Below, in pieces: positions 1-64,000 of a DNA stretch of 64,000 bases; the first letter of the stretch is position 1; the number at the start of each line of letters is the position of its first letter. A program made the translations under genes and the position numbers. Source of the DNA: Bacteroidota bacterium (GTDB taxonomy: Bacteria > Bacteroidota > Bacteroidia > B-17B0 > Aurantibacillaceae); contig JAAFIQ010000019.1 of NCBI GenBank assembly GCA_013298715.1, positions 1 to 64,000 on the forward strand, given 5' to 3'. The notes beneath the pieces were generated by a model that did no database searches, was not told the origin of the DNA, and saw only the letters and a list, made by a program, of their open reading frames with translations.

Positions 1-116
1 TAATCAGAATACATTTAGTAAGCCTTTTAGATGTTATAGAATTAATACAAAACACCAAGCGAGCCTGGAAAATACAAACCTCAAAAGTAATAGCAACAAC
101 GTTATTCGATACATAA
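1..116 (+). CDS. C-terminal end of an unidentified protein (cut by window edge)
   Basis: Frame 3 is open from the window edge to a TAA at 114-116 (37 residues, ending IATTLFDT). The composition (VSLLDVIELIQNTKRAWKI) looks coding, with AT-rich codons like the neighbours, but nothing in it identifies a family. It could be the tail of a gene transcribed towards miaA. A G8 tract follows six bases after the stop. A short minus-strand ORF over the same bases is probably its shadow. Coding status is an inference. Confidence 0.35.
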   Translation, partial: IRIHLVSLLDVIELIQNTKRAWKIQTSKVIATTLFDT

Positions 117-121
117 AATCA

Positions 122-129
122 GGGGGGGG
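122..129. repeat. G8 homopolymer tract
   Basis: Eight consecutive G on the + strand in a region of about 30% GC, in the gap between the end of the truncated + strand gene (116) and the stop of miaA (183, minus strand). No promoter or coding frame clearly crosses it. A second, longer G tract lies at 63681-63690. Confidence 0.8.
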
Positions 130-182
130 TCTCCTTTAATTTTTTATTATAAATGCAATGGGAATAAGCCTCTTGAGCCTTT

Positions 183-1112
183 TTAAATATTTACTCGGTT
201 GATAGTGTTTAAATTTAGTAAAATTTCTTCTAGCGTTAAATTCCAATGTATTCTGCACCCTTCTTTTTCCATTTTTTTAAACCAAGTTAATTGCCGTTTA
301 CTAAATTTAATTATGGCCTGCAATAATTGCGTTTGTAAATCAGAATATGAAATTTTATTTAATAAGTAAAACGATAAAAATTTATATTCTAATCCTAATT
401 GCTGTAAGCGATCATGAGTAACCCCAATGCTCAAAAGATTTTCAGCTTCTTCAACCAAACCATTATTTAAGCGTGCTATTAAACGTGTTTCAATTTTTTG
501 CTCAATTATTTTTTGATTAGGTTTTATTCCAAAATAAATTGGTTGATAAGGTAAGTTTGGTTGTTTAATTATAGTTTTGTTCTCTTTTAGATAGCTTGCA
601 ATTTCTATTCCTCGTATAATACGTTTCTTAGAATCTCTATCCACATGTGCTGTATTGTCCTTATTAAATTTATTTAATTCAATTAATAACACTTCTTTAG
701 TTAAGGTTTCTAGATTTTTTCTTAGGTCCAAATTTTCTGGAACTTGGGTTAAGCTAAAATCTTTTTGCAATGCATCTAAGTATAATCCGGTGCCGCCGCA
801 AATTATAGGCACTTGCTTGTTGTGTTGAATCTCTAAAAAAGAATTTAAAAGTAGATCGCAAAAATTATGTAAGTAAAATTGTTCGCTTGGATCGCAAACA
901 TTAATGCAGTAGTGTTTTATAATTTTATTATCAATACTATATTCGTGCAAATCCTTGCCAGTTCCAATATCCAAATGTTTATAAACTTGTCTACTATCTG
1001 CACTTATTATAGCCCCATTTATATTACTTGCCAAATTGCATGCCAAATTTGTTTTGCCACTGGCTGTTGTGCCTAATATTACAATGCAGTTATAAGCTCG
1101 CATAAAAGGCAT
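183..1112 (-). CDS. miaA: tRNA dimethylallyltransferase
   Basis: MiaA transfers a dimethylallyl group to N6 of A37 in tRNAs reading UNN codons, the first step of ms2i6A synthesis, in the cytosol. The protein has 309 residues, normal for the family. It shows the P-loop GTTASGKT at residues 14-21, the DSRQVYK substrate motif at about 39-45 (D39 is the expected general base), GTGKD, and GGTGLYLDAL in the middle. An ATG three codons in (MRAYN, at 1103) is an equally good start and would shorten the overlap with the upstream yraN-like gene from 23 to 14 bases. The two genes form an overlapping minus-strand pair, so translation is probably coupled. Confidence 0.93.
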   Translation of the reverse strand: MPFMRAYNCIVILGTTASGKTNLACNLASNINGAIISADSRQVYKHLDIGTGKDLHEYSIDNKIIKHYCINVCDPSEQFYLHNFCDLLLNSFLEIQHNKQVPIICGGTGLYLDALQKDFSLTQVPENLDLRKNLETLTKEVLLIELNKFNKDNTAHVDRDSKKRIIRGIEIASYLKENKTIIKQPNLPYQPIYFGIKPNQKIIEQKIETRLIARLNNGLVEEAENLLSIGVTHDRLQQLGLEYKFLSFYLLNKISYSDLQTQLLQAIIKFSKRQLTWFKKMEKEGCRIHWNLTLEEILLNLNTINRVNI

Positions 1113-1461
1113 CTTCTAAATGATTAATTTCGGGTGTTTCATCTGCTTTAAACAAAATAGCAATTACATCAAATCTACATTCGAGTTCAATATTCTTAGT
1201 TTCGATGTAATTATTTGCAGCGCTCACTAAAAATTTTTGTTTTTGTTTGGTTACAAAATCCTCTGGGTTTCCAAATTCGCTTCCGCTGCGGGCTTTTACT
1301 TCGATTACAATTATTTGATTCTTGTGTGTTGCAATAATATCAATTTCTAGTTTTTTATAGCGCCAATTCGTTTCTAAAATAGTATACCCTTTCTCTTGCA
1401 AAAGTAATTTCGCCAAATTTTCGCCATGTTTCCCTAAATATTGTGAATTATTTTTTGCCAC
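1090..1461 (-). CDS. YraN/UPF0102 family endonuclease-like protein
   Basis: A 123-residue protein starting with GTG (GTG GCA AAA AAT). It carries the UPF0102 core: GKHGENLA at the N-terminus, NWRYKKLEIDIIA and IVIEVKAR. The E..D...EVK arrangement matches the catalytic core of the restriction-endonuclease/Holliday-junction-resolvase fold. The molecular role of the family is not settled. The gene overlaps the start of miaA. The assignment to the family is firm; function is unknown. Confidence 0.88.
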   Translation of the reverse strand: MAKNNSQYLGKHGENLAKLLLQEKGYTILETNWRYKKLEIDIIATHKNQIIVIEVKARSGSEFGNPEDFVTKQKQKFLVSAANNYIETKNIELECRFDVIAILFKADETPEINHLEDAFYASL

Positions 1462-1518
1462 CTTGTTTTATAAGTACTAAAATACATATATTAGTGTTAT
1501 AATTTAATTAAATAAAAA

Positions 1519-2151
1519 ATGAAAAAATTATTTCTATTTAGCGCATTAACTTTTAGTTTGTCTGCATTGGCACAAGGTTTTAGTGGAAGTATAGAGTTTA
1601 AATATTATACACTTAAAGATACCAATAGCAACACTTATTTTGTAAAAGACAAGCTTGTTAGACTCGATCAATACAACAAAAAAACAGGAAATATTGAAGG
1701 AAGTTTTTTATTTGATTTAGCAGGAAACACAATTAGGTTTTTAAATCCAAAGCGTAAAGTTTGGGGCTTTAATAAAAGCGAAATGCCTCCAATTGTAAAA
1801 GGCACATGCGCCGTAACTAAAGGCGGTAACAAACGTTTGCAAGGAATTAATTGTACGGAATATGTTGTAAAAAATACTGAAGAAAATACAGCAATTACTT
1901 ATTGGATAGCGACTGATAAGTTTACTTTTTTTAGCCCGATGATGAAGTTATGGAATAGAAAAGATAAACAAAGTATTTATTTTAATAAAATTGAAGGTTT
2001 AGCTGAAGGCGCAATGCCATTGATGAGCGAGGAAAAACAATTGAGCGACGGCAAAACAATTTCTAAATTGGAAGTTGTAAAAATAGGCAAAGGTGCTCCA
2101 GACGATGCTTTGCTTGAAATCCCAGCAGGGTATAACAAATTTGATCAATAA
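1519..2151 (+). CDS. exported DUF4412-like protein
   Basis: A 210-residue protein with a signal peptide (MKKLFLFSALTFSLSALAQ, cleavage probable after ALA-Q). The mature part begins GFSGSIEFKYYT and continues with a repeated beta pattern (VKDKLVRLDQY, DLAGNTIRFLNPKRKVW, ATDKFTFF), typical of Bacteroidota DUF4412-type periplasmic proteins that are often compared with LolA/LolB folds. No catalytic residues are visible. It is a single gene bounded by a strong terminator. Family membership is inferred from pattern, not from a search. Confidence 0.7.
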   Translation: MKKLFLFSALTFSLSALAQGFSGSIEFKYYTLKDTNSNTYFVKDKLVRLDQYNKKTGNIEGSFLFDLAGNTIRFLNPKRKVWGFNKSEMPPIVKGTCAVTKGGNKRLQGINCTEYVVKNTEENTAITYWIATDKFTFFSPMMKLWNRKDKQSIYFNKIEGLAEGAMPLMSEEKQLSDGKTISKLEVVKIGKGAPDDALLEIPAGYNKFDQ

Positions 2152-2166
2152 CTGTATTTTAATTTT

Positions 2167-2197
2167 TAAAAAGGAGCTCAAAAAAGCTCCTTTTTTA
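2167..2197 (+). terminator. intrinsic terminator after the DUF4412-like gene
   Basis: Inverted repeat AAAAAGGAGCT / AGCTCCTTTTT with a short A-rich loop, followed by a T run, 16 bases after the stop at 2151. The stem is near perfect, so it may work in both directions. It separates this gene from truA. Confidence 0.88.
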
Positions 2198-2200
2198 TTT

Positions 2201-2208
2201 TATCTTTG
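2201..2208 (+). promoter_or_regulatory. -7 promoter element for truA (TATCTTTG)
   Basis: TATCTTTG matches the Bacteroidota -7 consensus TAnnTTTG exactly. It lies directly after the terminator and 11 bases before the truA ATG, so the leader would be only about 5-7 bases. No TTG -33 box is present at the usual 19-21 base spacing. Confidence 0.6.
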
Positions 2209-2218
2209 CGCCCAGCAA

Positions 2219-2983
2219 ATGGCAAGGTATTTTTTATCACTATCATACAATGGAGCTACCTATAATGGTTGGCAATCGCAACAAAACACACCAAACACCA
2301 TACAGCAAGTTTTAGAAGAAAAAATTAATTTAATTTTAAAAGACACTATTGAATTAGTTGGCTGTGGAAGAACCGATGCGGGTGTTCATGCAAAACAATA
2401 CATTGCTCATTTTGATTGTGAGTCGGCAAATTTATTCGAGCAAAAACAACACTATATATATAAGTTCAATACCATATTGCCTAACACCATTGCAATTAAT
2501 GATATTATTAAAGTTGCCGATACTGCTCACGCAAGGTTTGATGCAATAGAACGCACTTATTATTACTTTATTCACCAACATAAAAATCCATTTACCGATA
2601 AATTTAGCACTTACGTTTACGGAAATTTAGACGTAGATTTAATGAACATTGCAGCGGCTACTTTACTTGAGTATACTGACTTTACAAGCTTTAGCAAACT
2701 ACATGCGCAAACTAAAACTAACAATTGTAAAATTACAAAAGCTGTTTGGTTAAAATCAAACCCACACGAGTGGCGCTTTACCATTACCGCAGATAGATTT
2801 TTGCGCGGCATGGTACGTGCAATTGTTGGCACATTATTATTAGTAGGAAAAAATAAAATTACTATTCAAGAATTCAGACAAATAATTGAAGACAAAGACA
2901 GACAAAGGGCTGGTAATAACGTGCCTGCGGAAGCATTATTTTTAACAGGAATAAAATACCCTAAACATATTTATGCAGGCTAA
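2219..2983 (+). CDS. truA: tRNA pseudouridine(38-40) synthase
   Basis: TruA isomerises U38, U39 and U40 in the anticodon arm of tRNAs. The start chosen is the ATG at 2219 (MARYFLSLSYNG), giving 254 residues as usual. The frame is open further upstream into the preceding gene, but the family N-terminus begins here. The catalytic aspartate is D53 in GCGRTDAGVHA; the C-terminal FLRGMVRAIVGTL helix is also typical. The stop overlaps the ATG of the next gene by 11 bases, so truA and the ABC exporter gene are co-transcribed. Confidence 0.95.
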   Translation: MARYFLSLSYNGATYNGWQSQQNTPNTIQQVLEEKINLILKDTIELVGCGRTDAGVHAKQYIAHFDCESANLFEQKQHYIYKFNTILPNTIAINDIIKVADTAHARFDAIERTYYYFIHQHKNPFTDKFSTYVYGNLDVDLMNIAAATLLEYTDFTSFSKLHAQTKTNNCKITKAVWLKSNPHEWRFTITADRFLRGMVRAIVGTLLLVGKNKITIQEFRQIIEDKDRQRAGNNVPAEALFLTGIKYPKHIYAG

Positions 2984-4724
2984 AAACAAATTTAATTTTG
3001 GTTTAATCGCACGTATTTTATCATATACAAAACCTTACAAGGGATTGTTTATCACCTCTTTAATATTAACGCTATGTCTTGCGACAATAGCTATTGCGCG
3101 ACCATTATTAATTAAAGAAGCCTTAAACACAGGTGTTGGTAAGCAGTTGAGTAGTGCACACCTTAACTATTTCTGCTTATTTATTTTATTCTCCTTATTT
3201 ATTGAGGCAATTTTTCAAATAATAAATATGCGCGTAACAAATTTGCTTGGACAAAACATTGTACGCGATTTACGCAACCAAGTTTACACACATATTTTAA
3301 AATTAAAAAATAAATACTTTGATACAACACCTGTTGGGATGCTTGTTACAAGAGCGATTTCAGACATTGAAAGTTTGAGCGATGTGTTTGCCCAAGGCTT
3401 TATTGTTATTGCTGGTGATATTGTTATGCTTATAGTTTTTATTTCTGTTATGCTTCACCAAAATTGGGTTTTGGCTTTACTTGCTTTTAGCACAATCCCT
3501 TTATTGTTTATAGCAACAGCAATTTTTAAACGTGGAGTAAAAAAAACATTTACCATGGTTCGTAATGCTGTATCAAACTTAAACACCTTTACTCAAGAAC
3601 ACATAACCGGAATGCGTTTGGTGCAGTTGTTTAATAGAGAAGAAACAGAATTAAAAAAGTTTGTTGAAATTAATAACGAGCACAAGGCGGCAAACATAAA
3701 ATCTATTTTTTATTACTCGGTATTTTTTCCTATTGTAGAAATTTTATCGAGTGTATCTATTGCTTTAATTATTTGGTTTGCGGGCTTTAATAAAAGTAAT
3801 ATGCAAATCAATATTGGTGATATTACCTTTTTTAATATGATGGTTGGCTTACTTTTTAGACCCATTCGCATGTTGGCAGATAGATTAAATACTTTACAAA
3901 TGGGTATTGTAAGTGCCGAACGCGTATTCAAGGTGCTTGATACAAACGAAGTAATAGAATCAAACGGAAAAATAATTTTTGAGGACGTAAAAAGTGGGAT
4001 AGAATTTAGCAACGTGTATTTTGCTTACACAGAAAATGAGTTTGTTTTAAAAGGCGTAAATTTAATAATAGAACCACGTAAAACCATTGCTATTGTTGGG
4101 GCTACAGGGGCAGGAAAATCTACCATAATAAATTTATTGAGTAGGTTTTACGAATACAATAAAGGTGAGATATTAATTAATGAAAAAAATATTCGCGATT
4201 ACGATTTAGAAAGTTTAAGAAAAAATACGGGAGTTGTTTTGCAAGATGTGCATTTGTTTAATGATAGCGTTTTAAATAATATTACACTTAATAATACAGA
4301 AATTACACTGGATCAAGTTACAAAAGCTACCGAAGAAATTGGATTACTAAGTTATATTAATTCTTTACCTGGAGGATTTAACTACCAAGTAACCGAGCGT
4401 GGCCAAAGCTTATCTGCTGGGCAAAAGCAACTAATTTCGTTTATAAGAGCCTATGTGTATAAACCCGCTATTTTTATTTTAGATGAAGCCACCGCAACTA
4501 TAGATAGTAATACCGAACAATTAATAAAAATTGCAACAGAACGCATTTCTGCTGGAAGAACCGCCATTATTATTGCTCACCGCTTATCTACTATAAAAAA
4601 TGTAGATAAAATTTTTGTTTTTGAAAATGGGCAAGTAATTGAAGAAGGTAGTTTTACGGAACTTATTTCTTTAAATAAAAAGTTTAAAGCCTTGCACGAT
4701 TTAAGTTTAGAAAAAGTTAGTTAA
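2973..4724 (+). CDS. MsbA-type ABC exporter (fused permease and ATPase)
   Basis: A 583-residue half-transporter. Residues 1 to about 320 form six membrane helices (ABC_membrane domain). The ATPase domain follows, with Walker A GATGAGKST (about 375), Q-loop GVVLQDVHLF, signature LSAGQKQ (about 480), Walker B IFILDEATA and H-loop IIAHRLST. The lineage usually annotates this as an MsbA-like lipid or multidrug exporter; the substrate cannot be read from the sequence. It works as a homodimer in the inner membrane. It overlaps truA by 11 bases. Confidence 0.9.
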   Translation: MQAKNKFNFGLIARILSYTKPYKGLFITSLILTLCLATIAIARPLLIKEALNTGVGKQLSSAHLNYFCLFILFSLFIEAIFQIINMRVTNLLGQNIVRDLRNQVYTHILKLKNKYFDTTPVGMLVTRAISDIESLSDVFAQGFIVIAGDIVMLIVFISVMLHQNWVLALLAFSTIPLLFIATAIFKRGVKKTFTMVRNAVSNLNTFTQEHITGMRLVQLFNREETELKKFVEINNEHKAANIKSIFYYSVFFPIVEILSSVSIALIIWFAGFNKSNMQINIGDITFFNMMVGLLFRPIRMLADRLNTLQMGIVSAERVFKVLDTNEVIESNGKIIFEDVKSGIEFSNVYFAYTENEFVLKGVNLIIEPRKTIAIVGATGAGKSTIINLLSRFYEYNKGEILINEKNIRDYDLESLRKNTGVVLQDVHLFNDSVLNNITLNNTEITLDQVTKATEEIGLLSYINSLPGGFNYQVTERGQSLSAGQKQLISFIRAYVYKPAIFILDEATATIDSNTEQLIKIATERISAGRTAIIIAHRLSTIKNVDKIFVFENGQVIEEGSFTELISLNKKFKALHDLSLEKVS

Positions 4725-4733
4725 TTTTTTTAT

Positions 4734-4741
4734 TAACTTTG
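4734..4741 (+). promoter_or_regulatory. -7 promoter element for trhO (TAACTTTG)
   Basis: TAACTTTG fits TAnnTTTG. It starts ten bases after the stop of the ABC exporter gene and lies 43 bases before the trhO ATG. A TTAG, not a TTG, is found upstream at roughly the -33 position, so the match is partial. Confidence 0.5.
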
Positions 4742-4783
4742 TCCAATTAAAATAGTATAACCTGCAATTATATCTATTACATT

Positions 4784-5857
4784 ATGTCAACATTAGCCAA
4801 CAGGATTGATAAAAACATCCTAAAACAAAAATTAAAAGAAGAACAGTTTCTTCGAAAAACAATTTCGTTTTACCGTTACATTTCAATTGCGGAACCAAAC
4901 AGCCTTAGAGATGAACTATTCTTAAAATGGAGTTCTTTAAACTGCTTTGGTCGTGTTTACTTAGCGCACGAAGGCATTAATGCGCAAATGAGTGTACCTG
5001 AACATGAATGGGATAATTTCGTTACACACTTATTTTCAATGCCATATTTTAAAGAAGTACCTTTTAAGCACGCTGTAGATGGTAATGGCAAAAGTTTTTA
5101 CAAACTTATTGTAAAGGTGCGTGATAAAATTGTTGCAGATGGCATTGAAGATAAAACATTCAACCCAAGCAACACCGGTAAATACTTAAACGCCCTAGAG
5201 TTTAACGAAGCGCTTGACAACAAAGATACAATTGTTGTAGATATGCGCAATCATTACGAAAGTGAAGTTGGCCGTTTTGATAAAGCATTTTGCCCCGATG
5301 CTGATACCTTTAGAGAAGAGTTACCATTGGTTGTAGAGCACTTAAAAGGTAAAGAAGATAAAAAAATAATTATGTACTGCACGGGCGGTATTCGTTGTGA
5401 GAAAGCAAGCGCTTATTTAAAACATCAAGGTTTTAGCGATGTAAGTCACCTTCAAGGTGGTATTATACAATACGCGCAAGAAATAAAAGAACAAAACTTA
5501 GAGAGCAAGTTTAAAGGAATAAATTTTGTATTTGATGAACGAATTGGCGAACGCATTACAAACGATGTACTCAGTAAATGTCATCAGTGCCAACAACCAT
5601 GCGATACACATGTAAATTGTAAAAACGACGATTGTCATTTACTGTTTATTCAATGTGAAACGTGTGCAAAAAAAATGAATGGTTGTTGCACACCAGAGTG
5701 TGTTAGAATTGTTGCACTGCCAATTGAAGAACAACGTAGAATCCGCAAAGGACGCGTTAAAAACGGACCAGAATGCTTGGCGGTTTATAAGAGCAGGCTA
5801 AGGCCAAATCTAGCAGAAATATTAAAAAATAATCTAAATCTAAATTATAAAGCCTAA
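4784..5857 (+). CDS. trhO: oxygen-dependent tRNA uridine(34) hydroxylase, rhodanese family
   Basis: TrhO (YceA family) hydroxylates U34 of tRNA to form ho5U, using O2. The protein has 357 residues: an N-terminal acylphosphatase-like domain (to about 120), a rhodanese domain with the active-site loop CTGGIRCEKAS (about 198), and a C-terminal cysteine-rich region (CHQCQQPCDTHVNC, CETCAKKMNGCCTPEC) expected in the long form. It starts at the ATG following the -7 element at 4734. The next gene begins only five bases after its stop, so the first TA pair may be read from the same transcript. Confidence 0.9.
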   Translation: MSTLANRIDKNILKQKLKEEQFLRKTISFYRYISIAEPNSLRDELFLKWSSLNCFGRVYLAHEGINAQMSVPEHEWDNFVTHLFSMPYFKEVPFKHAVDGNGKSFYKLIVKVRDKIVADGIEDKTFNPSNTGKYLNALEFNEALDNKDTIVVDMRNHYESEVGRFDKAFCPDADTFREELPLVVEHLKGKEDKKIIMYCTGGIRCEKASAYLKHQGFSDVSHLQGGIIQYAQEIKEQNLESKFKGINFVFDERIGERITNDVLSKCHQCQQPCDTHVNCKNDDCHLLFIQCETCAKKMNGCCTPECVRIVALPIEEQRRIRKGRVKNGPECLAVYKSRLRPNLAEILKNNLNLNYKA

Positions 5858-5862
5858 GAACA

Positions 5863-6114
5863 ATGACAACTAACGCGCTCAGACAAAAAATTGCAGAATA
5901 CATTCATTTTGCTGATGAAAAAAAAGTAAAAGCAATTTATAATTTATTGGAAGAAAATATTAATCAGAAAAGAGAAATTTGGACAAAGGAATTTACTTTA
6001 GAAATGAATAAACGCGCAAGTGATATTGAAACAAATAAGGTAAAACCTAAAAATAAAACTCAAGTCATTAATAAAGCAACATCTTTAATACGCAAAATAA
6101 ACAATGGAAAATAA
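5863..6114 (+). CDS. type II antitoxin, RelB-like (TA pair 1)
   Basis: An 83-residue protein with the pattern seen in Bacteroidota addiction-module antitoxins: a helical N-terminus (LRQKIAEYIHFADEKKVKAIYNLLEE), then IWTKEFTLEMNKR and a charged, probably disordered tail ending INNGK that would wrap around the toxin. It overlaps the toxin gene by 11 bases. The same WTKEF..EM.(K/R)R block occurs in the second antitoxin at 6978-7226, so the two are paralogues. It binds and neutralises the toxin encoded next; DNA binding is likely but no operator is visible just upstream. Confidence 0.8.
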   Translation: MTTNALRQKIAEYIHFADEKKVKAIYNLLEENINQKREIWTKEFTLEMNKRASDIETNKVKPKNKTQVINKATSLIRKINNGK

Positions 6115-6412
6115 TTATTCCGTTTATTTTCACCCAAACGCTGAAAAAGAACTCCTCGATTCTTTGGGGTGGTATGAACTTTCAAAAAAAGATTTAGGAA
6201 TAGAGTTTATGACAGAAATAAATAAGGTGTTAGATTTAATTGAATTAAACCCACTTCTGTTTTCCATAAAGCGTAAGCTATTTAGAGAGGCTGTTGTTAA
6301 GAAATTCCCTTATTTAATTATTTACAAAATTGATTTTACAAGTAAAAAAATAAATATTCTTTCTATTTTTAACACAAATCGAAATCCGAGATTAAAATAT
6401 AGCCCGAAATAA
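6104..6412 (+). CDS. type II toxin, RelE/ParE family (TA pair 1)
   Basis: A 102-residue protein of the RelE/ParE fold, with family landmarks HPNAEKELLDSLGWYE, LGIEF, NPLLFSIKRKLFREAVVKKFPYLIIYK and ILSIFNTNRNP. The F(R)E...KKFPY(L)I(I)Y and NTxRNPR blocks are those of Bacteroidota RelE/ParE toxins. Target (ribosome-dependent mRNA cleavage or gyrase) cannot be decided from the sequence. The ATG lies in the antitoxin end: AATGGAAAATAA holds both the start and the antitoxin stop. Confidence 0.85.
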   Translation: MENNYSVYFHPNAEKELLDSLGWYELSKKDLGIEFMTEINKVLDLIELNPLLFSIKRKLFREAVVKKFPYLIIYKIDFTSKKINILSIFNTNRNPRLKYSPK

Positions 6413-6439
6413 TGTACCTTTAAGTTAAAAAAATAAATC

Positions 6440-6976
6440 ATGAAATTATTACTTTATCCTGTTTTAATAACGCTGCTAGGGTGTGTTACTTTAAGTTGCA
6501 AAAAAACCAAAGAAGAAGTTGATAAACTAACCGAGTTTGATATTGATTACACAACCAACCTCACTGTTCCTTCTCAAACCTTGGCAATAAATGTTCCTGT
6601 AGATTTTAGTACGCCAGATATTTCTACGAATAGTCTAAGTAAGTTTTCTGAAAATAACACGACAAAGGATTTAGTAAGCGAAATTAAATTATCAAAATTC
6701 AAAATATCTGTAGCAACTGGCAATTTAGATTTTTTAAAGTCTTTAAACATTTATATCAAATCAAGTAGCGGCGAAACCTTAATTGGTTCAAAAACAAATA
6801 TACCAACGGGTATAATGGAAGCTAATTTAGATTTGTTAGATGTAAATATTAAAAATTTTATTGTGGAGCCAACTATGAAATTTAGGGTAACTGTGGTTAT
6901 AGATGCCTCAACCGTAAACGGACAAAATTTAAAAATGGATCAAACAGTTCGAGTAAAAGCAACTTTAATTAAATAA
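6440..6976 (+). CDS. lipoprotein of unknown function
   Basis: A 178-residue protein with a lipoprotein signal: MKLLLYPVLITLLGCVTLSC, with the lipobox cysteine at residue 20 followed by KKTKEE. The rest is beta-rich and low in charge pattern, with no recognised motif. It sits between the two TA pairs, 27 bases after the first toxin and one base before the second antitoxin, in the same direction. It might be cargo captured between two duplicated TA modules, or simply a neighbour. Function unknown. Confidence 0.75.
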   Translation: MKLLLYPVLITLLGCVTLSCKKTKEEVDKLTEFDIDYTTNLTVPSQTLAINVPVDFSTPDISTNSLSKFSENNTTKDLVSEIKLSKFKISVATGNLDFLKSLNIYIKSSSGETLIGSKTNIPTGIMEANLDLLDVNIKNFIVEPTMKFRVTVVIDASTVNGQNLKMDQTVRVKATLIK

Positions 6977-6977
6977 A

Positions 6978-7226
6978 ATGACTTCATTAAACAAAAAAAA
7001 ACAAATCATTAATTATCTTGATAATATTGATAATGAAAGATTAAATGCGCTATACAATTTTATTAAACCAGAAATAGAAGCGCATAATATTTGGACAAAA
7101 GAATTCGTAGATGAAATGGAACGAAGAAGTTTGGAGGCTAAAAGAAATTATAACACAACAATAGACGGAAAAAAAGCTATGAAACAATTAGATGCAATTA
7201 TCAAAAAAGTTAGCAGTGGTAAATAA
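6978..7226 (+). CDS. type II antitoxin, RelB-like (TA pair 2)
   Basis: An 82-residue paralogue of the antitoxin at 5863-6114. Shared features are the helical N-terminus (IINYLDNIDNERLNALYNFI), the WTKEF..EM.RR block and the C-terminal SSGK ending. The ATG is one base after the lipoprotein stop. It overlaps the toxin gene at 7216-7226. Confidence 0.8.
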   Translation: MTSLNKKKQIINYLDNIDNERLNALYNFIKPEIEAHNIWTKEFVDEMERRSLEAKRNYNTTIDGKKAMKQLDAIIKKVSSGK

Positions 7227-7524
7227 ATTTTCATATAGATTTACTGATTTAGCAAATTTAGAATTAATTGAAGCGGTTGTTTGGTATGAGTCTAATAAAA
7301 TAAATTTAGGTAAAGAATTTAAAATAAAATTAACTGCGGTTTTGAAATTAGTTTGTAGTAATCCTTACTATTTTCAAATTAAACACAGTTCTTTCAGAGA
7401 AGTAAAAATAAAAAAATTTCCGTTCTTAGTAATTTATGAAGTAAATGAAAAGTTACATGAAATATTAATTCTTTCGGTATTTAACACAAGTAGAAATCCA
7501 AAATTAAAATTTAAGAAAAAATAA
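7216..7524 (+). CDS. type II toxin, RelE/ParE family (TA pair 2)
   Basis: A RelE/ParE-fold toxin of 102 residues if it starts with GTG at 7216 (VVNKFSYRF). An ATG at 7192 is in frame and would add eight residues, but the GTG gives the same length and the same 11-base overlap with its antitoxin as in TA pair 1 (GTGGTAAATAA against ATGGAAAATAA), so GTG is preferred. Conserved blocks are VVWYES, LGKEF, NPYYFQIK, FREVKIKKFPFLVIYE and ILSVFNTSRNPKLK. The pair is clearly homologous to pair 1. Confidence 0.83.
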   Translation: MVNKFSYRFTDLANLELIEAVVWYESNKINLGKEFKIKLTAVLKLVCSNPYYFQIKHSSFREVKIKKFPFLVIYEVNEKLHEILILSVFNTSRNPKLKFKKK

Positions 7525-7525
7525 A

Positions 7526-8683
7526 ATGCCTATCTACCATCAACTCGGAAAAATTCCACAAAAACGACATACAATTTTTCAATCAGAAAAAGGAAATCAT
7601 TACTACGAACAATTGTTTGGTACAGAAGGATTTCATGGCATGTCTTCATTACTATATCACACCCAAAGACCAACGCAAGTAAAAGAGATTTTAAAAAGTA
7701 CCGATGTTAGTCCACAAATTGCTATCGATAAAAATATAAAAGCATTATTACTTAAAGGCTTTGAAATAAAACCTGAAGCCGATTTTTTAACCAGTCGTAA
7801 AACCTTACTTGTAAATAGCGATTGTCAAATAGGCCTTGCAGCTCCTACTCAGAGCCAAACTAGCTACTTCTACAAAAATGCCGATGCTGATGAAATGATC
7901 TTTATTCACAAAGGCAAAGGCGTTTTAAAAACATTTATGGGTAACATAAATTTTGAATATGGCGATTATTTAATTATTCCACGTGGAATGATTTACCAAA
8001 TGCATTTTGAAACTACGGATAATAGGATTTTATTTTGTGAAAGCTATAGCCCTTACTATACCCCAAAGCGCTACAAAAACAGCCAAGGCCAATTATTAGA
8101 ACACAGCCCCTTTTGCGAGCGCGATTATAAATTACCAACCGAATTAGAAACGTATGATCAAAAAGGAGACTTTATTTTAAAAATAAAAAAACAAAATATG
8201 TTGCATGAGTTAGTATATGCAACTCATCCGTTTGATGTTGTGGGTTGGGATGGTTACAACTTCCCTTGGGGATTTTCCATACACAACTTTGAACCAATTA
8301 CTGGCCGTGTACACCAGCCACCTCCAGTGCACCAAACCTTTGAAACAGATACTTTTGTTGTATGCAGTTTTTGTCCGCGTTTGTATGATTATCACCCAAA
8401 AGCAATACCTGCGCCTTATAACCACAGCAATATTGATAGTGATGAGGTATTGTATTATGTTGATGGCGATTTTATGAGCCGTAATAATATTGAACAAGGC
8501 CACATTACGCTACACCCAAAAGGGATACCGCACGGCCCTGCGCCAGGCGCAATGGAGCGCAGCATTGGCCAAAAAGATACCTTAGAGCTTGCCGTAATGA
8601 TTGATACGTTTAAACCATTAATGGTTACTAAAGAAGCCTTGGGAATTGATGACGGAAAGTATTATAAGAGTTGGGTGGAGTAA
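7526..8683 (+). CDS. hmgA: homogentisate 1,2-dioxygenase
   Basis: HmgA opens the ring of homogentisate with O2 to give maleylacetoacetate in tyrosine and phenylalanine breakdown; it needs Fe(II) and acts in the cytosol. The 385-residue protein has the family N-terminus (YHQLGKIPQKRHTIF) and cupin core, with the metal-ligand region HQPPPVHQTFETD and the downstream HPKGIPHGPAPGA. Bacteroidota forms are of this length, shorter than the human enzyme. No other gene of the pathway is adjacent. The ATG is one base after the stop of toxin 2, so the TA pair may contribute readthrough transcription. Confidence 0.9.
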   Translation: MPIYHQLGKIPQKRHTIFQSEKGNHYYEQLFGTEGFHGMSSLLYHTQRPTQVKEILKSTDVSPQIAIDKNIKALLLKGFEIKPEADFLTSRKTLLVNSDCQIGLAAPTQSQTSYFYKNADADEMIFIHKGKGVLKTFMGNINFEYGDYLIIPRGMIYQMHFETTDNRILFCESYSPYYTPKRYKNSQGQLLEHSPFCERDYKLPTELETYDQKGDFILKIKKQNMLHELVYATHPFDVVGWDGYNFPWGFSIHNFEPITGRVHQPPPVHQTFETDTFVVCSFCPRLYDYHPKAIPAPYNHSNIDSDEVLYYVDGDFMSRNNIEQGHITLHPKGIPHGPAPGAMERSIGQKDTLELAVMIDTFKPLMVTKEALGIDDGKYYKSWVE

Positions 8684-8755
8684 GCCATTTACACGATTTC
8701 TAAAAATCAAATTATTTCCTTTTTAAATTTGTTTTTTCGAGCCTTAATTCTCACG

Positions 8756-9052
8756 TCACTCAACTAACCTACTCTCAACATCCATTTTTTGATGCAAAAT
8801 TCTAATAATTTCTACGCTGCTTTTTTTGTTTTTTCTATAAAAAATTAGGTGTGATTTAACTTTAGTTGCACGATAACCTTTTCTTAAAAATTCCATGGAT
8901 TTTCCGTTTTCAAAATTGTTGGTAATGTATTTGATCTCATCTAAAATTAAGTTATAATACCTGTCTGCCTGCTCTTGCCCCCAAGTTTCGAGTGTATACA
9001 ACCAAATTTTCTCAATATCTTCGTTTGCCTTTACACTTATTTCGTAGTTCAT
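8756..9052 (-). CDS. parE: type II toxin ParE (TA pair 3)
   Basis: A 98-residue ParE-family protein with ISVKANEDIEKIWLYT, ETWGQEQADRYYNLI, GYRATKVKSHLIFYRK and IIRILHQKMD, the standard ParE landmarks. ParE toxins usually inhibit DNA gyrase. Its ATG overlaps the parD stop (ATGA), so translation is coupled. Unlike pairs 1 and 2, it is on the minus strand and belongs to a different toxin subfamily. Confidence 0.9.
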   Translation of the reverse strand: MNYEISVKANEDIEKIWLYTLETWGQEQADRYYNLILDEIKYITNNFENGKSMEFLRKGYRATKVKSHLIFYRKNKKSSVEIIRILHQKMDVESRLVE

Positions 9053-9297
9053 TTACCTAAGTGTTTGGTATGCAGTCTTTTTAAATTTTTAGTTCGGTCA
9101 AAGTTTTTAACCACTCCACTTTTTTCACCAACTTTCAATTCATTTATCAGCGTTTTAGATTTATTCTCTTCTGTTTCTAACAAACGTAGGGCGTTTCTAA
9201 TAACTTCGCTAACAGATGAATACTTTCCCGAGGAAATTTTTTCATTAACATAGTTCTCAAAGTAGTCGCCTAATAATATAGATGTGTTTTTACCCAT
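9049..9297 (-). CDS. parD: type II antitoxin ParD (TA pair 3)
   Basis: An 82-residue ParD with a ribbon-helix-helix N-terminus (NTSILLGDYFENYVNEKISSGKYSSVSEVIRNALRLLE), the DNA-binding part, and a charged tail that binds ParE. The start chosen is MGKNTS at 9297; an in-frame ATG three codons upstream (9306) is less likely, since ParD proteins begin with this motif. A palindromic operator overlapping a -7 element lies at 9316-9338, immediately upstream, so autoregulation is expected. Confidence 0.9.
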   Translation of the reverse strand: MGKNTSILLGDYFENYVNEKISSGKYSSVSEVIRNALRLLETEENKSKTLINELKVGEKSGVVKNFDRTKNLKRLHTKHLGK

Positions 9298-9315
9298 TTT
9301 AAACAAAATTTATAA

Positions 9316-9338
9316 CAAATATACCAAAAATTGGTATA
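9316..9338 (-). promoter_or_regulatory. parDE promoter and probable ParD operator
   Basis: TATACCAA-AAA-TTGGTATA at 9320-9338 is a perfect inverted repeat with 8-base arms, 22 bases upstream of the parD start. On the minus strand TATATTTG (9323-9316), an exact TAnnTTTG -7 element, overlaps the proximal arm. A ribbon-helix-helix dimer pair bound here would cover the promoter, which is the usual way ParD represses its own operon. Confidence 0.75.
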
Positions 9339-9507
9339 AAATTAAAATTATAAAATTGGGCTAAAATTGTGATTTATTAATTAAATTGAAGCAACTTGTT
9401 GCTGATTTAGTCTAATAAATTACAAGAGAACTAGATTTTGTACAAACTGAATTTTCCTTCCTACGTATTTATTTTAAAGGCTAAATAAACAAATCAAAAT
9501 ATGCAAT

Positions 9508-9515
9508 TATTTTTG
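9508..9515 (+). promoter_or_regulatory. -7 promoter element for the ABC-F gene (TATTTTTG)
   Basis: TATTTTTG fits TAnnTTTG and is 29 bases before the ATG at 9545. No TTG is present at the -33 distance. Confidence 0.4.
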
Positions 9516-9544
9516 TAAATTCGTGATTCAATTTTTTTAGCACA

Positions 9545-11464
9545 ATGATTTCTGTAAATGCTGTAACTGTTAGTTTTGGGGGCACGAGTTTGTTCGATAA
9601 TATTTCGTTTTTAATCAATCAAAAAGATAGAATTGGTTTAGCAGGAAAAAATGGGGCAGGAAAAAGTACCATGCTTAAATTATTGGCTGGCCAACAAAGT
9701 CCTACCAAAGGTGATATTGCAATTCCAAAGCATTGTAAAATTGGTTACTTGCCTCAAGATATGATTCACCAACACGGAAGAACAGTGTTAGAAGAAACTG
9801 CTAGCGCGTTTGAAGAAATTCAAAAAATGGAACAACGCTTAGAGCAAATTAATCACGAGCTCGAAACCCGCACCGATTATGAAAGCGATGCCTACATGAA
9901 ATTAATTGAAGAGCAAACAGAAATTTATTCGCGATTAGATGTGATTGGCGCAAGCAATAAAAATGAGGAAATTGAGAAAGTATTAAAAGGCTTAGGTTTT
10001 GAAAGAAAAGATTTCAACCGTCAAACAGCTGAATTTAGCGGTGGATGGCGCATGCGAATTGAGTTAGCAAAGCTATTATTACAACAGCCTGATATTTTGT
10101 TATTAGATGAGCCAACTAATCACTTAGATATTGAGGCAATTTTTTGGTTAGAAGAATTTATGGAAACCTTCTCTGGTGCCGTTATGCTTATTAGCCACGA
10201 TAAAACATTTTTAGATACAGTAACCACACGCACTATAGAAATTGTAAATCAAAAAACATACGATTACAAAACAAATTATTCTAACTACTTAAAATTACGC
10301 GCCGAGCGTATTGAACAACAAGAAAACGCGGCAAAAAACCAACAACGCATCATTAACCAATACGAAACGTTGATTGATAAAAACCGTGCCAAAGCTAGCA
10401 AGGCAGCCTTTGCACAATCGCTCATAAAAAAACTAGATAAAATGGAAATTGTGGAGGTAGATGATGTAGATAATACGAGTATTCAATTTCATTTTCCACC
10501 ACCAGCGCATAGCGGTAAAATTGTAATTACAGCCGAGGGTGCTGGCAAAGCCTTTGGAGAAAAACGTATTTTTAAAGATGCTAATTTTATCATCACTAAA
10601 GGAGAAAAAATTGGCTTGGTTGGTCGTAATGGCGAGGGCAAAAGTACCATGATGAAAATGATTGCCAAAAAAATGGATCATGAAGGAGTTCTTCAATTAG
10701 GACATAGTGTGTTAATGGGCTACTTTGAACAAGATCAAGAAGAAAAATTAGACACTAAAAAAACTGTGTTTGAAACAATTGACGAAGCTGCTGTTGGTGA
10801 AGTTCGCAAACAAGTGCGCGGATTATTAGGTTCATTTTTGTTCAGAGGCGATGATATTGATAAAAAAGTACAAGTACTGAGTGGCGGTGAACGTGGACGT
10901 TTGGCGCTTTGTAAATTATTATTGGAGCCTTATAATTTGTTATTGTTAGATGAGCCAACCAATCACTTAGATATTCGTTCTAAAGATATTTTAAAACGTG
11001 CGCTAATTGATTATGAAGGAACTGTAGTTATGGTAAGTCACGACAGGGATTTTATGGCTGGTATTTGCGATAGGTTGTTTGAATTTAGAGAGGGCGTTGT
11101 AAAAGAGCATTTGTGCGGTATAGAAGAGTTTATGCAATTACGTAAAGTTGAACGCTTAAACGAATTAGATTTAGAGAAGAAAGAAAAACAAGAGGCAAAA
11201 CAAGTTGTGCAAACCAAAACTAGTAATGAAGTTGATAAAACTAAAGAAGCAGAACAAAAACAATTAAAGAGTCAATTAAAAAAAGTTGAAGAAAAAATTA
11301 CAGAATTAGAATTACAAATTAAAACACAAGATGGTTTGTTGAACGATGCTGAACAAGCACAAAAGTTGGCAAACGATAAAACTTTTTTTGAAAAGTATAA
11401 TACGTTAAAAAGCGAGTTAGAAAAGCAAATGATATTGTGGGAAGAAATTACTGAAAAACTTTAA
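9545..11464 (+). CDS. ABC-F family ATPase
   Basis: A 639-residue soluble protein with two ABC ATPase domains and no membrane segments, so an ABC-F translation factor and not a transporter. Domain 1 has Walker A GKNGAGKST (about 36-44), signature FSGGWRMR and LLLDEPTNHLDIEA. The linker (about 240-310) is the ABC_tran_Xtn arm. Domain 2 has GRNGEGKST (about 360), LSGGERGR and LLLDEPTNHLDI. The C-terminus from about 540 is a coiled coil. This layout is the Uup/YdiF type. ABC-F proteins act at the ribosomal E site; whether this one also gives antibiotic tolerance cannot be told. Confidence 0.92.
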   Translation: MISVNAVTVSFGGTSLFDNISFLINQKDRIGLAGKNGAGKSTMLKLLAGQQSPTKGDIAIPKHCKIGYLPQDMIHQHGRTVLEETASAFEEIQKMEQRLEQINHELETRTDYESDAYMKLIEEQTEIYSRLDVIGASNKNEEIEKVLKGLGFERKDFNRQTAEFSGGWRMRIELAKLLLQQPDILLLDEPTNHLDIEAIFWLEEFMETFSGAVMLISHDKTFLDTVTTRTIEIVNQKTYDYKTNYSNYLKLRAERIEQQENAAKNQQRIINQYETLIDKNRAKASKAAFAQSLIKKLDKMEIVEVDDVDNTSIQFHFPPPAHSGKIVITAEGAGKAFGEKRIFKDANFIITKGEKIGLVGRNGEGKSTMMKMIAKKMDHEGVLQLGHSVLMGYFEQDQEEKLDTKKTVFETIDEAAVGEVRKQVRGLLGSFLFRGDDIDKKVQVLSGGERGRLALCKLLLEPYNLLLLDEPTNHLDIRSKDILKRALIDYEGTVVMVSHDRDFMAGICDRLFEFREGVVKEHLCGIEEFMQLRKVERLNELDLEKKEKQEAKQVVQTKTSNEVDKTKEAEQKQLKSQLKKVEEKITELELQIKTQDGLLNDAEQAQKLANDKTFFEKYNTLKSELEKQMILWEEITEKL

Positions 11465-11476
11465 TTGAAATTAATT

Positions 11477-12682
11477 ATGAAACAGGCATATATTATAAAT
11501 GGCGTTCGTACAGCCATTGGCAACTTTGGAGGCACACTAGCCACTGTTAGAACAGATGATTTAGCAGCATTTGTTTTAAAAAAATTAGCAGAAAAAAATT
11601 CAACTGTAAATTTTGAAGAAGTTGGCGAAGTTATTTTAGGTTGTGCCAATCAAGCAGGAGAAGATAATAGAAACGTTGCACGTATGGCTTCGTTATTAGC
11701 TGGGTATCCTGTAACGGTGTCGGGACAAACGGTAAATCGGCTTTGCGCCAGTGGTTTAAGTGCCGCTATTGATGCCGCAAGAGCAATACAAGTAGGTGAT
11801 GAAGAATTAATGATAGCAGGCGGCGTAGAGAATATGACACGTGGTCCTTTGGTGATGAGCAAGGCCAGTTCGGCTTTTGGTCGCGACCAACAACTATTTG
11901 ATAGTAGCTTTGGCTGGCGATTTATAAATCCAAAAATGAAAGAGGTATATGGAGTTGATGCTATGGGCGAAACAGCTGAAAATGTTGCAGCTCAATTTAA
12001 CGTTAATCGCACCGACCAGGATGCTTTTGCGTTATGGAGTCAGCAAAAAGCTGCCAAAGCACAGGCAAGTGGCAGATTTGAAAAAGAAATAGAAGGGCTT
12101 GAAATTCCACAACGAAAAGGCAATGCCATAATTTTCAATAAAGACGAATTTGCAAAAGGTAATACAACATTAGAAGGATTATCGTCATTAAAATCTTCCT
12201 TTAAAAAAGACGGAACAGTAACAGCAGGTAATGCCAGTGGTCTTAATGATGGCGCTGGTGCGATGTTATTAGCAGGAGAAGATGCAATAAAAAAATTTAA
12301 CTTAAAACCATTAGCGCGAATAGTAAGCAATGGAATAAGTGGTGTAGAGCCAAGGATTATGGGCATTGGCCCAATTGAAGCAGCAAACAAAGCATTAAAA
12401 AAAGCTGGCTTAACATTTAAAGATATTGATTTAATTGAATTAAACGAAGCCTTTGCTGCACAAGCCTTAGCATGTACGCGTGCTTGGGGTTTAGCAGACA
12501 ATGATGATAGAATCAATATTAACGGTGGAGCCATTGCCTTAGGGCATCCACTAGGAATGAGCGGCGCACGTATACTAAACTCCGCAGCAATAGACTTGCA
12601 GTTATACAGCAAACGTTATGCTTTGATAACCATGTGTATTGGTGTTGGACAAGGTTATGCTGTAGTAATTGAAAGTTGTTAA
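11477..12682 (+). CDS. thiolase (acetyl-CoA C-acyltransferase)
   Basis: A 401-residue thiolase; the ATG at 11477 gives the family N-terminus MKQAYIINGVRTAIG. The nucleophile is C90 in NRLCASGLSA; NEAFAAQALA, GGAIALGHPLGMSGAR and CIGVGQG hold the other catalytic residues. It cleaves or forms 3-ketoacyl-CoA. Details such as the NGISGVEPRIMGIGP region resemble PcaF/PaaJ-type 3-oxoadipyl-CoA thiolases more than biosynthetic ones, but the exact substrate is uncertain. A second thiolase lies at 38278-39456 and is clearly different in sequence. Confidence 0.9.
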   Translation: MKQAYIINGVRTAIGNFGGTLATVRTDDLAAFVLKKLAEKNSTVNFEEVGEVILGCANQAGEDNRNVARMASLLAGYPVTVSGQTVNRLCASGLSAAIDAARAIQVGDEELMIAGGVENMTRGPLVMSKASSAFGRDQQLFDSSFGWRFINPKMKEVYGVDAMGETAENVAAQFNVNRTDQDAFALWSQQKAAKAQASGRFEKEIEGLEIPQRKGNAIIFNKDEFAKGNTTLEGLSSLKSSFKKDGTVTAGNASGLNDGAGAMLLAGEDAIKKFNLKPLARIVSNGISGVEPRIMGIGPIEAANKALKKAGLTFKDIDLIELNEAFAAQALACTRAWGLADNDDRININGGAIALGHPLGMSGARILNSAAIDLQLYSKRYALITMCIGVGQGYAVVIESC

Positions 12683-12687
12683 TTAAA

Positions 12688-14061
12688 GTGGGGAAGAATA
12701 AATATACTTCTATTGTTTTTATTTTTTTAGTTTGCTTTTCAATCTTCACAAATGATTTGTGGCGATGCAAAACAGAAAATCCAAATCCTTTTGTTTGGGA
12801 CGTTGCAAATTATTATTCCTATATAGTAGCCACGTTTCATGCAGATTTAGGATTTAAAGATCCTGCAACAAGGTCTTTCGAATTCCTCCCAATTGATGCT
12901 AAAGGAATAAGAATACCAAAAGTAACGTATGGTGTAGCATTATTTTATTTACCTTGGCATGCTTTGGGTCATCAAATAGCAGTGCATACTGATTATGAAA
13001 ACAATGGATTTTCAGAACCCTATTTGGAATGCCTTTATTGGGGAGGTGTATTTTATAGCTTAATTGCTTTTCTTTTTCTTGCTGCATTTCTGCGTAAATA
13101 TTTTTCAGACTTAATTATTGCAATTGCTTTGGCAATTACGTATTTGGGCACAAATTTATTTTATTACACTCAGTCCGAGAATTTAATGCCGCATGGTTAT
13201 TTGTTTTTCTTGTACTCAGTTTTTTTATACTTGACACAAAAATGGTTTGAGAATCCAAAGATTAAAAATTCTATTGGTGTAGGGGTTGTTTCAGGCCTAA
13301 TAAGTTTGATTAGACCTATTGATGCGATTGTTGTTATCATATTTATTTTTTGGTCAGATAGCTCGGTATTTAAAATTAAAGAAAGAGTGGCATTTTTTTT
13401 AAAGAACTATAAATACATTTTAATTATACTTTCAACTGCTTTGCTTGTTTGGTTACCACAACTTATCTTTTGGAAAATACGCTCTGGAAATTATTTTTTA
13501 TACACCTATGGTGATGAAAAGTTTTTCTTTTCAGACCCCTTATTCATTAAGGTTTTATTCAGTTACAGAAAAGGATGGTTGGTTTATACACCTGTGGCTG
13601 TCCTTTTTATTTTAGGATTTTTCTTTATGAAAAAAGAGTTCAAATTTTTAAAATTTAGTTTATTTATCACCTTATTCCTTACAATATATTTTATAGCTAC
13701 TTGGTGGGATTGGTTTTTTGGCGGTTGCTTTTCCCATAGAGCATTTGTGCAACATTATGCCTACTTAATTATTCCTTTGTGTTGTTTTTTAAATTACATA
13801 GTTTATACTAATAGGTTTCTTATCTATAAATTTAAACTGAAATATGTTTTAATTGTTTTTGTTTTTTCAACAGTGAGCTTAAACTTATTTCAATCATTTC
13901 AATATTCGAGAAGAATAATCCACTTTAATTCTATGACCGCTGAAACATACTGGTTGGTTTTTGGCAAGTCAAAATTAAATGAGTACGAAGGTGGTTATTT
14001 TTGGAATACCCTTAAAGTACCTGATTATGAAAAACTGAAAAAGGGAGAACGTGATCAATAA
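12688..14061 (+). CDS. multi-pass membrane protein, GT-C glycosyltransferase-like
   Basis: About 457 residues with an N-terminal helix and roughly ten further hydrophobic segments. The large first loop with FEFLPIDAKGIRIPKVTYG and the overall layout resemble GT-C membrane glycosyltransferases of Bacteroidota that use polyprenyl-phosphate sugars; the call is a resemblance only. Start: no ATG is available; GTG at 12688 (VGKNKYTS) follows the thiolase stop by five bases, and a TTG at 12676 overlapping the thiolase is the alternative. It is probably in the same transcript as the thiolase. Confidence 0.6.
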   Translation: MGKNKYTSIVFIFLVCFSIFTNDLWRCKTENPNPFVWDVANYYSYIVATFHADLGFKDPATRSFEFLPIDAKGIRIPKVTYGVALFYLPWHALGHQIAVHTDYENNGFSEPYLECLYWGGVFYSLIAFLFLAAFLRKYFSDLIIAIALAITYLGTNLFYYTQSENLMPHGYLFFLYSVFLYLTQKWFENPKIKNSIGVGVVSGLISLIRPIDAIVVIIFIFWSDSSVFKIKERVAFFLKNYKYILIILSTALLVWLPQLIFWKIRSGNYFLYTYGDEKFFFSDPLFIKVLFSYRKGWLVYTPVAVLFILGFFFMKKEFKFLKFSLFITLFLTIYFIATWWDWFFGGCFSHRAFVQHYAYLIIPLCCFLNYIVYTNRFLIYKFKLKYVLIVFVFSTVSLNLFQSFQYSRRIIHFNSMTAETYWLVFGKSKLNEYEGGYFWNTLKVPDYEKLKKGERDQ

Positions 14062-14067
14062 AAGAGC

Positions 14068-14655
14068 TTACGTTCTAAATTGGTTGGCTCTAATATTCTT
14101 GTTGGCTAAAGTAACAGTTTCTTTAATTCTTTTTTCTCTTGTTTCCTCTTTCTTTGCATTGCTTATCCATTCAAGTATGCCGCGTTTTACACTTTTCGGG
14201 AAATTCTCCCAATTTACAAAAGCACCGTTATTTTTATTAAACTCTTTTTGTAAATCATCTGGTAAAACTAAATTTTCAATGGCGTCTAGTGCTTCCAATG
14301 TGCCTGTTTTTTTTGCTAACTCTATAGTGTTATAACCTGCTTCTTGCATCAGTCCTAATTCTATAAGTTTTGCCACTTTCTTTTTATTTACCGCACTCCA
14401 ATTGCTTTTAGGATTTCTTCTCGAAAAAAATTGGTAATAACTCTCATCATCTCTTTTATTTGGTTTACTATCAATCCAACCAAAACACAAAGCTTCATCA
14501 ACTGCTTCAGGATAATAAACAGAGGGCGTTCCACATTCTTTTAAAAAAATTACTAACCACACACTTTGTTTTACTTGATGATTTTTTTCTAACCAGGCGC
14601 GCCAAGCCTTTCTAGACTTGCATTTTACAGCAACTACGCCTTTGTAAACCTCCAT
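14068..14655 (-). CDS. YdeI/OmdA family protein
   Basis: A 195-residue protein matching the YdeI/OmpD-associated family: SRKAWRAWLEKNH near the start, YPEAVDEALCFGWIDSKPNKRD, YYQFFSRRNPKSNWSAVNKKKVAKLI, and a C-terminal LEWISNAKKEETREKRIKET. Members have been linked to bacteriocin protection, but the biochemical role is not known. The gene is convergent with the membrane protein gene, with six bases between the stops. Confidence 0.85.
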   Translation of the reverse strand: MEVYKGVVAVKCKSRKAWRAWLEKNHQVKQSVWLVIFLKECGTPSVYYPEAVDEALCFGWIDSKPNKRDDESYYQFFSRRNPKSNWSAVNKKKVAKLIELGLMQEAGYNTIELAKKTGTLEALDAIENLVLPDDLQKEFNKNNGAFVNWENFPKSVKRGILEWISNAKKEETREKRIKETVTLANKNIRANQFRT

Positions 14656-14670
14656 AAAAAAGAAGAAATC

Positions 14671-15801
14671 TTATTCTTTAATAATTTTTTTATAGCCTGT
14701 AGTTTTACTATCAGAGACTCTTAAAAAGTAAACGCCACTATTTAATTCGCCCATACTTATAATTTTCGAATCTGATTTTAAAACACATTTGCCCAAAACA
14801 TCTAACACTTCAATTGTAATGTTTTCAATTTCAGTTTTTATTAAAATAGCATCTTTGGTTGGATTTGGATAAATTATAAATTCTAAATTATTTTTATTTT
14901 CGTTAACTGATAGTGTCGTAAATTGATTTAATGAATACTGTCTAAAAAAACGCCATATTTCTTTTGTTGCACTAAAATCTTGATTCGTACCAGGAATAAC
15001 ATTGGCTCCTCCAGGCCACGAATGACTGCCACCAATAACTTTATAAAGTTCTACCGAAGAGCCACTATTTCCGTTAAAGTATTTGTAATTTATTACGGTG
15101 CTCCCATCTATTAAACTCACATTTGCAAGTGAAGTTGTTACAGGTGTTAAATTACAGTTATTATGGCTTGCCCATTTTTTCACAATACTGTCTATTGGAG
15201 CAAAAATAGTGTTTCCAAGATAAGGTACAGTGCCATCTAATGTGCCATGTATTTGCATAACCGGAAAAGGACGTGTAGGCGAACAAGTGTACCAAGAGTT
15301 TAACATACTACCTGTAACCGATGCTATGGCAGCAATTTTATTTTGCAAATTGCATGTTAAATAATAGCTCATTATTCCACCATTACTCATTCCGCAACTA
15401 TAAACTCTGTTTAAATTAATATTATAAGAAATTTTTAAAGAATCAATTAAATCACTCATAAATAGCACATCGTTTGGGTTTCCAATTGCAAAACCAGCAT
15501 TCCAAAACTGACTTCCAGATTGAATTGTGCCCTCAGGTTGAACCACCAAAAACTTAGCGGTATCTGCAATTGGCATAAAGTTGGCGTAAAGTTGCTGCTG
15601 TGTGGCGTTTGATGTGTAGCCGTGTAAGTTTAAAATTAATGGCACTTGTAAATTAGAATTGTAACTGTTTGGCACGTACAATCTAAATTTTCTATAAATG
15701 CCATTGGATAAAATGCTATCAACAACAGTAATACCATTTTGTGCAGTACAAAAAAAGCCCGTTAATAACAACAGGCTTAATACTATTTTTTTAATTTTCA
15801 T
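14671..15801 (-). CDS. exported PHB-depolymerase/LpqC-type esterase with T9SS type-A sorting domain
   Basis: A 376-residue secreted alpha/beta hydrolase. Signal peptide MKIKKIVLSLLLLTGFFCTA; LILNLHGYTSN forms the oxyanion-hole region; the nucleophile is S139 in GMSNG; D in QIHGTLDGTVPY and H in GGSHSWPGG complete the triad. The last 75 residues are a T9SS type-A domain (YPNPTKD, LDVLGK, LNSGVYFLRV, KKIIKE), so it is exported through the outer membrane and probably attached to the surface. Substrate (polyester, feruloyl ester or other) is unknown. Confidence 0.87.
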   Translation of the reverse strand: MKIKKIVLSLLLLTGFFCTAQNGITVVDSILSNGIYRKFRLYVPNSYNSNLQVPLILNLHGYTSNATQQQLYANFMPIADTAKFLVVQPEGTIQSGSQFWNAGFAIGNPNDVLFMSDLIDSLKISYNINLNRVYSCGMSNGGIMSYYLTCNLQNKIAAIASVTGSMLNSWYTCSPTRPFPVMQIHGTLDGTVPYLGNTIFAPIDSIVKKWASHNNCNLTPVTTSLANVSLIDGSTVINYKYFNGNSGSSVELYKVIGGSHSWPGGANVIPGTNQDFSATKEIWRFFRQYSLNQFTTLSVNENKNNLEFIIYPNPTKDAILIKTEIENITIEVLDVLGKCVLKSDSKIISMGELNSGVYFLRVSDSKTTGYKKIIKE

Positions 15802-15814
15802 TAGTACTAATATA

Positions 15815-16936
15815 CTAATTATTTAGCATCACTGGCATAACGAGCATTAAAATATCTTCAGCTGGGTTTGATTTGTTGCTTGGTAAAATAATGCCCGCAC
15901 GATTAGGCGCACTCATTTCAATTGTTATTTCATCTACTTCTAAATTACTTACCATTTCTAATAAAAAACGTGAGTTAAATCCAATTTCCATATCTTCGCC
16001 AATGTATGTACATGTTAGTATTTCATGTGCTTCGTTTGCAAAATCTAAATCTTCAGCACTAACGCGTAATTGGCTACCAGTAATTTTTACTCTTATTTGA
16101 TGCGTGGCTTTATTACTAAAAACACTTACTCGTTTTAGTGCACCTAAAAACGCATGTCTGTCAACCGTCAGTTTATTTGGATTTTGTTTTGGAATAACAG
16201 CTTCGTAATTTGGATATTTTCCATCAATTAATCTACACACTAAATTTACATTTGCAAAACTAAATAAGGCATTTGTTTTATTAAAATCAACTTTAACAGC
16301 ATCATCAACACCACTTAGTAAGCTCTTTAAAACGTTTAGTGGTTTTTTAGGCATAATGAATGAGGCGCTAGAACCAGCCTTTGCATCGTTACGCGTGTAG
16401 CGCACAAGTTTATGTGCATCAGTAGCAACAAAAATCGAATTGGTTTCGGTAAATTGACAAAAAACGCCACTCATTACTGGTCTTAAATCATCATTACCAG
16501 TAGCAAAAATAGTTTTGTTAATGGCGTTAGCTAACACATCACTTTTTAAAACTATTGAGGCTTGTGATTCTATTTTAGGAAGTTTAGGATACTCATCTCC
16601 ATTTTGACCTGAAATATTATAATCGCCGGTTTCTGTTTTAATTTTAATAGAATGTTTTGTTTTATCTATTATAAAACTTATTGGTTGCTCTGGTAAATTT
16701 GCTAGTGTATCAAGCAAGGTTTTTGCAGGAATAGCAATGTTTGTTGTTGAATTTGATTCTATTTTAAGCACTGTAGTGATGGTTGTTTCCATATCACTTG
16801 CCGCTAGGGTAAGCTCATTGTTTTTTACTTCAAATAAAAAGCAGTCTAATATTGGAATAGTGTTGTTTGAATTTAAAACACCACCAATAGATTTTAAATG
16901 TTTAAGTAATAAAGATGCAGATACAACAAAATTCAT
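15815..16936 (-). CDS. dnaN: DNA polymerase III sliding clamp, beta subunit
   Basis: A 373-residue beta clamp with the three-domain pattern: MNFVVSASLLLKHLKSIGGVL at the start, FIMPKKPLNVLKSLL in the middle, and the conserved C-terminus IILPSNKSNPAEDILMLVMPVML. It forms the ring that holds polymerase III on DNA. dnaA is not nearby, so the window is not marked as an origin by this gene. A well-spaced promoter lies just upstream (16954-16984). Confidence 0.96.
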   Translation of the reverse strand: MNFVVSASLLLKHLKSIGGVLNSNNTIPILDCFLFEVKNNELTLAASDMETTITTVLKIESNSTTNIAIPAKTLLDTLANLPEQPISFIIDKTKHSIKIKTETGDYNISGQNGDEYPKLPKIESQASIVLKSDVLANAINKTIFATGNDDLRPVMSGVFCQFTETNSIFVATDAHKLVRYTRNDAKAGSSASFIMPKKPLNVLKSLLSGVDDAVKVDFNKTNALFSFANVNLVCRLIDGKYPNYEAVIPKQNPNKLTVDRHAFLGALKRVSVFSNKATHQIRVKITGSQLRVSAEDLDFANEAHEILTCTYIGEDMEIGFNSRFLLEMVSNLEVDEITIEMSAPNRAGIILPSNKSNPAEDILMLVMPVMLNN

Positions 16937-16953
16937 ACGTAATTAATTTTAAA

Positions 16954-16984
16954 CAAATTTAATTGTAGTGTTTTGATATAACAA
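16954..16984 (-). promoter_or_regulatory. dnaN promoter, TTG-N20-TAAATTTG
   Basis: Read on the minus strand, TTG (16984-16982), 20 bases, then TAAATTTG (16961-16954). This is the complete Bacteroidota consensus (TTG, 19-21 bases, TAnnTTTG). The dnaN ATG is 17 bases downstream of the -7 element, giving a leader of about 12 bases. Confidence 0.75.
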
Positions 16985-17054
16985 TTGATTAGTGCGGAGT
17001 TATAAGTATTTTTTTAACAATACTAAATGTTAGCCTTGAGATTAATTATTAAAA

Positions 17055-18086
17055 TTACTTAAAGTAAGGCGGTGTAATCAACAATTTCCCGAAAACAAAA
17101 TACTGTGTTAAAGCCCATTCTTTTCCGCCATCAAAACGCAAATAAAATCTATCTGGATCGTACGCGTAAGAAACACCATTTTCATTTTCGTTTTTACCTT
17201 TTTTGGGCTGTTTTCTGTATAGCTCATAAATGTTGGTTTTAAAAGGTTTTTCAGAAACTGTAATCTTACAAAACGGTTTATTCGTAAATAAAGAATCTTC
17301 AAGTTTTTTGTTCTTTCCTGTTATGAGCGCCTCGTAAGCTATGTGTTGATAATAAGCAAGGTATTGTTTCATTTTTGATTCTAAAAATGCGCATGAATTA
17401 TTTTTTGAATCACGTAGTGTAAATTTAGTAGTACTCTCCAAGTCAATTGTAAATGATGAGTCTGGTTGTTCACTATACTCAACTTTTATTTGCTTTATTT
17501 GTGGCGGTGTAAAAGCCATTACAACAACATCTCGCCACTCATTTTCATTAGCGATATAACGGGGCTTCAAAAATCCTTTAAAGTCTGGAATAAACGTTAT
17601 ATAAGGATTTGAGTAATTATTCCCATCCTCTAAATTTGTAAGGAGCATATAGGATCCTTCATAATCAGGGGGCTCGTGTCCTACATAATATTGTTTAATT
17701 TTATTATTTTCTTTGTTATAAATTTCTACCTTAACAGCTAACGATGACATAAACCTTAGTACACCTTCTTTCATTTGCTTTGGTACGGGCATTTTCACTT
17801 CAACGCGTTTAACACATTCTAATAAATTTAAAATCGCATCTTGTCTGCAATGAAATTTATCGTTAACCACCCAACCATTGGCGGTTCGCTTTAAAGATGA
17901 GATTTCGCCTTCTTTATTGGTTATAGTTATTTTTGAAATACCTGCCGTATCCGCAACGCCAAAGGCTCTATCTTCTTTATCCTCTAAAGTGCTTGTTTTG
18001 TTTTTATTAAAATAAAAAAACACAGCGCATAAACTCAAAATAAGTAAAGCGCTAATTGTAATAAAAGAAGACTTGTTTTTTTGCAT
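17055..18086 (-). CDS. DUF4340-type membrane-anchored protein
   Basis: A 343-residue protein with one N-terminal membrane helix (SSFITISALLILSLCAVFFYF) and a periplasmic domain. DTAGISKITITNKEGE, LKRTANGWVVND, YYVGHEPPDYEGSYMLL and AFTPPQIKQIKV fit the DUF4340 pattern, a family often found next to ABC systems of gliding bacteria. It is the last gene of the three-gene minus-strand group with the PorP/SprF protein (gap of six bases). Role unknown. Confidence 0.72.
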   Translation of the reverse strand: MQKNKSSFITISALLILSLCAVFFYFNKNKTSTLEDKEDRAFGVADTAGISKITITNKEGEISSLKRTANGWVVNDKFHCRQDAILNLLECVKRVEVKMPVPKQMKEGVLRFMSSLAVKVEIYNKENNKIKQYYVGHEPPDYEGSYMLLTNLEDGNNYSNPYITFIPDFKGFLKPRYIANENEWRDVVVMAFTPPQIKQIKVEYSEQPDSSFTIDLESTTKFTLRDSKNNSCAFLESKMKQYLAYYQHIAYEALITGKNKKLEDSLFTNKPFCKITVSEKPFKTNIYELYRKQPKKGKNENENGVSYAYDPDRFYLRFDGGKEWALTQYFVFGKLLITPPYFK

Positions 18087-18092
18087 GAAATT

Positions 18093-19145
18093 CTATCTGA
18101 ATTCGCTACGTGAATCGAACAACGAACTAGCCAAACTATTAAATCTTATTCCGATCTCAAATCCACCAATGCTGCGTGAAGCAGGACGATAACCAGACAC
18201 ATTAACATCGTATGAAATTGTAAAGGAATAATCGTTCATGTCATAAACTAATTGTGGAATAAAGGCATCTTTTACTCTATAAAACAAACCAAAGCCTAAG
18301 GCGTTTTGCGTTTTTTGTCCTGTTATTTTTGTGCCAGTGCTTGTACGGTATTTTACAAACGAACCTACAACAATGTTTCTAGCTTTGGCCTGCGAGTGAA
18401 CTAAAACAGTTGGTTCTATACTAAACTTTGTATCTTCAAAATCGAAATGTGATGTAAACGCCCCACTAACCCTAACAGGTATTCTGTAGCTTGCTCCAGC
18501 AGCATAATCCTGAACCGGCGTGTTTAAATGGTAGGCGCCAAAAACAATTTTAAAAGTTGATAAATCATCATGGTCTTGATCTGTTTTTAGAACTCTATAT
18601 TCGTATCCAATACCCATACCTATATCTGTATTGGTGTATTGTCTAAAATTTGGTTCACCAGTTAAGGCGGCGTTATCTTCTAATTGGTTACCATCAAACT
18701 GCGATGCAAAGCGTAATTTATTATAGTTTGCGCTCGCAGCATCAACACCAAGTGCCAGACCTGCGCTAAATGCACTTTTTTTATTTAGCTTTACAATACC
18801 TGCAACATTTAGCAGCATGTTGTTTTTTGTTAGGTTGGCGCTACCAGCTCTATCATATGTATAAATAAACCCTAATCCTAAAAAGGCTTTTCGCTTTCTT
18901 GTTTTAAATACACCACCATCAACCGCCACAGCCCCTGTGTTAAAGGCTGCTCCAAAATTATTTCCCATACTCATCCATTGGTTGCGGTAGTTTAAAGAAG
19001 CGCGCATATATCCATTAAAAAAACCAGTATTGGCCGGGCTAATTTGCAAAGGTGTTTCATTAACTTGAGAGAAATGAATATCTTGGCTGTATACATTAGT
19101 GTATAAAGCAACCAAACAAAATGTACTAATAATAATCTTTTTCAT
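18093..19145 (-). CDS. PorP/SprF family type IX secretion membrane protein
   Basis: A 350-residue outer-membrane protein with signal peptide MKKIIISTFCLVALYTNVYSQ and the family start DIHFSQVNETPLQISPANTG, followed by YRNQWMSMG and a predicted beta-barrel. PorP/SprF proteins work with the T9SS; those next to a type-B cargo are thought to dock that cargo at the cell surface. Here the cargo at 19156-21999 lies directly upstream with a ten-base gap. Confidence 0.92.
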   Translation of the reverse strand: MKKIIISTFCLVALYTNVYSQDIHFSQVNETPLQISPANTGFFNGYMRASLNYRNQWMSMGNNFGAAFNTGAVAVDGGVFKTRKRKAFLGLGFIYTYDRAGSANLTKNNMLLNVAGIVKLNKKSAFSAGLALGVDAASANYNKLRFASQFDGNQLEDNAALTGEPNFRQYTNTDIGMGIGYEYRVLKTDQDHDDLSTFKIVFGAYHLNTPVQDYAAGASYRIPVRVSGAFTSHFDFEDTKFSIEPTVLVHSQAKARNIVVGSFVKYRTSTGTKITGQKTQNALGFGLFYRVKDAFIPQLVYDMNDYSFTISYDVNVSGYRPASRSIGGFEIGIRFNSLASSLFDSRSEFR

Positions 19146-19155
19146 ACTTTACAAA

Positions 19156-21999
19156 TTACCTTACTAGGGTTACATTCCCTTTGGCTAACCTGGCCTCTTT
19201 GTTTAAATTTTTATAGTTTATAAGAAATGCATAAACACCTGTTGGCGCTTTTTGTCCTTCAAAATTTCCATCCCAGCCTAAAGTTGGGTCTGAAGAGCGA
19301 AACACCTCTTGCCCCCATCTATTAAATATTTTAAAATCGTAATCATCTGTCCAAAGTGCGCTACCTAATGGTTTAAACTCATCATTTACGCCATCACCAT
19401 TTGGTGAAAAAGCATTCGGTATATTCATATTCTCTCCATCTACCATTATATCTCTTGTTTTGTCAGTAAACACGGCTATAATTTCTTCACCTAAATGTGT
19501 AACAGGGAAGACTAATGTATCAATTATGGAGTTATTCAAAACTAAAGAGTTTTTAAATTCCCAATGATGAAATACATAATTTGTGCTTGTAGGAATAGCT
19601 TTGATAGGCAGGTTAGTTTGGTAATATGTACCCGACCATTTGTAATTTGGCAAAATAGTTGAATTTAAACGTACAACACCGGCATCAGCAGGTTCAACAT
19701 CTACTGTAATGCCATACGGGCCATATTGCGGACCATGTATGGCGGTATTGTTACACGGCCCACTAAAAAAACCAGCACCTTTTACAAAATCACATCTAAT
19801 TTGTATTACACGTTCTAATTTAACCATGTTAGTATCCCATTGGTCTTCAATAGTGGCAAAAGCCCCAACCTGCGGTGTTGAACCAGGAGACTCATGGTAC
19901 TTCATCTCTTTTTTGTAAAGATTTTTGATGTAATTAAATTGCGCCAGTACATTATCACAGCGCAAAGGCCCATTCAATAAGTCTTGATACCTGTTTAAAT
20001 ATTCTTGCCTAAAACTAGGAATTCTTAACAAAAGATTGGCTAGAATATTGCCATGGCCATTGTAATTTTGCGCTGATAGGTTGCCTAATCCAATTGTTGG
20101 TGAATACGGCGCACAAATATTCACAAAAGGATTACTCCAAGTTAAGGTGTTTGTTGCCACGGTACTAAAGTTTAAAACCGCTGGCATATTCCATAGATAA
20201 TAATGGTATTTATTACCGAATCTACCAACATTTTGCGCTCCTTTCCCAAATGCAATGTTATAATTCCACAAATTACTATTCATAAAGTAACTGTTAAAAA
20301 TCATATAATCCATAAAGCTCGACTTGTCTATTCTATTAAACAAGTTGGCGTATAAGTTTGGGTTAGCAATATTTGGAGCAACACCGATGGTGTAAGTTGA
20401 ATTCCAAGTGTTTTGAAAATTTGAAGGACTTTCTTGAAACTCTTGATACTCTACCTCGCCTGTAGATGGCTGGTTGGAATAACTCAAGCACAATGAATCT
20501 TTAGATTGTTTGTAGTAAAAGTTTTCATAATGTTTATCATAAACCTCACGTAAATCATATACTCCTTGGTACTTACCATTTAAAAACATTACAACAGGTT
20601 TTATGTGCAACGGACTAAGTGGCAAGTTGTTTTTGGCTGCGATTGATTGAACGAGGATATCTCTTATTCCTGTCCCTTTTGATTCAGGAAATAAAAGACT
20701 AGGGGAATGGCTCTCAATATCCCCTGCCTTTAAATGCAAAGTTGGGAAAGTTGTGCGTGTAGAGGCACCTAAGCCTGCAACATTAAAAATTTGACCATTA
20801 AAATTACAGCCTAAACCCCTTCTGTCATCAATAGAAATTTCATAGCCATACTGTTTTGTTTTCCAAGATTCTATAACTGGTTTAGAAATTATACCATAGC
20901 CACTCGTTAATAAATTTTTATTATCAAAATATTCAACATGAATGGTTGGACCAGCAGGTGCACTCGGAGCTGTTCCCCCTGATGCATACCAATTTGCCTC
21001 AACGCTATGCATCGTTACAGCAATAACGCCAAACTCTTGTTGAAAGGTTAGATGCTCGGGGTCCTGAAAAAATGTTTTAGTGGCACACCAGCTTGGTAAA
21101 TAACTATTTGTAGTGCAACCCTGCGGAACAATTTGCACCGTGCCATCAAACCAAGGTTTAGGGTAATTAACTGCCCTAATTAAGGTTGAGCTTGTGTTAA
21201 GAAATATTCCAGGGGTTGTACCAGTATAAACTGGGCTAAATGGTGTTATTGTACCATTTATTGGAAACAAACCATTATCCAGTTCATATCTAACTTCAAA
21301 ACAACTACCTGTGGAATCAGCTATGTTATTATCTGTTAAGATAAACAATTCACCGCCATTACCAACCGTTCCAAACTGGGTGTTGTTTGTGCTTGTAGAA
21401 AAAGTTGGTGTGGGCAAATAATCTTTGTAATTTAATGTGTTGGTTGGGTTTGGTGTAGCAAAAGTATTTAAGGTAGATACACGCCAGGCAACATTTCCAA
21501 TAGCGTTATAAGTCCCTAGTTCGCGGGTTCTGTAGTGTCCATATTGCGTTGGTCTTACAAAAATACTATCGCGTAAAACACCTTGCTGACTGCTTAAAAT
21601 TAGCCATTGGCTTTTGCACTGTGTAATATCAAAATTTGCGTGATGTTCTTTGGCGCCAGTTATAGGATAAGTGTAAACTGTATTTTTGCCAGTTAACCAA
21701 ATAATTCCATGACCTCCAACTGCAAGTGTGAATGTGTTCGGAATTTTGTATTTAAAAACGTTGTTTCTTTCGTTACTTAGGTACCATCCGCCTAAATTTA
21801 CAGTACTTGTGTGGGCGTTGTAAATTTCAACCCAATCACTTGCATTTCCATTAATATCAGTATTTACACCACTATTGGTTACACAGTATTCATTGATGAC
21901 AACAGCTTGAGAAAATAAATTTATTTTAAACCCTAGCATCAAAATACAAAAGAATACTAAAAATCGCTTCTTAGCTAAAAAGTCTGTCATTTTATTCAT
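19156..21999 (-). CDS. large exported CotH/lamin-tail protein with T9SS type-B sorting domain
   Basis: A 947-residue surface protein. After the signal peptide (KRFLVFFCILMLGFKINLFSQ) comes a lamin-tail domain (VVINEYCVTNSG, DWVEIYNAHTSTVNLGGWYLSN; about 33-150). A CotH-like region lies at about 360-730 (GCNFNGQIFNVAGLG, FLNGKYQGVYDLREVYD, SSFMDYMIFNSYFMNSNLWNYN). The C-terminus is a type-B/gliding-associated domain: NIPNAFSPNGDGVNDEF, FKIFNRWGQEVF, GWDGNFEGQKAPTGVYAF. CotH-like proteins are atypical kinases; activity here is not established. MTDFLAKK (21990) is an alternative start. The ATG is divergent from the PurF-like gene. Confidence 0.88.
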   Translation of the reverse strand: MNKMTDFLAKKRFLVFFCILMLGFKINLFSQAVVINEYCVTNSGVNTDINGNASDWVEIYNAHTSTVNLGGWYLSNERNNVFKYKIPNTFTLAVGGHGIIWLTGKNTVYTYPITGAKEHHANFDITQCKSQWLILSSQQGVLRDSIFVRPTQYGHYRTRELGTYNAIGNVAWRVSTLNTFATPNPTNTLNYKDYLPTPTFSTSTNNTQFGTVGNGGELFILTDNNIADSTGSCFEVRYELDNGLFPINGTITPFSPVYTGTTPGIFLNTSSTLIRAVNYPKPWFDGTVQIVPQGCTTNSYLPSWCATKTFFQDPEHLTFQQEFGVIAVTMHSVEANWYASGGTAPSAPAGPTIHVEYFDNKNLLTSGYGIISKPVIESWKTKQYGYEISIDDRRGLGCNFNGQIFNVAGLGASTRTTFPTLHLKAGDIESHSPSLLFPESKGTGIRDILVQSIAAKNNLPLSPLHIKPVVMFLNGKYQGVYDLREVYDKHYENFYYKQSKDSLCLSYSNQPSTGEVEYQEFQESPSNFQNTWNSTYTIGVAPNIANPNLYANLFNRIDKSSFMDYMIFNSYFMNSNLWNYNIAFGKGAQNVGRFGNKYHYYLWNMPAVLNFSTVATNTLTWSNPFVNICAPYSPTIGLGNLSAQNYNGHGNILANLLLRIPSFRQEYLNRYQDLLNGPLRCDNVLAQFNYIKNLYKKEMKYHESPGSTPQVGAFATIEDQWDTNMVKLERVIQIRCDFVKGAGFFSGPCNNTAIHGPQYGPYGITVDVEPADAGVVRLNSTILPNYKWSGTYYQTNLPIKAIPTSTNYVFHHWEFKNSLVLNNSIIDTLVFPVTHLGEEIIAVFTDKTRDIMVDGENMNIPNAFSPNGDGVNDEFKPLGSALWTDDYDFKIFNRWGQEVFRSSDPTLGWDGNFEGQKAPTGVYAFLINYKNLNKEARLAKGNVTLVR

Positions 22000-22057
22000 A
22001 ATATAAACACTTCAAATATACTCAAATCAACGCACATAATCAAAAAATGGTTGGTTT

Positions 22058-22081
22058 ATTGTTAAATTTTTATTGTTAAAT
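22058..22081. repeat. tandem 10-base direct repeat upstream of the PurF-like gene
   Basis: ATTGTTAAAT occurs at 22058-22067 and again at 22072-22081 (14-base period), in the divergent intergenic region 42-65 bases before the ATG at 22123. The spacing is not a whole helical turn. It might be a regulator site or chance in AT-rich DNA. Confidence 0.35.
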
Positions 22082-22122
22082 CCACAAATCAAAAGCGTAT
22101 TTTTACATTTTGGTAATTTTTT

Positions 22123-24021
22123 ATGAGCGATAGTATTCACCACGAATGTGGCGTAACCTTGGTAAGGTTGTTAAAGCCAACCTCTTTTTATAAAGAAAAA
22201 TATGGCTCGGCAAGGTATGGTTTGCATAAACTTTATCAACTCATGGAAAAAATGATTAACCGTGGGCAGGATGGGGCAGGAGTTGCAACCATTAAATTAG
22301 ATGCGGCCCCTGGAACGAACTACATTGATAGGTTAAGGAGTATAGAGAGTAAAGCTACTCAAGATATTTTTGGTCAAATAAACAATTTATTCGTTCAGGC
22401 GCAACGTAAAAATCCCGAAGAATACAAAAGTGCGCAGTGGCAACAAGAGAACATTCCGTTTTTAGGGGATATTTTTTTGGGACATCTCCGCTACGGCACT
22501 TTTGGAAAAAACAGCATTCAGAGTTGCCATCCTTTTAGAAGACAAAACAATTGGAAAAGCAGAAACTTGGTGGTTGCTGGAAATTTTAACCTTACAAATG
22601 TTGATGAGCTTTTTGGGCATTTAGTTGAGCTCGGGCAACATCCTACCGAAATGGCAGATACCATTACGGTAATGGAAAAAATTGGTCATTTTTTAGATAA
22701 AGAAAACGATAAATTATTTAAGCAATTTAAAGAACAAAGCGATAAAAATTTTGAAATAAGCAAACTCATTCAAAAACATTTAGATGTAGCATCTATTTTA
22801 AAAGAAAGCAGCAAACGCTGGGATGGAGGCTACGTTATGGCTGGTATGATTGGCCATGGAGATTCTTTTGTGCTGCGCGACCCAAACGGCATTCGCCCTG
22901 CCTTTGTATATAAAGATGATGAAGTTATTGTAATTGCTAGCGAAAGGCCTGTAATTCAAACCGTATTTAATGTTCCTTTCGAAAACATTAATGAACTGCA
23001 GCCAGGACACGCAGCAATAATTAAAAAGGATGGTAGCTACAACGAAGTGGAGATTGTTGAACCTCTTGAAAGAAAAAGTTGCAGTTTTGAACGCATTTAT
23101 TTTAGTAGAGGAAACGATAAAGAAATATACACTGAAAGAAATAAATTAGGAAGAAATTTAACACAAACTGTTTTAAAAAGTGTAAACTACGATTTGCAAA
23201 ATACTGTATTTAGTTACATACCCAATACAGCTGAAGTTGCATTTGGCGGACTTATTGAAGGTATAGATGACTATAACAATCAACTTAAAGCAGAACAAAT
23301 TTTAAAACTAAATTCGCTTACTCAAGAAAATTTAAGGAATATTTTAAGCGTGCACCCACGTATACATAAGGTAGTTTTAAAGGACGCAAAACAGCGAACG
23401 TTTATTACGGATGATGAGAACCGCGAGAGCCTAGTAAACTTGGTGTATGACATAACTTATGGCACGGTAAAAAAAGGCGACGATAATTTAGTAGTGTTGG
23501 ATGATAGCATTGTGCGCGGCACTACACTTAAACAAAGTATTTTAAAAATATTAGACAGGTTAGGCCCAAAAAAAATTATAGTAGTTAGCTCTTGTCCGCA
23601 AATTAGATACCCCGATTGTTATGGAATTGACATGGCTGTGTTAAGCAAATTTATTGCCTTTGAAGCTGCCGTAACTTTAATTAAAGAGACAAAGGGAGAA
23701 GTTTTTTTAACTGAACTTTATGAGCGCGCCAAACGTGAATATTTAAAACCAAAAGAAGAACAGGTTAATTTGGTGAAAGAAATCTATAACCCATTTAATG
23801 CAGAGCAAATTAGCAAACGTATTGCAGAATTGCTAAAACCAAACGATTTAAAGGCTGAATTAGAAATTATTTATCAAGGGTTAGAAGGCTTGCACAACGC
23901 TTGCCCTAACAATACTGGTGACTGGTACTTTAGCGGCAATTACCCTACACCTGGCGGTAACAAAGTGAGCAATAAATCGTTTTTAAATTACATGGAAGGT
24001 AAAAATGTAAGAGCCTACTAA
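22123..24021 (+). CDS. long-form amidophosphoribosyltransferase-like protein (PurF family)
   Basis: A 632-residue protein with an N-terminal Ntn glutamine amidotransferase domain (HHECGVTLVRL; INRGQDGAGVAT; LGHLRYGTFG; VAGNFNLTN; LRDPNGIRPAFVY) and a PRTase domain with the PRPP motif VVLDDSIVRGTTL (about 457-469). In PurF the catalytic cysteine is N-terminal after processing; here it is C9, so removal of eight residues would be needed. It is longer than canonical PurF (about 470-500) through an internal insert and a C-terminal extension. It may make phosphoribosylamine or be the second, divergent copy typical of this phylum. Confidence 0.87.
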   Translation: MSDSIHHECGVTLVRLLKPTSFYKEKYGSARYGLHKLYQLMEKMINRGQDGAGVATIKLDAAPGTNYIDRLRSIESKATQDIFGQINNLFVQAQRKNPEEYKSAQWQQENIPFLGDIFLGHLRYGTFGKNSIQSCHPFRRQNNWKSRNLVVAGNFNLTNVDELFGHLVELGQHPTEMADTITVMEKIGHFLDKENDKLFKQFKEQSDKNFEISKLIQKHLDVASILKESSKRWDGGYVMAGMIGHGDSFVLRDPNGIRPAFVYKDDEVIVIASERPVIQTVFNVPFENINELQPGHAAIIKKDGSYNEVEIVEPLERKSCSFERIYFSRGNDKEIYTERNKLGRNLTQTVLKSVNYDLQNTVFSYIPNTAEVAFGGLIEGIDDYNNQLKAEQILKLNSLTQENLRNILSVHPRIHKVVLKDAKQRTFITDDENRESLVNLVYDITYGTVKKGDDNLVVLDDSIVRGTTLKQSILKILDRLGPKKIIVVSSCPQIRYPDCYGIDMAVLSKFIAFEAAVTLIKETKGEVFLTELYERAKREYLKPKEEQVNLVKEIYNPFNAEQISKRIAELLKPNDLKAELEIIYQGLEGLHNACPNNTGDWYFSGNYPTPGGNKVSNKSFLNYMEGKNVRAY

Positions 24022-24110
24022 TTTTAATTCGCCATTTTTTACTTCATTCATACCACTTCTTCAATTAGTGTAACCACTTTTAAATACTCAATTTATTTTT
24101 AGCAATTGCA

Positions 24111-24126
24111 GATGTAATTTTACATC
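24111..24126. promoter_or_regulatory. perfect palindrome upstream of the TonB gene
   Basis: GATGTAA-TT-TTACATC: 7-base arms and a 2-base spacer, centred about 60 bases before the ATG at 24178. A TTG lies directly before it (24106-24108). It could be an operator for a dimeric regulator; which one cannot be said. Confidence 0.4.
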
Positions 24127-24177
24127 AAGATTAAGTAGAATGCGCAACCTTAATCGAAACAATTAAAATTAAAAATT

Positions 24178-25002
24178 ATGAGTTACCTAATAAACAACCA
24201 ACAAAAAGTAAATGAAATTATTTTTGCTGACAGAAACAAAGCTTATGGCTCTTACCAATTACGTTCAGAGTATGGCGCTACATTATTAAAATCAATTGGC
24301 ATTGTAGCCTTTACAATTTTTTCAACATTTGGTATTGCTTACTATTATGCAAATAAAGTTGAAGCGCCAGTAATTGAAACTAAACAAATTATCCCTGATT
24401 GTATTGTTAGAGAAATAGATTTGACGAAGAAAGACATAATAGCTGAGGTAAAACCAAGAGAAAAAAACAATCCGCAACCAGCAAGAAATAACCCTAGTAG
24501 TAACGCAGCTGCAAGCACAGTAATAAAGGATACTAACGCTGTTGTTACAACAACTACTGCATTAAACACCGATATCGGCCCAACTAACACCAACACAATT
24601 TCTGGAACCCCTGGCGACTTAACACTTGGTAGTGGAAGTGGCAGCGGCACAGGCACTAGCTCAACAACAATCATAGATTATTCTGAACCAGTTATTATTG
24701 CTGATAAGGCGCCAGAATTTGAAGGAGGCTTGGCGGCGCTTTATAGATTTATAGCTTCTAAAATTAAATACCCAAGTGTAGCCTCTGGCGAAGGAATTGA
24801 AGGTACTGTGCACGTAAAATTTGTAGTAGACGAAAAAGGAAAAGTATGTAATTTATCTTTGCAAAATAAAAAAGGCTATGGCTTGGATGAAGAAGCCTTG
24901 CGTGTAGTAGCAATGATACCAAATTTTAAAAGCCCTGGTATGATGGGTACAAAACCTGTAAAAGTTTACTATCAATTACCTATAAAATTCAGATTACGTT
25001 AA
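24178..25002 (+). CDS. energy transducer TonB
   Basis: A 274-residue inner-membrane protein: a cytosolic N-terminus with the Bacteroidota motif NKAYGSYQLRSEYG, one membrane helix (about 38-57), a periplasmic linker rich in N, T, G and S, and a C-terminal TonB domain (about 190-274; EFEGGLAALYRFIASKIKYP, GTVHVKFVVDEKGKV, GYGLDEEALRVVAMIPNF, VYYQLPIKFRLR). It passes proton-motive-force energy to TonB-dependent receptors such as the one at 51794-54001. ExbB/ExbD are not in the window. It is a single gene. Confidence 0.92.
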   Translation: MSYLINNQQKVNEIIFADRNKAYGSYQLRSEYGATLLKSIGIVAFTIFSTFGIAYYYANKVEAPVIETKQIIPDCIVREIDLTKKDIIAEVKPREKNNPQPARNNPSSNAAASTVIKDTNAVVTTTTALNTDIGPTNTNTISGTPGDLTLGSGSGSGTGTSSTTIIDYSEPVIIADKAPEFEGGLAALYRFIASKIKYPSVASGEGIEGTVHVKFVVDEKGKVCNLSLQNKKGYGLDEEALRVVAMIPNFKSPGMMGTKPVKVYYQLPIKFRLR

Positions 25003-25101
25003 GTATATTCTCTTAGTAGTTGTTCATGGTTTAGTAAGGGCTTGTGCATTGTGTAACTTATTTAGGTTAGATTTTGCATTAGCCCTTTTTGGCTTAAAAA
25101 T

Positions 25102-25205
25102 ATTAACCAAAACAGACAGCTCAAAAAAACACTACTTGCGATAAAGCAAATCTAAGGTTTCCGAAAAAAATCCTTTGCAACAAACCCTAACAGTTACTAA
25201 ATTAG
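25102..25205 (+). repeat. intergenic repeat, copy A
   Basis: About 105 bases aligning to 31625-31732 with few gaps. Shared blocks include AACC..AAACAGAC.G.TCAAAAA, the TAAGG.TTTCC region and a nearly exact CCTAACAGTTACTAAAT end. By eye the two copies are roughly 70% identical. Copy A is interrupted at its right end by the MITE-like insert, after which CTAAATTAGAGCTTGT resembles CTAAATCGAAGCCTGT in copy B. Confidence 0.6.
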
Positions 25206-25472
25206 GGTTCACTCAAAAACGCAAATATGCTAATTGATAATAGATGTAAGGGTTAAATCCATTTTTATGTGCAAAGTTTTTTGAACTCTTTTGAGAAAAT
25301 CCTTACAGATAAAAATAGGGTTTTATTTGTGTTTTTGGCTTGATAAAAATTAACTGACTCGTCGTTAGCTCAGCTCGAAGTATTTCTATACATCTTCACT
25401 TCGCTGCCCGTGCCCGCCGTAGGCAGGTCGATTCAGTTAATTTTTATACATTTTGAGTGAACCCTAAATTAG
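25197..25472. mobile_element. MITE-like insert with terminal inverted repeats and direct-repeat flanks
   Basis: GGTTCACTCAAAA at 25206-25218 and its exact reverse complement TTTTGAGTGAACC at 25451-25463 bound a 258-base segment with no coding capacity. CTAAATTAG is directly repeated at both ends (25197-25205 and 25464-25472), as a 9-base target duplication would be. Because GGG/CCC can be shared, the split 14-base repeat plus 7-base TAAATTA duplication is equally possible. No transposase is in the window to mobilise it. Confidence 0.65.
25343..25447. repeat. long stem-loop inside the MITE-like insert
   Basis: ATAAAAATTAACTGA (25343-25357) pairs perfectly with TCAGTTAATTTTTAT (25433-25447). 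The 75-base loop is clearly more GC-rich than its surroundings and holds CTTCACTTCGCTGCCCG and GCCCGCCGTAGGCAGG, the kind of GC-rich palindromic filler seen in dispersed Bacteroidota repeats. It looks like a second element nested in the first. Confidence 0.65.
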
Positions 25473-25586
25473 AGCTTGTCCCGACGTTACATTTGGAATT
25501 ATTGTATAAACATGTTTTAACAGGAATTAGTTTAGGCAAAATAGTTTTTATTAAATCTGTACAAAATAAAATGGTTTATTTGTGGT

Positions 25587-26768
25587 ATGAAAAAGTTATT
25601 CTTATTTCTGTTTATTACGCAACTCACATTTGCTCAACCGTGGGTTCAATTACCAGATTTTACTGGTACCGCAAGAGATGATGGTAGCACATTTACAATT
25701 AACAACAAAGCCTATTGTTTAACGGGTGTTACAAGTGGTGTAGGTTGCACCGCAGATGGTTTTGCTTTTGATTTTTCTACAAAGACCTGGGGTGCTATGG
25801 CAGGCGTACCAGCAGGACAAGAACGGCAGTACGCAACTGCATTAAGTTACAGCAATTTTGGGTAAATCATGTGTGGAATAAAATGCGATAACACTTTAAA
25901 AAAAGATGTTTGGCAATATAATAGCACAAACAATACGTGGTTGCAATTGCCCGACTTTCCTGGCGGAGTGCGCATGGGTGCACAATGCTTTGTTGTTGGA
26001 AATAAGGCTTACGTTGTATCTGGTAAAAACGCAGCCTGGGTTGTATACAATGATATTTGGGAATTTAATTGCGATACACAAACGTGGACACAGAAAAACA
26101 ATTTACCATTTCCTGGAAGCTTTCGTGGCGTTGGTTTTCAAATAAACAACACAGGCTACTTGGCTTTTGGTTATGCAAATGAATTAACGCTTACCTATAA
26201 TAAATTTTTGTACGCTTATAATCCAACAACTGATAGTTGGCAACAGGTGAGCTCTATTGTTTTACCTAGTTTAACGTATGTTGGTTGTAATGTAATAAAT
26301 GGCAAAGCGTTATTCTATTGCGGACAAGATAGCTTAGGAACAAACTTCCCGAATAGTGTTATTGTTTACAACCCAGTTAGTAACACAACATCCACCCTTG
26401 CTGGCATACCTAATAAGCCTACAAAAGGCGGCATGTGTTTTACTAACGGAAACGATTTTTTTATAACCACAGGAATACAACAAGGCATAGGTAGAACCAG
26501 AGAAACATGGCTGTTGGTAAATCCAGTTTCGATTGAGGAAAATGGAAAAAGTAATTTTAGTTTTGGTCCAAATCCATTTAAAGAAAAAATTATAATTAAA
26601 AGTTTTGGAACTATTAACGAACTAAAAATTTATAATGCAATTGGAGAATTAATAAGTGAACAAAAACATATAGCTAATTCGCAACTAGAAATTAATACCT
26701 CTAACTTTATAAATGGTATGTATTTTATTGTTTTGGATGGTGTAGTTTTTAAAGGTATAAAGTTATAA
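25587..26768 (+). pseudogene. exported kelch-repeat protein with T9SS type-A domain, interrupted by one in-frame TAA
   Basis: Codons 1-92 encode a signal peptide (MKKLFLFLFITQLTFAQ) and the first kelch blade. Codon 93 is TAA (25863-25865), and the same frame then runs on without a shift to 26766-26768. The break falls inside a kelch strand: NFG-stop-IMCGI, where G-Y-I-x-G is expected, so TAT/TAC to TAA is the simplest change. Downstream come further blades (LQLPDFPGG, VYNDIWEFNCDTQTW, FLYAYNPTTDSW) and a sorting domain (FGPNPFKEKI, LKIYNAIGELI, FINGMYFIVLDG). It is either a recent pseudogene, a base-call error or a case of readthrough; an internal restart at 25869 would lack the signal peptide. 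Confidence 0.85.
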
Positions 26769-27017
26769 TTGCAATTGTGGTTTGTTTATATACTCGAATG
26801 TACTGACGGGACATTGTATACAGGAATAACTACCAATGTTGAAAAACGATTGACTACACACAACCAAGGTAAAGGCGCCAAATACACACGTTCAAGATTA
26901 CCTGTGAAACTGAGATACTGTATTGAAGCACCCAATAAAAGCGCAGCAAGTAAAGAAGAGTACCGCATAAAACAACTTAGTAGGGATGAGAAATTGAAAT
27001 TGGTTAACTCAGTATGA
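26769..27017 (+). CDS. GIY-YIG domain protein (UPF0213/YhbQ type)
   Basis: An 82-residue single-domain GIY-YIG nuclease-like protein. VYILECTDGTLYTGIT (residues 6-21) carries the GIY and YIG equivalents, followed by NVEKRLTTHNQGKGAKYTRSR and the KEEYRIKQLSR helix with the expected glutamate. Start is TTG at 26769, directly after the kelch stop, or TTG at 26775; no ATG is available. Members of this small family have poorly known roles. Confidence 0.87.
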   Translation: MQLWFVYILECTDGTLYTGITTNVEKRLTTHNQGKGAKYTRSRLPVKLRYCIEAPNKSAASKEEYRIKQLSRDEKLKLVNSV

Positions 27018-27061
27018 AATCATTATATTTATCTTATTTGTAAATAAATTTAATTTCTTTT

Positions 27062-28651
27062 TTGAGCCAAGTTATAAAACATAATTACTTAAGTACCGAA
27101 AAGCTATGCGTGCTGTTGTTTTTATTAATTGGCAGCGCTTTTGTAATAAAAGTACATACAGCACCAATTGCCGATTTTGGCAATTATTACTACGGTAGTA
27201 AATTGTTTTTAAATAATTTATTTACCAAAGAAATGTATACATCAATACATTACTTTAATGCGGAAATACAAAAACTTGGCGAAAAAAATTATTTCGAAAA
27301 TTATATTCCAGTTCCTCCTATTAGCGCTTTAGTTTATGCGCCATGCTGTATGTTTAAGCCTTTGGTTGCTAAAACAATTTTTAATCTGCTAGGGCTGCTG
27401 CTATTCTGCTATAGCCTTTATCAATTTTTAATTTTCTCTCAATTGAAAAAATCTACGGTTTTATTGCTCCCAATTTTATTTATTTATCCCTTTTACAGCA
27501 CTATTTATCAAGGACAAGCTTATCTTTTAATAACAGCATTTTTATTGCTTGCGTTTTTACAAAGTGAGCGGCATAAGACGCACCTGCCGGCTTTACTTTT
27601 GGCGTTTTGTATAGCCTTAAAATTATTTCCAATTTTTATGGTGTTGTATTTTTTAGTGCGTAAAAAGTATAAACTTATTTTTTGTACACTTGGGTATTTG
27701 TCATTAATGCTTTTAGCAACAACGGTTTTTATCAGTCCAGAGATTGTTACTTACTACTTTATTAATATTGTTCCACGCCTTTCTAATAATGATATTGTAG
27801 GAAGCTATAGCGCTATTAACCAAAGTATCTATAGTTTATTATTGCATTTGTTTACAGAAAATAAAATTGAAAATATTGTTCCGTTAGTTAATTTTCCTTT
27901 GTTGGTTCCAGTTCTAGAATCTTGTGTAATAGCTTATGTGTTCAATTATATTTACACACAAAGAAATTCAAATACCATTTTTCTTTTTGGTTTAGTACTC
28001 CTTTCTTCTACAATTGTAAACAGATACAACCCGAGTTATTCTTTAATTCTAATCCTGCCTTTTTTAAGTTATTTTTTAAATCAACTTAAGTTTAACTTTA
28101 TTCATGTTTTACTTGTGTTATTATTTTTAACGGGACTTAATTTGCCTATTGGCGCACTTATTAACTTTTCCTTAGTACTTAAATTTTCGAGAATACTAAT
28201 GTTTTTTGTAATTTTTTTGTTGATACTTAAGGAGTATAAAGCACCCTTAAAATTAAAGCCAGTTGTAATTATTTTTTTAGTTGTATGCTGCATAAAGTAC
28301 TTTACTTTTTCTGTAGAACCAACGAATTATTTTCAGATTCAAAACTCAAAAGGGATACTTTATGATATAGATTTAAAAAACGACAGCCTTATCTTAAAAA
28401 ATACCTTCGGAGAAAAAAACATTACTGAACAGTATAAACTTAATGGCAAAGCCAATTTTGATAATCGTTTATCATGTATTGATAATGAGCTGAGGTTTAA
28501 TGATAACATAATTTGTGTGTTGAAGGACAACAAGTGTAAACCATTTATTTATAACGATAGTTTGGTTGTATTTATGAGCGACTTAAACCAAGGCGTGCGT
28601 TTTTATAGATTAAGGGTGATAAATTTGAAAGCAATCGGTGTAGAGAAATGA
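27062..28651 (+). CDS. membrane glycosyltransferase-like protein (GT87/DUF2029 type)
   Basis: A 529-residue protein with about ten hydrophobic segments to residue 420, then a soluble tail. ADFGNYYYGSKLFL, YIPVPPISALVYAP, YQGQAYLLITAFLLL and ALKLFPIFMVLYFLVRKKYK match the GT87 pattern, polyprenyl-phosphomannose-dependent alpha-mannosyltransferases; the acceptor is unknown. Start is TTG at 27062 (LSQVIKHN), since an in-frame TAA lies upstream and no ATG is near. It ends at a shared terminator with the convergent gene. Confidence 0.75.
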   Translation: MSQVIKHNYLSTEKLCVLLFLLIGSAFVIKVHTAPIADFGNYYYGSKLFLNNLFTKEMYTSIHYFNAEIQKLGEKNYFENYIPVPPISALVYAPCCMFKPLVAKTIFNLLGLLLFCYSLYQFLIFSQLKKSTVLLLPILFIYPFYSTIYQGQAYLLITAFLLLAFLQSERHKTHLPALLLAFCIALKLFPIFMVLYFLVRKKYKLIFCTLGYLSLMLLATTVFISPEIVTYYFINIVPRLSNNDIVGSYSAINQSIYSLLLHLFTENKIENIVPLVNFPLLVPVLESCVIAYVFNYIYTQRNSNTIFLFGLVLLSSTIVNRYNPSYSLILILPFLSYFLNQLKFNFIHVLLVLLFLTGLNLPIGALINFSLVLKFSRILMFFVIFLLILKEYKAPLKLKPVVIIFLVVCCIKYFTFSVEPTNYFQIQNSKGILYDIDLKNDSLILKNTFGEKNITEQYKLNGKANFDNRLSCIDNELRFNDNIICVLKDNKCKPFIYNDSLVVFMSDLNQGVRFYRLRVINLKAIGVEK

Positions 28652-28665
28652 TCGAACCGTTAGAA

Positions 28666-28699
28666 CAAAAAAAGCGATTAATTTTTTAATCGCTTTTTT
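28666..28699. terminator. bidirectional terminator between convergent genes
   Basis: AAAAAAGCGATTAA / TTAATCGCTTTTTT, a perfect stem with A and T tracts on either side, between the stops at 28651 (+) and 28702 (-). It serves the GT87-type gene and the solute-binding lipoprotein gene. Confidence 0.9.
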
Positions 28700-28701
28700 A
28701 G

Positions 28702-30417
28702 TTATTTCTTTTCTTGTAATGAAACTTGGCTCAAATCAAAGTAACGCAAAGGATTTGAATAAAAGTTTTTCATTCGGGTTGTAATCAATCTACAATTACT
28801 TTCGTACCATAGGGGCATAATAGCGGCATCGTCCATTAAAATTTGTTCTGCTTTTAAAAAGTAAAATGCTGAACTGTCTTTGCTCACAGCATCTCTTCCT
28901 TTTTTATACATTTTGTTGTAATTTGGATTTACATATTTTATCGTATTAGGAAATGCAAGTAAGGAAGTATCTGCTTTGTTTACAGACTCGCCAAAGTATA
29001 CCATCAAAAACGATTCTGGGCTTGGGTAATCTGCAATCCAACCTTCTCGGTACATATCGCCTTTGCCTTTAATTGCCAATAATGTTTTTTCGTGATTTTG
29101 AATACTCTCAAAAGTTACGTTAACATTTAAATTGTTTTTTAATTGTTTTTGAATCTCGGCTGCTACCGATGCGTTTCTACTAATTGCATTATTAATTAGT
29201 AATTGTACCTCAGGAAATCCTTTTCCATCAGGGTATCCAGCTTCTGCTAATAATTTTTTGGCTTTCTCAACGTTTAGCGAGTAACCTTTTACAGAATTAA
29301 TATCATAAAAACTAAAGGTAGGTGGCACCAAACCGTGTGTTGCAGGCCCAAATGCTTGGCCGTATAAAACATTATCAATAATTCTGTTTCTATCTACTGC
29401 ATAATTAAATGCTTGGCGCACTTTAACGTTATTAAATGGGACTTTATTTATATTAAAAGAATAATATGCCGTAATCATTTCTGGGCGCTGATCTAAAATA
29501 AAGCGTGGCGGATTTCCTTTAAATTCTTTAATATTTTCTTCTACAATATCTTTAAGTTGCGAACTAGGCACAGCGCCAATAAAATCGTACTTACCCTCTT
29601 TAAATTTAATTAAAGCTGTTTCTGTATTTGGCATAATATCTATAACCACAGAATCTACCAAAGGCAAAGCATTTCCCGAATTATCTTTGCGATAATAGTT
29701 TACATTTTTATAAAGTGCGTAGTGAGTATCTGTACTCCCTTTTTCATCCAAAACAAATGGACCAGCACCAACTACACAGCTATCTTTTCTAATCTCATAA
29801 GCTTTTTTGCTTAATATTGCTGCAAACGGGTTGGAAAGAATTTCTAAAAAAATAGTTGGTGAGTTTAACAATTCTATTTTAAAGGTATAGTCATCAATCA
29901 CCTTAAATCCATTTAAGCTCTTCGTTTTACCATCGTAAAAATCTTGAGCGCCTACCACTCTATCTTTACAAACTGTGGGAAAGTGAACATTTTTATCTCT
30001 ACTTGTGCAAAGCAACTCAAAAGTAAATTGCACATCGCTGGCTTTAATCTCTGTAGCTGTTCCTTTAATTGTATTAGATTCTTGAAACTTTATACCTTTT
30101 CGTAAATGAAATGTGATAGATTTTCCATCTGGCGCAATTTCCCACTTCTCGGCCAAACCTGGCATTACTGATAGATCTTTTGAATTAATTTTTGTAAGCC
30201 CTTCATGAATTTGAGATGCAATTAACCCTTCAACCACATTGGTTAATTGATGTGGAAAAATACTACTTGGTTTTGTAACTTCGGCAATACGTATAACCTT
30301 GTTACCTCCAAGAAAACTATTTTCACCTTCTGCCGAGTTATTGGTCCCATTTTCTTTACAACTTACCGCAGCTAACAAAAGCAGAGGTAAGAATTTTATT
30401 ACAAAATTTGTTTTCAT
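28702..30417 (-). CDS. ABC transporter solute-binding lipoprotein, family 5
   Basis: A 571-residue lipoprotein (start MKTNFVIKF at 30417; a frame-consistent ATG lies four codons upstream). The lipobox is LLLAAVSC. Family 5 features: VVEGLIASQIHEGLTKINSK, LAEKWEIAPDGKSITFHLRKGIKF, VKVRQAFNYAVDRNRI, ADYPSPESFL. These proteins bind oligopeptides or related solutes outside the inner membrane. No permease or ATPase gene lies next to it, so it is a solitary binding protein whose transporter must be elsewhere. Confidence 0.9.
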   Translation of the reverse strand: MKTNFVIKFLPLLLLAAVSCKENGTNNSAEGENSFLGGNKVIRIAEVTKPSSIFPHQLTNVVEGLIASQIHEGLTKINSKDLSVMPGLAEKWEIAPDGKSITFHLRKGIKFQESNTIKGTATEIKASDVQFTFELLCTSRDKNVHFPTVCKDRVVGAQDFYDGKTKSLNGFKVIDDYTFKIELLNSPTIFLEILSNPFAAILSKKAYEIRKDSCVVGAGPFVLDEKGSTDTHYALYKNVNYYRKDNSGNALPLVDSVVIDIMPNTETALIKFKEGKYDFIGAVPSSQLKDIVEENIKEFKGNPPRFILDQRPEMITAYYSFNINKVPFNNVKVRQAFNYAVDRNRIIDNVLYGQAFGPATHGLVPPTFSFYDINSVKGYSLNVEKAKKLLAEAGYPDGKGFPEVQLLINNAISRNASVAAEIQKQLKNNLNVNVTFESIQNHEKTLLAIKGKGDMYREGWIADYPSPESFLMVYFGESVNKADTSLLAFPNTIKYVNPNYNKMYKKGRDAVSKDSSAFYFLKAEQILMDDAAIMPLWYESNCRLITTRMKNFYSNPLRYFDLSQVSLQEKK

Positions 30418-30688
30418 ATACAATTTCAATTTTTAAATACCACTGTGCAAAGGCACATAACTATAACTTTACCTAAAATAAAGAATATAAGTGTATAAAG
30501 GTTTAAACATAGTAAATTTTAACAAAACCACAAAGTAAACTTTACACAAATTCAAACTAATCTGCAAAATTTTATTTTTTAAAAAAACCGAAAAATTTAT
30601 TGTTTGTTTTTATAAAATTGCCTATTTTTAGTGCTTTATTTAATGAATTATAAATTGACAAACTGTGTTTGCTCAAAAAAAGAAATAT

Positions 30689-31525
30689 ATGAAAATTAAT
30701 TTTATGAATAAAATTTATGTTGTTGCGTTGCTTTGTAGCTTATTTGTAAGCCAAAATTCTTTTGCGCAAGGCTTAATAATTTTAGAAGGAAATTACCAAG
30801 GAAAAAACATTTACGTACAAAATCCTTATGGTAATAGCGCTGGTGTTGGTTTTTGTGTTACTGAGGTAAAAGTAAATGGGAACATTACTACTGATGAGGT
30901 AAACTCTAGTGCTTTCGAAATTGACATGAAGCCATGGAAATTAAACATTGGCGATAAGGTGGAAATTAAAGTGTTTCATAAAGAAGGGTGTAAGCCAAAA
31001 ATATTAAATCCTGAGGTATTAAAACCAAAAAGTACGTTTGAAGTTGTTAGTATGAGTGCAGATAAAGACGGAACAATTAAATGGACAACAAAATCGGAAA
31101 CAGGAAAATTAAGTTTTGCAATTGAACAATTTAAATGGAACAAATGGGTAAAAGTTGGTGAGGTAGATGGCGTTGGAACTCCAACAAGTAATGACTACAC
31201 TTTTAAAATTTCACCAAATAGCGGAAAAAACCAAGTTCGTGTGCGTCAAACAGATTATAGTGGCCAACCACGTTTAAGTAAGGCAGTTGAGTTAACTAGC
31301 GATTTACCAGAAGTTGATTTTGCACCTTTAAAAGCAAGTAAAGATGTAAACTTCTTTGAAAAAGGAAAGAACGATAAAGCAGTAGAAACTATGTATGAAA
31401 TTTATGACCAATACGGCAACATTGTAAAAAAAGGATTTGGCAGCAAGGTTGATGTGAGTAATTTACAAAAGGGGGGTTACTTTTTAAACTTTGATAACAA
31501 AATGGGCGAATTTGTAAAAAAATAA
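30689..31525 (+). CDS. exported protein of unknown function
   Basis: A 278-residue protein if it starts at MKINFMNKIYVV (30689); MNKIYVVALLCSLFVSQNSFAQ (30704) is the signal peptide itself. The mature part starts GLIILEGNYQGKNIYVQNPYG, holds VGFCVTEVKVNG and a fibronectin-like middle (SMSADKDGTIKWTTKSETGKL), and ends with a T9SS-like strand pattern (YEIYDQYGNIVKKG, LQKGGYFLNFDN). This last part lacks the usual YPNP opening, so export by T9SS is uncertain. It is a conserved-looking but unnamed Bacteroidota type. Confidence 0.7.
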   Translation: MKINFMNKIYVVALLCSLFVSQNSFAQGLIILEGNYQGKNIYVQNPYGNSAGVGFCVTEVKVNGNITTDEVNSSAFEIDMKPWKLNIGDKVEIKVFHKEGCKPKILNPEVLKPKSTFEVVSMSADKDGTIKWTTKSETGKLSFAIEQFKWNKWVKVGEVDGVGTPTSNDYTFKISPNSGKNQVRVRQTDYSGQPRLSKAVELTSDLPEVDFAPLKASKDVNFFEKGKNDKAVETMYEIYDQYGNIVKKGFGSKVDVSNLQKGGYFLNFDNKMGEFVKK

Positions 31526-31546
31526 ACTCCTGTTCAGTTAAAATTT

Positions 31547-31580
31547 AAAACCTCTTTGATAAAACAAGGAGGTTTTTTTT
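31547..31580 (+). terminator. terminator after the exported protein gene
   Basis: AAAACCTCTTTG / CAAGGAGGTTTT with loop ATAAAA (one G-T pair), followed by a run of T, 21 bases after the stop at 31525. Confidence 0.85.
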
Positions 31581-31624
31581 GTTTTAGGGAAGTTTGTTCT
31601 TTAATGGTTATTTCCAATAGCATG

Positions 31625-31820
31625 ATTTAACCCTAAACAGACGGTTCAAAAAGAGAACTATCTGAGATTAAGTACCTGTAAGGATTTTCCAATGAAATAC
31701 TTGTAAGAAATCCTAACAGTTACTAAATCGGGATAATCCTTAATTAGACAGATAGTTCGTTGATAACTCGACTCCTATTGTCTAATTGCGGTTTAAGGAA
31801 TCCTAAGTACTCCTAAATCG
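31625..31820 (+). repeat. intergenic repeat, copy B, with palindromic insert
   Basis: 31625-31730 aligns with copy A at 25102-25205. After CTAAATCG (31723-31730) comes an 82-base segment with inverted ends: GGAT..CCTTAA against TTAAGG.ATCC, and AATTAGACA (31742-31750) against TGTCTAATT (31779-31787). CTAAATCG is then repeated at 31813-31820. Thus both copies carry an inverted-repeat insert bounded by CTAAAT direct repeats at the same place, but the inserts differ. Confidence 0.55.
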
Positions 31821-31968
31821 AAGCCTGTTATGATTTTAGGTCAGGAATAATTCGTGTTTAGTTGTTAAAATTGTCGATTGACTATGTAGTTTAAATATTG
31901 ATTTAGTTTTCTAAACATAACGTTGTGTGGATTGACGTTATATATTAGGCAAACTTTAGAAAATAAAC

Positions 31969-34083
31969 TTATTTTTTTGTTGCATTAAAATTATTTATTC
32001 CTTCATCAAGCCATTTAACATACCCTTCTATGCTTGGGTCGTAGCCTCTTATTGAGTTTAAAGGTTTTTCGTTATGATCTAATAAAACATACAAAGGTTG
32101 GGTGCTTTGTTGATACTTTGTTTCTTCCATGTATTTGAACTTATCGCCAATATCTCTTATTTCTCGTTCTTTACCGTACCAAAATACTTTCATGTAATCT
32201 TTTGGATCTAGTTCTCTTTTATCATCAACGTATAATGATACCAAAACCACATCATTATTAAGTCGTTTTAATACCTCTCCATCTGGCCAAACATTGTCTT
32301 CTGTTTTTCTACAGTTTGCACAAGCGTGTCCCGTAAAGTCAACCATCAAAGGTTTTCCAACTTTCTTTGCGTATGCTAATGCATGTTCGTAATCATTTTT
32401 AAAATGAACAATGCCGTTTTTATTAGTTTCAATGTACTTTCCAAATTCTGCATCTTTATTTTCTTGATGTGCATTATTTGTTGCTGATTGACCAAAACCA
32501 TGTGGAGACTCTGAATATTCAAGTGGAGGTAAAATACCACTAAAGAGTTTTAATGGGGCTCCCCATAATCCTGGTATAAGGTAGAACGTTATAAAAAAAG
32601 CAGCAATAGCAACAAAAATTCTCGTTACTGAAAGACTTTTCACATCACTATCATGAGCCGTTTTAAATAACCCAATTAAGTAAAGGCCTAATAATCCAAA
32701 AATAACAATCCATAAACTAATAAAAACTTCTCTGGTTAAGATAAATGCTTGAACTACTAAGTCTGCATTAGATGCAAATTTAAGTGCTAAAGCAAGTTCT
32801 AAGAACCCCAAAGTTACCTTTACTGAATTTAACCACCCTCCAGATTTAGGCAATGATTGTAGCCATCCTGGAAAAGCTGCGAACAAACCAAACGGAAGCG
32901 CCAACGCAAGGGCAAAACCAAACATCCCCCAAAATGGTCCAACAATGTTTCCAGTTGCTGCCGCTTCAACTAACAAAGTTCCAATAATAGGTCCAGTGCA
33001 AGAAAAAGAAACTAGGGCAAGCGTAAAAGCCATGAAAAAAATTCCAGCTAATCCTCCCTTATCACTTTTAGAGTCCATTTTATTTATTAAAGAACTTGGC
33101 AAAACAATTTCAAATGCGCCTAAAAATGAAGCTGCAAAAACAAGCAGCAAAACAAAAAATGCTAAATTAAACCAAATGTTTGTTGATAATGTGTGCAAAG
33201 CGCCAGCACCAAATATTAATGTTACGCCTAAGCCTAAAACAACGTATAAACCAATTATAAACAACGCATAAATAATTGCATTTCTTAGGCCTTGCTGTTT
33301 TGATTTACTTTGTTTAGTAAAAAACGCCACGTTCATTGGAATCATTGGAAAAACACACGGAGTAAGCAAGGCTGCAAATCCACCAATAAATCCTGCTAAA
33401 AAAATTGCCCACCAAGACATAGAACTTGATGCTGATGCCTCTTTTGTTGGCCCTTGCTCAAGAACCGCATTAGTTGAAGGTGATGCAGTTATTGGGTTTG
33501 ATCCTTTATCAGAATAAATTTTTGCTATTGCTGCACTATCGCAATTACAATCTCCACTTGTTGAAGTAACTGAATTAATTGTAGCAGATTCTGTATTTGT
33601 ATTAACAGCGCTTGCAGAAACACAGCTAGCATCTCCCACCACATCAAAACTAAATTTATCTGCTGGTGGGAAAATACATTTTTCTTCTGTACATGCCTGA
33701 AACTCGTACTTACCTGCTACTGTGATTTTTCCGGCACTTAATAATTTTATGCGTTGGGTAAACGTAGCAGTTTTTGAATGATAGGCTACATCCACTTCAA
33801 ATACTTTATCAAATTCTTTTATTGGGGTAGATTCTTTTACATTGCCCACCAATTCATAAGCCGCACTTTTTGTAAACTTAAACGATGTAGCGTTAGGCCC
33901 ACCTTCTCCTTTAAATTTTACAACTGAATAAACGTGCCAAGGGCTTTGAATAGTAGCCTTAAAAATTAAATCGTATTCGCAGGCATTAATTTTTTTTGTA
34001 CTCATTTCAAACGAAACAGGATTTTCTTGCGCAAGAATTAATCCTGCAAAAAAAACAAAAAGTAAGCTAAAAAAATTCTTCAT
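31969..34083 (-). CDS. dsbD: DsbD-type thiol:disulfide interchange protein
   Basis: A 704-residue inner-membrane reductant carrier. After the signal peptide (MKNFFSLLFVFFAGLILAQ) comes a DsbD-N domain with ACTEEKCIFPP (about 130-140); then about eight membrane helices (220-510) with LTPCVFPMIPMNV and SCTGPIIGTL, whose cysteines relay electrons; then a thioredoxin domain with GHACANCRKTEDNVW near residue 585. It moves electrons from cytosolic thioredoxin to periplasmic proteins, for example cytochrome c assembly factors. The paralogous DsbD-N gene at 34127 lies directly upstream in the same direction. Confidence 0.9.
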   Translation of the reverse strand: MKNFFSLLFVFFAGLILAQENPVSFEMSTKKINACEYDLIFKATIQSPWHVYSVVKFKGEGGPNATSFKFTKSAAYELVGNVKESTPIKEFDKVFEVDVAYHSKTATFTQRIKLLSAGKITVAGKYEFQACTEEKCIFPPADKFSFDVVGDASCVSASAVNTNTESATINSVTSTSGDCNCDSAAIAKIYSDKGSNPITASPSTNAVLEQGPTKEASASSSMSWWAIFLAGFIGGFAALLTPCVFPMIPMNVAFFTKQSKSKQQGLRNAIIYALFIIGLYVVLGLGVTLIFGAGALHTLSTNIWFNLAFFVLLLVFAASFLGAFEIVLPSSLINKMDSKSDKGGLAGIFFMAFTLALVSFSCTGPIIGTLLVEAAATGNIVGPFWGMFGFALALALPFGLFAAFPGWLQSLPKSGGWLNSVKVTLGFLELALALKFASNADLVVQAFILTREVFISLWIVIFGLLGLYLIGLFKTAHDSDVKSLSVTRIFVAIAAFFITFYLIPGLWGAPLKLFSGILPPLEYSESPHGFGQSATNNAHQENKDAEFGKYIETNKNGIVHFKNDYEHALAYAKKVGKPLMVDFTGHACANCRKTEDNVWPDGEVLKRLNNDVVLVSLYVDDKRELDPKDYMKVFWYGKEREIRDIGDKFKYMEETKYQQSTQPLYVLLDHNEKPLNSIRGYDPSIEGYVKWLDEGINNFNATKK

Positions 34084-34126
34084 AATGTTTAATTAAACCG
34101 ATTTAATGGGCTGTAAATATAAAAAT

Positions 34127-34573
34127 TTATTGTGTTTTTACCACTAAATCTACTGTTTTTGGTGGCAAACACATTTGATCGTTGCAACACATGTACTCCA
34201 CTTTAAAGCTAATATTAAAAGGTGCTTTCGCAATTAATTTTACCTTTTGTTTAAATTCTGCCTTATCGTGAAATACAAATATTTTGGCATCAAAGGCTTT
34301 TACAAATTCTTCGTGTGCATTACTTTCTTCGGTTTTTCCAACCAGCGAATAATTTTTTGCAGGGAGAAAAGTAATCGTTGTTGGGATAGGGCCTGCATCC
34401 GTTGGACGTTGCGAATAAGTATGCCAGTTCTTTTGAATAGTTGCAGTAACTATAATTTCACCTTCAGTTGCCGAAATACTTTTGTAAGAAGCCGCCCAAG
34501 TTACAGGGTTTTGTTGTGCTGTTGCAAGTATAGTTGAAAGCATTACAAAACAGGATAAAAATAATTTTTTCAT
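34127..34573 (-). CDS. stand-alone DsbD N-terminal-domain protein
   Basis: A 148-residue exported protein (MKKLFLSCFVMLSTILATAQ; an ATG two codons upstream at 34579 is less likely). It matches the N-terminal domain of the neighbouring DsbD: PVTWAASYKSISATEGEIIVTATIQKNWHTYS, LVGKTEESNAHEEFVKAFD and the redox-type cysteines in YMCCNDQMCLPP. It probably accepts electrons from, or supports, DsbD in the periplasm. There are 43 bases between the two genes, so an operon is likely. Confidence 0.85.
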   Translation of the reverse strand: MKKLFLSCFVMLSTILATAQQNPVTWAASYKSISATEGEIIVTATIQKNWHTYSQRPTDAGPIPTTITFLPAKNYSLVGKTEESNAHEEFVKAFDAKIFVFHDKAEFKQKVKLIAKAPFNISFKVEYMCCNDQMCLPPKTVDLVVKTQ

Positions 34574-34696
34574 AAACACGATGTATTTTTAGATTATATT
34601 TTAAACCTTTAAGTTCCTATAATTATTCAACATACACAATATGGCTAAACACTATTTAACAATTGCTTTTTCCTATAATTGTTTAATAAAAAAAAG

Positions 34697-34704
34697 TATA
34701 TTTG
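34697..34704 (+). promoter_or_regulatory. -7 promoter element for the DUF5606 gene (TATATTTG)
   Basis: TATATTTG matches TAnnTTTG exactly and lies 23 bases before the ATG at 34728. TTG triplets lie upstream but not at the standard spacing. Confidence 0.55.
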
Positions 34705-34727
34705 TTTTTTACAATTAGCAAAAAATT

Positions 34728-35264
34728 ATGATTGATTTAACAGGAATTATTTCTATTTCGGGGCAACCGGGTTTATTTAAAATTATTGCACAAAGCAAAA
34801 ACGGAATTATTGTTGAAGGATTGGCAGATAAGAAACGTGCCAACATCCATGCTACCACAAAAGTATCTACTTTAAGCGATATTAGCATGTTTACTACTGG
34901 CGATGACAAACCTATTGAAGCCATTATGACTTCTATTTACGAAAAAGAAAAAGGCGGCGCAGCTGTTGATAATAAAGCGGATGATAAAGCTATTGAAACT
35001 TACTTTGCAGAAATTTTACCTGAATACGATAAAGAACGTGTTTATGTGAGTAACATGCGTAAACTTATTATGTGGTATAACAATTTACAAACTACAGGTA
35101 GCTTAAAATTAAAAGAAGAAAAAGCTGAGGGTGAAGAAAAAACTAAAGTTGCAAAAACAACCAGCGAGACTAAGGTTCCTAAAAAAGCAGCTACTACAAC
35201 AAAAGTAAAAACTAGCACGGGAGTTAAAAAAACAGCAGGAGTTAGAAAAACAGGAACAGCATAA
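34728..35264 (+). CDS. DUF5606 domain protein with basic tail
   Basis: A 178-residue cytosolic protein. The first 130 residues have the DUF5606 pattern of Bacteroidota (IISISGQPGLFKIIAQSKNGIIVEGL, KVSTLSDISMFT, YDKERVYVSNMRKLIMWYN). The last 40 are a lysine-, threonine- and alanine-rich repeat (KAATTTKVKTSTGVKKTAGV) like a histone H1 tail, so nucleic-acid contact is possible. Function is not known. It is a single gene ending at a terminator. Confidence 0.82.
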   Translation: MIDLTGIISISGQPGLFKIIAQSKNGIIVEGLADKKRANIHATTKVSTLSDISMFTTGDDKPIEAIMTSIYEKEKGGAAVDNKADDKAIETYFAEILPEYDKERVYVSNMRKLIMWYNNLQTTGSLKLKEEKAEGEEKTKVAKTTSETKVPKKAATTTKVKTSTGVKKTAGVRKTGTA

Positions 35265-35278
35265 AAAAATAAAATTTG

Positions 35279-35308
35279 TAAAACCAACCTAGTGTTGGTT
35301 TTTTTTTG
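35279..35308 (+). terminator. terminator after the DUF5606 gene
   Basis: AAACCAAC (35281-35288) / GTTGGTTT (35294-35301) with a 5-base loop, followed by T9, 14 bases after the stop. Confidence 0.88.
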
Positions 35309-35337
35309 TTCAATTATATGGTATAATATTCAGTAAT

Positions 35338-35634
35338 ATGAAAAATTCACGGCTTTTACTTTTATTTATTTTGACACTCTTTTTAATTTTTTGTAAAAAA
35401 GAAAGAAACAAAAACGCTACCGTGTTACGAAATTGTACAGGAACGTATTTACGAATGGATGGTAAAGATTACCGGGTTTGTAATATTGAACTTGTTTCGC
35501 AATTTACTGATGGTACAAAGGTTTCGGTAACTTATAATAAAATTGAAGCGTTTAATGGTTCTGCAATAGACCAATCTGTTTGTAAAATGTTATACCCTAG
35601 CGAAGGTTGGATTGAAGTTGAGAAAATAAGGTAA
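35338..35634 (+). CDS. small lipoprotein, tandem paralogue 1
   Basis: A 98-residue lipoprotein: a hydrophobic leader ending LFLIFC (lipobox Cys19), then KKERNKNA. The mature part has three further cysteines (NCTGTYLRMDGKDYRVCN, QSVCKML) and ends EGWIEVEKI. It is a near duplicate of the gene at 35673. Function unknown; two of the cysteines probably pair. Confidence 0.78.
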   Translation: MKNSRLLLLFILTLFLIFCKKERNKNATVLRNCTGTYLRMDGKDYRVCNIELVSQFTDGTKVSVTYNKIEAFNGSAIDQSVCKMLYPSEGWIEVEKIR

Positions 35635-35672
35635 TTTAAAATTGAATTTGTAATTATTAATTATAACCTATA

Positions 35673-35969
35673 ATGAGAATAATAAGCTTTTCACTTTTGT
35701 TTGTGTTACCTCTCTTTTTAATTTTTTGTAAAAAAGAGAGAAATAAAAACGCCGCTTTGGTGCGTGATTGCACAGGAACATACTTACGAATAGAAGGTAA
35801 AGATTACCAAGTTTGTAATTTGGCTAAAGTGGCTAAATATACAGATGGCACAAAGGTTTCAGTAACATACAAAAAAATTGATGGGTGTAAAGGCCCAGGA
35901 GGAGATCCTGTTGCTTGTTATTTACTACACCCCAACGAAGGTTGGATTGAAGTTGAGAAAATAGAATGA
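35673..35969 (+). CDS. small lipoprotein, tandem paralogue 2
   Basis: A 98-residue lipoprotein collinear with its neighbour at 35338. Identical or nearly identical blocks are LFLIFCKKERNKNA, CTGTYLR..GKDY.VCN, TDGTKVSVTY.KI and EGWIEVEKI. The variable part lies at 70-83, where this copy adds a cysteine (DGCKGPGGDPVACYLL). The 38-base gap suggests a tandem duplication with each copy kept intact. Confidence 0.78.
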   Translation: MRIISFSLLFVLPLFLIFCKKERNKNAALVRDCTGTYLRIEGKDYQVCNLAKVAKYTDGTKVSVTYKKIDGCKGPGGDPVACYLLHPNEGWIEVEKIE

Positions 35970-36033
35970 GAAAGAATTTTTAACTTTAATCTAATCTGTA
36001 TCGAAATAATTCAGGGATTTAACTTAGATTAGG

Positions 36034-36927
36034 CTATTTTTCTACCTGGGTATCACCAACGTATTGCCCGTTTTTATAAACAGCTATGCGCATTAAAATA
36101 CCATTTTCATCATAGAAAAAAGCTTTCCCGTTTATGAATAAATTATTTTTAAACTCACCATCTTTTGTAATTTGCTTGTTTTTATTATATAAAATGTGTT
36201 GACCATTTAAAACAATTGGTCCTTTTTTAGTATCAACACCATTTGGTTTCTCATCTTCTTTAACTTTTACAACTGGTGCGTTTTCAAGTACATCTGCTTT
36301 TTTAATAATTGGTTTTTTAGGTTGAAATTCTTTTATCGAAGCTATATCAACATTTCCGTCAGCATAATTTTTTTCGCTTTTAGGATCTCCGTTTTCGTAA
36401 TAATCTTTTATAACACCGCTTTCTTTTCCATTAGTAAAATTTCCTTCAATGGCTAATTGGCCGTTATCGTAAAAATATTTTTGAGCTCCCTCTCTTTTAC
36501 CACTTTGGTTAAATACAAAGTCGTGTTGTATTTGCCCGTTCTCGTAGTATAATTTGTAGTTACCAACCCATCTGTTATTTTTCCAATTTCCTTCTTCGCT
36601 AATTTTTCCGTTTTCGTGGTACATGATTGCATAACCATCTGGTCTGCCATTGGTAAAGGTTAATTTGTTTTTCATATTACCATTGCAGTAGTATTCAATC
36701 CATTGGTCTTTTTTTCTATTATCTTGGTATTTACCTTCTTCAATTTTTGCATCAGGTGCATAACAAGTGCCGGGTTTGTGTTTACCCATCAAAATCCATT
36801 TGCCTTGCTTACGACCATCAATATCAATTCTATTGATTGTATCTCCTTTTGGGCCAAGTTCAGAAGTTTGAGAGAACATGGATTTCCCAAGGAGGAATAT
36901 TGCTGCTAAAAGTAAAAGTTTTCTCAT
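36034..36927 (-). CDS. exported MORN-repeat (YwqK-like) protein
   Basis: A 297-residue protein with signal peptide MRKLLLLAAIFLLGKSMFSQ and about six MORN-2 repeats of the form Y.NG....EG.(W/F).NG...G....YY (for example MYHENGKISEEGNWKNNRWVG, KYFYDNGQLAIEGNFTNGKESG). Such proteins are often labelled YwqK-family antitoxins by similarity, but no toxin partner is visible and the role is unknown. A lysine-rich section at about 200-240 separates a last repeat. Confidence 0.85.
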   Translation of the reverse strand: MRKLLLLAAIFLLGKSMFSQTSELGPKGDTINRIDIDGRKQGKWILMGKHKPGTCYAPDAKIEEGKYQDNRKKDQWIEYYCNGNMKNKLTFTNGRPDGYAIMYHENGKISEEGNWKNNRWVGNYKLYYENGQIQHDFVFNQSGKREGAQKYFYDNGQLAIEGNFTNGKESGVIKDYYENGDPKSEKNYADGNVDIASIKEFQPKKPIIKKADVLENAPVVKVKEDEKPNGVDTKKGPIVLNGQHILYNKNKQITKDGEFKNNLFINGKAFFYDENGILMRIAVYKNGQYVGDTQVEK

Positions 36928-37091
36928 GCTTAATCAAATTTAGGATATTTTTGCCAAATCAACGCTTAATTAATTATTAAAAAAATATTTATTTAGCCAA
37001 AAAAGCAAAAATTATCGATGACTTTGATAATTCTACGAAACAAGACAATTAAAAGTTACAATTTTTTCGACTAACCAGTAATTTCAGTCGA

Positions 37092-38180
37092 CTATTTTGT
37101 GTTAGTTAAAAAAGGTAATTTTTTAACCTGCGCTTTAATCAATTTTTCGCGAATTACTATATAAATTTCTGAGTCTGCTTTGCTAAACTCTGTTGCCACG
37201 TAACCCATGCCAATTGCTTTATTCAGGCTAGGACTTTGAGTGCCCGATGTAACTTTTCCAATTGTTTTTCCATTAGCATCCGCAATTAAATAATGGTGAC
37301 GAGGTATCCCTCTGTCAATCATTTCAAAACCAACTAATTTTTTGCTTACACCGTTTGTTTTATGCCCCTCAATTGCTGCACGATTTGTAAAGTCTTTAGT
37401 GAATTTTGTAATCCAACCCAAACCTGCTTCAATAGGGCTAGTAGTATCATCAATATCGTTACCGTACAAACAAAATCCCATTTCTAAACGTAAAGTATCG
37501 CGTGCGCCTAATCCAATTGGTTTAATGCCAAATTCAGCACCTGCCTCAAAAATTGCATCCCACATTTTTTTTGCATCGGCGTTTTTAATATAAATTTCGA
37601 AGCCACCAGCACCTGTATAACCAGTATTTGAGATTATAACGTTATTTAATCCTGCCATTGTATCAATACAAAAACTATAATATTCCATTTTACTTAAATC
37701 GACTTTTGTTAGTTTTTGTAAAGCTAAAATTGCCTTAGGGCCTTGTACCGCAAGTAAACTCCAATCGTCCGACTCATTTATCATTTCTACACCATAAGAA
37801 TTGAATTGTTTTATCCAATTCCAATCTTTTTCAATGTTCGACGCATTAACTACTAAAATATATTCTTCCGCACTAGCCCTGTAAACCAACAAATCATCAA
37901 CAATACCACCTTTATCGTTTGGTAAGCAGGAGTATTGTACTTTGCCATCAATTAATTTACTAGCATCGTTACTTGTAACTTGTTGTATTAAATCTAAAGC
38001 CTTAGGGCCTTTTAACCTAAACTCTCCCATGTGGCTAACATCAAAAACACCCACACCGCTACGAACGGTTAAGTGTTCTTCGTTTAAACCCGTGTAAGAA
38101 ACAGGCATGTTGTAGCCAGCAAATGGCACCATTTTTGCGCCAAGGGCAATATGTAAATCGGTTAAGGCTGTAGTTTTCAT
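37092..38180 (-). CDS. gcvT: aminomethyltransferase, glycine cleavage T protein
   Basis: A 362-residue T protein: it takes the aminomethyl group from H protein, releases ammonia and forms 5,10-methylene-THF. Family landmarks: [42 protein letters not shown] (folate-binding region), [34 protein letters not shown]. Length is normal. gcvH and gcvP are not in the window. It is separated from the upstream thiolase by a terminator. Confidence 0.95.
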
Positions 38181-38217
38181 TTAAAATTTGTTTTTTTAGA
38201 GGAGATAAAAGTAAATA

Positions 38218-38250
38218 AAAAAATCCTCAATTTTTTGTTTGAGGATTTTT
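38218..38250 (-). terminator. terminator after the second thiolase
   Basis: AAAAATCCTCAA (38219-38230) / TTGAGGATTTTT (38239-38250), with a run of T on the minus strand, 28 bases beyond the thiolase stop at 38278 and 38 before the gcvT start. Confidence 0.88.
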
Positions 38251-38277
38251 AATTTTAAAAGATTACTTAATTTGTTT

Positions 38278-39456
38278 TTAGTTTACATTTTCAATAACTA
38301 AAGCGCTTGCTCCACCGCCACCATTGCAAATACCGGCTGCACCGTATTTAGCATTGTTTTGTTTTAATACATTAATTAAGGTAACGATAACACGTGCCCC
38401 GCTTGCTCCTAAAGGATGACCCAAAGATACAGCACCACCATTAACGTTTACTTTACTTGCATCTAAATTCATTAACTTCATGTTTGCTAAGCCAACAACG
38501 CTAAACGCCTCGTTTAATTCGTAAAAATGGATATCGCTCATTTTTAAACCAGCTTTTTCTACTGCTTTTGGAACTGCTAAACTTGGTGCTGTGGTAAACC
38601 ACTCTGGGGCTTGCTCAGCATCGGCATAACTTTTAATGATTGCTATTGGTTTAATGCCTAAACTATCTGCTTTTTCTTTGCTCATTAAAACAAGTGCCGC
38701 AGCGCCATCATTCATTGTGCTGGCGTTAGCAGCTGTTATAGTACCATCTTTTTGAAACACTGGTTTCAACCCAGGAATTTTTTCAAAGTTTACTGATTTG
38801 TATTCTTCGTCTTCAATAAATTCAACATCGCCTTTTTTAGTTTTTACTGTTACAGGAATAACTTCATTTTTAAATTTACCAGCACTCCATGCAGAAGCAC
38901 TGCGCTTGTAACTTTCAACCGCAAAGGCGTCTTGTTCTTCGCGCGAAATTTTATGTTCTTTTGCGCATAATTCTGCGCATACACCCATTGCTACATTACC
39001 GTAAACATCGGTTAAACCATCTTTTGCTAAGCCATCAATTAACTGACTGTTCCCATACTTAGCTCCCCAACGTGTACTATCGCTATAAAACGGAACAGAG
39101 CTCATGTTTTCCATTCCTCCTGCAACAACAATATCATTATCACCCAGCATAATACTTTGAGCTGCCAATGCTATAGATTTCATACCGCTTGCGCATACTT
39201 TATTTACAGTTGTGCAATTTACGCTATCTGGCAAACCTGCAAATTTGGCTGCCTGACGAGCAGGTGCCTGACCAAGATTAGCCTGCAACACAGAACCCAT
39301 ATACACTTCCTGAACTAATTTTCCATCTAAGTTAATTTTAGCCAAAGCCCCTTTAATTGCTTCTGCTCCTAACTTTGTAGCGCTAACGCCAGCTAATGTT
39401 CCGCCAAACGAACCCATTGCGGTACGCACCGCAGATACTATATATACTTGTTTCAT
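38278..39456 (-). CDS. acetyl-CoA C-acetyltransferase (thiolase)
   Basis: A 392-residue biosynthetic-type thiolase. The nucleophile is C88 in NKVCASGMKS; HFYELNEAFSVVGL, NGGAVSLGHPLGASGAR and GICNGGGGASALVIE hold the other active-site residues. It condenses two acetyl-CoA or cleaves acetoacetyl-CoA. The sequence differs clearly from the thiolase at 11477-12682, whose C-terminus has CIGVGQG, so the two are not a recent duplication. It forms a single-gene unit. Confidence 0.93.
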   Translation of the reverse strand: MKQVYIVSAVRTAMGSFGGTLAGVSATKLGAEAIKGALAKINLDGKLVQEVYMGSVLQANLGQAPARQAAKFAGLPDSVNCTTVNKVCASGMKSIALAAQSIMLGDNDIVVAGGMENMSSVPFYSDSTRWGAKYGNSQLIDGLAKDGLTDVYGNVAMGVCAELCAKEHKISREEQDAFAVESYKRSASAWSAGKFKNEVIPVTVKTKKGDVEFIEDEEYKSVNFEKIPGLKPVFQKDGTITAANASTMNDGAAALVLMSKEKADSLGIKPIAIIKSYADAEQAPEWFTTAPSLAVPKAVEKAGLKMSDIHFYELNEAFSVVGLANMKLMNLDASKVNVNGGAVSLGHPLGASGARVIVTLINVLKQNNAKYGAAGICNGGGGASALVIENVN

Positions 39457-39556
39457 AATTTTTGTTTTTTAAAAATCGCGTTAAATTTAATGCTTTATTT
39501 AGTAGATTTAAGTTAAATGTTATAAACAGGCTTTTTTAGTAATTTAGTGGCTTAGA

Positions 39557-40489
39557 ATGATAAGTGGAATAATAATAAAATCAACGGGAAGTAATTATTT
39601 AGTAAGTATAAATGGTAAAATTGTTTCGTGTAAACTAAAAGGTAAAATTAGGTTAGAATGTAGAAAAACTACAAACCCTATTGCTGTTGGAGATCTTGTA
39701 GATGTTGAGATAGAAGGAGAAGAGGCCTCAATTTTAAATATTCATCCGAGAAAAAATTACATTATACGCAAATCGTTAAACTTAAGTAAACAAGCACACA
39801 TACTAGCAAGTAATTTAGACCAAGCGGTTTTGGTTTGCACAATTGTAGCGCCAAGAACAAGTTTAGGCTTTATTGATAGATTTTTATTAACTGCTGAAGC
39901 CTACGACATTCCTGCAAAATTAATTTTTAATAAAATTGATTTATTGGATGAAGAATTACTCGCTCTTCAAAAAGAAATAATTGACATATACACAACCGCT
40001 GGCTACCCATGTTTTGAGGTAAGTGCATTAAAAAACAAAAGTATTGAAGATTTAAAATTAATTTTTAAAGATAAAACTACATTAATAGCTGGCCATTCGG
40101 GAGTTGGAAAATCAACTTTAATAAATGCCATTGAACCTAGCTTACACTTAAAAACTGGACAAATATCGAGTGCGCATTTAAAAGGCATGCACACTACCAC
40201 ATTTGCCGAATTGCATGCACTTAGTTTTGGTGGTGGTATAATTGATAGCCCAGGCATTAAAGAATTAGGCTTGGTGGAGATGAAGAAAGAAGAGGTGGGG
40301 CATTACTTCCCAGAAATTAGAAATTTAATGAATGGGTGTAAGTTTAATAATTGCTTGCATTTGAATGAACCTAGCTGTGCTGTAAAGCGAGCATTAGAGG
40401 ATGGAAAATTAAATGAAGAACGCTACAACAGTTATGTAAAAATACTGCATGGTGAAGAGATGGATTGGAACGAGTGGGAGATAAGGTAA
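39557..40489 (+). CDS. rsgA: ribosome small-subunit GTPase RsgA
   Basis: A 310-residue GTPase acting late in 30S subunit maturation. It has the circular permutation typical of RsgA: an OB-fold (to about 75), then G4 FNKIDL (about 118), G1 GHSGVGKST (about 179-187), G2 GMHTTTF and G3 DSPGIKELG, then a zinc domain with CKFNNCLHLNEPSC (C-x4-C-x-H-x5-C type). It converges on the barrel gene with a one-base gap between stops. Confidence 0.95.
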   Translation: MISGIIIKSTGSNYLVSINGKIVSCKLKGKIRLECRKTTNPIAVGDLVDVEIEGEEASILNIHPRKNYIIRKSLNLSKQAHILASNLDQAVLVCTIVAPRTSLGFIDRFLLTAEAYDIPAKLIFNKIDLLDEELLALQKEIIDIYTTAGYPCFEVSALKNKSIEDLKLIFKDKTTLIAGHSGVGKSTLINAIEPSLHLKTGQISSAHLKGMHTTTFAELHALSFGGGIIDSPGIKELGLVEMKKEEVGHYFPEIRNLMNGCKFNNCLHLNEPSCAVKRALEDGKLNEERYNSYVKILHGEEMDWNEWEIR

Positions 40490-40490
40490 A

Positions 40491-41384
40491 TTACCAATTA
40501 GCTCTTATCCCGAATGAATTTGCCCAAGTAAAACCACTATTGGTAGTAATATTTTTTATTTTAGAATAATAATAAACAGGCTCAGTGCACACAAACAAGT
40601 TAGTATTCTTTAGTAGTTTAATTTTCTTAGAAGCCCGTATATTAACCGTTAAAGGCAGCGAAGAATAAAATGCAAAAGATGGGCTTACACGTTGCTCAAA
40701 AGTTGCAAATGTATTTTGGGTTGAACCTGAGTACTTTTCAAAAGTATTTCTATCACTTATTTTTTTTGTGATGTAATCGAAATTTGTGTTGTATGCGGTA
40801 CTTTTATAAAGCGTATTAAAATTAATTCCTGGTGCTAAGCAAAGCCCTGCAGTGAGCCAAAAACGGCGTTCTTTTTTTGTTGTAATGTTAAACCCAATTG
40901 GTAAAAATAATTGCTTGCCTACCACACCAAACGAAGTTATATTCTCATTTTCAATAACTCTAAAAACGGTATCTTGAGAGGTTGTATTTATGTAATTTTG
41001 GGTAACCTTTGGCGAATTATTAATATATGAAAAGCCTGAATGAATTGTTTTTTGATAGCGTAGCCCTATAAAAATTTCTTTGCTAATTTTCGATTTTTTG
41101 GAGAACGAAAAGAAAGATTTAGCACAAACAGAGAGAAAATTTGAATACCCTTGAGGAAAATTGTAACCCTCACTATATGCGTGATTTGTAAAATTGCTTG
41201 AGAGTAGGGCATCGTTGGGAAAGATAGTTTTATAACTAGTAACATCACCTCCACCATAAGGTGTCATTAATCCTCCTAGTTCAAGCGAAACGCCATTAAA
41301 CTTTAATACCTTTTTATTTAAAGAATCTGTTTGTGAAAACAAATTAGAGACAACTGCTGCTGATAAAAAAATTACTGATTTCAT
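40491..41384 (-). CDS. predicted outer-membrane beta-barrel protein
   Basis: A 297-residue exported protein (signal MKSVIFLSAAVVSNLFSQ). Alternating hydrophobic strands (KEIFIGLRYQKTIHSGFSYI, FWLTAGLCLAPGINFNT, LPLTVNIRASKKIKLL) and a C-terminus ending in aromatic/polar strand NSFGIRANW suggest a barrel of about ten strands. No specific family is recognised. The annotation rests on composition only. Confidence 0.6.
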   Translation of the reverse strand: MKSVIFLSAAVVSNLFSQTDSLNKKVLKFNGVSLELGGLMTPYGGGDVTSYKTIFPNDALLSSNFTNHAYSEGYNFPQGYSNFLSVCAKSFFSFSKKSKISKEIFIGLRYQKTIHSGFSYINNSPKVTQNYINTTSQDTVFRVIENENITSFGVVGKQLFLPIGFNITTKKERRFWLTAGLCLAPGINFNTLYKSTAYNTNFDYITKKISDRNTFEKYSGSTQNTFATFEQRVSPSFAFYSSLPLTVNIRASKKIKLLKNTNLFVCTEPVYYYSKIKNITTNSGFTWANSFGIRANW

Positions 41385-41420
41385 AATTTTAAAATTATTA
41401 AATGATTATCACTCCAAGCT

Positions 41421-41439
41421 GTCTGCCAAACTAGCAGAC
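41421..41439. repeat. short hairpin GTCTGC-caaacta-GCAGAC
   Basis: A perfect 6-base stem with a 7-base loop, 36 bases upstream of the barrel gene start (minus strand). No T run follows on either strand, so it is not a standard terminator. It may lie in the leader of that gene. Confidence 0.4.
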
Positions 41440-41497
41440 CTATATATTAAACGCCGATTTAATAAATTTATTGTATTATACAAAATCGAAATATTAA

Positions 41498-41680
41498 ATA
41501 GTCCAATAATTTAATTAGTCTTGTCGAGTAGTTTTTGCTTGAATATGATTCTTTGGCAAAAACGTATCGAGACACCAAAGCAATAAAGAATGACGATAAT
41601 AAACTTCAATTGTCTCGATACAATTTTGCAAGAGGCAGGCAAAATTTACTCGACACGACATTGGACTAATTATTAAATGT
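41498..41680. repeat. nested fold-back (REP/MITE-like) element
   Basis: Three nested inverted repeats share a centre near 41590. Outermost: TAGTCCAAT and ATTGGACTA (41500-41508 / 41660-41668). Middle: TTGTCGAGTAGTTTTTGC (41521-41538) with GCAAAATTTACTCGACA (41639-41655). Inner: GCAAAA..GTATCGAGACA (41556-41574) with TGTCTCGATAC..TTTTGC (41611-41629). The arms themselves resemble one another (TCGAG next to GCAAAA). There is no coding frame. It looks like a non-autonomous dispersed element, but only one copy is in the window. Confidence 0.6.
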
Positions 41681-41918
41681 ACTTGGTGTTAGATACATTC
41701 TCAATAAACTCATTGTAATGCAGAGTAATCTAATCTCTAAAACTATTTTTTGAATTTTTATTTGGTACTTTTAAGCAATAATAAAATTGGTACACAGAAT
41801 AGTTTAAAAAAAGTTACGTATTTACTTTGCTTTATACTTTTATGGAGTAGGTAGTAAATTAGTTGCAGACATATTTAGAAGGCTGTATAATTGATTTTGT
41901 TGTGAATCATAATTCATT

Positions 41919-43058
41919 ATGAGTAAAGATAAGCATGTAATTAAAGCACAATGGTTTAAAACCAATACAGATAAAAGTGAGCGTAACTTAGGTTTGGATA
42001 TTGCAAGAACTGCGTGTACACTTATAGTAATTTGTATGCACACCAATAATTTTATGCGTCCTTTCTTTAGCGGCTATAAATACTTTTTTCCAATAGGGTT
42101 TATTGCACAGGATTTATTTTTTGCATTAAGTGGTTTTTTGGTTGGCAAACAAATTTTAAAATATATAAATACTTCTACAAATGCTTTGGGTTTACTAAAA
42201 TTTTACAAAAACCGGTGGCTTAGAATTGTGCCACTTTATTGGTTATTTTTAATTATTAACGCAGGTTTATTTTATAGCTTTTATAAGTACAGTGCGTTAA
42301 GTTTTTTTAAAGTAGATTTCAAAATTGTAGACTATGTTTTTTTCTTACAGAATTTCGCTTGGCCACACCCAGGCTTCTTTCCAGAAGTATGGCCACTTGC
42401 AATAGAGGAGTGGTCCTTTTTATTACTGCCACTTCCAATTTTTGCACTTGTAAAATTGTTAAAGAAACCATTAAGCAATAAACAGTTAATTACGTTGATT
42501 ATCTTAGAAATTGTGTTAATAAATCTTGTTCGTATTCATTATGTCTTAAACAACAACCCCGAAACGGACTGGGAGTTACGAAAAATAGTTGTTTACCGCT
42601 TGGACGCTCTACTTTATGGGTTTTTAACACTCCTTCTAATTCTGAACTTTAGACCTTTTTTAGAAAAAAATAAAAATTGGTTGTTGGTAATTGGATTGAT
42701 AGGAAGCATTTTTATATATTTTGTTGGGTTAAAATTTCATCCGTTAATTTACAAATCATTGTTATTCTCACTTGTACCAATTTGTTGTAGCGCTATGTTG
42801 ATTTATTTTTATTTCACCAATTTTTCATTTATTAAAAACAAGCTCAAATCGTTTATTACACATATTAGTTTGGTAAGTTATTCGTTATTATTAACCCATT
42901 TATATTTTCTTCAATTCTTATTGTTGTGCTTTTTTAAACCAGCTAATCTCTTTGAAGCCTTCGGCTTCGCAGTTATTTATTTTGCTACACTTGGTATAGT
43001 TTCTACAGCACTATTCAATTGTATTGAAAGGCCTTTATTGATTAGAAGAAATAGTTGA
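41919..43058 (+). CDS. acyltransferase 3 family protein (OafA-like)
   Basis: A 379-residue membrane protein with about ten helices and the acyltransferase-3 landmarks: NLGLDIARTACTLIVICMH (the H is the family catalytic histidine position), FFALSGFLVGKQIL, FYKNRWLRIVPLYW, EVWPLAIEEWSFLLLPL, and RLDALLYGFL. It probably O-acetylates a surface polysaccharide or lipid-linked sugar. It opens the surface-polysaccharide-like locus and is followed after three bases by the flippase gene. Confidence 0.88.
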   Translation: MSKDKHVIKAQWFKTNTDKSERNLGLDIARTACTLIVICMHTNNFMRPFFSGYKYFFPIGFIAQDLFFALSGFLVGKQILKYINTSTNALGLLKFYKNRWLRIVPLYWLFLIINAGLFYSFYKYSALSFFKVDFKIVDYVFFLQNFAWPHPGFFPEVWPLAIEEWSFLLLPLPIFALVKLLKKPLSNKQLITLIILEIVLINLVRIHYVLNNNPETDWELRKIVVYRLDALLYGFLTLLLILNFRPFLEKNKNWLLVIGLIGSIFIYFVGLKFHPLIYKSLLFSLVPICCSAMLIYFYFTNFSFIKNKLKSFITHISLVSYSLLLTHLYFLQFLLLCFFKPANLFEAFGFAVIYFATLGIVSTALFNCIERPLLIRRNS

Positions 43059-43061
43059 GCC

Positions 43062-44264
43062 TTGAATCTATTTAAAAAAAATAATCAAAAAAATAAAAAT
43101 CAAAGTAAGACCATTAAGCGTTTTCTACAGATTTCATCAAATCTGTTGCGATCTTTTTTACCGAGTCTATTTGCTATATTAATTAACTATATTCTTTTAC
43201 ACTACAAAGCCAAAAGCATTCTTACAACCTATGTTTATAGCATTTCCATCATTAATTTACTTTTTGTTGTTGCAAATTGGGGAGGAAAAGACTTTATAAC
43301 CAAAGCCATAGCAAAAGAACCTTTTGCAGTAAAAGAATTAACTGCAAAGTTATTTGGGAGTAAATTACTCATTTCGTTTTTAATTATTCCAATTATCTTT
43401 TTTTTGCCAACTAATTTATCAGTTAAACTATTTATTGCAGTATACCTTCTATTAAAAATTTGTAACCCAGTTTATGAATCCTTAATTGTGCTTCGCAAAA
43501 AATACAACCTCACCTTACTTGTTGATTCACTTTTATATTTGGCATTACTGATTACTATTTCTATTGATGGTAACGTTACTAATCCAACCATTTTCATGGT
43601 AGAACTTCTTGTTTTGGAAGCGGTTCGAAACGCTATTTATACTTACATTTTTAAATCTGAAATTTCTATCACACTAAACATTGCCAAATGTGTGCAAGTA
43701 ATTAAAAGCTCCTCAATTTTTTTTTACATTTCTATAGCTGGGTTTTTATGCTCTAAAGCAGACCTTTACATTATTGGCTTGCAGCTTGGTAAACATAGTA
43801 TGAGCACTTATTTTGTTATTACTAATCTTGTTGCATTTTGCTATATTGGTTATGCTACTATTAACGGAACTTTTGTTTCGGGAATACTTCGTTATAATGA
43901 AAAAACATTTAGCAAATTCAATCAGCTTTCACTTTACAGTGGAGGAATGTTTTCTATTTTTTCTGCTATATTAGTATATGTAATAAGCAACTATTATTAT
44001 GGCTTATCAGTAAAATTTTTCTTTATAGTACTTGTTGGGCTAAATGTATTTGGATTTACAAGGGTGCTGATTCAAATGTATAACTATACACGCTCTGAAA
44101 AACAATATCTAGTAATACCATGCTTAATTATCTCGGGCCTTGCAAATGTTTTATTGTCTTACCTGCTAACGCCTTTTTTACAACAAACTGGCGCTTTCGC
44201 AGCAAATACAATTTCGGTTTATGTTAGTCTCTTTTTATTACAAATTGTATACAAAAAAAGGTAG
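43062..44264 (+). CDS. polysaccharide flippase-like membrane protein (Wzx/MOP type)
   Basis: A 400-residue protein with about twelve hydrophobic segments: LRSFLPSLFAILINYILL at the start, LFVVANWGGKDFITKAIAKE, SIFFYISIAGFLCSKADLYIIG, and a C-terminal hydrophobic pair. The layout and the GGKDFITK segment resemble oligosaccharide flippases of the MOP superfamily. The start is TTG at 43062, three bases after the preceding stop; no ATG is nearby. It would move lipid-linked units across the inner membrane. Confidence 0.78.
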   Translation: MNLFKKNNQKNKNQSKTIKRFLQISSNLLRSFLPSLFAILINYILLHYKAKSILTTYVYSISIINLLFVVANWGGKDFITKAIAKEPFAVKELTAKLFGSKLLISFLIIPIIFFLPTNLSVKLFIAVYLLLKICNPVYESLIVLRKKYNLTLLVDSLLYLALLITISIDGNVTNPTIFMVELLVLEAVRNAIYTYIFKSEISITLNIAKCVQVIKSSSIFFYISIAGFLCSKADLYIIGLQLGKHSMSTYFVITNLVAFCYIGYATINGTFVSGILRYNEKTFSKFNQLSLYSGGMFSIFSAILVYVISNYYYGLSVKFFFIVLVGLNVFGFTRVLIQMYNYTRSEKQYLVIPCLIISGLANVLLSYLLTPFLQQTGAFAANTISVYVSLFLLQIVYKKR

Positions 44265-44315
44265 CTAAATCTAAATTATCAAATTAGTAATTTGTTTTCT
44301 ATCAATAGAGCGAAC

Positions 44316-45191
44316 TCAAATAAATCGGTAAAATTTTAATAACCTTGCTAGTGCTTTTATTTTAAAGGGGTATTTAAGAAAAGATTTCAAATACATGTTC
44401 CATGCCTTACCTTTTAAACCGAGTGAGTAAAAATTTTCTGCATGCTTAAAATGATAGTGCGAGTAAGCTTTGTTGTATAGTGAAGCACTTATCAAATTTT
44501 TTTGAAGCAAATAATCAAGTGTAGTGTACTCTTCAAAATAGCCTTTTATGAGAAGGGAGTTGTACGTTTTTTCGCTGCTAATGTTACCCTCATGCTTACG
44601 AATATACACCAATTCTTTTAAGCTAATAAAAGAATTACTTGTGGCGAGCAATTTAAGAATGAGATCATTTTCACCGTGTTTTAAATTTGGATTTAACCTT
44701 TCTACTCCAGAAAATTTGAAAGAAAAACAGCTAGGATATATAATTAAATTGTCGTTAAGGTAATGATCTTCAATCAAGGAGCCTTCCAATGCGTTAAGTT
44801 TATCGGGATTAAGGAGGCGATGTTGTTTTTCTTCACTAAATACAAAAGCATTACTAATAACGGATGAATAATTTTTATTTGCATAAATTTTAGTTAATTC
44901 TAACAAATACTCTGAATTCCAATAATCATCAGAATCTAAAAAGGCAACTATGCTCCCACGCGCTTTATCAAGACCACAATTGCGTGCCCTGGATAAATAG
45001 CCAGTGTTAGGGTGAAAAATATAAATTATCCGCTCGTCTTTAAATTGTTCAACAATCTCCTTTGTATTGTCTGTTGACCCGTCATCAACAATAATGTACT
45101 CATAATCCTTGTATGATTGGCTTAAAACAGATGATATAGCCACCTTTAGAAGTTTACTTCGGTTATAAGTTATTGTAATTATACTGATCAT
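44316..45191 (-). CDS. family 2 glycosyltransferase
   Basis: A 291-residue GT2 (GT-A fold): ISIITITYNRSKLLKVAISSVLSQ at the start, EYIIVDDGSTDNT, LSRARNCGLDKARGSIVAFLDSDDYW holding the DxD metal motif. The C-terminal part is helical and species-specific. It transfers an unknown sugar. It is on the opposite strand to the flanking flippase and SGNH genes. Confidence 0.9.
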   Translation of the reverse strand: MISIITITYNRSKLLKVAISSVLSQSYKDYEYIIVDDGSTDNTKEIVEQFKDERIIYIFHPNTGYLSRARNCGLDKARGSIVAFLDSDDYWNSEYLLELTKIYANKNYSSVISNAFVFSEEKQHRLLNPDKLNALEGSLIEDHYLNDNLIIYPSCFSFKFSGVERLNPNLKHGENDLILKLLATSNSFISLKELVYIRKHEGNISSEKTYNSLLIKGYFEEYTTLDYLLQKNLISASLYNKAYSHYHFKHAENFYSLGLKGKAWNMYLKSFLKYPFKIKALARLLKFYRFI

Positions 45192-45251
45192 ACAGTATTT
45201 GTAAAGTTGTAAATTTTTCTGATTTAATCCTAAGCGCTTACTATTTTATTA

Positions 45252-46409
45252 ATGAAATTGTTAAATAGGATGTATTATATTTATACAGCAATTTTTATGA
45301 AAAATTTTTTTAAAATTACTATTCCAGTCCTTCTAATGATGTTAGTACTCGTGGAACTAATTTTACGTTTTTTACCCATTGCAGATCCATATAAAATACA
45401 GAAACAAGAAAGATTTCGGAAGCAAAACGCCTATATACCTTCTCAATTTCTGCCCAATCAAAATTTCACTTTCCAATCAAAAGAAGGATTGCTGGGCTTG
45501 GATACCAGTGTTACTTTTTTAATAAACAATTATGGGTTTAGAGGAAATGTTCTAAAAAGAAAGAAAAATACAGATTTTAGAATTTTTTTAATTGGTGGTA
45601 GCACCACAGAGTGCCTAATGATTGATGAGAGTAAGGCGCCACATACTATAATTCAAAACCAGTTAAAAGAGTATAAGACTGAGGTTTTTAATGCCGCAAA
45701 ATCGGGTGATATGAGTGTTGACCACCTTGCTATGTTAGCACACCGTGTTGTGCATTTACAGCCTGATGCAATTGTGTTGTTTTGTGGTATTAACGATTTA
45801 AAACGCAGTAATAATTTTGATTATACATTTATAGATTCAGTTGGCTATAATGAGTTCAGAAGTAGTTCGTTTAAAACTGACTTTAAATTGTTCATGAGTA
45901 ATTTCCAAATTTATAGAAGGCTACATGCTGTTTTTAGCAAACAATCATTAGAAACCATTAACTGGAAATCAAATTTCAAAGAAAAAGCGGAGACTGTTAG
46001 TAAACTTCCTAAAATGAAATTGCTACCAAAAATTAATCTAGAGGCTTATAAAACAAATTTAAATTCGTTTATTGGCATTTGTTTAAGCCAAAACATAAAA
46101 TTAATTTTAGTTACACAAGCTAGCACTTGGAATAGCAAGTTAGATTCTACAATTTCAAACTTACATTGGATGACAAGCTATGGCAGCGTTAGAGCCAATG
46201 AGAAAGATTTGGATAGTTTGTTAGAATGCTATAATGATGTAATGCGTGAACTAGCTCAAGAGCGCAATGTATTACTTTTTGATTTGGCAAAAAAAATACC
46301 TAAAACAAGTTTTTACTTTTATGACGATTGCCATTTTAATAACAACGGCGCCAAGTTATATGCTGATAGCATTTCCTACGTAATTAAAGCTAATTATTTA
46401 AACAAGTAG
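45252..46409 (+). CDS. membrane-anchored SGNH/GDSL hydrolase-like protein
   Basis: A 385-residue protein. One membrane helix lies near the N-terminus (ITIPVLLMMLVLVELILRFL); MKNFFK at 45297 is a possible alternative start. SGNH blocks: FLIGGSTTECL (block I, Ser nucleophile), GINDLKR (block III, Asn), and DDCHFNNNGAKLYA (block V, Asp-x-x-His). An exported esterase or acetyl-transfer partner of the acyltransferase is plausible; the substrate is unknown. Confidence 0.82.
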   Translation: MKLLNRMYYIYTAIFMKNFFKITIPVLLMMLVLVELILRFLPIADPYKIQKQERFRKQNAYIPSQFLPNQNFTFQSKEGLLGLDTSVTFLINNYGFRGNVLKRKKNTDFRIFLIGGSTTECLMIDESKAPHTIIQNQLKEYKTEVFNAAKSGDMSVDHLAMLAHRVVHLQPDAIVLFCGINDLKRSNNFDYTFIDSVGYNEFRSSSFKTDFKLFMSNFQIYRRLHAVFSKQSLETINWKSNFKEKAETVSKLPKMKLLPKINLEAYKTNLNSFIGICLSQNIKLILVTQASTWNSKLDSTISNLHWMTSYGSVRANEKDLDSLLECYNDVMRELAQERNVLLFDLAKKIPKTSFYFYDDCHFNNNGAKLYADSISYVIKANYLNK

Positions 46410-46475
46410 CAATTAAATTTAAAATTTGAAAAGGACATTGAACAAAAGTTTAACACAAAACAGGAATTAATTAAC

Positions 46476-47639
46476 ATGAGAATTAAAAGTGTAATTTTTT
46501 GTGTAGGTGCCTTTGTGTTTTTTTTAATCTCGCTTCAATTTAAACCAGATTCGAAAATTGACCAAGGTAATTTAATAAACTTAAAATGGTACAAATCATA
46601 CAAAAACGAAACATGGGCCAATGTGAGAGCAGGCATGCTTTGGTCGTTTTCATAAATGGGGGCTAATTTACCTAAAGGTGGTTTTGATAGTTCTCTTGTA
46701 TTTTATGATTCAACAAATTTTACAATCAATCTCAACAAATTAGGATTTAGCGAATCGCAACTAAGCGCATTAAATGTTGTTTGCGATAGCATCAAGAACA
46801 GCAAAGAATATAAAAAAAATCAATTTATTGATCTTTCTCGGTTTTTAATACTCACACTTTATTCACCTTACAACTATTATAAAATTAGTGGTGCAGAACA
46901 GAGTTACAACTAATTTTTAGCTAAATACCCAATGGATGATTCACTGGTGTTTGGAGTAACAAATTCAATTGTGAGTAAATGGCACAGGCGCATTCGTTTC
47001 AGTAAAAGTGACTTAGTTGGCGGCATGGCAATGGTTGCAGAAGAAGGATATGGTTCCTTACTCAAAAACACATTTAAACCCGTTAAATTTGAAACAATAA
47101 CAATTATGCCTAATGGTCAACTTAGGTATGCTATTTACAATAAAAGCGGAGAACTTGAAGACGCTGCAAACCCTGAGATTTCATCAGCGGGTAAGCCCGG
47201 GAAATGTATGTGGTGCCACGAAATTTATATCCAACCTTTGTTTAACCAGAATGGTGAAGTTAGGAATCTAATGACGAACCAACAATTTAGTAATAAAGTA
47301 AAAGCCCTTCAATTAAAGTTGAATAATTACCGCAATAGCCTTTCTGCAAACATTGATTTTACGAAGCGACAAGAGCACACAGAGAGTGAATTATTATACA
47401 TAGGTTTTATGGAGCCCTCGGCATTTCGCTTACAACAAGAATTTAGTGGCGATAGCATTGCTCTGAAAAAAGCACTAAAGATGCGCACACATGTGTATAA
47501 AGAGTTTCCATCTTTAGGCAACTTATACGAACGAAAAAAAATTGACGATTATTTTTCTTATAAAAGAATAAGAATTCCTGAGTTTGTTCGTGAAAAATCT
47601 AAGTTTGAGCCAAATTATTTCAGATATTTGAATAAATAG
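46476..47639 (+). pseudogene. exported CxxCH protein gene interrupted by two in-frame TAA codons
   Basis: A single frame of 388 codons from ATG 46476 to TAG 47637-47639 with TAA at 46653-46655 and 46911-46913 and no frameshift. The parts read on naturally: signal anchor MRIKSVIFCVGAFVFFLISL, then MLWSFS-stop-MGANLPKGG, then EQSYN-stop-FLAKYPMDD. The third part has GKCMWCHE, a CxxCH haem-c motif, at about residue 246. An ATG directly follows the first stop, but that part would lack an export signal. No known family is recognised beyond the haem motif. It is most simply a recent pseudogene in a surface locus; sequencing error or readthrough are alternatives. Confidence 0.82.
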
Positions 47640-47698
47640 CAAATCCCTTAAAAGAATCTTTTATCCTAAACAAATTAAAATACCTTAACCAAACACTT

Positions 47699-48742
47699 TT
47701 GCCTGGAAAAATTTTTTATGCACCAGACTGGATTGTGCTTTGTGTAAACAACACCTGTAACCTGCATTGCAAAATGTGCGACGTGGGCGTAGGCTATACC
47801 GAAAGTAATTTTTATCAAAACTTAATGGGGACAGATCCATTGCATATGCCACTGGATTTATTTAAAAAAATTGTTGACCAAAATGTTGCATTGTTTCCTA
47901 ATGCAAAACTAGGCCTTGGGTATACTGAACCACTTGTTTATAAGTATTTGTACGAAGGGCTAAAGTACGCAGCTGAAAAAAAAGTGTTCACCAGCGTTAC
48001 CACCAACGCACTGAATTTGCGAAAAATGGCAGACAAATTAATAGATGCTGAATTAAAAGAATTGTATGTCTCCTTGGATGGTCCGGCCGATGTGCATAAT
48101 GAAATAAGAGGCTACAAACTTTCTTTTGAAAAGGCTGTAGAAGGCATTGATTATTTGCTTACACAAAAAAAAGCACCAAAAATTTCTGTGTATTGCGTAA
48201 TTACACAATGGAATTATACAAGACTAAAAGAATTCTTAGATTATTTTAAAAACAGTGGTTTGCATGAAGTTGGTTTTATGCATACCAACTATACACCCGA
48301 TTCGGTCGCCATTAACCACAATGCCTTATACGGACAACTTTATCCAGCAACGGCCTCTAACATGCAGGATATTGATATAGATGCTTATGATTTACCTGCC
48401 ATTTTATCTGAGATAAAATCAATTAAACAACAAGCCTATCCTTTTAAAGTTAGCTTTTCGCCCAACATCAATGAATTACAACAACTTGAATTGTTTTACA
48501 AACATCCTGAAAAATTTTATGGTAAACGCTGCCATGATATTTTTCGCACGATAATGATTAAATCTAACGGAGATGTTATACCCGCGCATGGAAGGTGCTA
48601 TAACCTTACAATAGGGAATATTTATCAAAACAGTTTAAAGCAGATTTGGAACAGTGCTATTGTTTCTAAATTCAGAAAAGATGTTGTTTCAGCAGGCGGC
48701 TTTTTACCAGCTTGTAGCCGTTGTTGCAGTGCGTTTAGCTAA
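47699..48742 (+). CDS. radical SAM protein with SPASM-like C-terminus
   Basis: A 347-residue protein with the [4Fe-4S] motif CNLHCKMC (C20, C24, C27, CxxxCxxC), LGLGYTEPLVYKYLYEG, VTTNAL and LYVSLDGPADVHNEIRG. The C-terminal CHDIFRTIMIKSNGDVIPAHGRCYN and ACSRCC are of the SPASM/twitch kind. No ATG is present: TTG at 47699 is the nominal start, but 21 further codons upstream (from ATA at 47636, IANPLKESFILNKLKYLNQTL) look coding and precede the LPGKIFYAPDW start. The reaction is unknown; such proteins modify peptides or sugars. Confidence 0.83.
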   Translation: MPGKIFYAPDWIVLCVNNTCNLHCKMCDVGVGYTESNFYQNLMGTDPLHMPLDLFKKIVDQNVALFPNAKLGLGYTEPLVYKYLYEGLKYAAEKKVFTSVTTNALNLRKMADKLIDAELKELYVSLDGPADVHNEIRGYKLSFEKAVEGIDYLLTQKKAPKISVYCVITQWNYTRLKEFLDYFKNSGLHEVGFMHTNYTPDSVAINHNALYGQLYPATASNMQDIDIDAYDLPAILSEIKSIKQQAYPFKVSFSPNINELQQLELFYKHPEKFYGKRCHDIFRTIMIKSNGDVIPAHGRCYNLTIGNIYQNSLKQIWNSAIVSKFRKDVVSAGGFLPACSRCCSAFS

Positions 48743-48857
48743 TTGGCTCATTGCTTTTTTTATAGATTTAAGATTTAGCTGAAATAAATATACCTAACTA
48801 CTAGGTTATTAAAAAAAAAGTTGTAATTTAGTTCTTGTTCCCATAAAAAATTTAAAT

Positions 48858-49898
48858 ATGAAAAATAAAATTTTACTTCTAAGTTTTACTATACTCTCAA
48901 CATTAAAAGGCTTTGGTCAAGCACCCGTTTTAGGGCCAATACAAGGTAATTCTACGGTTTGCTCCTCGCCAGGCTCTGCTAATAACTATGCTGTTAGTGC
49001 ATCCAATAACCCAAATAGTTATTTATGGTCGGTACAACCTTCTTTTGGTGTAATTCTTAGTTCACCTAATAGTTCAGCCACCAGCATTAGCTTTCCTCAA
49101 GGCATAGGAAATTATACGGTTACTTGCGTGGCCTCTAATGGCAATGGATTTAGCGCGCCAGTAACTAAAATTATATCGGTATTTCAAACACCAATAATTA
49201 CTTTTTCGGGTAATAATAGTTTTTGTCAAGGCTCTAGCACAAACATACAAGCAAGCTCTACATTGCTAATGGCTAGCCCAACAATTTCATACAACTGGTC
49301 GCCCCCAACTGGTTTAAACACTACGTCTGGGAGTTTTGTAAATGCATCCCCAAATAGCAATACTACTTATACGGTTACTGGCACTGTTGGCTTATGTAGT
49401 AATACCGCCACAACTAATATAATTGTTCTGCCATTGCCAATTATAAATATTAGTTCATCAAATCCTTTAGTTTGCTCAGGTAGTACTGCAACGTTAACTG
49501 TTTCTGGCACTGCGGTTAGTTATTCGCTTAACTCAATTCCCGCACCACAAACGTTTGTAATATCGCCTATTTCATCCACTCAATACAATTTTTCTGGTAC
49601 AGGATTAAACGGCTGTATAAATACAGGTTCATTTATTCAAAATGTAAGTTCATGCGTTGGTATTAATGAGCAGAGTGCAATTTTAGTGCGTAATTTAAGT
49701 TTGTATCCTAATCCAAACAATGGTAGTTTTATGTTTACAGCTGGAATCAGTGGAAAACTCAAAATAGTAAATTGCTTAGGTGCAACTATTAAATGTGTTG
49801 ATGTGCAAGCAGAACAAAAAGTGAATGTAACTGGTTTAAGCACTGGCATCTATTTTGCTAATTTTGAAGGGAAAACTTTAAAGTTCATTGTTGAGTAA
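48858..49898 (+). CDS. exported Ig/PKD-like protein with T9SS type-A sorting domain
   Basis: A 346-residue secreted protein: signal MKNKILLLSFTILSTLKGFGQ, then three Ig-like repeats (ILGNSTVCSSPGSANNYAV type, NNSFCQGSSTNIQAS, NPLVCSGSTATLTVSG), and a C-terminal domain with LYPNPNNGSFMFTA, LKIVNCLGATIK, LSTGIYFANFEG. The C-terminal Lys/Glu-rich strand (LKFIVE) is the usual end. A surface or adhesive role is likely; no enzyme motif is visible. It overlaps the next gene by 11 bases. Confidence 0.85.
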   Translation: MKNKILLLSFTILSTLKGFGQAPVLGPIQGNSTVCSSPGSANNYAVSASNNPNSYLWSVQPSFGVILSSPNSSATSISFPQGIGNYTVTCVASNGNGFSAPVTKIISVFQTPIITFSGNNSFCQGSSTNIQASSTLLMASPTISYNWSPPTGLNTTSGSFVNASPNSNTTYTVTGTVGLCSNTATTNIIVLPLPIINISSSNPLVCSGSTATLTVSGTAVSYSLNSIPAPQTFVISPISSTQYNFSGTGLNGCINTGSFIQNVSSCVGINEQSAILVRNLSLYPNPNNGSFMFTAGISGKLKIVNCLGATIKCVDVQAEQKVNVTGLSTGIYFANFEGKTLKFIVE

Positions 49899-51699
49899 AA
49901 CTTTCATTTCGCTTCGTGATTCACTAAAAACAAATTTCTTTGTTTTAGGTGTTTTATTTGCTTCACTTTCAGTTTCAACTCAGGTATTAGACTTTAGTTT
50001 AGTACCACGATTTATCGCACTTGCGCTTGTTGTAATCATTTTGCTTTTGCAACAATCAAAACAAGAAAACCTCAAATTGAATTTTAATTTCATCATTTTC
50101 ATCTATTTTGTTTATTCTCTTTACCCTTTGTTATCGAGCTTTTGGGCGGTTAATGAAGCTGAAGCACTATTCGATAGTTGCAGACAATTGTTAGGATTTT
50201 CTATTTTTATCAGTGCATACAATTTATTTAATAAAGATGAAAAGAAACTTTTACAAGGTTTAAAGTATACAAGCTCAATAATTGGAATTGTAATTATTGC
50301 AGTTGCTTTTTTTCAATTTTTAAAAATAGGTTCAATCAATAAAGAATTAAGTTATGGCGTAACCGCATTAAGTGGGCATAAAAATTTATTTGCAAGTTTT
50401 TTATTTCTATTACTCTTTTGGATGACCTTTCAAATAACAAATGGAAATAAATTATTCTTGAGAATTTCATTATTACTAATTTTTTTAATTGGTATTTGCT
50501 TTTTGTATTTAAGAACTAAGGCAGTTTTTATAGGAATAGCAGGTGGTTTAGCCATTACCATTATTTTATTTTTCTTAAAGAAAATTAAATTAAAGATTAA
50601 TCCAGTCCTTTTAATCGTGCTGCTTTGTTTGCTTTCTTTTGTTTGTATTGATTATGTGCTTCCAAAAATTATTCAAACTTCTATTGCTTCAGTTGTTAAC
50701 AGCGTAAATTCACAAGCTGTAAATATAGATTTGGAACGGTTACAACTTTGGGATAAAAGTTACGCCATCCACAAAGCTCGCCCATTATTAGGTGTTGGAG
50801 CAGGCAATTGGCAAATTTATTTCCCTAATGCTGGCTTAGATGGCATTTGGCGCGCTGAGGATTTGAACGTAACTTTTCAACGACCACATAATGATGTTCT
50901 ATGGATTTTAACGGAGTATGGACTGATAGGTATGTGTTTGTTTTTAGTTGTAATTTTTGAAATAGTTGTAAAACTTACAAAGCAAGCACAAAGCCTTTCG
51001 GATTACTTGCCAATTATGTTTTTGGTGGGTTACTTAATTATTTCTTTTTTTGATTTTCCTAAAGAACGTATTGAACACACTATTTTTTTTAATTTACTTT
51101 TAGGTTATTCGGTTTATAAAATTTCGGCCCATTCAAAAACAATTTCTATTAGTTTAACTAAACCTAAAAAATTAATTTATTTTGGTATTGCAATTTATTT
51201 TCAAATTTTTGTAATAGGTGTTTTAAGATACAAAGGCGAATATTTTACTCGAAAAATTTATGATGCTAAGTTCTCCAATAACCCTACTGATGTAATTAAA
51301 TATTCTAAAAGTGCTCTAAGTTTTGCTTACAGCCTAGACCCCACATCCGTTCCTATATATTGGTATCTGGCAAACGCAGCACAAACAAATCAATTAAAGG
51401 ATGTAGCTTTTAAATCTTTCTTAAAAGCTTATTCAGAAAACCCTTATAACAGAAATGTTTTGAACGACTTAGGAAGTGCTTATGCCTACCAAAACAAAAT
51501 CGAAGAAGCGATAAAATTTTACAACGAGGCCATTAGAATCTCACCGCGCTTTGATGAGCCGAAACTTAATTTAGCAGCACTCTACATCCAAAAAAATGAT
51601 TTTAAGATGGCTCATAAAATACTTCGAGAATTAAAGCACGACTCAGGGCGAAGAACGGAATACGAAAAAATTGTTGCCTTGTTTTTTAAACCAAACTAA
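49888..51699 (+). CDS. O-antigen ligase/polymerase-like protein with C-terminal TPR repeats
   Basis: A 603-residue protein with about twelve hydrophobic segments (to about 430) and a Wzy/WaaL-type core: SGHKNLFASFLFLLL, a periplasmic loop with HKARPLLGVGAGNWQIYFP and VTFQRPHNDVLWILTEYGLIG. Residues 470-600 form TPRs (NDLGSAYAYQNKIEEAIKFYNEAIRISP, NLAALYIQKNDFKMAHKIL). It joins or polymerises undecaprenyl-linked glycan. Start is TTG at 49888 or 49891, overlapping the preceding gene. Confidence 0.83.
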   Translation: MLSKTFISLRDSLKTNFFVLGVLFASLSVSTQVLDFSLVPRFIALALVVIILLLQQSKQENLKLNFNFIIFIYFVYSLYPLLSSFWAVNEAEALFDSCRQLLGFSIFISAYNLFNKDEKKLLQGLKYTSSIIGIVIIAVAFFQFLKIGSINKELSYGVTALSGHKNLFASFLFLLLFWMTFQITNGNKLFLRISLLLIFLIGICFLYLRTKAVFIGIAGGLAITIILFFLKKIKLKINPVLLIVLLCLLSFVCIDYVLPKIIQTSIASVVNSVNSQAVNIDLERLQLWDKSYAIHKARPLLGVGAGNWQIYFPNAGLDGIWRAEDLNVTFQRPHNDVLWILTEYGLIGMCLFLVVIFEIVVKLTKQAQSLSDYLPIMFLVGYLIISFFDFPKERIEHTIFFNLLLGYSVYKISAHSKTISISLTKPKKLIYFGIAIYFQIFVIGVLRYKGEYFTRKIYDAKFSNNPTDVIKYSKSALSFAYSLDPTSVPIYWYLANAAQTNQLKDVAFKSFLKAYSENPYNRNVLNDLGSAYAYQNKIEEAIKFYNEAIRISPRFDEPKLNLAALYIQKNDFKMAHKILRELKHDSGRRTEYEKIVALFFKPN

Positions 51700-51793
51700 T
51701 TGATATTCAAAAGATATAACCCATTTAATTATACCTTTTTTTGGGTATTTTAAAATAAATTAATAGAGCCTTTCTTTGTAAAAAATTAATTAC

Positions 51794-54001
51794 ATGAAAT
51801 CGGCCTTTAAAAAGTTTTGTTTACTACTAGTACTAAATTTTACTACTCAATTATACGCTCAAGTACAACCTGACTCTAATAAAACAGTTCAATTAAAAGA
51901 TATAGAAGTTATTTATCGCCCAGAGTTAAATCAAATTCAGCGTAAAAAGGATATCGATGGAACAATTATTTACGCAGGTAAAAAAAATGAAGTTATTAAA
52001 CTCGGAAATATTGACGCAGATTTATCAGTAAACAATTCGCGTCAAGTATATGGTAAAATACCGGGCGTAAGTGTTTGGGAAAATGATGGTTCGGGTATAC
52101 AAACAGGTATTGCAACGCGTGGTTTAAGCCCTAATCGTTCATGGGAGTTTAATACACGTCAAAATGGGTATGATATTAGCGGTGATGCGTTTGGTTACCC
52201 TGAAGCATACTATACTCCTCCATTAGAAGCAATTGATAGAATTGAAGTTATAAGAGGCGCTGGTGCTCTACAATATGGGCCGCAGTTTGGTGGCATGTTA
52301 AATTATGTTTTTAAAAAAGGGAATCCTAATAAACCGGTAAGTTATGAAACACAGCAAACTGTGGGCAGTTTCGGCTTATTCAATTCATACAATGCCATTG
52401 GTGGAACGTATAAAAAGTTTTCTTATTACACATTTTTTCATCACCGTAATGCCGATAGCTGGAGAAAAAATAACCAATATACTATAAATACTGGTTATAC
52501 CTCGTTAACCTATTCTTTTACTAGCAAACTTACAGCAAACTTACAGCTCACTTCTATGAACTTCACGAGTCAACAACCTGGTGGTCTTACTGATTCTATG
52601 TTTAATGCAGATCCTAGACAATCATTGAGAAACAGAAATTGGTTAAGTGCGCCCTGGAAAATTGGCGCCTTAGATGTTGATTATGTATTTTCTGAGAACA
52701 CAAAATTAAATTTAAAAGCATTTGGTGTATTAGCCCAACGCAATAGTGTGGGTTTTGTTGCACCAATTACAGTAAAGGATACGTTTAATACTGCATTAAA
52801 AATGTTTAATCCTCGCCAAGTAGATAGAGACAGTTACACAAGTGCTGGCGCAGAATTACGCTTTATTCAACACTACAAATTTTTTAATCAAAAAAATGCT
52901 TTATCGTTAGGAGTTAGATACTACAACGGAAATACCAATCGTTTTCAATTAGGTAAAGGTACTAGCGATGCAAATTTTGATTTGAGTTTAACAAAAGATT
53001 ATACTAGAAAGTTGTATTTTAATACCAATAACATTGCGGTATTTGCTGAGCATTTATTTAAAATTGGTAATCGCTTAAGCATTACACCTGGTGCAAGAGT
53101 TGAAAGCATTGTAAACACTAACAATGGAAATATTAATTTAGATTTGGCTAATAATACAGGGGAGTTTAAAAACAACGCAGATAGAAAAGTCTTATTGTTT
53201 GGCATAGGATCACAATTAGAAATTACAAAAACGATAAATGCTTACGGAAACTTTACGCAAAACTACCGCCCCGTTTTATTTTCTGATTTAACACCTTCTT
53301 CAACAACCGAAGTAATTGACCAAAATTTAAAAGATGCTTTTGGATTTAATGCTGACGCAGGTTTTAGAGGAACACTTAAAGATTACTTGAGCTTTGATAT
53401 TGGTGCATTTTATTTACATTATGATAACAGAATAGGAACAATTACGGACAAAGGACTTCCATTTAAAACAAATATTGGTACATCTGTAAGTAAAGGAGTA
53501 GAGGCTTATGTTGAATTAGATTTGTTTGGTGTGTTAGAAAGCACCAAAAAACTGGGTCGCTTAAACTCTTACGCTTCTATTGCTTTTATAGACGCAACTT
53601 ACACGCAATGGAACAATCCAGCAATTGTTAACGATCCTGCAAAAACCCGAGTAGGAAAAAAAGTAGAAAACGCTCCACAAAGCATTCAACGTTACGGATT
53701 AACATACATTTATAAAACGTTTTCTATTACCTATCAATTAAATTCTGTAAGCTCAGTATTTGCCGATGCTGATAATACTGAGAAAGCTAATGGCGCGGCG
53801 ACTTCTGGAAAAATACCTGCTTATACAATAATGGATGCGAGTTTGAGTTATAATTTTGCAAAAAGTTATAATGTAAAGGCGGGTGTAAATAATTTGGCAA
53901 ATGTAAATTACTTTACCCGCAGGGCTGGTGGTTACCCTGGCCCAGGATTAATGCCGGGTAATGGGAGAACTTTGTTTGTTAGCTTGGGTTGTAAGTTTTA
54001 G
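51794..54001 (+). CDS. TonB-dependent outer-membrane receptor (FecA-like)
   Basis: A 735-residue receptor. After signal MKSAFKKFCLLLVLNFTTQLYAQ comes a plug domain (LKDIEVIYRPELNQIQRKKD; GVSVWENDGSGIQTGIATRG; IDRIEVIRGAGALQYGPQFGGMLNYV, about 40-180) and a 22-strand barrel ending GYPGPGLMPGNGRTLFVSLGCKF, with the aromatic last residue. The N-terminal signalling extension of regulated FecA is absent. It imports an iron complex or other ligand using the TonB system. No Fur-like box was identified upstream. Confidence 0.9.
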   Translation: MKSAFKKFCLLLVLNFTTQLYAQVQPDSNKTVQLKDIEVIYRPELNQIQRKKDIDGTIIYAGKKNEVIKLGNIDADLSVNNSRQVYGKIPGVSVWENDGSGIQTGIATRGLSPNRSWEFNTRQNGYDISGDAFGYPEAYYTPPLEAIDRIEVIRGAGALQYGPQFGGMLNYVFKKGNPNKPVSYETQQTVGSFGLFNSYNAIGGTYKKFSYYTFFHHRNADSWRKNNQYTINTGYTSLTYSFTSKLTANLQLTSMNFTSQQPGGLTDSMFNADPRQSLRNRNWLSAPWKIGALDVDYVFSENTKLNLKAFGVLAQRNSVGFVAPITVKDTFNTALKMFNPRQVDRDSYTSAGAELRFIQHYKFFNQKNALSLGVRYYNGNTNRFQLGKGTSDANFDLSLTKDYTRKLYFNTNNIAVFAEHLFKIGNRLSITPGARVESIVNTNNGNINLDLANNTGEFKNNADRKVLLFGIGSQLEITKTINAYGNFTQNYRPVLFSDLTPSSTTEVIDQNLKDAFGFNADAGFRGTLKDYLSFDIGAFYLHYDNRIGTITDKGLPFKTNIGTSVSKGVEAYVELDLFGVLESTKKLGRLNSYASIAFIDATYTQWNNPAIVNDPAKTRVGKKVENAPQSIQRYGLTYIYKTFSITYQLNSVSSVFADADNTEKANGAATSGKIPAYTIMDASLSYNFAKSYNVKAGVNNLANVNYFTRRAGGYPGPGLMPGNGRTLFVSLGCKF

Positions 54002-54038
54002 AATTTATAAAGGTATTCTACAACAACGCTATACTAAG

Positions 54039-55226
54039 TTATTTTAACTTATGGATTTTTTTAGTACCGCCATACAATTCATATTTTAAAAATCTGCATT
54101 CTAAAGCGCCATTAAAAATTTGTATTTTTCGAGAAGCGCGCAACCCAACAGAGTTAATACCTTCGGGGTTGCTCGTTATCATCCAGGCGGTAAAATTTTG
54201 AAAATCTTTTTTGAGTTTGTTGCCAATTTCTTTGTACAATTGCGTTACTTCTTCCACTGGCAAACGCTCTCCGTAAGGAGGGTTTAAAATAATAACACCT
54301 CCGCTTCTTTCAGGTTTTATATCAAAAAAAGATTGTTGTGTGCATTTTACAACATCGTCAACTTTGGCATTAATCGTATTAGTTCGGGCTTTCTTTAGCG
54401 TTGGCCCATCAATATCGTTCGCAATAATTTCTACAGGATTATTTTTTATTTTGTTTACACTACTGTCAAATATTGTGTCGTATAATTTTTCATCAAAATT
54501 ACGCCACTTCATAAAAATAAAATCATTTCTGTAGTATCCGGGCGGAATTTGATTTGCAATAATTGCCGCTTCAATTCCAATTGTTGCCGCACCACACATG
54601 CCATCAATTAACAATAAGTGCGGTTCCCATCCACTTAATTTAACGAGGCCTGCTGCTAACACTTCTTTCATGGGAGCTTCGTTTATGTCGCTCCTGTAAC
54701 CACGCTTGTATAAAGGGTCGCCGCTGCTATCTAAATTTATACTTACTTCATTTTTATAAACATGAATATATAATTTAAACATAGGCCTTATCAAATCCAC
54801 ATCAGGGCGCTTACCGGTTTTTTCTCTAAAACGATCTACTATGGCATCTTTTACTTTTTGAGAAACAAACAAACTATGTTTAAATAATTCGGTATTTAAA
54901 ACACTTTCTACCATTATGCTGTCTTGTACGTCAATAAACTCTTCCCAAGGCATTGCTTTTATTGCATCGTAAAGTTGGTGCTCGTTATCGGCGGTAAATT
55001 TAACAATTGGCACAAGCACTTTTAGCGCAGTATGTAAACACAAATTGGCTTTGTACAAAAAACCTATATCGCCTGTAACGGCTACCCCGCGCTTAAATGG
55101 AGTAATATTTTTTCCACCAAGTTTTAAAAGCTCTTTGGCTAAAATTTCTTCTAAACCAAAAAATGTAGTAACCTTGATTTCAAATTCTGAAGTATGATTA
55201 AATGTATATGTAAATGTTGAGCTCAA
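54039..55226 (-). CDS. THUMP-domain 23S rRNA (guanine-N2) methyltransferase-like protein
   Basis: A 395-residue class I SAM methyltransferase. N-terminal ferredoxin-like/THUMP part (FFGLEEILAKELLKLGG, ALKVLVPIVKF, about 1-165), then the UPF0020-type domain with LLLIDGMCGAATIGIEAAIIA (SAM motif), NDIDGPTLKKARTN, and the catalytic VIILNPPYGERL (NPPY, base-flipping tetrapeptide). It resembles the RlmL N-terminal half and YpsC-type enzymes that make m2G in 23S rRNA; the exact site is not certain. Confidence 0.87.
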   Translation of the reverse strand: MSSTFTYTFNHTSEFEIKVTTFFGLEEILAKELLKLGGKNITPFKRGVAVTGDIGFLYKANLCLHTALKVLVPIVKFTADNEHQLYDAIKAMPWEEFIDVQDSIMVESVLNTELFKHSLFVSQKVKDAIVDRFREKTGKRPDVDLIRPMFKLYIHVYKNEVSINLDSSGDPLYKRGYRSDINEAPMKEVLAAGLVKLSGWEPHLLLIDGMCGAATIGIEAAIIANQIPPGYYRNDFIFMKWRNFDEKLYDTIFDSSVNKIKNNPVEIIANDIDGPTLKKARTNTINAKVDDVVKCTQQSFFDIKPERSGGVIILNPPYGERLPVEEVTQLYKEIGNKLKKDFQNFTAWMITSNPEGINSVGLRASRKIQIFNGALECRFLKYELYGGTKKIHKLK

Positions 55227-55311
55227 ATTTTAATTGATGAATGAGGTTATGAAAATGTGAATGTGAGTGGAAGAAATATTTGTTTGCGTATAGCATCAAA
55301 TGTAAGAAAAT

Positions 55312-56199
55312 TTATGAAATAGCTGGACCTAACACTATCTCCTCACAATTCACTTTTATTTTTGCGGCAATTTCATCGGTGGGTAAATCGTTTTCATCAT
55401 AGCCAAAGGGGTCCTCAATTTCTTCACTAATTAATTCTAACGATGCAAAGGCATAAAAAATAATTAATACTATTGGTATACTCCAAAAGCCTGCTGTTAC
55501 ACCAAACGAAACGGGTAAAGTAATGATGTACATAAAAATAATTGTTTTAATAAATGTGCTATAAGAGTATGGAATAGGCGTGCTCCTAATGCGTTCGCAA
55601 GCACCACAAATTTCGGTAAACTCATCTAAATGTTTGCTTAACAACAAATAATCATTAGGGGTTACATTAAGTCTTGGGCATTTTGTAAACAAATAATGTG
55701 TGAGGTAGTTTACAATATAGTTTGGCTTATGATTTGCTTTTAAATATTCTGTTGTATTAAAATCGCTTATCTCGTTTGGTAAAAGTGTTACATTTTTTTC
55801 GCGCAAATGTTCTTTTAAAACATAAGCAAAATTTCCAACCAAAGCCACTGCGTTTTTTCTTTCGGTTACAAATTCTTTTGGTAAAAATGTATTTAGTTTT
55901 ATACATAAATTTCTTGAGTTGTTTAGCAAGCTTCCCCATAGCTTTCTACCTTCCCACCAGCGGTCGTAGGCGGAGTTGATGCGAAAAACTAAAACCAATG
56001 AAATTACAAAACCAGTAAGCTGATGAAAGAGCGTTAAATTATTTGGAATTAGATTTTGAAAGTAATGTTGCTCTAGATAAGCTACAGCCCCAGTAATTAT
56101 AGCCAATAAAATAAATGCAGGCAACATTTGTTTAAAGGCTGACGATTTATGAAAACTAAGAATTATCTTAATCCAATCTTTTGGGTTGTAAGTTACCAT
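55312..56199 (-). CDS. bestrophin-family ion channel
   Basis: A 295-residue membrane protein. The bestrophin signature LVFRINSAYDRWWEGRKLWGSLLNNSRN lies near residue 71-98, with two membrane helices before it and two in the second half (IIFMYIITLPVSFG, FWSIPIVLIIFYAFA). Bacterial homologues form pentameric cation or anion channels in the inner membrane. The gene ends with EEIEDPFGYDENDLP, the conserved cytosolic lid. It is followed on the same strand by a ComF gene with 27 bases between. Confidence 0.9.
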   Translation of the reverse strand: MVTYNPKDWIKIILSFHKSSAFKQMLPAFILLAIITGAVAYLEQHYFQNLIPNNLTLFHQLTGFVISLVLVFRINSAYDRWWEGRKLWGSLLNNSRNLCIKLNTFLPKEFVTERKNAVALVGNFAYVLKEHLREKNVTLLPNEISDFNTTEYLKANHKPNYIVNYLTHYLFTKCPRLNVTPNDYLLLSKHLDEFTEICGACERIRSTPIPYSYSTFIKTIIFMYIITLPVSFGVTAGFWSIPIVLIIFYAFASLELISEEIEDPFGYDENDLPTDEIAAKIKVNCEEIVLGPAIS

Positions 56200-56226
56200 A
56201 GTTTTTAAAGGATTAAAGATATAAAA

Positions 56227-56919
56227 CTATAATTTGTTTGCAAAGGCTATGCTTCCAATAGAAAAGGTGAGTCCAGGAATGTTTTTAAATGGCGCATAAG
56301 CAGCCTCAATGCTGGCACCTGTTGTAATTACATCATCTAACAATAAAACATGTTTGTGCTCAAAGTTCTTTAGGTTAACTAGCTCAAAAACTTGCTCTAC
56401 ATTTTGCCACCGCTCGTATTTCTTCTTTCGGGTTTGAGTTTCTGTGGATTTATTTTTTTTCAAACTGCTGGTATCTAACTCTATTTTTAATGAAGTTGCT
56501 ACACCTTTGGCAAACCATTCGCTTTGGTTGTAGCCTCTAATTTTTAACTTATTTTTATGCAGTGGCAACGGAACAATAATGTCTATCGGCTTAGTATTCT
56601 GAAGTGCGCTTAATTGTTCGGCGAAAAGTTTACCTAAATACTCTGCTAACTCTTTTTGCCCTTGGTATTTTATGGCATGTAAAATTTTTTGTACGCGGGC
56701 TTCTTTCTCAAAAACATACAAACATTCTACACTTTGAAAAGGAATTCTTCCTTCAAAAACATGATGCAAGGTATTACTGTTTTGATTTAAGGATTTTCCT
56801 CTTGGCAAACTTAGTAAACAGTGGGTACACAAAAACATTTCGTGCTTATGCAATAAATTAGCGCATGCCTCGCAATGTTTGGGGTAAATTAATGACAAAA
56901 AATCGTTAATAAGTGCCAT
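56227..56919 (-). CDS. ComF family protein (zinc finger and phosphoribosyltransferase-like)
   Basis: A 230-residue ComF: an N-terminal zinc finger (HCEACANLL, LCTHC), RGYNQSEWFAKGVA, and a PRTase-like C-terminus with HVLLLDDVITTGASIEAAYAP. In naturally competent bacteria ComF supports DNA uptake by converting single strands for integration; whether it does so here is unknown. It is the divergent neighbour of the coiled-coil protein gene (43 bases). Confidence 0.9.
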   Translation of the reverse strand: MALINDFLSLIYPKHCEACANLLHKHEMFLCTHCLLSLPRGKSLNQNSNTLHHVFEGRIPFQSVECLYVFEKEARVQKILHAIKYQGQKELAEYLGKLFAEQLSALQNTKPIDIIVPLPLHKNKLKIRGYNQSEWFAKGVATSLKIELDTSSLKKNKSTETQTRKKKYERWQNVEQVFELVNLKNFEHKHVLLLDDVITTGASIEAAYAPFKNIPGLTFSIGSIAFANKL

Positions 56920-56950
56920 AAGATTGTATTACTAAAATACAAATAAATTT

Positions 56951-56958
56951 TACTTTTG
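56951..56958 (+). promoter_or_regulatory. -7 promoter element for the coiled-coil protein gene (TACTTTTG)
   Basis: TACTTTTG matches TAnnTTTG and ends four bases before the ATG at 56963. A TTG at 56924-56926 lies 24 bases before it, three more than usual. Transcription would start at or near the ATG, so the message would be leaderless or nearly so. Confidence 0.5.
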
Positions 56959-56962
56959 TAGT

Positions 56963-57880
56963 ATGAATGAACAAGAAAATAAAAAGAAAAGAGGCGGCAT
57001 AGTTTTATTGATAATAATTAGTTTACTAATAATCACCAATGGTTACACTGCGTGGTTATTGTACAACGAAAAAACTAAGATAGTAGAACAAAAAATTGTA
57101 ACTGAAAAAGTTATTGTTGAGCGTGATAATGTAAAAAGTGATTTATTGGCTTTGAAATCTGATTTTGAAAGTTTAAAAACCACTAATGGCGCTATGCAAG
57201 CTGAGATTGATGAAAAAAAGGCGAAAATCGAAGAATTAATTAAAGAAGCCGAAAAACATAAAGGTGACCCTTACATTATTGCTAAACTTAGAAAAGAGAC
57301 AGAAACTTTAAGAGAAATAATGAAAGGTTATGTTAAAACAATAGATTCGTTAAACACGTTAAATCAAACTTTAGTTGCTGAGAAAAAAACAGTTTTAAAA
57401 CAATTAGATGAAGAAAAAGAAAAACAAAATGTATTAACCAAAGAGAAAGAAGAATTAAAAACTACCATTGCCAAAGGAAGTATTTTAACTTGCTTTAATA
57501 TTAATGCAAAGGGTGTGAGTGTAAAACGTGGTGGTAAAAAAATTGTTGAAACAAGTAAAGCACGCAAAGCAGATAAAATTAAAGTAAGCTTTAGTTTGGG
57601 TGAAAACAAAATTGCAAAATCAGGTGAGAAAACAGTTTACATTAGGATTATAACACCTGATGGCAAAGAGATGGCAAAAAATTACGACGACAATTATAAA
57701 TTTACGTTCGATAAAAGTTCTGGTTATTTTGCAGGAAAAGAAACTTTGAATTATGCAAACACAGAAATTAGCGGCGTTACATATTGCGAAGGCCAAGGAG
57801 AATTAGTTCCAGGAAATTATATTATTGAAATTACTTGCGATGGAGTTATTATTGGAAGTAGCAACTTAAAACTTGACTGA
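56963..57880 (+). CDS. membrane-anchored coiled-coil protein
   Basis: A 305-residue protein: a basic N-terminus, one membrane helix (GIVLLIIISLLIITNGYTAWLL, residues 12-33), a long coiled coil (about 40-165, rich in E, K and L), and a C-terminal beta domain (FNINAKGVSVKRGGKKIVET, VYIRIITPDGKEM, NYIIEITCDGVIIGSSNLKLD). The shape suggests an envelope-spanning scaffold of the inner membrane. The family is not recognised. Its last codons overlap the AlgH start. Confidence 0.78.
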   Translation: MNEQENKKKRGGIVLLIIISLLIITNGYTAWLLYNEKTKIVEQKIVTEKVIVERDNVKSDLLALKSDFESLKTTNGAMQAEIDEKKAKIEELIKEAEKHKGDPYIIAKLRKETETLREIMKGYVKTIDSLNTLNQTLVAEKKTVLKQLDEEKEKQNVLTKEKEELKTTIAKGSILTCFNINAKGVSVKRGGKKIVETSKARKADKIKVSFSLGENKIAKSGEKTVYIRIITPDGKEMAKNYDDNYKFTFDKSSGYFAGKETLNYANTEISGVTYCEGQGELVPGNYIIEITCDGVIIGSSNLKLD

Positions 57881-58421
57881 TTATAACAATACTTTTTTAA
57901 TTGCCCACCCAATGCAAAATGACGGGTACTTTAACAAGTCTGTTGTATATATTGCTTATGATAATAGTTTAGAAACTTTTGGATTTACAATCAATTTTAA
58001 AACACAATTTAAGCTTCGTGATTTTAAACCTCAAGTTAAAAATGGCAATTTGCCAATTTTTGAAGGTGGTCCAGTAGCAACCAATCAATTGTTTTATGTG
58101 CATACAGCAGGTAAATTAATTTCGAATTCTGAACCTATAAGTGATAAAATATTTTTTGGCGGAAACTTTAATGATATGTTGCAAGCCATAGAAAGCGGCG
58201 AATTAAATGAATCTAATTTAAAAATTTTTATAGGCTATTGTGGTTGGGGAAAAGATCAATTGCAAAACGAGATTAAAGCCAACCATTGGTTCACTAATAA
58301 GGCTAAGCAAGTAACTGTTTTCGAGACAAATTATGCTGATATTTATAGCAACGAACTCCAAAAAATTAAAACATCTTACAAAATTTTTGGAGATATTGCT
58401 AATACGCCATCTTTAAATTAA
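57873..58421 (+). CDS. YqgE/AlgH family protein (UPF0301)
   Basis: A 182-residue protein with the family motifs FLIAHPMQNDGYFNKSVVYI, FEGGPVATNQLFYVH, FFGGNF and FIGYCGWGKDQLQNEI. The start is TTG at 57873, overlapping the preceding stop by 8 bases; no ATG lies before the family N-terminus. In Pseudomonas AlgH was linked to alginate regulation, but the molecular function remains unclear. The stop overlaps the convergent kinase gene by four bases. Confidence 0.9.
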   Translation: MTDYNNTFLIAHPMQNDGYFNKSVVYIAYDNSLETFGFTINFKTQFKLRDFKPQVKNGNLPIFEGGPVATNQLFYVHTAGKLISNSEPISDKIFFGGNFNDMLQAIESGELNESNLKIFIGYCGWGKDQLQNEIKANHWFTNKAKQVTVFETNYADIYSNELQKIKTSYKIFGDIANTPSLN

Positions 58422-58825
58422 TAAAGTTTCACCTTATATTTTTCGGCCATTTTTTTTATCTGTTCTTCACTTACGTTATGTGAATTTTTTCCGTTGTGAT
58501 AATTCTCCACTGTAACGACAAAAATTTTATAATTAAATTTTTTTGCAAGTTCAAAATAGCTTTCCAATTCCCATTCTAAAGTAAAGGTGTGGTGTACAAA
58601 AATTTTTGAGTCGCCCGCTTGAATTGCCAATTCTGTATTTCGTATGGCTTGTTTATAAGCAATATGATTTTCTGAAAACACAAAATTGTAATCTTGCGTA
58701 AGTGGGTTTGTGAAATAATCATCTACCGAAATTATTTTGTACCTACCATCCTCACTCAAAACCTTTGCAAGTTCAGTTTTACCTGCACCAGGTAATCCTC
58801 TTAATAAAATTAACACATTCACCAA
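58418..58825 (-). CDS. small P-loop kinase (NEDD4-binding-protein-2-like)
   Basis: A 135-residue AAA-type protein: LILLRGLPGAGKTELAKVL (Walker A GLPGAGKT at residues 10-17), ISVDDYF with the aspartate expected in polynucleotide kinases, IFVHHTFTLEWELESYFELAKKF and a C-terminal helix. This matches the N4BP2-like kinases found in bacteria, small relatives of polynucleotide 5'-kinases. Substrate unknown. Confidence 0.78.
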   Translation of the reverse strand: MVNVLILLRGLPGAGKTELAKVLSEDGRYKIISVDDYFTNPLTQDYNFVFSENHIAYKQAIRNTELAIQAGDSKIFVHHTFTLEWELESYFELAKKFNYKIFVVTVENYHNGKNSHNVSEEQIKKMAEKYKVKLY

Positions 58826-58846
58826 TATAATTTTTGGTTAAAATAC

Positions 58847-58854
58847 TATATTTG
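58847..58854 (+). promoter_or_regulatory. -7 promoter element for the small exported protein (TATATTTG)
   Basis: Exact TAnnTTTG, 14 bases before the ATG at 58869. The usual -33 TTG is not at the right distance. Confidence 0.5.
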
Positions 58855-58868
58855 AACAAAACAAGCGT

Positions 58869-59132
58869 ATGAATTTTAAAAAAATTAAACTTATTGCGTT
58901 ATTTGTTATGCTTATTGGTTTAACATCAAACAATGCGCAAACAGTTTACGTAACTAAAGAGGGTAAAAAATACCATGCTAAAAATTGCGGTATTGCAAAA
59001 ACTGGTAAAAGCGGTATGGAATTAGCCGAGGCAAAAAAACAAGGCTATGAAGCTTGCAAATCTTGTAAATCTCATGAAATTGCGCCTGCTGCTGATAAAC
59101 CAAAAGAACAACCAAAAGCAAAAAAGAAGTAA
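58869..59132 (+). CDS. small exported Cys-rich protein with KYHxxxC motif
   Basis: An 87-residue protein: signal peptide (MNFKKIKLIALFVMLIGLTSNNAQ), then TVYVTKEGKKYHAKNCGIAKTG, LAEAKKQGYEACKSCKSHE and a KP-rich tail. The pattern Y.T..G.KYH...C......L.EA...GY..C..C is the same as in the C-terminal tails of some secreted nucleases and in stand-alone metal-binding modules; the H and three C could bind zinc. Function unknown. Confidence 0.75.
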   Translation: MNFKKIKLIALFVMLIGLTSNNAQTVYVTKEGKKYHAKNCGIAKTGKSGMELAEAKKQGYEACKSCKSHEIAPAADKPKEQPKAKKK

Positions 59133-59163
59133 TTTTTAGAAGGATTACTAACGTTGCATTAAT

Positions 59164-59757
59164 TTATTCGCCATCATAAATCCAAAGCAATGTTGGTAAT
59201 TTTTGCTTTTTTAATAGTTTATCAATTTCTTTCATTAAATTATTTGCAACAACTGGGCAGCCTTGGCTCCAGCCCATGGTAAGGTGTTGCGGATAAATTT
59301 CTGTTTCTGAAACGTAATCGTAAGAGTGTAAAACTATTAGGCGTTTAAATGCATTGGTGTTTGTTTTTTCTAGGCCATGCATTTTGTAATGTACGTTTAT
59401 TCCCCAATTGCTAAAGGCGCGTTTACCAATTTTATATTTACCAAGAGCTGTGCAGTTACTTCCAACAACATTGCTGTAAACGGGTTTTTCTTCTGTACTA
59501 TTTTCGCCAACACCGTGGCAAACCAAACCACTAAACAAAATTTCATTGGTTTTAAAACTGTAGATAAAAAATCTGTTTTTACCCGAATGGATAGAGAAAT
59601 CTACCAAAAAACAAAATTCTTTATTCATTTTATTTTTCTTGCAATAAGCCAAGGCTTGTTTTGCTTTAATAGAAATTGTGGTTTGTTTAGAAATGCTTGT
59701 AGCACTTGTAACTATTAGTAAAAAAAAACTTAATGCGGCTAGTTTTAATAATTTCAT
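59164..59757 (-). CDS. murein L,D-transpeptidase catalytic-domain protein
   Basis: A 197-residue exported protein (MKLLKLAALSFFLLIVTSATS). It belongs to the YkuD-like group: NRFFIYSFKTNEILFSGLVCHG, GKYKIGKRAFSNWGINVHYKMHGLEKTN, IVLHSYDYVS, and the active-site Cys in MGWSQGCPVV (H-x14-17-S-x-G-C type). It forms or edits 3-3 crosslinks in peptidoglycan in the periplasm. It is a single gene converging with the small Cys-rich protein. Confidence 0.85.
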   Translation of the reverse strand: MKLLKLAALSFFLLIVTSATSISKQTTISIKAKQALAYCKKNKMNKEFCFLVDFSIHSGKNRFFIYSFKTNEILFSGLVCHGVGENSTEEKPVYSNVVGSNCTALGKYKIGKRAFSNWGINVHYKMHGLEKTNTNAFKRLIVLHSYDYVSETEIYPQHLTMGWSQGCPVVANNLMKEIDKLLKKQKLPTLLWIYDGE

Positions 59758-59833
59758 TTAGTATTAAGCTGTTACAATATAACTTAAATGAAATTTAAAT
59801 TTATAAATTTATTTGCAATAATGCTATTGTAAT

Positions 59834-61890
59834 TTATTCTTTTACAAATTTTTTGGTTACTACATTTTCGTTATAGGTATTAAGTATGTTTACAAAATAA
59901 ATACCAGGTTTGTAGTTTTATGTAATAAGCAACAATTCATTTTTTTGATTAATTGCTTCTTCATAAACTAACTGACCAATGGCATTATAAACCATAATTT
60001 TACTTAAACCCTCCTTATTACCAATTTGAATTTGAAGTTTTTCATTTGCTGGGTTAGGGTGGATAGTTACTTCGTAAGAAATTATGTTGTTATTGTTATT
60101 TGATAGCTCTTGAGTTTCTTTATCGTCATTTGTGTGAGTTTTCCCATCGCTTAAAGTAAAAAATTCTTTCTCATCATCCGCTATACTTGAATATCTGCCA
60201 ACACCAGCATCACAGCCTCGAATACAAGGTTGTATACGTGCTAAAAAATCTGAGCCTTGTTGTGCAGTAAAACCAGCCGCAAGAATAATCTCTTGCCCTA
60301 AAAATTTAACTATGGTGTTGTTTTGTATGGTAACATTAGCACCAGTTTGAATATTACCAGAAGCCATGTAAACACCAGCATAGGATCTTGTGCCTGGCAA
60401 AGGACCATTAAATGGGGGCACTGCATCGACATTAGCGCTTGTGTGTAAATCACTTGCATTAGAGAAGTTATAAAAGACTTTACAAGGCTCATCACCACTC
60501 ATAGACTCAATGAAAGCATTACTTGTACCATTAGGATTTAGCCACGGTTTTAATTGATTACTAGCCCCATTTTGATCATCCCATGATTGGTCAAATCTTC
60601 CATAGAAATCATTTTTTTATTACCACACGCAGCCTTTCCGCCATATAATTGTCCTATAATTAAACCATTTGAGTTATACAATGGAGAGCCAGACGAACCA
60701 CCTTCGGTAGAACCACTTTTCCATTCCTTAACTTTCCATACTTTGGCTATTGGAGTACCCCAATTACCTTTTGAAAGTTTTTTGTCGTAGGTAGATATTT
60801 TTTTTACATCTCCGTCTGGATGATGTATACCAACACCATTATTAGATCTTCCATCATCATTAGTCCAGCCAGATGCAAAGGAATTAAAATTACCAGGTGG
60901 TCTTGCTAATAACTCAAGCAATAAAAAATCAGAATTTTTATTCCTTGCTCTTATAGTTGCGCCTGATAAAATGTAGCTCGTTGACGGTTGGTTGGCCTGA
61001 TTGCTACAACCCTGACTTTGGTAATTAAAGATATAAACCCAATCACCAGGATCTTCAACCATAGTTGATTGATTACGATCTCTACTGTCAAAAAGACAAT
61101 GATTTGCGGTTAGAAAATATGGTTTACCATCTCGTTTTTCATTAGTTATTAGTGCAACTGTACAGAGCTTACTAAATTGGTCAGGGCTAGGATTACCTGT
61201 AAGGCCAGCTATTAAAGCAACCGATCTACGTTGATTACACCAATTATCACCTTCAGGACATTTAACATTAATATGGCAGGCCGAAGAAGTATTAAAATCA
61301 TTAAATAAAGATTTATTAAAAACAGGCTTAAATGAGTGAATAAATGCAGAAGCATGTATACTTGCGCCACCTACACTCTTTGGTTGATGGTATTCAAGCC
61401 TTACGGCATTTCCAATGATAGGACCTAGCGACATTCGATGATCGTTTCTATTCTGATCATTGGTATAAGCTCCTAAAACTTGGGTTAAACTATCATTATA
61501 AATATAAAAGCTTGCACCATTAGGAATAAAAAACGAATCGAAAATTAAAAAATTAGATAAGGCATTAACTGAAACTATACGTAAACGCCATAGTTTAGAA
61601 CTATCGGGTAATGTTTCCCATGTCCTAGAGTTATTCATTCCACAATTGATTGGTATCGCTTTTCCAAAGTTCGAAGATTTAATACTGTCATTTATTGAAG
61701 CAAGAGAATCTTGATACATCAAATAACTATTATTAAAAGTCGGCAGATTTATAGTTTGAATTTGATTAGGATTCAAAATCGAAGAATTCCCAAAGCTTAA
61801 GGGAGGGTTTGTGTTTTGTGCGAAAATTGGCAAACATTCTGTAAGGAATTATAACAATGGTATAATGTTTATTAATTTCATATATCTCAT
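59834..61890 (-). pseudogene. trypsin-like T9SS protease gene with two in-frame TAA codons and one frameshift
   Basis: The gene begins at ATG 61890 (overlapping the stop of the lipoprotein gene by ATGA) with a signal peptide interrupted by TAA at 61851-61849 (MKLINIIPLL-stop-FLTECLPIFAQ). The protease part follows, with FLTANHCLFDSRD (His), SDFLLLELLARPP (Asp) and GGSSGSPLY (Ser). At an A7 run (60618-60612, minus strand) one added A rejoins the frame (NKKNDFYGRFDQSWDD), matching the sequence after GKAACGNKK. The C-terminal sorting domain (HPNPANEKLQI, IMVYNAIGQLVYE) is broken by TAA at 59920-59918 and continues NYKPGIYFVNILNT...KKFVKE to 59834. Counting the added base gives 686 codons. Three lesions make a decayed gene the simplest reading. 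Confidence 0.85.
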
Positions 61891-62390
61891 TTTTTTCTTA
61901 TTTCAATATCAATTTTATCTTTATCAGAAATTTTATCAATTAAAATCCAATGCATTTGCGGATAATAGGCCTTTTTATTTTGGCGTCGTTGTTCTTTACA
62001 ATAAACTTCAAAAGTATATTTTTTCCTTTTTTTATTGTAGCATAAAAATAAATCGGTAGAAAAATGCATTTTGCTTGAATAATCAATGTAAGCACCAATA
62101 AGCGTTTTATTATTAAAATCTATACTAGGAAGGGTATAATTCGGAACGTAGATGAATTGGGCAGAATGATTGAATTGCTGAAAAATGCTTTCATACTCTG
62201 ACTGGGTTTGAATAATATATTTTTCGTTATTAGGTATAGGAATTGGCAAATAAATTTCTTCAAAGTTTTGTTTTTTATATCCTATCTCGCAAGCAAACAC
62301 ATAGCTTTTTTTACAACTATTTAAACTTATACCACATAAAATAATTATGTTTAACAGTGCTGTATTAAATATAAAATTTTTAATCCTCAA
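61887..62390 (-). CDS. lipoprotein of unknown function
   Basis: A 167-residue lipoprotein with leader FNTALLNIIILCGISLNSC (lipobox LNSC) and KKSYVFACEIGYKKQNFEEIYLP after it. There is no known motif. It starts with TTG at 62390, one base after the stop of the S74-like gene, and its stop overlaps the ATG of the protease by four bases, so these three form one operon. Confidence 0.75.
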   Translation of the reverse strand: MRIKNFIFNTALLNIIILCGISLNSCKKSYVFACEIGYKKQNFEEIYLPIPIPNNEKYIIQTQSEYESIFQQFNHSAQFIYVPNYTLPSIDFNNKTLIGAYIDYSSKMHFSTDLFLCYNKKRKKYTFEVYCKEQRRQNKKAYYPQMHWILIDKISDKDKIDIEIRKK

Positions 62391-62391
62391 T

Positions 62392-63723
62392 TTATTTTTT
62401 AATTTGTTGTTTTAAAGTTTCAATCTCTTTTTTAGCAATTTCCAATTGTTTGTTTTGTTCTACTAAATATATTGTCAATTCTTCAACCTTTTTAAGTAAA
62501 GTCGTACTCATATCACCCAAATTTAAATTATTTGCTAAAATTTCTTTTTCGCTTGGCACTTTGGGCAAATGTTTGTAAAGTTTGTAAAAATCTTCAACTT
62601 CCTTTAAAGTGCGCAATTTATAATTGCTTTCAAACACATAATCGGGTATAGTACCAGCTTTTACTCTAATTTCGGGAGCAAACACATGGCCAATATTGCT
62701 AACTAAAAAATCTCTGTTACCGCCTGTGCCAATTACCTCAATACCATTGTAATTACCATTGGCTGTTATACTTAAATACGCATTAGGAGTGGTATTTGTG
62801 TTACCCATTCTTAATCGTCCATCTCCAAATACTTTAAAAATAGTACTTGTTTGATTATTGCCATAGTTTTCAATTTCAAACATTGATAAACCTCCATTGT
62901 AAGTTCTTGCTTTTATTGCCTTGCCTGTATTTACATGTAAATCTAAAGCCACATTGGTTGCTGGGCTGTTATTTGGCTCAATCCCCCATATTGGATCTCC
63001 AATTTCAACGTGTTGGCGGGCTTGTAAAAAATTACCCACAACAACCTTACCGCCACCGTTTGGTAAGCCTGTGTTTGTGCAAAGGTAAGCATCGCGGCCG
63101 CAAAAGTAGTTTATTGAAAGCGCATTATTTTCTTGCCCACTATTGTTTAAACCTTGCACTTCAGTATGCCCGTTGCCATCCCATGGTGCGGTAAACATGC
63201 TTAAACTTGCATTTACCTGGCCATTAGTTTGGCTAGATATGTAGCCCCCATAATTTTGCATCCACCAATAGTTGCTTGATGGGGTTGGGCAAATTGGAGT
63301 GGGTGGTGGCACCAATAAGCTATTTGTGTTTTCGCCAATTCGTAAAAAACTTTGGCCAGCCGAGTTAGTACCTAAAAAACGCATCCCTGAGTTTCCACCA
63401 AAATTAATACCTTGGTCTGCATTTATAGTGCTTTTAAACGTGGCGGTGCTTGTTACTGTTAATGCGCCAGTGATTCTAATATCATGCTCGGCAACAATAT
63501 CATCTTTTGCGGTAATGGTTTCGGTTGCTACAATTTCGTGCGCTTTTACAACATTAACGCTGGTTAAGGTGTCCATTACCTTAACATTTGTTGCTGTAAA
63601 TGTATTAGCTACTTGTGCTGATAAATTTTGGCTAATTAGCAGCATAGCGCCTATTTTAAGCGTTGTTTTTAAAACTGCATGGGGGGGGGGTAGCTGGGTA
63701 GGTTTTATAATTATTAAAACCAA
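62392..63723 (-). CDS. exported shaft protein with coiled-coil C-terminus (tail-fibre/S74-like)
   Basis: The mature protein is repetitive and beta-rich (VKVMDTLTSVNVVKAHEIVATETITAKDDIVAE, ITGALTVTSTATFKSTINADQGINFGG), then a variable middle and a C-terminal DFYKLYKHLPKVPSEKEI, LGDMSTTLLKKVEELTIYLVEQNKQL coiled coil, as in peptidase-S74-type tail-fibre-like Bacteroidota surface proteins. The frame can only start at TTG 63723 (leader VLIIIKPTQLPPPHAVLKTTLKIGAMLLISQNLSAQ). A good ATG at 63742 (MKK) is one base out of frame: see the C10 and A7 tracts. First gene of the operon with the lipoprotein and protease. Confidence 0.75.
   Translation of the reverse strand: MVLIIIKPTQLPPPHAVLKTTLKIGAMLLISQNLSAQVANTFTATNVKVMDTLTSVNVVKAHEIVATETITAKDDIVAEHDIRITGALTVTSTATFKSTINADQGINFGGNSGMRFLGTNSAGQSFLRIGENTNSLLVPPPTPICPTPSSNYWWMQNYGGYISSQTNGQVNASLSMFTAPWDGNGHTEVQGLNNSGQENNALSINYFCGRDAYLCTNTGLPNGGGKVVVGNFLQARQHVEIGDPIWGIEPNNSPATNVALDLHVNTGKAIKARTYNGGLSMFEIENYGNNQTSTIFKVFGDGRLRMGNTNTTPNAYLSITANGNYNGIEVIGTGGNRDFLVSNIGHVFAPEIRVKAGTIPDYVFESNYKLRTLKEVEDFYKLYKHLPKVPSEKEILANNLNLGDMSTTLLKKVEELTIYLVEQNKQLEIAKKEIETLKQQIKK
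63681..63690. repeat. G10 (coding-strand C10) homopolymer near the start of the S74-like gene
   Basis: Ten consecutive G on the + strand, read as C10 (PPP-H) about 13 codons into the minus-strand gene. With nine C instead of ten, the ATG at 63742 would be joined in frame to the rest of the protein. A T7/A7 run at 63733-63739 next to that ATG offers a second possible slip. The tract is striking in this AT-rich sequence. Confidence 0.85.
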
Positions 63724-63941
63724 AAAAGCAAGTTTTTTTCATGTCTTTGACAAATTTTAAATCTAATTTATAACAATTTTGAGGTGAATTCATTTTTATT
63801 AGATTAAATTTAAGGAAAAAATCGACTAAGTGTTATAATTTGTAGATTAAAGTAAACAACTTTATATGAGTAGCATTTTTGCAAGAATTACCCTTGAAAT
63901 AGTTAACAGCTTCTAAATTCGATTAAGCTTAATAATTTCAA

Positions 63942-64000
63942 CTAAAGCTTCTCAACTTCCAAAAACAACTTTTCGGCTTGTTGCCAGTTTACAATTTTCC
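63942..64000 (-). CDS. C-terminal end of an unidentified protein (cut by window edge)
   Basis: On the minus strand a frame is open from the window edge to a TAG at 63944-63942: KIVNWQQAEKLFLEVEKL. The composition is coding-like (helical, charged) but too short to place. Between it and the S74-like gene start, 63743-63941 shows nothing but AT-rich sequence. Confidence 0.35.
   Translation of the reverse strand, partial: KIVNWQQAEKLFLEVEKL

Follow-up and report, generated by a model that had tools for sequence, protein, structure and literature searches.

The gene considered here lies close to the end of the 64,000-nucleotide stretch of DNA that we analyzed (the window), on the minus strand, and carries a run of ten C just 3′ of the start codon of what is predicted to be a secreted protein. 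(Tract lengths are written C9, C10 and so on; contigs are always named as such.) The ATG at 63740–63742 opens a 52-nt leader (MKKTCFFGFNNYKTYPA(T), 63691–63742), which includes a run of seven A (A7, 63733–63739, in the Lys-Lys-Thr codons) and leads into the C10 tract (63681–63690), so that the tract forms nucleotides 53–62 of the ATG frame. There follow a signal-peptide-like segment, HAVLKTTLKIGAMLLISQNLSAQ (63613–63680), recognized by inspection and by alignment with relatives, with the hydrophobicity seen in the paralogues, and then the mature part of the protein, which together with the stop codon occupies 62392–63612 and has short repeats at six-residue spacing near its N-terminus. Its final portion (62395–62643) encodes a C-terminal module, DYVF..YKL..LKEVE..KHLP..PSEKE...EELT, that includes a long terminal helix and is common to many proteins of the class. 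Upstream of the ATG, an AT-rich stretch (TTTAAAATTTG, 63743–63782) is similar in the copies on contigs C5, C11, C19 and C2 and in a copy from another genome of the genus (G048), and judging from its sequence it probably contains the promoter.

The predicted protein has no family match in Pfam, NCBIfam or the PDB sequences, Pfam finds no T9SS C-terminal sorting domain (Por_Secre_tail or CHU_C) in it, and PHROGs returns only weak matches of unknown function. Its relatives were also searched for in viral contigs and none were found, which speaks against a phage origin. The structure model (pLDDT 37) was too poor for a fold search; it hinted at a strand periodicity of six residues and a C-terminal helix. 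Based on this layout, our guess would be a fibre or adhesin held together by the C-terminal helix.

Two neighbors in the window deserve mention. A trypsin-like protease gene, also on the minus strand (60550–61851; weak Pfam matches, below the cut-off), has an in-frame TAA at 61851–61849 in its signal-peptide region (MRYMKLINIIPLL*FLTECLPIFAQ), and may be a pseudogene or have a later start. It is followed, in another frame, by a separate ORF with a T9SS-type tail (59918–60502).

Reading frames through the C10 tract

The preliminary description of this locus had noted that the ATG at 63742 (MKKTCFFGF) is thrown out of frame by the C10 tract and that the loss of one C should restore it, and in silico frame tests bear out both points: with C10 the ATG frame gives 28 amino acids and then a stop, whereas with C9 it gives 449 amino acids. 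A C12 tract likewise yields a long product (450 amino acids), and C8 or C11 a short one (23–24 amino acids). The repeat unit is not divisible by three and lies inside the 5′ coding region, and in these translations a change of one unit toggles between the short and the full-length product. Provided that the assembled tract length is correct, the gene is most likely OFF as assembled.

The same description had also pointed to the A7 run. Combining A6 with C10 does open a frame of 449 amino acids (MKKLAFLVLIIIKP...), as it had stated, but we rejected the A7 run as a second switch, and A7 to A6 as a productive change, because the run does not vary in length among the five subfamily copies compared and the alternative frame is not conserved.

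A different start could also make the tract unremarkable. With the assembled C10, a 443-amino-acid ORF opens at the TTG at 63721–63723, which the preliminary description had named as an alternative start and which is present in the paralogues on contigs C5 and C19 as well; the protein would then always be made, and the C tract would be a mere proline stretch. We consider this very unlikely: the paralogue at C12:87057 (contig C12), whose tract is likewise C10, lacks any ATG, GTG or TTG upstream of it in the corresponding frame, the G048 relative uses the ATG frame, and tract lengths, compared gene with gene, occupy each of the three phases, a spread that could not be tolerated with a fixed downstream start.

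Long C tracts in the genome and the genus

The genome (4,011,927 bases in 46 contigs) holds nine distinct C/G runs of at least 9 and seven of at least 10, more than are expected by chance: a first-order Markov model built from the window (33% GC) and applied to 4.01 Mb predicts 2.1 and 0.41, respectively. Five of the nine belong to a single gene family, where each lies in the leader, 3′ of the ATG and ahead of the signal peptide's hydrophobic core; the other longest C/G runs within the window are of 8 and 6. A survey that proposed homopolymeric tracts at the 5′ ends of genes as inactivation or phase devices dealt mainly with A/T tracts of up to 7 and reported poly-C/G to be generally underrepresented (PMC2831843), which makes a C10 tract in a genome of 33% GC more notable.

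A protein search within the genome found paralogues that coincide with the tract sites. Those at C5:18036 (contig C5; C10 at 18069) and C19:18460 (contig C19; C10 at 18493) are 70% identical to the window protein and 79% identical over the first 163 residues, respectively. Two more distant paralogues on contig C12 (C12:810 and C12:88732) have tracts at C12:1 and C12:87088, a further copy on contig C23 (C23:210153) has C8, and a decayed copy on contig C2 (C2:70213) has C7 and several stops. The ATG is kept in the paralogues, and the leader has the same length in the copies from contig C5, contig C19 and G048. All four complete C10 copies in the genome are one base too long for an open frame, and the C8 copy is one base too short. 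Contig C14 ends in ...ATGAAAACACCAAAACAAAAAACATCTTTTACCCCCCCC and contig C12 starts with twelve C plus matching downstream sequence, from which we infer that the two adjoin and form a fifth long tract. This split copy matches the one at C12:87088 exactly over 85 nt downstream of the tract and over about 72 nt upstream of the compared anchor, beyond which the two diverge; inside this otherwise identical sequence the tract has at least twelve C in the former and ten in the latter. The repeat itself, length heterogeneity or a combination of the two may have caused the contig break.

We then scanned 40 genomes of the genus and read the sequence around nearly every C/G run of at least 9. The layout of ATG, short leader, tract and long downstream frame was found in 14 genes: eleven family-type genes that passed the hydrophobicity cut-off, plus the window gene, its contig C5 paralogue and a G014 gene (L137), which fall below the cut-off and were included as paralogues or homologues of the window gene. 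Their tracts range from C9 to C14 (three C9, six C10, two C11, two C12 and one C14), with 4 in frame and 10 out. The preliminary description had suggested comparing tract length in sister strains; across the genus, both phases are present. Its proposal of on/off switching by the C tract is strongly supported by comparison, since the tract recurs, always at the same leader position, in paralogues and in other species with differing lengths and phases; the A7 part of its interpretation is not supported.

The most similar leader belongs to a G048 gene (L141, C69:61467): MKKTNVFGFIKAKLSGNTPPRLNQKNTLKIAVLMFLSQNLNAQ..., with C9 and an intact A7, in frame from the ATG to give a product of 517 amino acids that begins MKKTNVFGF, and with the alternative frame unconserved. 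That this gene is in frame at C9 from the equivalent ATG supports the ATG at 63742 as the start, with C9 and C12 as ON lengths, and it provides the best single argument that MKKTCFFGF would be the true N-terminus and C9 the ON state. A distinct G048 gene (L190) has an interrupted tract, CCCCTCCCCC. As a control for the sense strand, 14 C-tract and 5 G-tract loci of the genus passed a filter for a start plus a hydrophobic segment; the same filter gave 13 C-tract and 1 G-tract loci in the class-wide set described below, which had been pre-selected by C pattern.

These comparisons also bear on whether the gene is a decaying pseudogene or its C10 a misassembled C9. Sequencing errors are common in homopolymers, and the assembled lengths may be wrong; the C7 copy on contig C2, with its several stops, is clearly degenerate, and a stop interrupts the leader of the neighboring protease gene. 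We nevertheless give decay or error very little credence, given that the 440 codons downstream of the tract are intact and 52–70% identical to relatives, and that tracts of C7 to C14 occupy one and the same position in several species, a placement too consistent for random error or decay.

Several tracts in other settings were also seen. A C12 tract in L007 (G000:C34, 205398–205409) divides the DNA-binding part of a helix-turn-helix regulator (XRE-like, by inspection) from a downstream open frame, and this regulator may be phase-variable too. Two similar lipoprotein-like genes at L008 (G000:C44) have a G tract at about the same place (G13 at 153815–153827; at least G9 at the contig end, 154652–154660). 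In three lipoprotein-like genes (L182 and L184 in G009, L140 in G048), C9 and C12 tracts lie a few codons past a lipobox-like cysteine, and all three are in frame as assembled. The G11 tract of L223 (G164:C3) lies within a signal-peptide-like segment (MKKLTTFRLFGFSFNFNKLLRGGGVLLILFINTTVYGQ) and is out of frame as assembled; the sequence after it resembles that of the contig C12 paralogues. The arrays at L099 (G015:C5:184608-184661) and L105 (G015:C22:49523-49554), in which C runs of at least 9 follow one another two or three in a row at a spacing of 22 bases, are of a different kind from the leader tracts.

Slippery leaders beyond the genus

In 395 genomes of the class, a pattern search turned up the same design in eleven genes from outside the genus. 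Each begins with MK...(T)PPP and a hydrophobic signal-like segment, and the proteins that follow are unrelated in content: L214 and L226 have Por_Secre_tail (T9SS) ends, L218 has SprB repeats, L206 PKD domains, L227 DUF6973 and L211 a weak bacterial Ig match (L226, L227 and L218 are longer stretches of loci L205, L203 and L194, respectively). Prevalence cannot be read from the raw class tally because many pattern matches are not gene starts. With a narrower pattern, 4 of 395 genomes of the phylum gave a match, all four within the class; the other classes sampled in that set gave none. Many relatives have ordinary leaders without a long C run, so the switch would be optional.

Over the genus and class sets together, 14 loci need one C fewer to open the frame, 6 need one more and 5 need no correction. 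This split is not clearly distinguishable from equal thirds (p = 0.054), a value that is only a guide because the loci were selected, by eye and by filter, once the scan had been run and because paralogues do not count as independent. It does bear on a reading in which the frame break is bridged during expression, either by transcriptional slippage on the C run or by a ribosomal +1 shift at CCC-C, so that C10 would yield a constant fraction of full-length protein. CCC-C runs are prone to shifting and RNA polymerase can slip on homopolymers, both of which favor such bridging, as does the fact that all four complete C10 copies in the genome need the same correction, the loss of one C. A one-way programmed frameshift is, however, excluded as a general rule, because the phases at homologous sites go both ways, and two-way transcriptional slippage could give leakage but would not explain the leaders described next, so we find bridging improbable.

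In two loci a pentanucleotide repeat occupies the position that poly-C holds elsewhere, and both are one unit from an open frame. The G023 leader (L048) has (AACTC)5 and would need six units for an open frame, which leads into a relative of the window protein; the G030 leader (L032) has (ACACA)14, and fifteen units open the frame of a protein that shares the C-terminal module. It is difficult to see what other than selection for switching would place a different slippery unit at the same leader position.

A proposed switch and its known counterparts

We propose that the C10 tract switches the predicted secreted protein on and off by translational phase variation, and put the probability of this reading at roughly 0.8. 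The frame logic, the recurrence of the tract, the differences in its length and phase from gene to gene and from species to species, and the intact frame beyond it are read directly from the sequence, and the presence of the same run, with varying length, at the same place in sister genes and relatives makes a random on/off switch very probable. Replication slippage in the C tract, within the n-region of the signal peptide, would produce single-base changes in length. With C9 or C12, translation from the ATG at 63742 would continue past a tolerant Thr-Pro-Pro(-Pro) stretch and on through the signal peptide, allowing export of the protein, whereas with C10 (as assembled), C8 or C11 it would end within about 28 codons. 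The residues encoded by the tract would be removed with the signal peptide on export, so that gain or loss of a whole codon would be harmless and a one-base change would silence the gene, which fits the loci seen. Tract length would thus be expected to change within the population and to control expression of a product that is presumably secreted or at the cell surface. The small number of ON copies in the class-wide set (1 in frame, 10 out) counts against switching, as does the common OFF phase of the four complete C10 copies, which could reflect shared descent. At least six genes in the genome have poly-C leaders, and cells could therefore display varying combinations of predicted secreted proteins.

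A broader possibility, which we hold with nearly as much belief as doubt, is that Bacteroidia have a reusable "switch leader", consisting of MK, a short variable stretch, a slippery repeat (TPP/PPP-coding or pentanucleotide) and a signal peptide, that has been placed on unrelated secreted proteins. The carriers are of fibre-like, T9SS-tailed, SprB-repeat, PKD and lipoprotein types. The leader would have spread by local recombination between paralogues and would give environmental bacteria a combinatorial, slippage-driven surface repertoire undescribed for the class. If this is true, phase variation would belong to the everyday life of environmental bacteria, perhaps directed against phages or grazers, and gene callers would misannotate such genes, giving OFF copies wrong starts or making them resemble pseudogenes.

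The slippage mechanism is already known; what appears to be new is the lineage and the leader design shared across Bacteroidia. Most descriptions of slippage switching concern host-associated bacteria, whereas what Bacteroidetes are known for is DNA inversion. Our literature search, which largely missed subscription journals, found no report of poly-C switching in Bacteroidia. A close likeness is to the slipped-strand phase variation of Neisseria, Helicobacter and Campylobacter (PMC5084427, PMC2823697, PMC6321876), where a C/G run in the 5′ coding region likewise toggles the frame of secreted or surface proteins and several such genes occur per genome; here the host is an uncultured Bacteroidetes, and the tract is invariably placed after the ATG and before the signal-peptide core, codes for TPP/PPP, and precedes unrelated families. 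The sortase-pilus G tract of Bifidobacterium breve, a non-pathogen, is also an intragenic G/C tract that joins a start and secretion signal to the protein in one phase only, and deep sequencing of it revealed mixed lengths (PMC9187656), whereas our case concerns another phylum and another protein, with tract lengths known from assemblies. The 5′-end homopolymeric tracts surveyed earlier (PMC2831843) share the position near the gene start, although those are mainly A/T and ours is C10. Finally, DNA inversion in Bacteroidetes (PMC5903667) provides reversible on/off control of surface traits within the same phylum, but it does so by site-specific recombination, in place of the tract slippage proposed here.
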